A stretch of DNA of 39,874 nucleotides, from contig JH994068.1 of NCBI GenBank assembly GCA_000316135.1, positions 1 to 39,874 of the forward strand, in the 5' to 3' direction. The stretch comes from Trachipleistophora hominis (taxonomy: Eukaryota; Microsporidia; Pleistophoridae). Positions 1 through 39,874 of this stretch are shown here, piece after piece; position 1 is the first letter of the stretch, and each line of letters opens with the position of its first letter. Below the pieces are notes generated by a model that worked only from the letters and a program-made list of their open reading frames with translations, searched no databases and was not told where the DNA came from. The position numbers and the translations under genes are program-made.

Positions 1-51
1 TCCTAAGATGTATTTAATATCCTCGTTTTGAATTGTATTTGATCTAATGGT

Positions 52-690
52 TTATGAGGTCACCCTAGAGAGACTGGCATCCTCGGTGCCTGATGGACTA
101 ACCCAAACATCATTAAAACCACTTCCTAAAAAAACGTTAAATATTTCTGGATAACTAAATATTGCGTCAAGCTTTCTCGCTACCTCATTCCAACCATTCT
201 CGTTTTTTGCATCATTACTAGATAAAACTCTCAAAGTATACACGTCCTCTACATCATTATCACGAAAAAATTCAAGAATTAGACTCGTTCGTGAATCTTG
301 ATCATTTTTATCCATGTAACTTCTACTAGTCGATGCCGTGCCTGACAACAGCATCGTATTATGCGACCTAATTTGGCCAGGCATATTGCCGTACAATAGA
401 TTGGTTTCTAAAATACATCCCAAACACTTTTGTTTTTTAGTATCTGTTCTGATTCTTAATTGTTCATTTCTCGATAGATAGAAGTGGTGATATCAACCAA
501 TATTGATTCATAATTCTCTTCTAATGAATTCTTTCATCCCAGACAAATTTTACTAATATCGGGGTGATTGCATTTTGCCATCTTCACACGAATGATCATG
601 TAAAATTTTGCCTTGCTCCTTCAGATCATCAAATGTCTTATAATAATTGGCAGATAATAAATAATCGATGAAAGAATAATGTTTGTTTCA
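52..690 (-). pseudogene. Decayed protein-coding gene, family not recognised
   Basis: The minus strand carries coding-like sequence split over two reading frames. The 3' part (about 492-52) is open for over 140 codons but contains no early ATG and would start only at TTG (423-421). The 5' part (687-553) uses the same frame and ends at a TAG. Between them the coding-like sequence runs in another frame (about 575-456), itself broken by a TGA (536-534) and a TAA (458-456). This pattern of stops plus two compensating frame changes is what a frameshifted, decaying gene leaves. The composition is balanced (Asp, Glu, Ser, Asn, Trp), unlike random AT-rich DNA. No C-run promoter is visible. I cannot name the family. 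Sequencing error across several indels is the alternative. Confidence 0.5.
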
Positions 691-1477
691 TCTTTTGCTA
701 TTATATAACGTTTTTTAACTTAACAGTGGGATGTTTATTGATTGGTTGGAGAGACGTGATTAATAACAGTATATAGATGAAGCCATATTATAAAAAACCA
801 GCTACATCATTTGTTTATAAAATAAAGGATAAATAAATGTATTGTAATACGTTTTTGATCGTATTTATTTCTCTTTTATACTTATTTATTGCATTCTTGA
901 CAACCTGTATTTTTCTGTAGAGGTTAATAAGTTAATTTTTAGCTGGTGGTAGCATTTTCGTCAAAGATCGATCCCAAATAGCTGTTGAGTGAGTTGCAGA
1001 ACACGGAAACGTTCCAAAAGCATATACAACTTAAATTTAAATGTCAAGTAATTAAAAAATATCGTTTTTTGCACGAATTAACTAATCAACTTGCGAACTA
1101 TCGTTTTACTATGATAGTATATTTACTTTCTCTATTTTTATATCCAAATAACAAAATATTTCCCTAAAGACACCTCAGAAGCTGATTGATCCATTCAAAA
1201 AGAACTTACTTAGCGTTTTAATCGAAAATAAGAATTCTACGTTGTTATAATATTTCCATAATTTAAACCTACCCGGTAGTGTTTTATGATCGATATTTAG
1301 ATAAATCGTTGACATCGATAGAAAATTAGTCTCTAATCCTTAGAGAAAAATACGATTTGTTAAAAACGCCTTGCTGAACCGAAATAAAACCAAGCAAGGA
1401 TGAGCCAACGTACTGAAAAACACCTATCTACTCATCCATTTTATAAACGGAGCATACAGCTAGTGTTTCATTATTAT
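691..1477. other. AT-rich gene-free stretch
   Basis: I see no supported gene here. A 60-codon open frame at 985-1167 starts at TTG and lacks an upstream C-run. The sequence is AT-rich, without obvious tandem repeats. Confidence 0.5.
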
Positions 1478-1553
1478 TGTTGGTTCAGGGTCAATGTTCC
1501 CTATTTAATCAGATAAATAAATACCATTCATGTGGATGTTCTGCGATCTAACA
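1478..1553 (+). mobile_element. LTR-like short element, copy D (diverged)
   Basis: This 76-bp unit starts TGTTGG and ends CTAACA. It shares the core CTATTTAATCA.(n).AAATAAATA with the copies at 27528, 31677 and 32264. The flanks are ATTAT on the left and ATTAG on the right, a near-perfect 5-bp target-site duplication. The TG...CA ends and 5-bp duplication are typical of LTR retrotransposon ends, though this is much shorter than usual LTRs. It is the most diverged of the four copies. Confidence 0.5.
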
Positions 1554-1554
1554 A

Positions 1555-1785
1555 TTAGGATGAAGACTTGTCGCGAGCTCGTCTGAATAAACGACGAAAA
1601 ATGGCAAACGCAGCTTTGAAATTCGAGATGTATAAATTATTCTCAAATACCAAGAGCACTTGGTTGTCAAAAACAAGATGGAAATAAAACAGCCCGATCT
1701 GATTATGTTTATCGATAATTTGAAAACACGCATTGACTTTGTGTGTCTTGATCTTTTTATATTGTTTCATCTGGTTTATAATCAT
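1555..1785 (-). pseudogene. Coding-like fragment, 76 codons, unknown
   Basis: An ATG-initiated frame of 76 codons reads toward the LTR-like element at 1478-1553 and stops one base before its right end. The peptide has a Phe/Leu-rich middle and an Arg/Lys/Ser C-terminus. No C-run promoter precedes it. It may be a shard of a larger decayed gene or a chance frame. I cannot assign a function. Confidence 0.2.
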
Positions 1786-2078
1786 TGATCCAAGAGCTCA
1801 CCACATTTTTAATTAAAAAGCATAATCTAAGTATTCAGAATCAGATTTTTAGGATAATATTTACGTTATTTAGACCGTATATTGAGATGTCTTGTTCCAA
1901 TTTTCAATAACATGTTTATGAGTTAGAATATATTGCCATTGATACAGTAAAATGTTAATGTACTAATTCATAATGATGGTATTTGATATTGAAGGCAACA
2001 TTTTTATCGCTGCATACCTTTTAATTGTTGTAAGGATGCACGTGAAGATGTTATGCGATATTGCATAACGATCTCATC

Positions 2079-2112
2079 CATGAGCTAAAGGCTGATGGCC
2101 ATGTTAGATCCC
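2079..2112 (-). repeat. Fragment of GC-rich foldable module
   Basis: The segment CATGAGCTAAAGGCTGATGG resembles the segment at 28988-29021 and, in reverse complement, the modules at about 31336-31380 and 37041-37083. Similarity by eye is roughly 65-75 percent over 35-60 bases. Confidence 0.35.
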
Positions 2113-2467
2113 AATAAATAACAAGAGTGTTTGTGCGTTGAAATTTTTTAACTATTTTAATCATTTTTAATTATTAAAACATTTTTATTAAAGGAACTAA
2201 TTGTTCATTTAATACGTCTCATTAAACCAAGATCCTTACTTAACGAAGTATTTTATTCTTAAAACTTATTAACGTACCACGTGTTTTATTCCCAACAGTG
2301 TTTATTAAATTCTTTTAAAAATTAATTTAAATTTGATTCATAGCACAAAAGAACAGTTTCCATCGTTTTGTCTTGCGTTGTTATTCATCAATTTCTTTTT
2401 CAAAAAATACGTTTAATTACTACCAATGATTTATCAGTATAATAAAACCTTTCTTAAGTAACAGTCT

Positions 2468-2486
2468 GTTTAATTATCACCTCACA
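2468..2486 (+). repeat. Dispersed GTTTAATTA box
   Basis: GTTTAATTATCACCTCACA. It is preceded by TTAAGTAACAGTCT, matching the 5' context of other copies (for example 39362). No GC-rich module follows this copy. Confidence 0.55.
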
Positions 2487-2849
2487 GGTATATCAACGTA
2501 ATTATTAAATCAAGAACTGCCATATAATAATATTAAATAGGTGTTAGGATGAATGTTAAAGTTGATTAAATACGTTTCTTCAAAAAATACAAGAACTGCC
2601 GAGTATAACGAATATGCCTAAAAGGTAAGAATATGTAACTTATGATGACTATCATAAATGATTGTTAATACAACGTTCAACAGATGATATAACAGTAGTT
2701 ACTCATAAACCGTCCTGCCATGTATTTCTATACTAATCAAGAAAACCCATCATTTTGTAAACCAATCGTTATTAATGTTTAATAAATTAGAACATCATAC
2801 TACGTTTAATTTATTTACGTCCCATCCTTAACTTAATAGACCACCAAAT

Positions 2850-2860
2850 AAATTAACCCC
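2850..2860 (+). promoter_or_regulatory. AAATTA-ACCCC start-proximal promoter motif
   Basis: AAATTAACCCC abuts the ATG at 2861. It combines the AAATTT-like and CCC signals reported upstream of microsporidian genes and supports the chosen start. Confidence 0.6.
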
Positions 2861-3892
2861 ATGATTTACGGTGAATTGATCGTAGGTCTGCCAGGAAGTG
2901 GTAAAACAACGTATTTAAAATATAAAAAGAATTATTTAGCAGGTAGGAACGTATATACGGTGAACTTAGACCCTGGTAGATGGGAAAAGGAGCGGCATGT
3001 GAACAATAAGGACACGTATAATAACAATGTTATGGACAAGACAACCAATCTAGAACGTGAAAAACAAAGTGATGGCAACAACGTTATGGACAAGACCGCT
3101 AATCTAGAACGTGAGAAAAAAAGTGATGGTAAAAATTCTGACAAGACCGCCAATCCAAAACCTGATCATCCAAAAACCGCCAATTCTAAAGAAAACGCTG
3201 AACCCTCCGTTAATAATTTTACCTTTGATTATGACATAACAAACAAATACGACACAAGAAAATACATGAAACAGCGTGAAATAGGGCCAAATCTGGCCGT
3301 TAAAAAGATTATGGAAGAATACGTTGCAAACTACGAAGAAATACGGAATATATTTTGTAATGAGGAGTGTTATTACCTTATAGACACTCCCGGCCAGATA
3401 GAAAGTATTCTTAACTTTGATAGACTGTTACTACGTCTACAACGAGATGGTATTAGACTGGTGACCGTGTTTCTATCAGACATAAATTCCATGACAAGCA
3501 TAGAAAGCCTATCCTACACGTATTTTATGACCATGCAGACCATGGTCACTCTCAATCATTCACAGATCAACGTTTTTACCAAATTAGATCTTCTTGATAA
3601 GATCAGGTTAATTGATAAGCTTAGCAATTTGATAGAGCTAGCGCTTAATGTTGAGGAGTATCCCGTGCTGTTTAAGGTGTTGTACCGTTTTATAGAAAGA
3701 GAGTCTTTGATTGAATATCAAGTGATGGAGTATAGAGAGGATGTGCTGTGCTATTTGCAGTTTTGTATTGATCAGGCAAGCGGATTTATAAATGAGATAG
3801 AGGATGAGAACACCTTAGCGGAGTATTTAAGCGGTATAAAAGAGAAAGAGGAGATAATACGATCATACGAGGAGAAGGAAGGAGCTATATGA
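2861..3892 (+). CDS. GPN-loop GTPase, GPN2-like
   Basis: This is a GPN-loop GTPase of 343 residues; the family acts as assembly and nuclear-import factors for RNA polymerase II and related complexes. Seen motifs: P-loop GLPGSGKTTY (9-18), NLDP (35-38), the family-defining Gly-Pro-Asn (142-144), DTPGQIE (175-181) and TKLD (240-243). The N-terminus (M-I-Y-G...GLPGSGKTTY) most resembles GPN2 among the three eukaryotic paralogues; the paralogue call is inference. Unusual: residues about 40-120, between NLDP and the GPN loop, are a lysine- and asparagine-rich insertion containing an 18-residue tandem duplication (55-72 and 73-90; DNA 3023-3076 and 3077-3130). The C-terminus is Glu/Lys-rich (EEK pattern) and runs into a minisatellite of related units beyond the stop. 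The start is fixed by an ACCCC run directly before the ATG. Confidence 0.88.
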   Translation: MIYGELIVGLPGSGKTTYLKYKKNYLAGRNVYTVNLDPGRWEKERHVNNKDTYNNNVMDKTTNLEREKQSDGNNVMDKTANLEREKKSDGKNSDKTANPKPDHPKTANSKENAEPSVNNFTFDYDITNKYDTRKYMKQREIGPNLAVKKIMEEYVANYEEIRNIFCNEECYYLIDTPGQIESILNFDRLLLRLQRDGIRLVTVFLSDINSMTSIESLSYTYFMTMQTMVTLNHSQINVFTKLDLLDKIRLIDKLSNLIELALNVEEYPVLFKVLYRFIERESLIEYQVMEYREDVLCYLQFCIDQASGFINEIEDENTLAEYLSGIKEKEEIIRSYEEKEGAI

Positions 3893-4148
3893 GGGGAAAG
3901 GGAAGGTAATACGATGAAAAGAAAGAGTTAATATGAGGAGAAGGATGAAGCAATACGATGAAATGAAGAGAATGAGGAGGTAGTGTGATGAAATGAGGAG
4001 AAGGATGAAGTAGTACGATGAAATGAAGAGAAAGAGTGATAATACGAGGAGAAGGAAGAAGTAATATGAGGATAAAGGGGAGGGTAATACGAGGAGTAGG
4101 AATAAGTAATACGAGAAGAAGGATGAAGTAATATGATGATAATAAACA
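3893..4148 (+). repeat. Purine-rich minisatellite continuing the GPN gene tail
   Basis: Imperfect units of about 30-33 bp (GAGGAGAAGGATGAAGTA-ATACGATGAAAT type) repeat from the last codons of the GTPase gene to about 4130. Read on in the frame of the gene they give acidic EEK-type peptide units separated by TGA and TAA codons. The units look like decayed extra copies of the protein's C-terminal repeat, or an expansion that began at the stop codon. Confidence 0.7.
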
Positions 4149-5629
4149 AGACTATAATAATAAATATAATAGTAAGTATAATGAGTAAGAAAGATTATAT
4201 GAGTAGGTAAAACTGTAGCAAAGACTGTAACAGTAAGAAAGACTAAAAGATTACACCAATGACTCTAACAACAACCAAAATATTAAATACGTATTTAAAG
4301 AAATAACACGTAAAACGTTTAATAGACCTGAGCATTAATTACCATTTAAATCGTATTAATTATTACGTAGCATTTAAATCCTTTAACAGCCGTACAACAC
4401 AAGCATAACAATCCATTCCTTAACCATCATGTTAATCACTGTACGTTCTACTTCTTAGAATAAAACGTAAGAATGTGAAAGTAATAAGAGCCCTACTTTA
4501 AACATAAATCTTAAGAGAATGTTAATTAAGACATACTAACCATTGCTTAACATTCTAATTATAAACGTTCAATCAGAATGTTAAGCAATTGCTCGTTTTG
4601 TTTGGTCTATCATTACTCTGTCATATCACCAATCAATAGAATATTCATCATAAGAACAGCTTATCGTATGTTAAAGCATTGCTTATAGGAAGTAATCATT
4701 TCTTTCTACTGTTATACTCTTACTCAATGCTGATGTGTTATTAATTGATGATGTGTTGTTAATTAATGATGTGTTGTTAATTGATGTTATACTCTTACTC
4801 AGTGATGTACTCCTAATTAATATTGTACACTTACTCAGTGATGTACTCTTAATTCATATTGTACTCTTAATCACTAACATTACACTTACTCAATACCATT
4901 ACTCCTAGTCACTAACGTTACTCCTAATCAAAATGTTTTCTTAATCACTAACATTCTCTGTACAGCAATCCTTTCATTCCATCATCTCTTCACCCTTATT
5001 CTCATACCACGTCATTAATTGTTAATCATTCTTATTCCGTTCGTATAACACCCCATAAAATGATAATTAAAGGTAATTCGTAGTTAATCGTTGTAGTAAC
5101 CATTCCTTTTAAATTGAGAGTAACTGCAAGGTTAATACGTGTTACGTAGCAAAGGTTTTATAGTTAAAGAATTACCTACCACATTATAAAGGTATCTATA
5201 CAATGTGATAATAATAATTAATAACAGTTGGTCTATTAACTATTAATAACATTAATTACTAATAAATACGTTAACTATCAACAATACATTAAATACATAC
5301 ATTAACTCTGCATACATTCACACAACATCATTATCATTGAATACACTAAATGCATTAATAAGCGTGCCCTATAATCTAATGATGTGATAATTCTTTCTTA
5401 TTTTGACGTATACACTGCTCGATTGGTAAGCATCCACTTCTTATGCCAATCACGTACCAATCATAAATGCTGTCAACCTCAAAGTGTACGTCATAAGCAT
5501 CGATCACTGCAAAGAATAGACAAGTACACCATGCTCAGCAGTTTGATAGGTTAATCACGTGCATGAGAGAAGGCGTCAGCAGATCTTCCCTTTTTATTTT
5601 CTTATAAAAGAAGGCGCGTACTACGAGCC
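4149..5629. other. Gene-free AT-rich spacer with short tandem repeats
   Basis: No gene is supported. Around 4720-4930 there are related short units (ATTGATGATGTGTTGTTAA and CTTACTCAGTGATGTACT types). From about 5385 GC content rises toward the promoter of the next gene. TATAAAA lies at about 5603-5609 and a CCC at 5588-5590. Confidence 0.5.
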
Positions 5630-5821
5630 ATGGCAGATAAAAAGAAGACTATCATCATAGGATGTGTTGTAGGGGTACTTGTGCTTATAATTCTTATAGC
5701 GTTAGGATTCTACTTTTTTGGATCATCGGGTGATGGCAGTAAGGGCAGCAGATGGTCATCAATGTTTGGAACGAGCAGTAGCAGTGATGATAAGAATAAG
5801 ACAACCAAGAAGAAGGCCTAG
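5630..5821 (+). CDS. Small single-pass membrane protein, unknown
   Basis: A 63-residue protein with a short lysine-rich N-terminus (ADKKK), one strong transmembrane segment (about residues 8-30, Val/Ile/Leu/Gly-rich ending YFFG), then a Ser/Gly/Asp-rich linker and a basic C-terminus (KNKTTKKKA). The basic residues before the membrane segment and the absence of a cleavable signal suggest a signal-anchored protein; orientation is not certain. The start sits in GCCATGG, with TATAAAA and CCC 25-40 bases upstream, and GC content is above the flanks. I do not recognise the family: it lacks the usual Sec61-beta or Sec61-gamma signature. The next two genes on this strand are ER proteins, so an ER location is possible but unproven. 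Confidence 0.6.
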   Translation: MADKKKTIIIGCVVGVLVLIILIALGFYFFGSSGDGSKGSRWSSMFGTSSSSDDKNKTTKKKA

Positions 5822-7070
5822 GCAGGATGATTGTCCTTTATTAGTACTAAAACATTTTTACGTTCTTTCTTTTCTAACCAAACGGTTTAAAAGTTATAAA
5901 ATTATTTAGCATAGCATGTATTATAAATAATGAGTGTAGAGTATTATAGTATGTAGGTTAGATAAGATAGGTTAGATTAGGTTAGGGTCGTAGTATACGG
6001 GTTAGTAAGTAATTACTATTATTAACCATAACTTACTATTATTATGTACTATAACTTACTCTACCCTCATATATACTCTCATCATCTACCCTCATCATCA
6101 TTATCCTCATCATCTACTCTCATCATCATCTACTCTCATCATTATATACTACCCTCTCCAATACCCTCATAATTATTATCCTCATCATTATCCTAATAAT
6201 AATGCTATTAATCCTTCTACAATATATTAAATGTTGTAATGCTTAACTATACTACGTACTTATACCATTGTTATTAATTATAACATTCTCTTTATACGGT
6301 ATAAGAGTATAAAATGTTATACATTAATTAACGATTGATCCTACCAGACAAGTCTTACATAGAATGGTAATTAATACTACACTTATACTTATAATACATT
6401 CTTAACTACCTACGTATTACTTATAGAGAATATTAGGTTAGTTGTACTGTACAGTAAGCCAATGCCTTATAAACAGGTAATACTCTTCATTCTACAATCT
6501 TAGTACCTATAAGTGTAGTATAAAGGGTTATACTACGTTAAGGATTGCTTATCTCATGCATTAGAATGTTGTAGAGATACTTTCTGTAGTATTTCTTATT
6601 AATACGTATAGAATAGGAAGAGTTAGAATGTTTTATACGTATTAATAAATACTATCATAGTATACTCTTAGTATAATTTATGTTAGTATTAGAGATACGT
6701 TGTTTAAACGTAGGGTTAGTATACTTTCTTAGTATAAGTATTATTTCTTAGTATAAGTATTATTTCTTGGTATGGGTATAGTCTCTAAATAGAGATATAG
6801 TCTCTTAATACAGGTATAACCTCTTTATAGAGGTATAACTGACCTCTCAATCACAACATTTTCATTCATCCATCCTTTCAATTATAACCATCCATTAACA
6901 GCCCTCTCAATTACAACCACTAAACAATCCTTTTAAAACCTCTCTCAACCACTCAATAACCACTCCATCCACAACCCTCTCTATCACAACCCTCTCAATA
7001 AACACTCCATTCTTGCATCCCTTGTAAAATACCACACATAAAAATATGTGCCATAAAAAATGCAGCCCTT
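5822..7070. other. Gene-free spacer with simple repeats
   Basis: GGTTAGATTAGGTTAGG-like units (about 5945-5990) and (C)TCATCAT/CTACTCTCATCA runs (about 6060-6200) are visible. At 6770-6840 TATAGTCTCTTAATA-type units recur. Pyrimidine-rich CCTCTCAATCACAACC units occupy about 6840-7010. No open frame here has coding-like composition. Confidence 0.5.
7066..7068 (+). promoter_or_regulatory. CCC motif before HRD3-like start
   Basis: CAGCCCTT directly precedes the ATG at 7071 and is the reason this start is preferred over the in-frame ATG 21 bases downstream. Confidence 0.45.
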
Positions 7071-8558
7071 ATGTTTTTCTTCTTTCAATGCATGACAGCC
7101 TCTCTCTTAGAAACACTGGTCCTCAACGGTAAAATACGCGAAGCATACGATAACATACAAAACGCTAGCGAACCATCCGATCTAATCTACATTTACTTCC
7201 TAAAACACCTCCGCAACGATGAGGACGCCAACTTCTATCTGATGGCTGCTGAGAATTACTCCCCGTTCTTTCGGCATATTTATGCGCACAAGGCGTTCTT
7301 TAACTTTGAGATAAGTGCGCCCGTCTCTGAACTGGCAGGCATCTATTCAAGGACGGCCAAGGCTATAGTCACCAAGTACTTGTCGAATCGTTTTAGTTTT
7401 CATGACAAAATGAAATTTGAGAAGATACGTGACGTACCACCGGTGAATTACCTGATCAATTTGATTGGCAGTGGTGACAAGAAAGCTGAAGAGACGTACA
7501 TTAACTCAGTGCTTACTGGACAGATTGACCCGAGAAATGAAATACAGAATTTGAAGAAACTGTGCGAGACGGGCAATGCTAAGGCAATGACTGTGCTGGG
7601 CAATCTTTATCTTGAAGGGTACGGCGTGGAGAAGTGTGTGAGTACGGCTATGCATTATTTTAGACAGGGTGCGGCCAACGGTGACCCGCTGTCTTACAAC
7701 GGGCTCGGCAAGATTTTTATGCGGGAGGGGCATAAAGACCTGAGCCTTGCCAAGAAGTACTTTGAGGAGGCGGCATCACGGGGCAGTGCAGAGGGCGATT
7801 ACAATCTGTTTGTGTTCGTGCGCAACGTGTACAAAATTGAGGATATGGGCCTTTCGTACCTGATCCGGTCTGTGAAGCGCTCTTACATGCCGGCGCTGTT
7901 CTCGTATGCAAAGCGTCTTCTCTCTAACGGAGAGACCGCGTCAGCGGTCTCTCACTTGGTGCCCATCTGTGATTTTGATGATTGCATTGTTGATCTGCAG
8001 GGCCGTGCACAGAAAGACTACCGCGAGGGGCGGTACGTGCCATGCCTGTACAAGCTGCTGTTCCTGTGTGAGACAGGCAGCCTCAACAGCATAGGCAACC
8101 TCCTTTACCTTCTTAAGACGTGCAAGGGCCTTGTGCCCGAGCAGGACACGCTCTTCCATACGTACTGCGATAAGTTGGCACAGATGGGGCAGATACACCA
8201 CCTGGTGGACCTTGCAGACACGTATTTCTACGGGAAAGGCACCGAGCAGTCGTACACGAAGGCGTTCTCCTTTTACTATGCGGCCATGCTCTACAAATCG
8301 GCACGTGGCAGCTACGCACTCTCGTACATGTACGAAAACGGGTTAGGCTGCACGAAGAGCATCAGCGATGCGATGAGCATGCTGTACAAGGCGTATGCGT
8401 ATGATGAGAACACGTACCTGCTGGTGTGGTACACCATGCTTAAGATTTACCTGGTTATAATCAGCAGGGCAGTGTACGCCGTGCGGTGGATCATCGGGTG
8501 TGCACTCGGTGCTCTATTCGGGTACCATTTTATTTTAAAGCGTGGTACGCGTAAATAA
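7071..8558 (+). CDS. HRD3: HRD3/SEL1L-like ERAD protein with Sel1 repeats
   Basis: A 495-residue protein with Sel1-type helical repeats and a C-terminal membrane anchor, the architecture of Hrd3/SEL1L. That protein is the partner of the Hrd1 ubiquitin ligase and presents misfolded lumenal proteins for degradation. Seen repeats: about residues 166-245 (A-M-T-V-L-G-N-L-Y-L-E-G-Y-G-V...A-M-H-Y-F-R-Q-G-A-A-N-G-D type) and about 385-450 (LADTYFYGKGT...A-F-S-F-Y-Y-A-A and LSYMYENGLG...A-M-S-M-L-Y-K-A). The final 40 residues carry one hydrophobic segment and a short basic tail. It is shorter than yeast Hrd3 (about 830 residues), as expected for reduced microsporidian proteins. The N-terminus is hydrophobic (MFFFFQC) but not a clear signal peptide. 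A generic Sel1-repeat protein is the alternative. Confidence 0.7.
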   Translation: MFFFFQCMTASLLETLVLNGKIREAYDNIQNASEPSDLIYIYFLKHLRNDEDANFYLMAAENYSPFFRHIYAHKAFFNFEISAPVSELAGIYSRTAKAIVTKYLSNRFSFHDKMKFEKIRDVPPVNYLINLIGSGDKKAEETYINSVLTGQIDPRNEIQNLKKLCETGNAKAMTVLGNLYLEGYGVEKCVSTAMHYFRQGAANGDPLSYNGLGKIFMREGHKDLSLAKKYFEEAASRGSAEGDYNLFVFVRNVYKIEDMGLSYLIRSVKRSYMPALFSYAKRLLSNGETASAVSHLVPICDFDDCIVDLQGRAQKDYREGRYVPCLYKLLFLCETGSLNSIGNLLYLLKTCKGLVPEQDTLFHTYCDKLAQMGQIHHLVDLADTYFYGKGTEQSYTKAFSFYYAAMLYKSARGSYALSYMYENGLGCTKSISDAMSMLYKAYAYDENTYLLVWYTMLKIYLVIISRAVYAVRWIIGCALGALFGYHFILKRGTRK

Positions 8559-8859
8559 AGACTATGCGGTGGTAATTGTCTGTTGAGCAGGACATTCTGT
8601 TATTGTTCTGATTACGTCCCTTTGTAAGGAATAGTAGTATTTCCTATTAAGAGGGTTAGTATAGAAAATGAAGTAATGGTTGTTACGTAATAAATATTTT
8701 GTATTACTTTCTCTAGCCCTATTAATTATGAATAACCCTCTTGATAAGAAATACTACTAAATTAATATTTCTAATCACGTAGTAACACTTGATCATACCT
8801 TCTTTACATTTTATCTCTTATGCTATTCTATACAATCTAATTCTTACCATTAATGTTCT

Positions 8860-8905
8860 TAATGTCTTTAATGTCTTTAATGTCTTTAATGTCTTTAATG
8901 TCATT
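8860..8905 (+). repeat. 10-bp tandem repeat
   Basis: TAATGTCTTT unit repeated about five times. Confidence 0.8.
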
Positions 8906-8969
8906 ACTTATGCCCTAAATGTTCTTATTAGTCTATCAGTCCTTACTCCTTACCTATGTTCTGCCTTAC

Positions 8970-9075
8970 TATTACTGCCCTTAATGTTCTTATTATTAAT
9001 GCCCTTAATGTTCTTATTATTAATGCCCTTAATGTTCTTATTATTATTGCCCTTAATGTTTTTATTATTAATGCT
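8970..9075 (+). repeat. 27-bp tandem repeat
   Basis: Four near-identical units containing CCCTTAATGTTCTTATTATT. The last copy has one or two changes. Confidence 0.8.
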
Positions 9076-9341
9076 TTACCACTACTGCCCATCATATTAT
9101 CAGCCCCACTACGTCAAGTAATACCCCTCCATCTTCCCATCCTATCTACCCAGCCCTACCTATCCTACTATCAGCTCTACCCACCGTTTTCTCATCCTAC
9201 CAATATCTACCATTAGCTCTGCCTATCCAACCCTTCAGCCCTACTTTCTACCCATCCCTACTTTCTACCCATCCCTACTTTCTACCCAGTCCTACCCTCT
9301 AAAGCCTTCCTTCCCGTAATCTCCTCCTTTTAAAAAGATTT

Positions 9342-9352
9342 AAATTTACCCC
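9342..9352 (+). promoter_or_regulatory. AAATTT-ACCCC promoter motif of ERD2
   Basis: AAATTTACCCC lies seven bases before the ATG at 9360. It is the cleanest copy of the bipartite motif in the window. Confidence 0.65.
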
Positions 9353-9359
9353 TTGTACG

Positions 9360-10058
9360 ATGGATTTCGGCAAATTTCTTTATTCCATTTTCCGCTTCAC
9401 AGGTGATATCGTACACCTGTACACTATGCTCATCCTCTTCAAGAAAATACGTGAGACTAAGTCTGTAAGTGGTCTAAGCCTTAAGACACAGTTCCTGTAC
9501 CTCGTAGTGTTTGTTGCACGGTACTTAGACCTGTTCTATTTCTGGTTTGGCTCGTTTCTTGACGTGTACAACTTCATAATGAAGATCATTTACATTTCAC
9601 TGCAGTCTGTGCTCATCTACATGATACGCTACAAGTACTTCTACTCGTACGACGTGTTCCTTGACACGTTTAACGTGTATAACTTGGTGGTGCCGTGTGC
9701 GGTGCTGGCCGTGTTTCTTAAGAGTGGCACGTACGGTCTGGTAGACTATTTCGTTGAGTTCCTGTACACGTTCTCTGTTCTGCTTGAGAGCGTTGCTATT
9801 CTGCCGCAGCTTGTGCAGCTGCAGGAGAGTGGAGAGGCGGAGACTCTTACGTCACAGTTCATCTTCTTCTTGGGCCTTTACAGGTTGTTCTATGTGGTGA
9901 ATTGGATCGTTAAGCTGTTCTTTGGGCTGCGTGTTAATCACCTGCTCCTTGCCACCGGTGTTATACAAACGCTGCTCTATGCTGATTTCTTCGTTATTTA
10001 TTATAAATACGTTTTTACGAGGAAGGGAAATGAGCGGTTGCCTAAGAGGAGTAAGTAA
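9360..10058 (+). CDS. ERD2: ER lumen protein retaining receptor (KDEL receptor)
   Basis: A 232-residue polytopic protein of the ERD2/KDEL-receptor family, which cycles between Golgi and ER and retrieves soluble ER proteins bearing HDEL/KDEL-type tails. Family signatures seen: GLSLKTQFLY followed by RYLDLF (about 39-60), YNFIMKIIYI (about 71-80), LLESVAILPQL (about 141-151), EAETLTSQFIFFLGLYR (about 159-175) and a C-terminal basic tail (TRKGNERLP-K). Seven hydrophobic segments can be counted. Length matches the family (about 215-220 residues). With the HRD3-like gene just upstream on the same strand, it places two ER quality-control genes together. Confidence 0.93.
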   Translation: MDFGKFLYSIFRFTGDIVHLYTMLILFKKIRETKSVSGLSLKTQFLYLVVFVARYLDLFYFWFGSFLDVYNFIMKIIYISLQSVLIYMIRYKYFYSYDVFLDTFNVYNLVVPCAVLAVFLKSGTYGLVDYFVEFLYTFSVLLESVAILPQLVQLQESGEAETLTSQFIFFLGLYRLFYVVNWIVKLFFGLRVNHLLLATGVIQTLLYADFFVIYYKYVFTRKGNERLPKRSK

Positions 10059-11174
10059 AGCATTTTTAAGAGAGTGTTAGTTCTTCAGGCTTGATGTCTT
10101 ATAGGATTGTTTTCTTATGATAGGCTATTTTAAAGGGTTAGGTTCTTAAGGATCGTTAGTTCCTAAGGATTGATGTCTTATGATAGGCTGTCTTGCGATT
10201 GATGTCTTATGATGGGCTGTTTAAGAGATCGTTAGTTCTTAAGGATTGATGTCTTATGATGGGCCGTCTTATAGAGTTAATCCTTTGTGAACGTATTAAT
10301 TCTTTAGGCTGTGTGAACGTATATTCATCTTTTTAATGCATCAGGGCAGAGAATGCATACGTTATTTATGGAAAGATTAATAAACGTTTTAAAAGGAAAC
10401 GCATGAAGGTGGTGCCTTGTTATACAGGCATAGCTTAGCTATGGTATGATCAGCTGCTCGTTCTTTTCTTACGTTTTCTTTTCTAGGAATGTTCTTTTCT
10501 ATTCCTTTCTTGCATCAAACGCCCTTTTTCATGGTTTTGTTGCGTTGATCGTTGTATTAACCGCATTTTGTTCAAATTTTTGTTTTCATCGTACGAACAG
10601 GCATTGTGCTTAATGCTCTACCATTCTCTTTTCATCTATCATCAATTTATGCGTTACTCAACGCTTTTATACTTTTTATGTTTATGCAATGCATAAATAG
10701 ATAAGAATACATTCTTTACTTACATAACGTTCTTAATAAAATAATACGTTCTTAATAAAATAGTACGTTCTTAGAAGAATAGTAGATTCTCTATCTGAAC
10801 GGTGTTCAGAATAGAATAATAGTACGTCCTTTAATAACCATTTCTTCTTTTATACTCCTACTTAGGATCTTAGAATAGAACAACGTATTAAAATACAATA
10901 TCAAAATAAAAATCATAATTTATTCTTTAACGCTACGATAGAATGATTTATACCGCGTGTTGTATCTTTAAAGACATCGTTGCTGTGATAATGGTAGTAC
11001 CTGTTCTGTACGTATTATTGATTCTTTCTATACGATCTTCTTCTCTATTGCCTGTTCATACATTTTACCTTCTTTCTAACTCTTGTAGTTACTCGTCTAC
11101 CTTCCACCCTTCTCTTAACTACTCTCCTCATTAACTCTTCTACATTAATTTCCTTTTTTACTTCACCATCATTT
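10059..11174. other. Convergent intergenic region with repeats
   Basis: Between the convergent ERD2 and TAF8-like genes. GGATTGATGTCTTATGATRGGC units recur (10085-10270). TTCTTAATAAAATARTACG units recur (10725-10775). A 17-bp palindrome-like word TTTATGCAATGCATAAA lies at 10681-10697. A 63-codon ATG frame at 10943-11134 lacks an upstream C-run and ends in simple repeats, so it is not called. Confidence 0.5.
10681..10697. repeat. TTTATGC-N-GCATAAA inverted-repeat word
   Basis: TTTATGCAATGCATAAA. Near-identical words occur at 17017, 17670, 19155 and 23528. Confidence 0.5.
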
Positions 11175-11846
11175 CTACTCCTTCTCCACCCTTCTCCTAC
11201 TAAAACACAGCAGCTCATCAGTCACCATCCCACTCTCCTCTCTACCCCTTCTCCATTCCATCATCTCTGCATATTCCTTAGCATCCCTTCTCAACCTATT
11301 AACGCACGGCTTACCAACAAAGAACGGCGGTATATTCTTCATACTCCTGTGCTGTTCTACCGTATCAAACAACGTATCCTTTGTTTCCTCATCGCTGTGC
11401 TGCTCTTTGCTCTTCTCCTCCTCAATTCTTCGTTTGCATTCCACTATAAAATTATGGAGTACGTCTGATACGCCGCCACTATCCCTCATTGTCTTAAATT
11501 CCTTATTTTCTTCTACGCACTCTTCTACCGTTTCATCCTTCTCGTCAGGCATGATACGTAACTGTTCAAGTATGTTTAGTGCTGCTTGGTTACGATCACA
11601 GGTCTTTCTTTGTGCCTGGAGATAGCTCAGCAGCTCAGTTCTTTCCCGATGGCAGAGATTAGAGAATAAATGCTTGGTGGTGAGGAATGGGCGGTTAAAG
11701 GGTCTCTTTGTGAGATAGGCTATGTAGAATGTGAGGAGGTGTGTTAGGGTGGTAAGTGCCATTGAGGTTGTTCTCTCAAAACCGGATTGAATGAGAATCT
11801 CAGCTATGCATAGTTTTAGGATTTGTGTGTGGAAGTTATTCTTCAT
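11175..11846 (-). CDS. Histone-fold TFIID subunit, TAF8/TAF3-like
   Basis: A 223-residue protein. Residues about 8-50 (ILKLCIAEILIQSGFERTTS then A-L-T-T-L-T-H-L-L) match the bromodomain-associated histone fold found in TAF3, TAF8 and Spt7, subunits that pair with TAF10 in TFIID or SAGA. The rest is acidic and basic low complexity, except a short IPPFFVGKP motif (about 174-182). This faintly recalls the conserved proline-containing segment after the histone fold in TAF8, so TAF8 is preferred. The ATG at 11846 is supported by CCCCC five bases upstream on the minus strand. Neighbouring minus-strand genes include a zinc-finger/AT-hook protein. Spt7-type or TAF3-type identity remains possible. Confidence 0.65.
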   Translation of the reverse strand: MKNNFHTQILKLCIAEILIQSGFERTTSMALTTLTHLLTFYIAYLTKRPFNRPFLTTKHLFSNLCHRERTELLSYLQAQRKTCDRNQAALNILEQLRIMPDEKDETVEECVEENKEFKTMRDSGGVSDVLHNFIVECKRRIEEEKSKEQHSDEETKDTLFDTVEQHRSMKNIPPFFVGKPCVNRLRRDAKEYAEMMEWRRGREESGMVTDELLCFSRRRVEKE

Positions 11847-11850
11847 TGCT

Positions 11851-11855
11851 GGGGG
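11851..11855 (-). promoter_or_regulatory. CCCCC motif of TAF8-like gene
   Basis: On the minus strand the context is ATTTCTACCCCCAGCAATG, ending in the start codon. Confidence 0.55.
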
Positions 11856-11936
11856 TAGAAATGGTGTACGTAGAAATAAAAATATGATTAAGGAATTGGT
11901 AAAAAATGATCAAATGTATTTTTAAGAGCATGAGGA

Positions 11937-11955
11937 NNNNNNNNNNNNNNNNNNN
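11937..11955. other. Assembly gap (19 N)
   Basis: The run of N is flanked by near copies of one sequence: TATTTTTAAGAGCATGA on the left and TTATTTTTAAGAGTATGATT on the right, with another AAGAGCATGATATG close by. A tandem repeat probably caused the break, so its true length is unknown. Confidence 0.95.
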
Positions 11956-12129
11956 CACTTATTTTTAAGAGTATGATTAAGGAGTAGTAATAAAATTGAT
12001 TAAGAGCATGATATGTAAAAGGAATGAAAAGGTGATACATTGGCATTGTGGTATTATGCAGTGCCCAGATTGATGATCCAAAAGAAGTGAAGAGAACATT
12101 CTCCTCTTTAAGTGTACTATAATAAACGT

Positions 12130-12476
12130 TTAAGGAGAATAGTAGTAAAAGACTCCCTTGATGCAATACAGTGTATAATGCGTAAGGCGATCATTCTCTT
12201 CATCAGGTGTAGTACCAAATAGTGGTACCGTAATTATTAGAAGACCGTTCTCTTCTTCAAATGCTGTATATGCCTTTAATACGCAAACATTTCCTAAGCA
12301 ATGCGTTGCATTAACTTTTAAACGATCAAATACGGCATAACTCGTAAAAACACGATCTATCACATCCTTGAGCAATACACCCGGCACACCGTAAATAACA
12401 AATTTAATTTAACCACGTACAACTGCTGATCAATAGCGTTGATAATAAAACATACGAAACAGACAAGGCTTACCAT
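12130..12476 (-). CDS. Small protein, about 79 residues, probably with 5' intron
   Basis: A 78-codon coding-like frame (12366-12130) has no internal ATG and could otherwise start only at GTG (12387). Upstream on the minus strand an ATG (12476-12474) is followed at once by GTAAGC, a good 5' splice site. An acceptor AAG at 12369-12367 leaves exon 2 (GATGTGATAGAT...) exactly in frame with the ATG. Microsporidian introns characteristically lie right behind the start codon. The predicted intron (12473-12367, 107 bp) is long for the group, and no sharp branch-point consensus is visible. The protein alternates beta-like hydrophobic stretches (CVLKAYTAFEEENGLLIITV), which might suit a small beta-barrel, but I do not recognise a family. 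A frameshifted gene or non-ATG start are the alternatives. Confidence 0.45.
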
Positions 12477-12580
12477 CCTGTCCCTAACAATACGTGCCGC
12501 CTAAAAACACGAGCTGCAACACTCCAAACCAAATCCACAATTCCAAAATTTAACTACATCCCATGAAACTGTCAATTAAA

Positions 12581-14839
12581 TTACTTAAATTCGTATTTTA
12601 CCTTCGATTTACACGCCCCGTTCAGTATGTGCTCCTTAATATCCTTCATTTTATCACCGCACAGCATGCACTTCTTTTCACTGAAGTATTTTCCTTTGCA
12701 GGGGTGTAGCTTGAGACTCTTTGGGTAGGTGAAGCAGTTAAAACAGAAGCTGTCCACGAACGGATTGTAGAAATCGCTGAATATCGATAGAAAGGCAACA
12801 AATATTCTGAGCTCACTGTGATTAACATCAAATATGCGCTCCTTGTGCTCTTTTAAGCCGTGCTTCTTTAAAAGGCTGTACGTTTTGTACGCTGAATCAC
12901 AACGTGTACAGCCAAAGAAATCGGCCCGTTTTAGATGCGATATCATGTGTATTTTGAGGGTGCTCAGCCGTTTGAAGTAAAACTTGCAGCGTACGCATTG
13001 AAATGCACCGTAACGAACCGCAGCTTCTTGGTTCACGGGGCAGAGCGGGTTGTTATACGTATCGTTTCTAGCGGAATGGTACTCGGGCACAGAACTGGTA
13101 CTTGCATAGGCATCATTAAAGGAAACGTAATCTTTAGCATACGTACTGTCACATCTCTCACTGGTATAAAACTCCGTTTCATTTACCGTTTCGTTCGCGT
13201 ACTGCCCGTTGTAATCACTTACGTCCGCTTTGTTCTCGCACGCTTGTCCACAGACATCACTAGAATCACAGCCCTGCTCGTCCTTCAGGGTGTTACTGTC
13301 CATTCCTTCCCGTGGTTTGTACAATTCGTTGGTGGCCGAGAACTTAGGCATTTCGTCCTTCAGATAATTGTAGGCGTGTGCAATGCTTTTAGCTGTTCTG
13401 GCAGTACTCCTGGACGTGGCACGTGTATTGCCCGGTGATGGCCTCCTTGGACGACCACGACGATGCAGCATCTTCTTACGGGACCACGTGTTTGTGCCGT
13501 ACCGTTCGCTAAAGCTTTGAAAATCGTTGGTGCATAAAGAATCCGCGTCTTCATGATAATGGCTTGCGGTGTAATCTTCAGATGGTCTACTCTCCATTTC
13601 ACAACTGTTGTCACGATAAAAACGCTCATGCACGTTTAGAATGCGATTTGTATTATGTGACTGCTCATTGATCTGGTACTCTGTGTTGCAGGATACATCC
13701 CCGTTAAATGACGGGCTTACACTGTGGTAAAAACGAGAATCGTTCCCTACGTGGTGATACAGCAAGCCGTCATTCTGTGAATAGTAGTCTCTGTTACGCA
13801 TGTTCCAGGTAGGGCACCGTTCATAGTACTGGTTTGGTCCGCCAGTAGTAGAAACGCGGTCATTCATAGAGTATCGTTCATGGCATTGATTCTGAGCGTT
13901 ACCTTCGAATGCAACATTACAAATTTTTTCATCCACCGGGTGCCTGTCTAGGTATCGGTAGGGCCTTTCAGCATTAGGAACACTCCCCCTCTCCGAATAC
14001 ACTTCGTGCTGCTGCCTTAACCCCCCAGCATCAAAGGCCCTCTTGTTCCTTAAATACTGCTCTTGATGAGCGTATAGTTGCTCATTATGTAAAACATTCT
14101 CATTTATAGAACACCGTCCTGGATGTGTATACGGTCCCTCGGCAGTAGAAGCGCTCTCATTCTCTGCATACCGTTCCACACAAATATTTGAATTGCCCCT
14201 TCTAATCCTCTCCCCTGCTTCGTACTCACCATAACTTCTTTGCATCTCTTCCCTCTCAAGACACGCATTTCTCATTCCACCATCCAACCATTCCTCTTTC
14301 TCATAGGATGAATACGCCATGTCACCCATCGTACGCTCATTCGAATATGATAATCGATTGTTATCAACACGCTCGTAATTAATGCTGTCACTTCTTATCA
14401 TTGAATCAGCAATCGAGCATCCCCGGACGTAGTCCCTTCCACCAGCGCATTCCTGCGATCCTCTTGTATAATCGCTCGTTGCATCATCTTCACACCTATA
14501 CTCGCTGCAGTGGCCTTCCCTGTACTCTTCTGCGCAGCGCGTAGCATAATCATCCCTTTCATATCGCTTTTCGATACTTGTCGCGTATCTGCCATCGTCT
14601 CCAGCGTATCTTTTCTTTTCTTCGTACTCAGCATACGGTTCTTCCTTCGCATTTTTCTTTTTGCGCCCTCTTTTAGCCGCTGGTTTACTGCCCTGCAGCT
14701 GGACGGTGAGCACTTTCCTTTTTCTTCCCCGCTTTCCTTTTATAGCAACTTTCTCACGGCTATCAACACTCTTAGTGTTCGCTTCTTGGCCTACACTCGT
14801 GCTTTGATGCTTGTTAAGATGATTGTAATACGCGGACAT
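12581..14839 (-). CDS. C2H2 zinc-finger protein with AT-hooks
   Basis: A 752-residue protein, probably a nuclear DNA-binding factor. The last 140 residues hold two standard C2H2 fingers: FQCVRCKFYFKRLSTLKIH..SH (C-x2-C-x12-H-x3-H) and FGCTRCDSAYKTYSLLKKHGLKEH (C-x2-C-x12-H-x4-H). Two further Cys/His clusters follow (CFNC...H.C and CMLC...H...C). Near the N-terminus are two AT-hook-like basic cores, RGRKRK and RGRKKK, and a third, RGRPRR, lies mid-protein (about 470), suggesting minor-groove AT binding. Between them is a long Tyr/Glu/Arg/Asn-rich disordered region with a degenerate repeat of about 25-30 residues (ERYxxNxxxSTxxGP..Y...RC type). The start is taken at the ATG 14839-14837; a TTG one codon earlier is not needed. 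Confidence 0.7.
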   Translation of the reverse strand: MSAYYNHLNKHQSTSVGQEANTKSVDSREKVAIKGKRGRKRKVLTVQLQGSKPAAKRGRKKKNAKEEPYAEYEEKKRYAGDDGRYATSIEKRYERDDYATRCAEEYREGHCSEYRCEDDATSDYTRGSQECAGGRDYVRGCSIADSMIRSDSINYERVDNNRLSYSNERTMGDMAYSSYEKEEWLDGGMRNACLEREEMQRSYGEYEAGERIRRGNSNICVERYAENESASTAEGPYTHPGRCSINENVLHNEQLYAHQEQYLRNKRAFDAGGLRQQHEVYSERGSVPNAERPYRYLDRHPVDEKICNVAFEGNAQNQCHERYSMNDRVSTTGGPNQYYERCPTWNMRNRDYYSQNDGLLYHHVGNDSRFYHSVSPSFNGDVSCNTEYQINEQSHNTNRILNVHERFYRDNSCEMESRPSEDYTASHYHEDADSLCTNDFQSFSERYGTNTWSRKKMLHRRGRPRRPSPGNTRATSRSTARTAKSIAHAYNYLKDEMPKFSATNELYKPREGMDSNTLKDEQGCDSSDVCGQACENKADVSDYNGQYANETVNETEFYTSERCDSTYAKDYVSFNDAYASTSSVPEYHSARNDTYNNPLCPVNQEAAVRYGAFQCVRCKFYFKRLSTLKIHMISHLKRADFFGCTRCDSAYKTYSLLKKHGLKEHKERIFDVNHSELRIFVAFLSIFSDFYNPFVDSFCFNCFTYPKSLKLHPCKGKYFSEKKCMLCGDKMKDIKEHILNGACKSKVKYEFK

Positions 14840-15830
14840 CAATTTGTTGTACGCACCCCTCCGGCCGAGTTTTAAATAAATGAATGCCGGCCGTATTTTT
14901 GCTGATACGGGAGCTCAGCACTCACCGTAAACAGAAGCAGCATGACACACTGTCGTGCAAAATGACACGATAGGTATGTCGAAATCTTGATAGGTTGTAT
15001 TTTGCACCGCTGTTTTGTACGGCGCAAACGTATTTATACTTTTAGAACATTTATGTATTTATGCGCATTACCATATATAGGCATAAATAAGCTTATTTTG
15101 CTATGCAAAATATTTTGTACGGTAATATGTCAAGAGAGATTACGTTTAATTTTAATGAGATGATAGAGTGCAGCCCAAAATGATACAACAATTTTATCAC
15201 CACGACATGAGATGCATTTTTATATAAAACACGGTTTAGTATCTGCAGGGCCATTACTTATCAAGACCAAAATTTTTTAGCCACCAAAAAAAATCTGCAT
15301 GAAAATGAAAAGCATGAGCAAAAATTAAATTCACCATTATATCGCCATACCAATACAAAATTAACGTTTTAAGTAACATTTTGTTCTCACCTGTTATCAT
15401 GCATCACTCGTAATACGTAAACAGTCTATATGATTCGATAGAAGCCTCTATAATATGAGCAATGAACGATAACGGAAAGGATAGAACGGAGGGTTAGAGG
15501 GTCAGGCTGAAAGACAAATGTCAATATTAGTGATATTACCTCCTATTTCCATTTTTAACGTTCATCACCCATTCTACCCCCTTTCCTCCAAATTAATTCT
15601 TCTCTCTTCTTACTAAAACATCTTTCCTACTTTTCTCAGCACAGTAAACTCTTCCTGTCCTAAAGAACGTATTATTGTCATTAATCTTTAATTTAATATT
15701 TCTATTCTTGTTAATTTTTATTCTTTCATTAAAAGAGTTTTGTTTAAAAATCTGGTGACTTCTCTTTGTTAAGCCAAATTTTCTTTTCCTTTTCGTACGC
15801 CACAAAGCAAACACTGATCCATGAATTAAA
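14840..15830. other. AT-rich spacer upstream of zinc-finger gene
   Basis: The first 100 bases are relatively GC-rich, with GGCCGG words, and probably form the promoter region of the zinc-finger gene. The remainder is AT-rich. A minus-strand 73-codon frame (15814-15593), very Lys/Arg/Asn-rich, is not called because its composition follows base bias and it has no C-run promoter. Confidence 0.45.
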
Positions 15831-16018
15831 GATCAGAGGAGTGTACTTGACCAGAGGAGTGTGTTTGACCAGAGGAGTATGCTTGACCAAAGGAATGTAC
15901 TTGACCAAAGTAGTGTGTTTGACCAGAGGAGAGAACTTGACCAGAGGAGTGTACTTGACCTGAGGAGCGTACTTGACCTGAGGAGAGAACTTGACCTGAG
16001 GAGCGTACTTGGTCAGGT
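15831..16018 (+). repeat. 18-bp tandem repeat, about ten copies
   Basis: Units of TTGACCAGAGGAGTGTGT type repeat at 18-bp spacing, drifting to TTGACCTGAGGAGCGTAC at the right end. Because 18 is a multiple of three, several frames stay open across it on both strands, giving hexapeptide repeats (TPLVKx on minus, LTRGVx on plus). The minus frame (16064-15744) starts only at TTG and also spans a dispersed GTTTAATTA box. Confidence 0.85.
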
Positions 16019-16025
16019 GGTGTGT

Positions 16026-16044
16026 ATGAAGGAGATAATTAAAC
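16026..16044 (-). repeat. Dispersed GTTTAATTA box
   Basis: On the minus strand: GTTTAATTATCTCCTTCAT, preceded by AAAAATAA. It is nearly identical to the copy at 37540. It sits at the right edge of the 18-bp repeat array. Confidence 0.55.
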
Positions 16045-16143
16045 TTATTTTTAAAACAAGCCAAAAGAATGTAACGTGTGATTAAAAGTAAGAAAATACT
16101 TTTAAAATTATTTTTTCTCTTAAACCGTTTATTTTAATTTCTT

Positions 16144-16227
16144 ATGACCATTACAAACAAAATGCCATTAAAATTTTTTATTGTCATTGCAACTATACTG
16201 GTCATAAGGCTCATCATGCAACACTAA
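16144..16227 (+). CDS. Possible 27-residue single-pass membrane peptide
   Basis: ATG-initiated frame encoding MTITNKMPLKFFIVIATILV plus a short basic end (IRLIMQH), i.e. one hydrophobic span behind a Lys. Tiny tail-anchored subunits (oligosaccharyltransferase, translocon and mitochondrial import components) have this shape, but there is no specific signature. No C-run promoter is visible. It may be chance in AT-rich DNA. Confidence 0.2.
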   Translation: MTITNKMPLKFFIVIATILVIRLIMQH

Positions 16228-17393
16228 GATCGTAATTTTCTGTTGCTATTCAATACACCGCATTTATCATTTGTTAAAAATATTAAAATGCATTAACAGG
16301 ATAGAAAACCTTAAATGAACGATTACCTCGTATCAATCGTCCATAATGATCGTATATAACGCACTGCATCGCCATCTTAAAGGTCTTAAACTCACGGTTG
16401 AGCACGTTTATTACGCATTGTACGACAGCAATCATTTCTTGCAGCGCTTCTTTTTTATGCGATTTAACTCATTTACTCACTAAAATGCATAAACAAACTC
16501 TTGGCATCTCTTCCATATAAGTTCTGGTTAACGCCACGTTCTAAATACGTTAGAAGCACTGCAAACGCGTGAGTAGAACGATAAGTCTATCAATCCAGCA
16601 TGACGTTTCAGTGATCGGCAGTGCACGTAATTGCTGATGATGAAACGATCATGCGGCATTCATGCTATTTACAGTTTTAGAACATTTTAAGCATAAAATA
16701 CGCTTATTTATTCATGCGGAACATGAAGCATTCTTATTGTTCCGTGCGTATTTAAAGCAAATGCAACAGCGCCCCCCCTCTGCACCCTGAAAATAGAAAT
16801 GCGCACGAGCACCGCCATCTTTCAGATAATAAGCAACGACCACCATCAAAAAACAGGCACCGTATAAGAAAAGCTAGGCAGACCATGAACATAACAACAC
16901 TATGAAAGCGATCCCTCGTCTAACACAGCCATTCTAACGTACCGTCAACGAACGTTTATTTTACCAAGAAGGCCCTTCCCATACGCATAACCATAAATTT
17001 ATAAAAAATATTAATGTTTATGCATCGCATTAATACCAACCAGACAAACAACTCTTAAAGAGTAAATTAACCATTTTATTGTTAAATACGTGATAGAACG
17101 TTTGTACTCGTTGCCGTACAAATCATTAGCAATTACTTATCAGTATTGATGGCATTGATGGCATTGTTAATATCGTTAGTATTGGTAGCATTGTTAACAT
17201 TGATATTGATAGCACTGTTAATATCGTTAGTATTGTTAATTAATGATAATATAGTTCATATCAATATCAATTATCAATCATTGCATAATATCAATTATCA
17301 ATCAATTATCAATATTAACCTCTAACCCTAATACTAACCTCTAACCCTGTCAATTAGCACTAAAACCATTAACAATACTAACCTTATCAATAG
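16228..17393. other. Spacer with promoter-like C run and simple repeats
   Basis: At 16772-16790 there is GCCCCCCCTCTGCACCC, followed by an ATG at 16799 that opens only 22 codons. No larger gene follows on the plus strand. A TTTATGCATCGCATTAA word lies at 17017-17033. ATTGATGGCATTGTTAATATCGTTAG-type repeats fill 17140-17240, and AATATCAATTATCAATCA repeats 17260-17310. Confidence 0.5.
17017..17033. repeat. TTTATGC-N-GCATAAA inverted-repeat word
   Basis: TTTATGCATCGCATTAA, one base from the inverted-repeat consensus. Confidence 0.45.
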
Positions 17394-19358
17394 TCAATCA
17401 ACACTTAACAGTCCCTTCTTAATACGTAGCACCAAGTAAATTATACAAACGCTCGTGCTCATTCTCATCCCTGCTATTACAAACAAGGCAAACGCTAAGA
17501 AACATTTTACATTTACTTTATGCATCATGTTAAGGAAGAGAAACGTAGAAATGGTGAACAACGCATTGCTAAGGGTAAGTAAATTGGTGCGGTGCAGAAC
17601 GGTTAGGGCGGTGGTTACGAGTAGGAGAAGGGGCACGTAACGAACGCATGGCATAATTACGTTTAAATGTTTATGCGATGCATAAATGGTAGAATAAGGT
17701 TGTTGAGGAGGAGCATCGGCATTATTATCCTTTATACTATCAATGGTATAATTACCTTTTAGGGTATCAATGGCGGTAAGGAAGTTATCAATGCTGCTCT
17801 TCTGTTCGTACTGATCGTTACTACGATCAGAGACACTCTCGTTGTCTGTGCCGGTGCTCTGCTGTTCATCACACGTAGTGTGAATGCGTTCCTTAATGCT
17901 GCGCATTAATGCATAAACATGTTTTATATTCTCCATCAACCGCTCGTTCATGTCCTCGTCCTTAATTTCATGCGCAATAAAATCGATCATGCATAAAACG
18001 TTGAAATTAAGGAAACCGTGCCTGAAGAGCACAACACAGGCGAAATTGAACGCGTGCCTTAGCCACGCGTTATCAACGGTGAACAGCGCTACGTTGTAAA
18101 CAATGGTGTTGATTATGCCGGTGTATGCGCTGATGATCAGCACGTTAAGTGCGTTGATAGAAAGGACGAGCAGTACGCCCGTATTGCACGTGATCAACGA
18201 TCCTATCACGTACGATAGTACGTGCATTATCAGAGGGGCCCTTTCAATGCCATCAAAAATATTTATGCGTCGTATTATGTTCATCATTTTAGGATACGAC
18301 AAAATGAAAAGAACGAGCCGGCCGGTAAAATACGGCAGGTGTAGGAAGCGGAGCGCATCGATGACATCGTCCTTTAGATTGCAAATTAAGGCAGTGTAGA
18401 ATGTTCTGTTATTCTGTCTTGTTATTATTTTATGCATTTTCTTATTCATGCTTTGCATGAACCTTTGCATTTTATGCAGTGTTGTATTTCTGTGTGGGTT
18501 GTTTTTACGTTCTTCGTTTGTTTTACATTTTTGGTTTGTTTTACGTTTTTGGTTGGCGTATTGTTTTGTATGTTTTACTTTATTCTTCTCTTTGGCAGTG
18601 TTTCTTCCATTAGGGTTCTCGTTGGCGGTGCTTCTCTCGTTGAGATTCTCATTAAGGCTCTCATTAGAAGCGTTTACCTCATCAGAAATGTTTCTCTCAC
18701 TTGTAGCTTCCCCATTGAAAACACCTTTTCTATACAAATCACTTTTCTCTTCCAAACCATCTCCGTAAGAATTACCTCCACTAAAACATCCCCTCTCCAC
18801 GTCACTTCTCTCATCATATCCACTAAAAAAGAACAACGCCCTATAATCCTCATAGAACGTGTACAACACGTACACAACCATTCCAACCACTCCTTTACAA
18901 ATTACATCCCCTCCTTTTATCACGCACAGGTACTCATCCATCAAATACCGGTCCTTTCCAATTCTCTCCAATCGCACACAATGCACTGCCAATTTGACCA
19001 GAACGGCCGTAACAAGGAAATACGACAAGGAAATGCACGGCATAACGAAGACGTGCACCAACAAATGGTAGACGACCAGAACAGCACTACGTGCCGTAAA
19101 GCGTAGCACGGCATTGCCGTGCATAAAAACGCTGTTACAACGCATTGCTGCGTTTTTATGCAACGCATTAATGCGTTGCATTCTTTTATATTCGTGTTTT
19201 ACGTGCTTATTGACCGTTTTTGTTGTCTTGAGCTCGTCGTACTGATCGTTAGCCGCCGTTTTGTTAGCGTTTTGGTTGTTTATGTGTCGATGGTGATCAT
19301 TTGTCCTTTTTTGTTCATCAGCACTAAACTTTTTTGGATGATCGTGTTTAACTTCCAT
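17394..19358 (-). CDS. Large polytopic membrane protein, unknown
   Basis: A 654-residue protein. After about 80 charged residues come two to three transmembrane segments (about 83-175). A hydrophilic loop of about 130 residues follows, full of Asn, Glu, Lys and Arg with short repeats (NERSTANENPNGRNTAKE; then KTNQKCKTNEER). The second half has at least six hydrophobic segments (about 345-470 and 575-650) around a polar loop. I do not recognise the family; I considered nuclear-envelope and ER transport proteins but see no diagnostic motif. GCCCC lies about eight bases before the ATG on the minus strand, supporting the start and a real gene. Two copies of the TTTATGC...GCATAAA word (17670 and 19155) fall inside the reading frame. 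Confidence 0.7.
   Translation of the reverse strand: MEVKHDHPKKFSADEQKRTNDHHRHINNQNANKTAANDQYDELKTTKTVNKHVKHEYKRMQRINALHKNAAMRCNSVFMHGNAVLRFTARSAVLVVYHLLVHVFVMPCISLSYFLVTAVLVKLAVHCVRLERIGKDRYLMDEYLCVIKGGDVICKGVVGMVVYVLYTFYEDYRALFFFSGYDERSDVERGCFSGGNSYGDGLEEKSDLYRKGVFNGEATSERNISDEVNASNESLNENLNERSTANENPNGRNTAKEKNKVKHTKQYANQKRKTNQKCKTNEERKNNPHRNTTLHKMQRFMQSMNKKMHKIITRQNNRTFYTALICNLKDDVIDALRFLHLPYFTGRLVLFILSYPKMMNIIRRINIFDGIERAPLIMHVLSYVIGSLITCNTGVLLVLSINALNVLIISAYTGIINTIVYNVALFTVDNAWLRHAFNFACVVLFRHGFLNFNVLCMIDFIAHEIKDEDMNERLMENIKHVYALMRSIKERIHTTCDEQQSTGTDNESVSDRSNDQYEQKSSIDNFLTAIDTLKGNYTIDSIKDNNADAPPQQPYSTIYASHKHLNVIMPCVRYVPLLLLVTTALTVLHRTNLLTLSNALFTISTFLFLNMMHKVNVKCFLAFALFVIAGMRMSTSVCIIYLVLRIKKGLLSVD
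17670..17686. repeat. TTTATGC-N-GCATAAA inverted-repeat word inside CDS
   Basis: TTTATGCGATGCATAAA, read in the membrane-protein gene as part of a Tyr-Ala-Ser-His-Lys segment. Confidence 0.45.
19155..19171. repeat. TTTATGC-N-GCATAAA inverted-repeat word inside CDS
   Basis: TTTATGCAACGCATTAA, inside a cluster of GCATTGC, AACGCATT and GCGTTGC words at 19120-19185. Confidence 0.45.
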
Positions 19359-19362
19359 TTTG

Positions 19363-19366
19363 AGAG
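19363..19366 (-). promoter_or_regulatory. CCCC motif of membrane-protein gene
   Basis: On the minus strand the context is TTTAGCCCCTCTCAAAATG, ending in the start codon. Confidence 0.5.
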
Positions 19367-19374
19367 GGGCTAAA

Positions 19375-20821
19375 GACTAATCTTTACAAATATGCATAAT
19401 TGTAGGTTTATGCATAGCAAACAATAAAAAGCTTTACAAGAACGAGAAATAGCAAAAAGAAAAGCAAAGAGATAATTAAAACGACTTAGTAAAAAAAGGA
19501 AAAAGAAATGACAGCATAAACCTTAAGATTATAAGAGTGTGTAGTGGATAAGAAGAGTATGTTTGTAAGATTTTAATGTCTGTGCTTGTTTATAATGTTG
19601 CTTGATGGGTGGTTAGAACGGTATTTTTTGTGGATAGGGTTTAAGGGAGAGAGGAGGATTAAGAATGGATTGGTTGTTTTTATTAAATGAAGGTTTGAGA
19701 TGAAAGTTTTGAGGAATGATGGGTTGAGATGAAAGTTTGAAGGAATGATGGGTTGAGATGAAACTTTTAAGGAATAAGGGGAATAGTAATGAAGGGAGGG
19801 GTTGAGAGAATAATGATGGGAATGATGGAGATAGTTATAGAGATTGAAGAAATAACAAACAAAGGAGGTAGTAATGGTGGTTAAAAGGAATAAAAGAAGA
19901 ATGAAAGGGACGTGATGAAGAGGAACAAATTAAGAAAATGCATAAAAAAACGAATAAAGAAAATGAGAAAAGGAACAAATTAAGAAAACAAATTAAGAAA
20001 ATTAAGAAAAGGTAGACACTTGAATAGAAGATTGAAAGGAATAACAAACACTTGAATAAAAGACTAAAAGGAAAGTAAAGGAATGGCCATAAAAAAATAA
20101 AAAGAAAATTAAAAAGAATATCAAACAGAAGGCTAAAAAACGAATGAAGAAAAAGATTAAGAAGGAAATTAAACACAAAATTAAATGAAATGGTTAACAC
20201 GAGATGAAAGGTTATAATTATTAATTATAAATATTGAAAGTAGTACCCTCTCACGTCAACATTAAATAAATTATAAATACTTTTACAGCTGCATTAAAAT
20301 TATCCTACCAGTGATTGTTAACAAATACTAAGATGTACATTCTAATAGACTAGAGTGACCGTAATGAAAGGAATTAATTACAATGTTTAATATATTTGTT
20401 AATAATTAAAGATTAAGAATTTAATTTTTATGTTATGAGGGTTTTTCTACCAATGATGACAATCATAATAATAAAATTAATTTTATTTTCTTAGCCTTTA
20501 ATTAATTAAAATAATTTTACTACGCGTTAAAGACCCGCATTAGACCCAGTGTTAAAGATACTCTACGTAGAAAGACCCCGTATTAGACCCTGTGTTAAGG
20601 ACTAGTGTTAAGGACCCGTATTGAACCAGTGTTAGACCCAGTGTTAAGGACCAGTGTTAAAGATACTCTACGTTTAAAGCCCCGTATTGAACCAGTGTTA
20701 AAGAGACTCTACGTGTAAGAAACAATAATTTCATTCTCTCATAATAATTTAACATTCCATAATAAATCATTAACATACCAGTCATCAACATAAAGAAAGA
20801 ACAATCACCAAATAAAAACGT
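19375..20821. other. Gene-free purine-rich spacer with repeats
   Basis: ATGATGGGTTGAGATGAAAGTTT units recur three times (19690-19770). A/G-rich sequence runs to about 20210; the minus-strand 121-codon Phe/Leu/Ser frame over it is a by-product of this bias. At 20525-20725 GTATTGAACCAGTGTTAAAG and GATACTCTACGT units repeat in mixed order, just downstream of eS19. Confidence 0.55.
20525..20725 (+). repeat. Interspersed short repeat array downstream of eS19
   Basis: Repeated modules: CCCGTATTGAACC or CCCGTATTAGACC, CAGTGTTAAGGAC and AGATACTCTACGT, each three to five times. They look like a degenerate minisatellite. Confidence 0.65.
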
Positions 20822-21250
20822 TTAACTCAGTATCTTCTCAATCAGCTGCTCACTCAACCTAACACCATCCTCACTCACAGTCTTTCCCCTCTCATCCTCA
20901 ACAATCCATCCCAACCTTCCAAAATCCCTAAGAATGCTCCTCAAATGCGTCCTGCCAGCCCTAACCTTCTTGCCCGGCCGTGATCCTCTGTCCTTCTTGC
21001 ATCCATACACGCTGGCCAGCCGTGTGATCGTAATACGCTCGTTTTTGATCTGCGCGGTTAGGAAATGGCGGTAAACGGATGCTGCACGTACGTATAACCA
21101 GTCGGGATTGAGGGGCGCGTTCTGTTTGCCACTGCATGATTTTACTATGTCAATGTTTGGTGGTAGTGTTAGTAGGTTGTTGTTTTTTAGGTGGGATGAT
21201 AATGTTGTTATGAATGATGATGGTTCTACTTGGTAGATACGGCTTTGCAT
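20822..21250 (-). CDS. RPS19: Small-subunit ribosomal protein eS19
   Basis: A 142-residue eS19 (S19e) homologue, a structural protein of the 40S head needed for small-subunit maturation. Family blocks seen: PLNPDWLYVRAASVYRHF (about 47-64), a YGCKKDRGSRPGKK basic loop (about 82-95) and HLRSILRDFGRLGWIVED (about 101-118), with a short helical end. Length matches the family. The start at 21250 is preceded on the minus strand by CCCCC (21274-21270) and an AAATTT element further up, the arrangement reported for highly expressed microsporidian ribosomal-protein genes. No intron is needed to read the whole protein. Confidence 0.93.
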   Translation of the reverse strand: MQSRIYQVEPSSFITTLSSHLKNNNLLTLPPNIDIVKSCSGKQNAPLNPDWLYVRAASVYRHFLTAQIKNERITITRLASVYGCKKDRGSRPGKKVRAGRTHLRSILRDFGRLGWIVEDERGKTVSEDGVRLSEQLIEKILS

Positions 21251-21269
21251 TTTATTGTTCTGTTTTTGT

Positions 21270-21291
21270 GGGGGTAGGAGGTTTAAAAAAT
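21270..21291 (-). promoter_or_regulatory. AAATTT and CCCCC promoter of eS19
   Basis: Minus-strand order is AAATTT (about 21291-21286), then CCTCCTACCCCC, then the ATG 20 bases on. Confidence 0.6.
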
Positions 21292-22131
21292 TTATATTTT
21301 GGTTATAAGGAAGGATTGAGAATGAGAATAGGGTTAGATGGGGTTAGATGAGGTTAGTAGGAGGAATAATATAGGGTTAGTGGAAGAATAGGGTTAGTAG
21401 GAGGAGAGAGTAGGAGGAGAGAGTAGGAGGAAAGAGTAGGAGGAGGGAGTAGGAAGGATTAACAACTAAGATGTAATGAGGGTTATAGGAATACTTGTAA
21501 TCAGTAAAAGATAATACTTGATAGTATAACAAATGGTAAGGATTAACAACTAAGATGTAATGATTGATTAATATTCATCATAATTAATTCTAATGCTGTA
21601 CTTCTCTATGCTACGTATTAAATACGCAGTACATTTTAATGAATTGTATTCTTTACCTTATCCTACCATAGTTATGAAAATATTCTTAAAGGTGTTTATT
21701 CTCTTATTATGCTTGCAAAGAATTACCTGTTAATTTTATGCTTAGCATTCTTAGCAATTCCTTTCTTAGTGTTAAACACCTTTTACTTCATTCTTAGGTT
21801 GATCATTCATATCTAAGGATTATTGTATTGATAAGCAATGCCTTGTAAGGGTTGGCGGTTCATAATCAATACAATTCTTAATCTCTCTTAATCTTCTTCA
21901 ACAATTGTCATCCCTTCCTTAATGTTTCTCATCAATCCTCAACCTTCCCATCAAATCCTTAACCCACCATCAGATCCTTAACCCTCCCCATCAAATCCTT
22001 AACCCACCATCAAATCCTCAACCCACCATATCAAATCCTTAACCACACTCTTAATCTTCCTTACAACCCACATCCCTTTCCTCAACCACTCACCATCCAA
22101 AATAAATGCTTATGCTTATTAACCCCGCACC
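21292..22131. other. Spacer with minisatellites
   Basis: GGAGGAGAGAGTAGGA units (about 21370-21455) and AAATCCTTAACCCACCATC units (about 21945-22040) are the only structured parts. TTAACAACTAAGATGTAATGA occurs twice (21460 and 21542). No gene seen. Confidence 0.55.
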
Positions 22132-23415
22132 TCATTCCCTTAACATAACACTCTCCCCCTTAAAATCACTCTCCACCTCAGTATACTCACTCTCAGTCAT
22201 ATACATCTCCTCATCCACCCTCTTTCTTCTCCTCAAACTAACATGTATAATAGGCGCCGTCGTACCATGCAATATAACACTGCACATCACCATCATATTA
22301 ACAATCTTAACGAGCTCATCATCCAACTTAATACAATCATTGGCATGTGTTATAAAGAATAGGGCACCTACACCAATAGGACCATACCAGCCAGCAAAGA
22401 ATGCCTCACGCATATTAAACAGCTGGGGAATGAACGGTCGGCCTGCTATGATAAGCGGTAAACGGCGCAGAAAGATAATGAGCAGGGCAAGCGGCAGATA
22501 ACGAATGTGGGAGGTAAAAGATGCCCCGAATAGAATGAAAAAGGAGGCGTTGATCATGAGATCAAGCACCTCATACAATGAACTGTCTTTGATCTCGTCT
22601 TGGTACTCGCCGTCCCACGCAAATATCATGCCGCAGAAGAACGATGCAAGAATATCATCGCTTTTGAGCAGCCCTGTAATGCCCGTTACAACAAATGCAA
22701 GCGCAAGAAGATACGCCAGGATGTTCTCCTTGTCGATGAAATTCTTGCGGTGCGATATGACCAGCAGCTTCTTGGCAACGAAGCCGATCGCTAGACCAAG
22801 AATCACCGCTAGAAATATTTCGTACAGCCATGTGTGGATGAGCCACTTGTTGAACGCCTTCTTGAACGGAAGGCGCATCGCAAAAATGGGCAGTGTGAGC
22901 AGGGGGAAGCCTAGGCCATCGTTCAGACCGCTCTCAAGAATCAGAAGGTGTCTCAGGTGGGTCGGTATGTAACGGTTCGCAAACTTTCCTTTAAGCACCG
23001 ATGATGCAAGCACCGGATCAGTGGGCGTAACGCATGCACCTACGATCATGCTCGCCCACAGCCCTAAATCAGTCATCCAGAACGTAAGGCATGTGCTGAT
23101 TGCATACGTGAGCAGAAGAAGGGGGACGAGCAAAATGAACAGGGACTGGAATTGCCTCACAACGTACCTCTTGGGCACAATGGTGCCTACGGCAACCACC
23201 TGCAACGAGATAACCATCCGTGACAGATAGAACAGCATTGTGGGATAGTCCTCAAACTCGAGGATGTTAAAGCCTTTTGGCCCAATCACAATGCCAAACA
23301 GAGTGGCTATAACGGTCTCTGAGATATAAAGGCGCTCTTTTATAAGCAGCGACACCAGGCCGAATATCAGCGTGAAAATTCCGTACAGCGATAAAATAAT
23401 GAAGAAGTGTTGCAT
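22132..23415 (-). CDS. Na+(K+)/H+ antiporter, fungal NHA1/SOD2 type (CPA1)
   Basis: A 427-residue polytopic protein of the cation:proton antiporter family closest to fungal Nha1/Sod2, which exchanges Na+ or K+ for H+ at the plasma membrane. Seen: about 11-12 hydrophobic segments; the family block CVTPTDPVLASSVLKGKFA (about 128-146) and HLRHLLILESGLNDGLGFPL (about 153-172), whose ESGxNDG carries the acidic ion-binding residue. The long cytosolic tail of yeast Nha1 is reduced to about 45 residues (RRRKR then acidic). The open frame extends upstream to a GTG at 23496, but the ATG at 23415 is directly preceded by TTTAACCCT, the promoter motif, so the shorter start is chosen. Confidence 0.88.
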   Translation of the reverse strand: MQHFFIILSLYGIFTLIFGLVSLLIKERLYISETVIATLFGIVIGPKGFNILEFEDYPTMLFYLSRMVISLQVVAVGTIVPKRYVVRQFQSLFILLVPLLLLTYAISTCLTFWMTDLGLWASMIVGACVTPTDPVLASSVLKGKFANRYIPTHLRHLLILESGLNDGLGFPLLTLPIFAMRLPFKKAFNKWLIHTWLYEIFLAVILGLAIGFVAKKLLVISHRKNFIDKENILAYLLALAFVVTGITGLLKSDDILASFFCGMIFAWDGEYQDEIKDSSLYEVLDLMINASFFILFGASFTSHIRYLPLALLIIFLRRLPLIIAGRPFIPQLFNMREAFFAGWYGPIGVGALFFITHANDCIKLDDELVKIVNMMVMCSVILHGTTAPIIHVSLRRRKRVDEEMYMTESEYTEVESDFKGESVMLRE

Positions 23416-23417
23416 AG

Positions 23418-23424
23418 GGTTAAA
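23418..23424 (-). promoter_or_regulatory. AACCC motif fixing NHA1-like start
   Basis: On the minus strand TTTAACCCTATG ends in the chosen start codon. The motif lies inside the longer GTG-initiated frame, which argues against that longer frame. Confidence 0.55.
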
Positions 23425-23481
23425 TATTAAAGGAGGGATATAAAAGGAAAGAAGTGCAATTGAGGAGAGAGGGAAAAGAAA

Positions 23482-23691
23482 ATGTTGTTTATGCACATCG
23501 CTTCGCTTTTATACTTTTCAAGTTTTGTTTATGCGACGCATGAAACAGAGGCGCTCTTGCATTATCGCTCAACTATTTTGGATCGTTTTTCTAAATGTGT
23601 TTTTATTCATCCATTCCTCAAAAACACGTGCGCATACTCGTCGTGTTTGCTAAGTTCAACGTTACTGTGCGTGGCGTGTAACCAAAAATAA
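23482..23691 (+). CDS. Possible small secreted Cys-containing protein
   Basis: ATG frame of 69 codons, divergent from the NHA1-like gene. Residues 1-18 (MLFMHIASLLYFSSFVYA) look like a cleavable signal peptide, followed by a short mature part with five Cys. A TTTATGC...GCATGAA word (23528-23544) lies inside. There is no C-run before the ATG, only purine-rich sequence, so it may be a chance frame. Confidence 0.25.
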   Translation: MLFMHIASLLYFSSFVYATHETEALLHYRSTILDRFSKCVFIHPFLKNTCAYSSCLLSSTLLCVACNQK

Positions 23692-26600
23692 AAATGTAAA
23701 TATCATTGCATCACTTGATGTTTACGCTAAACGTCATTTTATAACTTTACACGTGTATCTTGACGTTGTTGGTAGACCACGAATACTCATTATCAACATA
23801 CTTTTTCATCAGTTATACCTGTCAAATCAATCACAGCGCTGGTGATCTCGTACAAAATTCTGTTTTAGGCAATAAAACGCCAAGATTAGTAAATAAGAGG
23901 CACTTTGGTGTACAAACGAGTAAAAGTTGCACATGTTGCTTCGTAGAAGAAAAAACGATTTGATTCAAAAAGGAGTAAAATAATCTGAAAAAATGGTTGG
24001 TGCAGGGAAGAAACACATGATATTTTAAATATACTTTCTTACACAGTATTTACTGTCATGTATAACGACGTAGATCATCTGATTTATTTAACGGAGTGAT
24101 AAATATTTTCTAACATTTTCCTTCAATTAGTGATCTTTACATTTTGGTTGAGCCTGTGCAAACAAATTTTATCTTTTGAATGGTCTGTGGTATGGTTTGA
24201 TGATGCATGTGATGGTGATAACTGAACAGGCTCTTTAAAAATGGATTTGGGCCCTTTCAACTAAACACTTTTCTGTAAGAAATTGGAAACGTGCCATTAA
24301 TCTTCCTTTATTAATTTAATACTTAGAATTCTCATCGTTATATTTACGCAAAATAATGATGAGTAACTACTTAGAACGTTTTATTGCTGCTAAATCTTTT
24401 AATTGTGAACAGCATCTTTATTATACGGACACGCAGCAGAATTATTACCGTCTTTAACACGATGATGGTGTCGTGCCGCACAATCTTATATTTAATACCA
24501 ATGGTTGATAAACTAGGCCAAAGAATGAAGTTGGTTAAAGAATGCTCTGGACGTAGTTTCAGTAACTTGTTTGGTGGTATTATAATGAATTGGGAATATA
24601 AAGCATTTAATTGCATTAGATAATGTAATGAACCTAAGAATGTGTTTTATGATAAGTTGTGCAACTGATAAATGTTTGGATGATAATTTTTTGTGAGAGT
24701 TTAGAGGTTTAAACGTATTTGTCATGGTATAAAAGATCAACCTTACGACAGGATCAGCTCGCATTGCAATTGATTCGTATAGTTTATGGAGCACTGTTTA
24801 GTGACCGTAACACATTCTAGAAGCCTAGATAAAGAGGTAAGTAGTAATTACGTGATAAATAATCATTTTGAAAAGACATCGTATCACATCGTTCTTATAC
24901 ATGAAATAGAATCTAATAAATATGATTTAAAATGCCTTATACTAAGGATATATCAATATAACTTTGATTGTACGGTATAAATAAACTTTGTTGTCCAACA
25001 ATATAGCATTTTTATTTTATTTATTCAACGCTTTTGTTCCATATGTACTATTACAAGCACACCATCTTAAACTTTGTTGATTAATTAAAAACAATTATTT
25101 CATCGTATGAACTATTTCATACCATCAATCTGATGATACGGGCAATAAATACTACATCAAGGAGCATTCTACACGTTTCTTTAATAGTAGAATATAAAAA
25201 TTTTTTGTGATATATTAGAACATATTAACCCATTTTAATTCATTATGTCTATTTGAATAATTAAGCATAATGTTTCATCTATAATGAATTGAATGAGATT
25301 GGAAATTTAAGTAAGGAAGTATAAAAAGAGAGTTAATTGAAATGATTGACTCATAGTAACAAACTAATCGAGCATTCAACGATACACGGTTTCGCAATAT
25401 TTAAATATATGCAACATACTTCAATAGTAACATATTCTTCTACCACATGCCAAATGTTAGTTAGGTGAACTGTTCGTATATGATGTGTTATATACAGGTG
25501 ATTAAACTATAAATTCAAGTAAATCACATATTAGATTGTGGTGCTTGTGTGCAACTCATCATAGTTTTTTCCCAAAAATCTTATCAACTGAATTATCGCA
25601 AAAATGAAATGCATTTAATTTAAAAACTACCTATGTATATCACGTTGAAGATATCCATAACTATAAATGATTAGTTTAATTAAAAATAAACGATTACTTG
25701 TATAATAGTTAATATGAAATTCGGGAAAACACTACAATCGATAAATAGATATAACATGCTTTTAGCGTCATTCCCGGTATTTTATAAATGTAAAAAAATC
25801 AAATAATTCTTCATATTGCCTAAATAGGTAGTAGTTAACATATTTCTCCAATCAAAATCAATAAATGTATTTATTATACATAGTATATTATTTTAAATAT
25901 TATAAACTTATTTATCGAGGGAAAGTGTGTAAAACTGTGGAAACTCGTGAACTATTTGCAATAGTATAAATATAATAATGATTAACAAACAATGGACTAT
26001 CTTTAATAAATTTAGGTTATAAGTATACGCACTACTCGTCTTAAATATAACTATGGCGTAAAGGCTTTTTATAAATTGGCTATTATTATCTTACTTTCAT
26101 GTTTTGTAAAAAGAATACTTTGGTAAATTAACAAACTACTCTATTGCAATTATTCAGCACCAAAATAATTTGTAAGCCGTTTTAATAATTAAATTAACGT
26201 GCTTATTAGTAATGAACATGTATTTCTCGATGAAAATATCAGAATCAATCGTTATATTAACATTAGCAAAAAGAAAAATTGCACAGCTGATTAGTCGGTT
26301 TAAGAAAAAACAAAAATAATTTTTGTGCTTTTCGTGAGAAATAAAACTTTATATGTTGTTAGACAATTATAATATTACGAGTAATGCTCAACGGTCATTT
26401 ATGATCGATTTTTAACGAGGCGTTTGACGCCTGCTGAAAGTTGTTTTTAATCGTTATTGAAAAATGCTAGACTAGAACAAATAACAGATAGAAAGATAAA
26501 GAATTAAAGGTAATGAAGGAATACATTATGAACTGACACCACAGTTTAAAGTTCATTTTATAAACGAAATAATGCAGTCAAATGGACATGAAAAGTATTA

Positions 26601-27040
26601 TTTATGGTATAATCACTGTTCCTTGTGGGGTATGTGATCACTTTTATATTAAATAGATTTATTAGCATTTTAATTTTTTAACTTAATATTCGTTTCTCGG
26701 TTAAACAAAATATTAACTTGATCCTTCATTCAAATCAATGAATTTCATAAATAAATGATCTAAGCGTTTTACTTTTTCACAAAATTTACATTTTTACGTT
26801 TTTCTTATGATTTCAGAGGACTGATCACAGTCAAAAGTTATATTTTGAATGTATAACGTTGGTAAAAGAGGTAAAATATTTATCAACAATGAATAAAACA
26901 TCACCACACTATTTTTATATTCAAATATTGGACTGTTTTCGTATTTTCAGTGAGCGCAGCCAATTAAACCGTAAATTATATTTTTCTAAAAAAAATTAAT
27001 AGATGATATAAATCATTCCCTATGTGGTAAATAAATCTAA
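23692..27040. other. AT-rich desert, left part
   Basis: Very AT-rich. A few coding-like but unsupported frames exist: minus 24794-24513 (GTG start), minus 24616-24371 (ATG, 81 codons) and plus 24786-24980 (ATG, 64 codons). The two minus frames are adjacent and could be one frameshifted remnant. A GC hairpin AGGCGTTTGACGCCT lies at about 26418. No C-run promoters and no long gene. Confidence 0.45.
24371..24794 (-). pseudogene. Possible frameshifted gene remnant
   Basis: Two overlapping minus-strand frames (24794-24513 and 24616-24371) both have protein-like composition, rich in Leu, Ile, Lys and His with few low-complexity runs. A frame change near 24600 would join them into about 140 codons. 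Family unknown. AT-rich chance frames are a real alternative. Confidence 0.2.
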
Positions 27041-27058
27041 TTAAAAATAATAACTAAA

Positions 27059-27478
27059 ATGATGATCTGCGTAATGCATTTCAACGAGACACAGATCATA
27101 AATACTACACCAAGCATGGCATGAACTATCAATACATCAGATTCTCACTTAGGGGTTGTGTCGAACGACATAACACAATCAGAGGACCTTTATCTGAACA
27201 TTTTTTATGTAGTAGTCTCTTTAGAAATCGTGATTATCGTTGCAATATGTATCGCACTTGGATTCACTTTATTTAAGAATCGTTCGGTTAGATTTTGGTT
27301 AACAAAAAATTTGGTAAGGAATGATACTTCAACATCCGTGCAACATCATAGTTTCAACCTAAAAAACAATAGTGGATCAAACGAAACCATTGAAGCATTA
27401 GTAGAAGATATAAATGATGAGCATATTACCAGGCAGGCAGGGAAAAAGAATTCGAGTTACCATCCTCTAACAATTTAA
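27059..27478 (+). pseudogene. Type I membrane-protein gene with in-frame TGA
   Basis: From ATG ATG at 27059 one frame runs to TAA 27476-27478, broken only by a TGA at 27122-27124 (codon 22). After the stop: about 25 polar residues, a strong transmembrane segment (IFYVVVSLEIVIIVAICIAL), then a basic stop-transfer (KNRSVRFWLTKN) and a Ser/Asn/His-rich tail. No alternative ATG follows the TGA; only GTG at 27158. The extracellular side has NxT/S sequons (NET, NTT, NTS), although N-glycosylation is thought largely lost in microsporidia. The simplest reading is a recently inactivated gene for a surface protein; TGA readthrough or sequencing error are alternatives. An LTR-like element begins 50 bp after the stop. 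Confidence 0.45.
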
Positions 27479-27527
27479 ATAAAATTGTTTTTTCGCGAAA
27501 TTTTCTTTCTATCTTCGATGACCTATA

Positions 27528-27604
27528 TGTTGGGTCGATACGTGTTGCAACATAAGGTTATTTATTTAAGTGATTAAATAGAGGTGATTGGTTCCGAGCC
27601 AATA
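27528..27604 (-). mobile_element. LTR-like short element, copy A, with perfect 5-bp TSD
   Basis: A 77-bp unit beginning TGTTGGGTCGATACGTGTTG and ending GTTCCGAGCCAATA. It is flanked on both sides by CTATA (27523-27527 and 27605-27609), a perfect 5-bp target-site duplication. Ends are near-inverted (TGTTGG / CCAATA). It contains GTTGCAAC, TATTTAAGTGATTAAATA and a TTGGTTCCGAGCCAA foldback. Confidence 0.7.
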
Positions 27605-28987
27605 CTATAATTGGCAATTAGTTTTATGTTCAAATAATTTGCTTAGATTAATATGAGCTGAACTATTCTAAGTTCATATTTTTTACATTTCATTCGTGAT
27701 TAGTTTTACAGAAGGATTGTACCACAACCATCACTTCGTTCAGTATGGTGGCCAAAAATCACCTATATCATATTTAAATAATTTGGTTTAGAATTTCCTT
27801 TCGAGTTATAATTAAAATTTATAGTCAGATCACATACATAAATTTCAGTCATTTAAATAATTTTTGACTGTACATACTTCAACAAAATGATAACAAAAAC
27901 AATTAACATACATTATTAGATTATGATTATACCGTTTCAACTCTGAATTTTGACCGTTAATAATAGGTTAACTATAGCATAGTGATAATTGGTCTTAATA
28001 ATCACTATAGAGAACGTTTAACAGAAGTCATGTTAATCTATTATTTTGTTTCTTTAAAATTATAATCATCACACAATGAATATCAAATCTGAGAGTTTGG
28101 CCGGTAATTAAATTGAAAAGGCCGTAATCTCAAAAAGAATTTTATCTATCTTTATGGGAGGAATGGTTAAAACGATAACTCGTCGTGTAAACAGTAAATA
28201 ATTATTTTCTACCATATTATATCTTTTTGCAATTGTAAAAAGACATCAGGTTTTTGAACAACAGTAGATTATATTTCAAAAATCTATTAGGACCAGCTAA
28301 TCTATTTTATTTAGCAAAGAAAGATTAATTGACGTGTATTTTGTAGATGTTTTTCCTCTTTGTTTCAATTTTGTTGTAAGTCGACCATTTCTGCATTAGC
28401 CGCACTCCTCAATAGGAATTAAATAGTTAATTTGTAGCTTAGAAATGAAAATTTCCATACATATTGATCATAAATGATCGTAAAGTGAGTTAAAACGTGA
28501 AAATAGCAAACACTGTGGTATTATGATCTAAAGTTGAACAAGATAATTCTGATTGTTTCTTATACTAATAAGCCTTCGAGTTCTCTTATGATAAATCTTA
28601 ACGATGGTTAATAAGTTACAAATGTCGACCCACAATTGTACTGGAAATAATTAACTGTGTTTTTGGTAACACAAATAAATTCCCTGTGCTAATATATTGT
28701 TCATAGGTTTAAAATGCTCTCATAAAAATAAATCGGACAAGATTGATTAGTTTTATCTCTTTATTGGACTGGATATTATAGCTTAAGTTCATATCGTTGA
28801 ATAAACACAAAAAATTTCAAAGACCACCATCTATGTTTATTATATTACTAAGGCCATCATTTGTACAATCAACAAGCAACTAGATGAACAGTTATGTTGA
28901 ATATACAACAATTGTATTGATGAATGAGACTGATACTTTTTATAAATGAAGCATTAACCAACTTTCTCCTTTATGGTGTTTGCTTGC

Positions 28988-29021
28988 CATGGACTAAAGG
29001 CCGATAACCGTGTTGGATCTT
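28988..29021 (-). repeat. Fragment of GC-rich foldable module
   Basis: CATGGACTAAAGGCCGATAA plus TGTTGGATCTTAT. It matches the 2079-2112 segment and the reverse complement of the modules at 31336 and 37041. Confidence 0.4.
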
Positions 29022-30106
29022 ATCAGTTTAAGAAAGTGCTCGTGATGGTTGAAAGCGTTTTTTCGAAAAAAAGAGTTTGCCTGAAAACTAATATTCATAG
29101 TATGAAACTATAATAAATTAGATAAATAAGCCATAATAGTTGAGAACAATTGAAGGATCTGTTCAGATTTGTTTTTTTTTGAGGCTCAAGTGCTTTAAAA
29201 ATGTCTTGAAATGACAAACCGCACAGAATTTATAGCAAATAATATTAGACTTTACCATACTTTCTTCAAATAGGCAATAATATTGCAGCATCTTCATTGC
29301 ATACTACACCATGCCCATCAATCCAATCTCTCAATGGACTAGGGTAAGACTATAAAACGAATAGGAAATCAAATTCCAACTGAAAGAATAAGCGAAACAT
29401 GCAAAGGGGACGAGTGAAAGTAATACTAACAATAGTGCTTATCACATAGATATAAAAATAAGCAGATATAGCCGAGCTATAATTACGAGAACAAATTTAA
29501 CTGATACTCTTGGCAGGATAACTAAGAGATTTTCCAATAATTGAGCAATCAACTCGTCATAAAATCAGTAACGCGTTTTTTAGCGGCTATAACTGTTGCT
29601 GAAGTTGTTGCGAAATAAACGCGGAATTCGTACAGATAAAAAAATATTATGATGTATTTTCATTCACTATATAAACCCTCTTTAGTATATTAACTTTTGT
29701 AAAAATTTACGGAATCATTTTCTGTTTTTCTCTTAAAAATAGATAGAATCATATTTATTTTGAAATAATTACACATTCATATTATAAACGTCAATGTTTG
29801 TCAAACATATTAAACGCGTATAATTCACAGCAAGCGTACTCTCCATACAAAATTTTTTTATTTAATTCTTTGGATGCAACGTCGTGATACGATTTTCGTA
29901 TCCGGCTCTGCTGTCTGTGGAAATAATTTCGCGCAAATCTCATCAGTACTCAACAATGATGTAAGATAACCAACAATTTATTTTGGTAGTTGATCCTTAT
30001 CAACACTATGCATTCGTCGTTAATATTTCTTTCTCAGCCATGACCAAAATGGGATCAACTTCCTTATTTAAAACTTACCATATTTATTTATAAGAGCTGC
30101 TTTAAA

Positions 30107-31102
30107 ATGCAAAACCAGAAAAAACGTAATCGGATGTCATTGCAATTTTTTCAGATATTTCTTTTCATATGTTATAATGCCTTTGCATACAATTTAACAC
30201 AAGAGAGAGTGACTCACGTTACATTCTGCATAATAAAAGATGACACGAATGATAAAACTGGGCAAAACGAACCGAAGAAAACAGACGAGAAAGAACCATA
30301 TGATGAAACGATTAAAATGGCGAAGAAAAAACTGCAAACATCGGCTGAAAATCTACTTAAGACACTTACAGAACTTAACATGCACACATATCAAGTTGGT
30401 ACTCGTATCTATAAATTGTTTAGTAGTGAATTTGAGGGCCACTGCCAGGCGTACTATTCAGAGTTAGATTCCTACAACATAATGAATAGCATATTCAAGC
30501 CTACAAGAACTGATGCGGTTGCGGTTGCGAAACGTTTAGAAAATGCAATCATCAGTGTTTGTGATGAAAAACTATATAATATTGTAACTACTGACCAACA
30601 TGAAACATTTTGTTATCCAACGCCCAGTTGTTCAAGTGTAAAAGGCTTTGAGTTTAACAAGAAGAGACTTAGTGAAGAATTTGAAAGCGAAGTTATATTT
30701 GTTCGTACTTTTGCCACAATATTATTTGTAAGTGGCATTATTGATAAAAATGCTTATTCTGAGTTGCTATTAGAAATTTTGGGCACTTTAAAGAAGCAGC
30801 TTAATGATCTGCTATATCAAATAAGCCGTGATCCATTACCGGATTATCACATTAGGGTGTCTGAAAAAGTATTCGATTCATGGTATATTACATTCTGTTG
30901 GAAACGTGAAGCTTCCAAAAAGTTGGGAGATTTATATAATGTTAGAGATAATGAATTGAAAGCTTTTGTTCGGAAAATTGTACTTAAGGGAGCTACCGAT
31001 GTCGATCTTCTCAGTATGCTCAATGTTCAAATATCGATAAACAAAAATAAGGTCGACAGTATTCTTAAGGAATTAGTAAAAGGGGACTGCGTGCCAATGT
31101 AA
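30107..31102 (+). CDS. Secreted protein, lineage-specific, unknown
   Basis: A 331-residue protein with a clear N-terminal signal: a basic start (MQNQKKRNR), a hydrophobic core (LQFFQIFLFICYNAFA) and a likely cut after AFA near residue 27. The mature part is mostly helical-looking, Lys/Glu-rich, with seven Cys (including FC, HC, VC, FCYPTPSC, FC and DC) that could form disulphides. No transmembrane segment or ER-retention tail follows, so release into host cell or parasite surface is plausible. A second in-frame ATG at codon 10 could also be used. No C-run promoter precedes the start, unlike the housekeeping genes here. The gene stands alone in an AT-rich, repeat-containing desert. I do not recognise the family. 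Confidence 0.7.
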   Translation: MQNQKKRNRMSLQFFQIFLFICYNAFAYNLTQERVTHVTFCIIKDDTNDKTGQNEPKKTDEKEPYDETIKMAKKKLQTSAENLLKTLTELNMHTYQVGTRIYKLFSSEFEGHCQAYYSELDSYNIMNSIFKPTRTDAVAVAKRLENAIISVCDEKLYNIVTTDQHETFCYPTPSCSSVKGFEFNKKRLSEEFESEVIFVRTFATILFVSGIIDKNAYSELLLEILGTLKKQLNDLLYQISRDPLPDYHIRVSEKVFDSWYITFCWKREASKKLGDLYNVRDNELKAFVRKIVLKGATDVDLLSMLNVQISINKNKVDSILKELVKGDCVPM

Positions 31103-31291
31103 CAGCGGCAAAAACCCACGATATTGGTAGGTATGATTAAGGAGTTTTCGTTGTAAACGTGAATTAAAAGTATTAGTTACGGATATATCGAGTAAATTCT
31201 AGTTTATCAAAATATTATTTATTCTCTGTTTTAAGTTTTGTTCATTACCTAACGTTATTACACCCTTGGTGATTTTTTTCACTATAAATTT

Positions 31292-31380
31292 GTTTAGTTA
31301 TAACCTCACAGCACATCATCCAATCAAACTAACTTTCTGGTCCGCTAGGACCGAACTATAGCCACCGGCCTTTGGTTCGT
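31292..31380 (+). repeat. GTTTAATTA-type box plus GC-rich foldable module
   Basis: GTTTAGTTATAACCTCACA (31292-31310) is followed, about 26 bases on, by CTGGTCCGCTAGGACCGAAC and GCCACCGGCC. GGTCC-GCTA-GGACC can pair. The arrangement repeats at 36996-37083 with the same spacing (26-28 bases). Confidence 0.6.
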
Positions 31381-31676
31381 GGGCTTTGATAATAGTCGTA
31401 ACACATAAGAACTTCTAATAAAAACATCCGTAAACTAACGTATATTGTAAAAATGATATATTAAGACATTGAAATGAATGGACAGACTTTAAACGCAATA
31501 AAATGATGATCTAGGAATACTGATGAATTTTAAAGAGTGAACAACTGTACTTTTATTCCATTAGACTAATTTTGTTAAAATAGACCGCTAACCGAACAAT
31601 GAAATACAAACCTGTCACTTAATTATAATTTAGATTGCTAGAGCTAACGCTTTCTCTACAGAACGTTTATTGTCTT

Positions 31677-31754
31677 TGTTGGGCCGATACATGTTGCAAC
31701 ATGAGGATTGTTTATTTAGGTGATTAAATAGAGATGGTTGGCACCGAGCCAACA
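31677..31754 (-). mobile_element. LTR-like short element, copy B
   Basis: A 78-bp unit from TGTTGGGCCGATACATGTTG to GGCACCGAGCCAACA. Terminal inverted repeats are good (TGTTGGGCC / GAGCCAACA). No target-site duplication is evident (GTCTT versus ATAAC). Confidence 0.65.
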
Positions 31755-32263
31755 ATAACATTCTGATTATATTGTATAGGGTGATTCATGCTGCGAGCTC
31801 AAAATAATAAACCAATTACCACATATCGATAACATCATGGTGACTCATTCATGTGCGATCGCTACGAAATGGATATACTATATAAGATTTATTATAGAGA
31901 AAATCGCAAATAATCGAACATTATCAGAATCAAAGCGTTTGTCACTGGATTCTTGCTCAGTTCTTGGAAAAAGATGTTGAAAGGCCCGTCATTTTACATC
32001 GCGTGACTTATAAGCTGATTAAAATGTGTATTTTCTTGTTTGTAAATTCTCATGCTTGGCCTTTTTATTTAGTAAAAAAGTGGTAAAGAATGATCGTGAT
32101 TATTAAAATATTTTCACGATAACGTTAATTACGACAATATAACAGTGTTTACAACCGGAGTGGGCGTTCAAAATTGATTTCATTATCCTTTGTCTGAACT
32201 ATTTCTTTATTACATAGCCATTTTTTTCCCGATACTTAACAAACAAGCTTTTTTAAAAAATAG

Positions 32264-32341
32264 TGTTGGCCCGGAGCCAACCTCCTCTATTTAATCACTT
32301 AAATAAATACCTCTTATGTTGCAACACGTATGGGCCCAACA
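32264..32341 (+). mobile_element. LTR-like short element, copy C
   Basis: A 78-bp unit from TGTTGGCCCGGAGCCAACCT to CGTATGGGCCCAACA. In this orientation a TTGGC-CCGGA-GCCAA hairpin opens it. TATTTAATCACTTAAATA and TGTTGCAACA follow. Flanks AATAG and AACAT are only weakly alike. Confidence 0.65.
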
Positions 32342-33068
32342 AACATTATTGATGAGTATATTGCTGAATTGAAAAATATATTTGAGAGTGTAAAATTTTC
32401 AAATAAAAATTACGATGATAAAAGTTACTTACGGACTTCCAGTCTAATTCAAAAATAACGTACAACGTTCTTGGCGAAAAAATGTGTAAGAATTCATAAA
32501 AAAACTATCCAGACCACATTTTATATGTAAAAGATTGAAACGTAATGTCCTTAGAAAAATGATAGGCTTATATAATTATCCAGATGGTTTGACGAAACAT
32601 CATGCCAATTCGTTACACCTATTTTGTGATATGAGAATACGCAAAAACGTGTGTTATTTCCCGAATCATCCTATTTGCACGATTAATATTCGAAAGTTCT
32701 GTAATTCGAAACCATTAATAGTGCAAAAAATCATTATCTTTTTTTATTTTTTACATGTAATGATGCTTGTTGCGTTTTGCAGTTGTCGATATCAATTTAT
32801 TTTACTAAAAGTATGTTTGTTTGTCATCACTACACACTTTACTAGACTGGTCGATTATCAAAGAGTTAGATCTAAGCATCAATCCACTGTGCGTAACAAA
32901 TAATAACACTTTCATCAAGATATTCACATGCAAGCCAAAAGCATTTAAAAGAGTCTTTGGTTCAAAATTCACCAAATTAGCAGAATATTCAGACACCAAA
33001 AGCATCATATACATATAAACCAATGAATCGGATAGACAAAAACAAATTATTACCGTATTAAAGGCCAT
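32330..33068. pseudogene. Cluster of coding-like fragments, strand uncertain
   Basis: Several short frames have protein-like composition but none is convincing as a gene. Plus: 32330-32458 (42 codons; its ATG lies inside LTR-like copy C) and 32535-32903 (TTG start). Minus: 33068-32805 (ATG, 87 codons, hydrophobic N-terminus) and about 32459-32346 (no ATG, ending five bases from copy C). The minus set reads toward the right end of the element, as at copies A and D. Probably remnants of one or two decayed genes; I cannot tell which strand was coding. Confidence 0.3.
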
Positions 33069-33953
33069 TATTGTCTACAAATTTGTACAGCATCGTTTGC
33101 TAGAACTTGTTCGATGAAAATTATAAGTAACGCTCTTGTTAACAGATCAATATGAACAATTTATGGCTATAAAACGTATGAAGCAAGCATCTAACTGATC
33201 AAAAACCACGCCTTGCTTCTTATTGAATGATTTTACTTGCAAATATCTATGCTATTCCCTTTAAAAACGGGAATTCAAACCAGTACACATTTCACAGAAC
33301 GTACACCTTTCTGTTCTCAATTTCATTTTAAATCGACCATTCCACGTTGTTAACGTTTATCAATAGACATTAATGAAGTAATGACCAACCAGCATCAGTA
33401 TCCTCGTTAAACATCGTTAGTAAAAGAATAATAAATGAGTAATAAGCACACAAATTGCGTAACAACATATAACTTTTTAGTTCTTACAAAATAATGAGAT
33501 AAGCTTTCGGTTATCTTTGAACTAATCAATCAGCTTGTAAATTGTCTTTTTACCAAGTATTCAATCTATGGTTCCATCTACATGGGCAATGCCATGCAGT
33601 TCTTGTTGTCCAGCATCCACAAAATTTCGGGGTGGCTCCGTTCTCTGACCCTTATTAAAAATAAACAATTAATCAAAAAACTCGAACGATAACATTGATA
33701 AAAAATTAAATACCGTCAGTGTCAAATTAAGTTTACGTTTTGTCACAGCTTAAATCGCACATCCGTTACATCACAAAAACATAACAGTTGAGATGATACT
33801 ACGCCAAATTACTGGAAAGCTTAATTTAACGCGTTTCTACTAGCCATATATACATAAATAGGATTGATAGTTAAAATAAACACTATAAAAAATAACTATT
33901 AAAACGTAGGCATTCATCCATTAGAACACCAAATTAATCCCAAACAACCAATT
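33069..33953. other. Desert with one open, ATG-less frame
   Basis: 33498-33692 on plus is open for 64 codons without an early ATG. It includes a GC-richer patch (33560-33660), reads like a helical, basic C-terminus, and follows stops in frame. The opposite strand is also partly open. I treat it as a possible gene shard. The remainder shows nothing. Confidence 0.3.
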
Positions 33954-34229
33954 TTACTTCCTCCCATGCACTACAATCTTAACATCACCCAGCATCTTCC
34001 CGAGCACATCACAAATGCTAGACGAGTAATCGCCCTGCAACTGCACAACCTTCTTGTCTTTGGATAGATGACCACCACATGACAGTTTACGTCTTAATTC
34101 TTTAAAGATTTTGACTATGATCTCGTCTTCTATGCCCGTTATGGTCGTAACTCTCTTTTTGCCGTATATCTGTTGGATGCGTACGTGTATCTGTTTCTCG
34201 TTGTCTATTGGCGTTAGTTCATGGGACAT
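33954..34229 (-). CDS. SUI1: Translation initiation factor eIF1 (SUI1)
   Basis: A 91-residue eIF1/SUI1 homologue, which binds the 40S subunit near the P site and enforces start-codon selection. Family features: a short N-terminal arm (IHVRIQQIYGKKRVTTITGI, about 14-33), IFKELRRKLSCGGHLSKDK (about 45-63, containing the conserved K-L-x-C-G-G), VVQLQGDYSS (about 66-75) and a terminal VVHGRK. Length is slightly under the usual 108 because the N-terminal tail is trimmed. On the minus strand CCCCCC stands about 13 bases before the ATG. Confidence 0.93.
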   Translation of the reverse strand: MSHELTPIDNEKQIHVRIQQIYGKKRVTTITGIEDEIIVKIFKELRRKLSCGGHLSKDKKVVQLQGDYSSSICDVLGKMLGDVKIVVHGRK

Positions 34230-34241
34230 AAAAATTGTTTA

Positions 34242-34247
34242 GGGGGG
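34242..34247 (-). promoter_or_regulatory. C-run promoter motif of eIF1 gene
   Basis: GCACCCCCCTAAACA on the minus strand, upstream of ATG 34229. Confidence 0.55.
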
Positions 34248-35301
34248 TGCATAGAATCTGCAGATTATGAGCAGGGCTAGGATGATGTAATATAGAGAAG
34301 GAGAGAGAATGTAGAAAGGGAGAGGTGGAGAGAATGTAGAAAAAAAGGGAAGAGAACGTAGAAAAGGAGGGAGGAGAGCGTAAAGAGAATGTAAATATTA
34401 ATTATTATCATCTCTTTATATTCAACTTACCATAAAAAAGTAAACTATGCATAAACGACCTAATAATTATTAAAAAATGAACATCCTGTTCAAAAATATA
34501 TTTTATTCTATGATGGTAGCACCGTAATTAATAAAATAACGTTGTACGATGAAGTTTAAGATGACAATACATCAAATACAGAAAAGGAAGAAGGGGTGTA
34601 AAATATTTTATTGTTTACGAATAAAAAATGATTTTAAAAGAGAAAACAAGAAAGGAACAACGTACAACGCATTTATAGATGGCTGAGCTATCACGTGCAT
34701 ATTCTTGTCATCTGTCACAATTTTACACGTCTGTTCTATTTTAGGAGGAAAGAAAATAAAAACAAATTATAATTGATAAGGAACCGTTTTAAGATTAAGA
34801 AGCGTTGATATGATGAAATAAACATAAAATATGAACAATACACAACCTTTACAGATTGTTATGGCCCATAAAGAACGTTTTATGATCATTAAATGCGTAA
34901 AACGGTATTAAAACGTATCTTTTAGAGAATATTACACCATTCATAAATTATCTACGATCAATCCTGAAAATTGTATTTTTTACCACCGTTAAAAAGGCGC
35001 TTTAATTCTCACGCTACGTACAAAACATCCCCTTGCATCGTTTATTTTCATTAAGAGTTAATTTAATTATCACCTCACACAACAACATTTAACCAAACCC
35101 TTGCATCACCGTAATTAACCGCAGTATTAAAACGCTGTCCCTGCAAGAGCAGAACATCTTGCTTACCAAACAGTAAAACGTAATTTAAGTAAATTTAATC
35201 ATTCATACCCGCTCATTACGTTTCGTTCATCGTAATACGTGCAGAATAAATCTTACAGTAATCTCATAATCCTTTGGTCCACCATCAAAACGTGCACGCA
35301 T
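34248..35301. other. Spacer upstream of eIF1
   Basis: GGAGAGAATGTAGAAA-type purine repeats occupy 34295-34390. A dispersed GTTTAATTA-type box (ATTTAATTATCACCTCACA) lies at 35061-35079. No gene is seen. Confidence 0.5.
35061..35079 (+). repeat. Dispersed GTTTAATTA-type box
   Basis: ATTTAATTATCACCTCACA, preceded by TTAAGAGTTA. No GC-rich module follows. Confidence 0.5.
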
Positions 35302-35946
35302 TCACTTGCAGTTCCTGATCCTTTCATACACGCGATACACGGTCCGCCTATTCTCATGCTTAATTCCTCGTTCACTGCCCCGAACAAACAACCACTCCTT
35401 CAATTCATCGCTGACCGCATCAAAGCAATGCGCCATCTCCTCATACACCCTAAGCGTGCCCAAAGGTGCGCTCAGCATGTCATCAACCACCAACACAAAA
35501 TTAAAATCGCGCTCAAGGTATCGTCTGAGCACGTAGTTCTTGATTTCAATATTCTTAAGCTCAAACAGCACCCTCTCATGTTCAGGACAGACCCTCAAGC
35601 GTTCATAAACGGCAAGCATCAGAAAATAAAACTTGTCAGCGAATCTATTCTCAATTTCAGCAGTGTCCAAGTAATGAAATAAGTGCAGTAGCATGGCTGT
35701 GTCAAGCTGATCGATCACTTTGAGGATGTAATCTGTGCATGTGGTGTAACATGGCATGGTGTAGATTGAGTAGACGAGGGTAGGTATGTGGATGGGCTGG
35801 AGATACGACAGGAACGGAATTACTTGGTACTTGTCGGGTGTAGAGGATGTGCTGAGAATGGTTAGGATTGTTTCTATTTGGTTTGTGTTTGGAGTGTTTG
35901 TGTTGGGGGTGCCTGTTGGCGTGGTGAGGAGTGTTTGATCGTTCAT
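35302..35946 (-). CDS. Helical protein, possible CNOT9/Caf40-like
   Basis: A 214-residue soluble, mostly helical protein. After a Thr/Pro/Asn-rich leader (1-23) the order of motifs loosely follows the Caf40/CNOT9 (Rcd1) armadillo domain of the CCR4-NOT deadenylase. There is an early IPFLSYLQPIHIPTLVYSIY helix pair. A block ending LRVCPEHERVLFELKNIEI can be lined up with the family's H-P-E-T-R...F...H-I-P segment. The C-terminal third of CNOT9 appears missing. This is a weak by-eye resemblance; an unrelated helical-repeat protein is just as possible. The start at 35946 is well supported: TTTACCCC lies five bases upstream on the minus strand. Confidence 0.5.
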   Translation of the reverse strand: MNDQTLLTTPTGTPNTNTPNTNQIETILTILSTSSTPDKYQVIPFLSYLQPIHIPTLVYSIYTMPCYTTCTDYILKVIDQLDTAMLLHLFHYLDTAEIENRFADKFYFLMLAVYERLRVCPEHERVLFELKNIEIKNYVLRRYLERDFNFVLVVDDMLSAPLGTLRVYEEMAHCFDAVSDELKEWLFVRGSERGIKHENRRTVYRVYERIRNCK

Positions 35947-35950
35947 TGTA

Positions 35951-35960
35951 GGGGTAAATT
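35951..35960 (-). promoter_or_regulatory. AATTTACCCC promoter motif
   Basis: On the minus strand AATTTACCCC precedes ATG 35946 by a few bases. Confidence 0.55.
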
Positions 35961-35989
35961 ATTTTGAGGATGATAACGATCAAAGGGGA

Positions 35990-36260
35990 TGTTTGATGAG
36001 GAGGGGGGTTGAAAGATGAGAAGAGGGAATGAAAGATGACGAGAGGGTGCGATGGAGGATGAGGGTTGATGTAATGAAGGATGAGAAGGTGTGATGGAGG
36101 ATGAGAGGAGGGGGGTTGAAAGATGAGAAGAGGGTTAGTGAAAGATGAGAGAAGGAATGAAAGATGAGAAGAGGGAATGAAAGATGGGGAGAAGGTGTGA
36201 TGGAGGATGAGAGGAGGGAATGAAAGATGAGAAGAGGGAATGAAAGATGGGGAGGGGTGG
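35990..36260 (+). repeat. Purine-rich minisatellite (GATGAGAAGAGGGAATGAAA)
   Basis: Units of about 20-33 bases, GATGAGAAGAGGGAATGAAA with GGTGTGATGGAGGATGAGAG variants, repeat at least eight times immediately upstream of the promoter of the 35302-35946 gene. Confidence 0.75.
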
Positions 36261-36995
36261 TGTAAGAAAAGTAAGAAATAGAATAGAAATACCCTAAATT
36301 ATTTATTACAGATCATGCGTAGAGAATGTTAGTTCATCTATTCAAAACATGTAACGTATTAATCGTATGATTAACAACAATTTAACATTCTAACGTAATT
36401 TATACGCTATAACAGTTTTAAAGGTTAAATGTTCTGTCCATCTGATAAAAAGGAATTACTAACACAGTGACCCGATAAAATATGAGAAATAACATTGTAA
36501 TAATGAAGGACTGGTTTAATAAGAAAATAAGAAGAGCGATCAGTGTAAATTACACGCTCTTAACGTACAATAAAGCGCTTAAAATACGTTGCACACAATT
36601 TGTAACGTGAAAGTAAACTGCTAATACTCGTTAAACAGTGTATTACACGGTAGAAATGCTACGTTATGTATTTAATCGTTAGTAATCGTTCAGTAAAACG
36701 ATAATCAACGCGTTATCATCAACGTATGTTTTAGGTTAACTGTGGTGCTGTGATAAGCACTACGATTAACAAAGAATAGCATTAACGGTTATTTCTATTA
36801 TTGTAAGAAAATGATTTATTTATTGGTGACATGAAGGGGTTCTTGTCTTTAATAGCATTGTTGTTGATATAAATGGTGTTTATTAACAGAAATTTGTCTT
36901 TTAGTAGAATAATACGTAAATATTTATGAATACAAGCTTTGCATTGTGCGTTTAAGTAGGTTTTTCTATTTTTTAGTTTTTTTAATTAAATATTA

Positions 36996-37083
36996 GTTTA
37001 ATTATCTCCTTTATATTCACTATCTAATCAAACACGCTCTTCTGGTCCGCTGGGACTGACCATGGTCACCGGCCTAGTTTATG
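36996..37083 (+). repeat. GTTTAATTA box plus GC-rich foldable module
   Basis: GTTTAATTATCTCCTTTATA, then CTGGTCCGCTGGGACTGACC and ATGGTCACCGGCC. GACCATGGTC is a perfect palindrome. Closest relative is the 31292-31380 copy. Confidence 0.6.
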
Positions 37084-37411
37084 GAAGTTTTTCGTTAAAG
37101 ATGAAAATATGCCCTGTTTAGAGTGGGATAAATAAATACGATCTAAGCTGCATCTATTTTGGGTATAGCGTTTCATTGGCCTGCTTTTTGATTGTTTAGC
37201 GTCATCTTTCAATGTTTTGTTTTTATGTTGATGTAATGCAATGAATCAAAGGAGTAATTTACGGATAAATTACGTTACTTTCATTTTTCGTTCTCCAAGT
37301 CATTATTTTACTAAAGGACGGCAATTTCATTGGTAAAATATGGCATTTATTGTTTTCCTGCTGAGCGATTATTTGCTTATTCTATTTTAGTGTTTTTTTG
37401 CTTGAAACTCC

Positions 37412-37500
37412 GTTTAATTAATACCTCAGATTTATTTTCGTGTTTTATTGTTACGTTTTGTGGTCCGTTTGAGCTACAAGGGCATGTTTAGCAGCTCATC
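37412..37500 (+). repeat. GTTTAATTA box plus diverged module
   Basis: GTTTAATTAATACCTCAGA, followed by TGTGGTCCGTTTGAGCTACA and AGCAGCTCATC (GAGCT and AGCTC can pair). Diverged from the 36996 copy but with the same order. Confidence 0.45.
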
Positions 37501-37539
37501 CTATGATTAGCATAACGATGCTTTCTTTACTAAAAGTCA

Positions 37540-37558
37540 GTTTAATTATCTCCTTCAT
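37540..37558 (+). repeat. Dispersed GTTTAATTA box
   Basis: GTTTAATTATCTCCTTCAT, preceded by ACTAAAAGTCA. Best match is the reverse-strand copy at 16026-16044. Confidence 0.55.
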
Positions 37559-38124
37559 ACGCATAACGGTGTCACACTTAATTAAATCGTTGGCAGCATT
37601 TTATAATTTTTTATCTTGTCTTGGCTGTTCTAAGAAGAGTTTGCATAGCATATCATGCCGCGTCTTGTTTACTGTCCGTTGTGCTGTAAAAACCTATCAT
37701 CAATCGTTTTTCCTTTTTACACGTACCTATTTATCACCTCCTGTATTTTAATTTAACGTATTGTTTTGGTCATCTAAAACCGGTCGTGGCAGGTCTCGTA
37801 TTTGCGGTAACTCTTACACTTTCGTGTAGTCATTCCTTGTGCTGTACTCTCTGCTCACTTACACTAGGTGCTATCACTCCTTACCTGTCAAACGATAAAA
37901 GTTGTTGTTGTTCGTGTGTATTTCTTATTGTTCATCGTAAGCTGGCGGACTGGTTGTACCGCCCGATTCTTTGTTTATGCAGCACTTTTTTCTTTTTATA
38001 CTCATCAATCATGCATAAACCATAAATTATGCGTTTTATCGATCGTATTCTTCGTATAATTTGCACAGACTGTGTATCACGGGCATAAACATTGTTTTAA
38101 TTTATTCCGTTGTATTTGCGCATC

Positions 38125-38156
38125 GCAATTTAAATTGAAATTTTTGTGAACCCCCA
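38125..38156 (+). promoter_or_regulatory. AAATT / CCCCC promoter of PHO88-like gene
   Basis: AAATTGAAATTTTTGTGAAC followed by CCCCC ends about 12 bases before ATG 38168. Confidence 0.55.
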
Positions 38157-38167
38157 AGAAAAACAAA

Positions 38168-38869
38168 ATGGAAATCCCCTTGACAAGCATAGACCAGGCA
38201 CTCAACATCGTAGCATCATTGGTATGCATGCAGGCAACCAAGTACGTAGAGCTATCACATCCGCTGTATCTGTGGACATTGCGCGTGCTCTACGTTATCA
38301 GTCAGCTCATGCTGTTCCTGTGTGTACATCTCATTAAGAAGAGCATAATGCGCCAGAACGATAGGCGGGTGGTGAAAGTGCCGCGAGAGCTGAAGTGGAA
38401 CGAAGTGCCCGAGACGAACGAAGAGGAGTTTGAAGAGATAACTTACAGCGAGTATGATATGCGGGAGGCGGGCCGGCTCATTAAGAGCGCGCTTTTTCAA
38501 ATTCCAATCGTTCTGTTTTTGCATCTTAAGTTTGGATTGCCGCAGCCGCTGGCGTTGCAGGCCATTTCTATTGTTAAGTCGTTCTTCCTCAATCCGTTGT
38601 TTATTGCGCATTTGAGGCATAAAAGTGTTTTGAGGCCTTTTGACAAGAATATGCTCTTCGGCAAGGCTAAGGAAGATGGAGAGGAGAGAAGAAAGAGAGA
38701 AGATGAGGATGTTGTTGAAAATAGGGATGCTGCAAAGGTTGAGGATGGAAAGGTGAAGGACGTAACGGAAGGCGTAGTTTCTTTAGACAAGGAGCCGTGT
38801 GCTGCCAAGGACCAGAGTGTTGATAAAGAGGCGGATGAGAATAGCAGTACGAAGAGAAGAGAGGAATAA
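38168..38869 (+). CDS. PHO88: PHO88/SND3 family ER membrane protein
   Basis: A 233-residue homologue of yeast Pho88/Snd3, an ER membrane component of the SND targeting route and formerly linked to phosphate transport. Matching features in order: an N-terminal helix ending in MQATKYVELSHPLYLWTLRV (about 18-37), a transmembrane segment (about 38-55), KKSIMRQND (about 57-65), EITYSEYDMREAGRLIKSAL (about 91-110), a second hydrophobic stretch (about 111-125), and QPLALQAISIVKSFFLNPLF (about 129-148). The last 60 residues are a Glu/Lys/Asp-rich tail, not part of the conserved core. The start is supported by a CCCCC motif and the match of the N-terminal helix. Confidence 0.85.
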   Translation: MEIPLTSIDQALNIVASLVCMQATKYVELSHPLYLWTLRVLYVISQLMLFLCVHLIKKSIMRQNDRRVVKVPRELKWNEVPETNEEEFEEITYSEYDMREAGRLIKSALFQIPIVLFLHLKFGLPQPLALQAISIVKSFFLNPLFIAHLRHKSVLRPFDKNMLFGKAKEDGEERRKREDEDVVENRDAAKVEDGKVKDVTEGVVSLDKEPCAAKDQSVDKEADENSSTKRREE

Positions 38870-39361
38870 TTAAATTAACTACATTTAGTTCGTTGGTTAG
38901 GACGTGTTTGGCTGGCGTAGCATGGATTTTACACCACCCGTTGCTTAGAAAAATTTCTGCCGTTCCAGATGGTGATGCTGGTATTTGCTGTAAAGGGTTC
39001 GTGTAAGTGATTGCTGTTATGAAAGACGCTCTTGGTTAGGTCGGGGTGAGCATAGAATTGTTTAATTTTACTCACCGTTCTAGGACATCCGGGTAATTGT
39101 GACAGAGTATAGTGTAGCGTGGCGTATCATTCTTTGTTTAAAGAGGATATTTTATTTAATACTGATCTGAGAGTAATTAATTTAACGCATTCGTTTGTCA
39201 TCAACATTAACAAAGAAGAAACTCTCAGGCTGATTAATTGATTCGAAAAAAAAAGAAGTTTCATGGGACAACCATGACAGTTATCACGATTCCTGCCAAA
39301 AAGCATTGACCCTCAAAAGGTTTTACCATCTTTAACTCATTTCGCTTTTTTCTTTAAGTCT

Positions 39362-39380
39362 GTTTAATTAACATCTCACA
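39362..39380 (+). repeat. Dispersed GTTTAATTA box
   Basis: GTTTAATTAACATCTCACA, preceded by TTCTTTAAGTCT. Confidence 0.55.
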
Positions 39381-39502
39381 CTTCCTCACTCACCAAACAA
39401 TAACCTATCTCGTTGTTCTTATAAGAGGCGAATACGATGAGGAAAAGCACGAGAGAAAGCTAAAGTTAATTACAAGTAGATTTTATGGGCATTCTCATTT
39501 CA

Positions 39503-39521
39503 CAGAAGGGGATAATTAAAC
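39503..39521 (-). repeat. Dispersed GTTTAATTA box
   Basis: Minus strand GTTTAATTATCCCCTTCTG, preceded by ACTAAAAATCA, as in the 37540 copy. Confidence 0.5.
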
Positions 39522-39592
39522 TGATTTTTAGTTAAAAAAATGAAAAGAAATTTCACATTTTTGAAGAAATAGAAAATTATACGTTGTTAAAC

Positions 39593-39727
39593 ATGCCTAA
39601 TACTCTGAAATATACTCTGCAGTCTTTCATGAAAGATTTTGGTGATATGAAGAAGATTTACTTGAAAAAAGCGGTTAACCAGCATAAAAGATTTTTAGCG
39701 AGAGCACGAACGCTGGTAAAAAAGTAA
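39593..39727 (+). CDS. Small basic protein, 44 residues, or gene fragment
   Basis: ATG frame of 44 codons rich in Lys and Arg (MPNTLKYTLQSFMKDFGDMK then basic helical sequence ending in RTLVKK). The same frame stays open and protein-like for about 17 codons upstream of the ATG (FHIFEEIENYTLL pattern), so it may be the 3' end of a truncated gene. No C-run promoter. A GTTTAATTA box lies 70 bp upstream on the other strand. Function unknown. Confidence 0.35.
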   Translation: MPNTLKYTLQSFMKDFGDMKKIYLKKAVNQHKRFLARARTLVKK

Positions 39728-39874
39728 TTTTTTAACTTTTGCTGAAAAATACAAACAGTGCTGGAATGACTGAAATCAATTGAAAAAAAAAAGTTAATCG
39801 AGGTTAAAACACGTTGGATGCACGTCAATGTTGTTGTAATGTGATCAAGATGCTACTAAAAAAGAATAATACGT

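Follow-up and report, generated by a model that had tools for sequence, protein, structure and literature searches.

A 77/78-bp dispersed repeat of the microsporidian Trachipleistophora hominis bears the marks of retroviral-type integration and may be a solo LTR

A 77/78-bp unit present in a 39,874-nucleotide stretch of Trachipleistophora hominis DNA (contig JH994068.1, hereafter called the window) is a dispersed repeat, and there is good support for insertion of its copies by an integrase that is of the retroviral type or closely related to it. The unit likely works like a solo LTR, and we do not file it as a proven one because the search revealed no element bounded by such LTRs. With moderate confidence, we regard it as a solo LTR left by a Ty3/gypsy-like retrotransposon that had ultra-short LTRs and is now extinct or is missing from the assembly. 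This reading is favoured by a second family in the same genome, in which a gypsy element has even shorter LTRs, of about 49 bp, and leaves mostly solos.

A first-pass annotation of the window had described one unit (copy A) that starts with TGTTGG, ends with CCAATA and is bordered on both sides by CTATA, and all of these features were confirmed (Table 1). The three further copies reported as its relatives (B, C and D) share 66/77, 69/77 and 50/75 aligned positions, respectively, with A. No duplication was observed in the 5-mers flanking copy B (GTCTT/ATAAC) or copy C (AATAG/AACAT), and the flanks of copy D were, as described earlier, ATTAT and ATTAG, alike at four of five positions. A genome search with copy D returned D alone, and hence no second close copy of it. 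The remark that no internal region with reverse transcriptase is present agrees with the result that neither RVT_1 nor rve matched anywhere on C104, the contig of the window.

Table 1. Positions of the repeat units and related features. Coordinates are those of the window unless a contig or locus is given.
Feature	Position	Strand	Remarks
Copy A, 77/78-bp LTR-like element	27528..27604	+	77 bp, TGTTGG...CCAATA
Left target-site duplication of copy A, CTATA	27523..27527	.	5 bp
Right target-site duplication of copy A, CTATA	27605..27609	.	5 bp
Copy B	31677..31754	+	78 bp, without target-site duplication
Copy C	32264..32341	-	78 bp, without target-site duplication
Copy D, divergent	1478..1553	-	76 bp; profile covers right 55 positions only
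Solo copy of 49-bp gypsy LTR	6315..6359	+	45 bp, E 7.1e-9, flanks TAAAA/TAGAA (4/5 alike)
Dispersed repeat TCACC..GGATTTTT..AAA.AAA.CTCTTT	15723-15758; also L131, L096, L095, L040		
Decayed Ty3/gypsy element	L052:2564-5565 = C108:48063-51064	-	~3.0 kb, 48-49-bp LTRs

The part of the genome that was searched comprised 5,508,218 bases on 119 contigs. Patterns drawn from the 19-base core (up to two mismatches), the left end and the right end (up to three mismatches each) gave 68, 69 and 48 matches, respectively, and the reversed-pattern control gave none in all three cases. Exact patterns had no match in viral or prokaryote contigs. A list of 80 distinct places was compiled by hand from the pattern matches, and a profile search of the window and of the loci around those places returned 81 distinct matches. 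Ten of these, including copy D, were excluded owing to a missing end, a short flank or an N, and counts for this family therefore refer to 71 copies. Only units of 71-84 bp were seen; the length of 77 bp originally given for the element applies to 10/71 copies, but the commonest length is 78 bp (45/71). The TG...CA ends were similarly retained for the family as a whole, since 63/71 copies start with TG, 61/71 end with CA and 57/71 have both, although copy A itself ends with TA. The mean pairwise divergence of 0.149 was that of a family which is old on the whole. The central part of the element is variable in blocks (alignment columns 29-34) and column 66 is C in 44/71 and T in 26/71 copies, suggesting that there were several source subfamilies. 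A second, weak and divergent copy (E 2.7e-7) was seen on the minus strand of a 581-base locus (L018, C85:23260-23840), opposite in strand to the good copy.

Exact 5-bp target-site duplications flank 27/71 copies and duplications with one mismatch a further 18, where flanks taken from different copies would give approximately 0.8 and 7.3, respectively. When flanks were dealt at random 500 times, exact duplications averaged 1.19 and never exceeded 6, and duplication by chance was thereby rejected. With the same boundaries, duplications of four or six bases were found in none of the 71 copies. Among the 27 exact duplications there are 22 different 5-mers, indicating that most represent separate insertions. 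Centred on the duplication, a target palindrome of approximately AATT[ATWAT]AATT was evident (A at -8 in 58/71, T at -7 in 50/71, A at +7 in 46/71 and T at +8 in 61/71 copies), with binomial p values of 7e-7 to 2e-17 against flank composition. Symmetric targets arise from concerted joining by an integrase multimer. Ends, duplication and target together argue for an integrase of the retroviral type or one closely related to it. Retroviral-type integration, as proposed in the first-pass annotation, was upheld by these three features and by a nested insertion described below, and it survived a genome-wide test against copies lacking duplications or constant ends (27/71 exact, 57/71 TG...CA).

It is highly improbable that the unit is not mobile at all, whether as an RNA gene, as a regulatory site or as an AT-rich or self-complementary motif arising by chance. 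The unit is indeed short, AT-rich and partly self-complementary, and a 5-bp match at the spacing of copy A is encountered by chance at 0.26% of sampled window positions. Against this, the length of the duplication is fixed at five and its frequency is far above that of the shuffles, no match to Rfam or to a tRNA was obtained within the window, and the nested insertion has uninterrupted relatives. RNAalifold, which alone was used for structure prediction, detected no paired structure in the 71 aligned copies. A SINE, a tRNA or a structured RNA element was rejected on the same Rfam, tRNA and RNAalifold results.

For each of the 71 copies, both flanks were joined less one duplication and compared with the other extracted loci. 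Junction-spanning matches numbered 32, several of them weak, and came from 9/71 copies. The clearest case is a copy (L026, C45:82953-83030) with the exact duplication AATAT that sits within a 49-bp LTR; across its junction, eight uninterrupted relatives could be aligned, at 73-80% identity. This 77-bp copy therefore moved when the 49-bp LTR was already there. Another copy (L040), with the exact duplication AAACT, lies inside a different repeat, for which four uninterrupted relatives of 80-91% identity were found. The relatives are in both cases paralogous repeats and not allelic empty sites. The dispersed repeat listed in Table 1 is an insertion site of the 77-bp element. We also observed that C107:4600-9392 and C111:2700-7490 (L056 and L053) are duplicates of each other over about 4.8 kb, at 95% identity; the duplication continues outward for about 0.8 kb and ends near LINE-like reverse transcriptase fragments. 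It stops short of the 77-bp copy at C107:2942, and no empty site was found there.

A gag-pol region between paired copies, which the first-pass annotation had proposed to look for, did not materialise. Five same-strand pairs lie within 10 kb of each other (on C85, C32, C51 and C4, and copies A and B in the window; 1.9-8.6 kb apart), and they were rejected as full-length elements because there is no RVT_1 or rve match on those contigs. The A/B and C85 pairs were rejected also because copy A and L017 on C85 each have an exact duplication of their own. Neither TGG nor a primer binding site (PBS)-like stretch follows any of the 71 copies on either strand, and on the one strand that was searched none is preceded by a purine- or G-rich tract (at least nine purines or at least four G in ten bases). 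No common inside sequence was seen among the flanks; some repeats were common to them, at varying distance. A pair resembling SMART or TRIM elements (two LTRs, a PBS, a polypurine tract (PPT) and a short inside) was not found among the 71 copies. The LTR reading of the first-pass annotation was thus sustained in its insertion signature, whereas LTR identity came out as likely only, with 0/71 copies adjoining a PBS-like stretch.

The finding of 71-84-bp units only, with no insides, is also consistent with a MITE, that is, an internally deleted DNA transposon with the ends TGTTGGGCC/GGGCCAACA, moved by a Ginger2/Tdd-like transposase with a 5-bp stagger at AT-rich sites, an alternative that we consider unlikely. 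The ends of the unit are inverted over eight of nine bases in 22/71 copies and over seven of nine in 27/71, which suits a MITE as well and weighs against a solo LTR, as do the 26/71 copies without a clear duplication, in which at least two of the five bases differ. The TGTNR ends and AT-rich targets are shared by Ginger2 elements, and the 5-bp duplication by TDD-4/5 (PMC2836005). In Nosema, a family with a 5-6-bp target-site duplication and terminal inverted repeats (TIRs) starting with TGT is placed among MITEs of unknown superfamily (PMC4405373); it belongs to the same phylum and agrees in duplication length and terminal letters, in a comparison made by description only. However, the TIR of the 77-bp unit is at most 9 bp, as against 45-297 bp for the Ginger2 elements listed, which encode a transposase and mostly make 4-bp duplications at 6-bp RTATAY targets (PMC2836005); neither long TIRs nor an rve-type gene was found with the 77-bp unit. 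The sole rve match in the genome is that of the gypsy element, and no transposase with these ends was found, rve being the only transposase family searched. Ginger1 was rejected, as its CCGG/CCGT targets (PMC2836005) are unlike those of the 77-bp family.

Nine RVT_1 matches were obtained in the genome, seven of them over the cut-off, on seven contigs. By inspection, the regions on C108 and C16, which match each other, are of the gypsy type, and the others look LINE-like, either by inspection (L056) or by DNA similarity (L053, L054, L057 and L058). The single rve match is on C108 and has one stop inside; a separate piece of integrase frame there had no Pfam match, a piece of RNase H fell below the cut-off, and the pol frame contains stops. 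RVT_1 and rve lie between terminal direct repeats of 48-49 bp, which are 84% alike and about 2.95 kb apart. The 5' repeat is followed by a PBS-like stretch, TGGTGGAGAAC..., and the 3' repeat, TGTTATATATT...TCTTACA, is preceded by a G-rich tract; the flanks of the element are ATTAT and ATAAT, alike at four of five positions. With a putative PBS and PPT in place, these repeats are the LTRs of a pol-bearing Ty3/gypsy element. The worry that 77 bp would be too short for an LTR, raised in the first-pass annotation, is answered by them.

A search for tRNA acceptors matching the PBS-like stretch of C108 in exact letters gave no match. The stretch occurs at three places in the genome, on C108, C10 and C16, in each case immediately downstream of a 49-bp LTR, whose left end is degenerate on C16, and none adjoins a 77-bp copy. 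The distance from this stretch to the reverse transcriptase is about 0.7 kb on C108 and the same on C16, and gag must therefore be very small or have been lost. No second gypsy integrase was found in the searched 5.5 Mb, and the only rve match belongs to an element with other ends. Absence from these 5.5 Mb is weak evidence, since the published assembly is 8.5 Mb and the genome is estimated at 11.6 Mb (PMC3486916).

The right end of the 49-bp LTR had 87 matches in the genome (control, none), nearly all of which have no gypsy sequence adjoining them. As the PBS-like stretch is present at only three places, few copies can be 5' ends. Thus, LTRs of about 49 bp are real in this genome and, as far as seen, mostly solo. 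For counts of duplications, 47 of the 87 matches were taken and one was dropped. The 46 copies include the 3' LTR of the gypsy element (L052) and two 5' LTRs (L055 and L136), and in two of them (L026 and L071) the counted left end belongs to an adjoining 77-bp copy. Exact 5-bp duplications were present in 11/46 copies and one-mismatch duplications in 12 more, and shuffled flanks gave a mean of 0.52 and a maximum of 3 exact duplications; duplications of four and six bases were seen in two copies and one copy, respectively. Among the 31 copies with TG...CA ends, seven have exact and nine one-mismatch duplications. The target palindrome of these 31 is approximately TA[TTWAA]TA (T at +6, 0.87; A at +7, 0.77; A at -6, 0.74; T at -7, 0.55).

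Both families fit the end pattern TGTNR, which is that of most gypsy LTRs (PMC2836005). If the 77-bp unit is a solo LTR, its TG...CA ends would have been joined by a retroviral-type integrase, at a 5-bp stagger, to a target that was palindromic and AT-rich, and gap filling would have produced the 5-bp duplication. The unit itself would once have flanked a gag-pol region, and recombination between two LTRs would have removed the inside and left one 77-bp LTR. The differing target motifs of the two families suggest that the 77-bp copies were not the work of the one gypsy integrase we found, unless its choice of target has changed. On this ground, the integrase that served the 49-bp family was provisionally rejected as the agent of their insertion.

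In both families almost every copy is solitary, and the 77-bp copy inside a 49-bp LTR moved later than that LTR. These observations might also be accounted for by a mobile piece consisting of an LTR only, to which a gypsy-type integrase would give mobility in trans; for the 77-bp unit, perhaps together with the 49-bp unit, this appears quite improbable. In addition, 49-77 bp would offer little homology for recombination, for which 50-100 bp is cited in yeast (PMC3281118). On the other side, the two families have different target palindromes, and solo copies are, as is well established, the ordinary outcome of LTR-LTR recombination. The wider form of the proposal, in which both families (about 49 and 77 bp) are LTR-only mobile units that possess nothing except integrase-recognised ends and are served by gypsy-type integrases in trans, is likewise doubtful. 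If true, such units would be among the smallest mobile units derived from retroelements, and the solitary copies would be explained.

Returning to the favoured solo-LTR reading, Ty3/gypsy elements make up most of the LTR elements of microsporidia, and a single LTR family is given for T. hominis (PMC4202319, Table 1). The T. hominis genome paper described LTR elements by protein trees, and its transposable-element and repeat-method sections are silent on LTR length. The 77-bp family resembles solo LTRs of Ty3/gypsy elements in its TGTNR-type TG...CA ends, 5-bp duplication and dispersed single copies (PMC4202319, PMC3486916); it differs from them in that no element with an inside is known and in a length far below that usual for LTRs. 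Very short LTRs and 5-bp duplications are also found in FRetro129/SMART of grasses (PMC3281118). FRetro129, called the smallest LTR retrotransposon in 2012, has 292 bp, with LTRs of 85 bp and solos of 79-87 bp (PMC3281118). Its LTRs are close in length to the 77-bp unit and clearly longer than 49 bp. Complete FRetro129 elements exceed solos 3.4 to 50 times (PMC3281118), the reverse of the 77-bp family, for which only solos were seen; this contrast weighs against the solo-LTR reading. In literature from which subscription papers were mostly absent, no title on microsporidia with solo LTRs or target site duplication was that of a dedicated microsporidian LTR study, and nothing was found that joins microsporidia, gypsy, LTRs and primer binding site. 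We make no claim that the 49-bp LTRs are unpublished.

Were LTRs of 49-77 bp to serve as functional ends, they would have to fit a promoter, an R region and a polyadenylation signal into fewer than 100 bases or do without them, and the known minimum requirements of LTR retrotransposons would be lowered. In other microsporidia, 'MITEs' with TGT ends and 5-bp duplications may then also be solo LTRs. The excess of solos despite scant homology raises the question of how little LTR-LTR recombination needs in these parasites.

The window itself is eukaryotic and microsporidian. In the same genome, the beta-tubulin encoded on contig C107 shows complete identity over 440 aa with that of Trachipleistophora hominis. 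The top protein matches of a Na+/H+ antiporter encoded at 22132-23496 are at 93% and 76%, and its named relatives are from Astathelohania contejeani (54%) and Hamiltosporidium (52%). An open reading frame at 17394-19358, which has no clear Pfam family, had one named match, in Vavraia culicis, at 39%.
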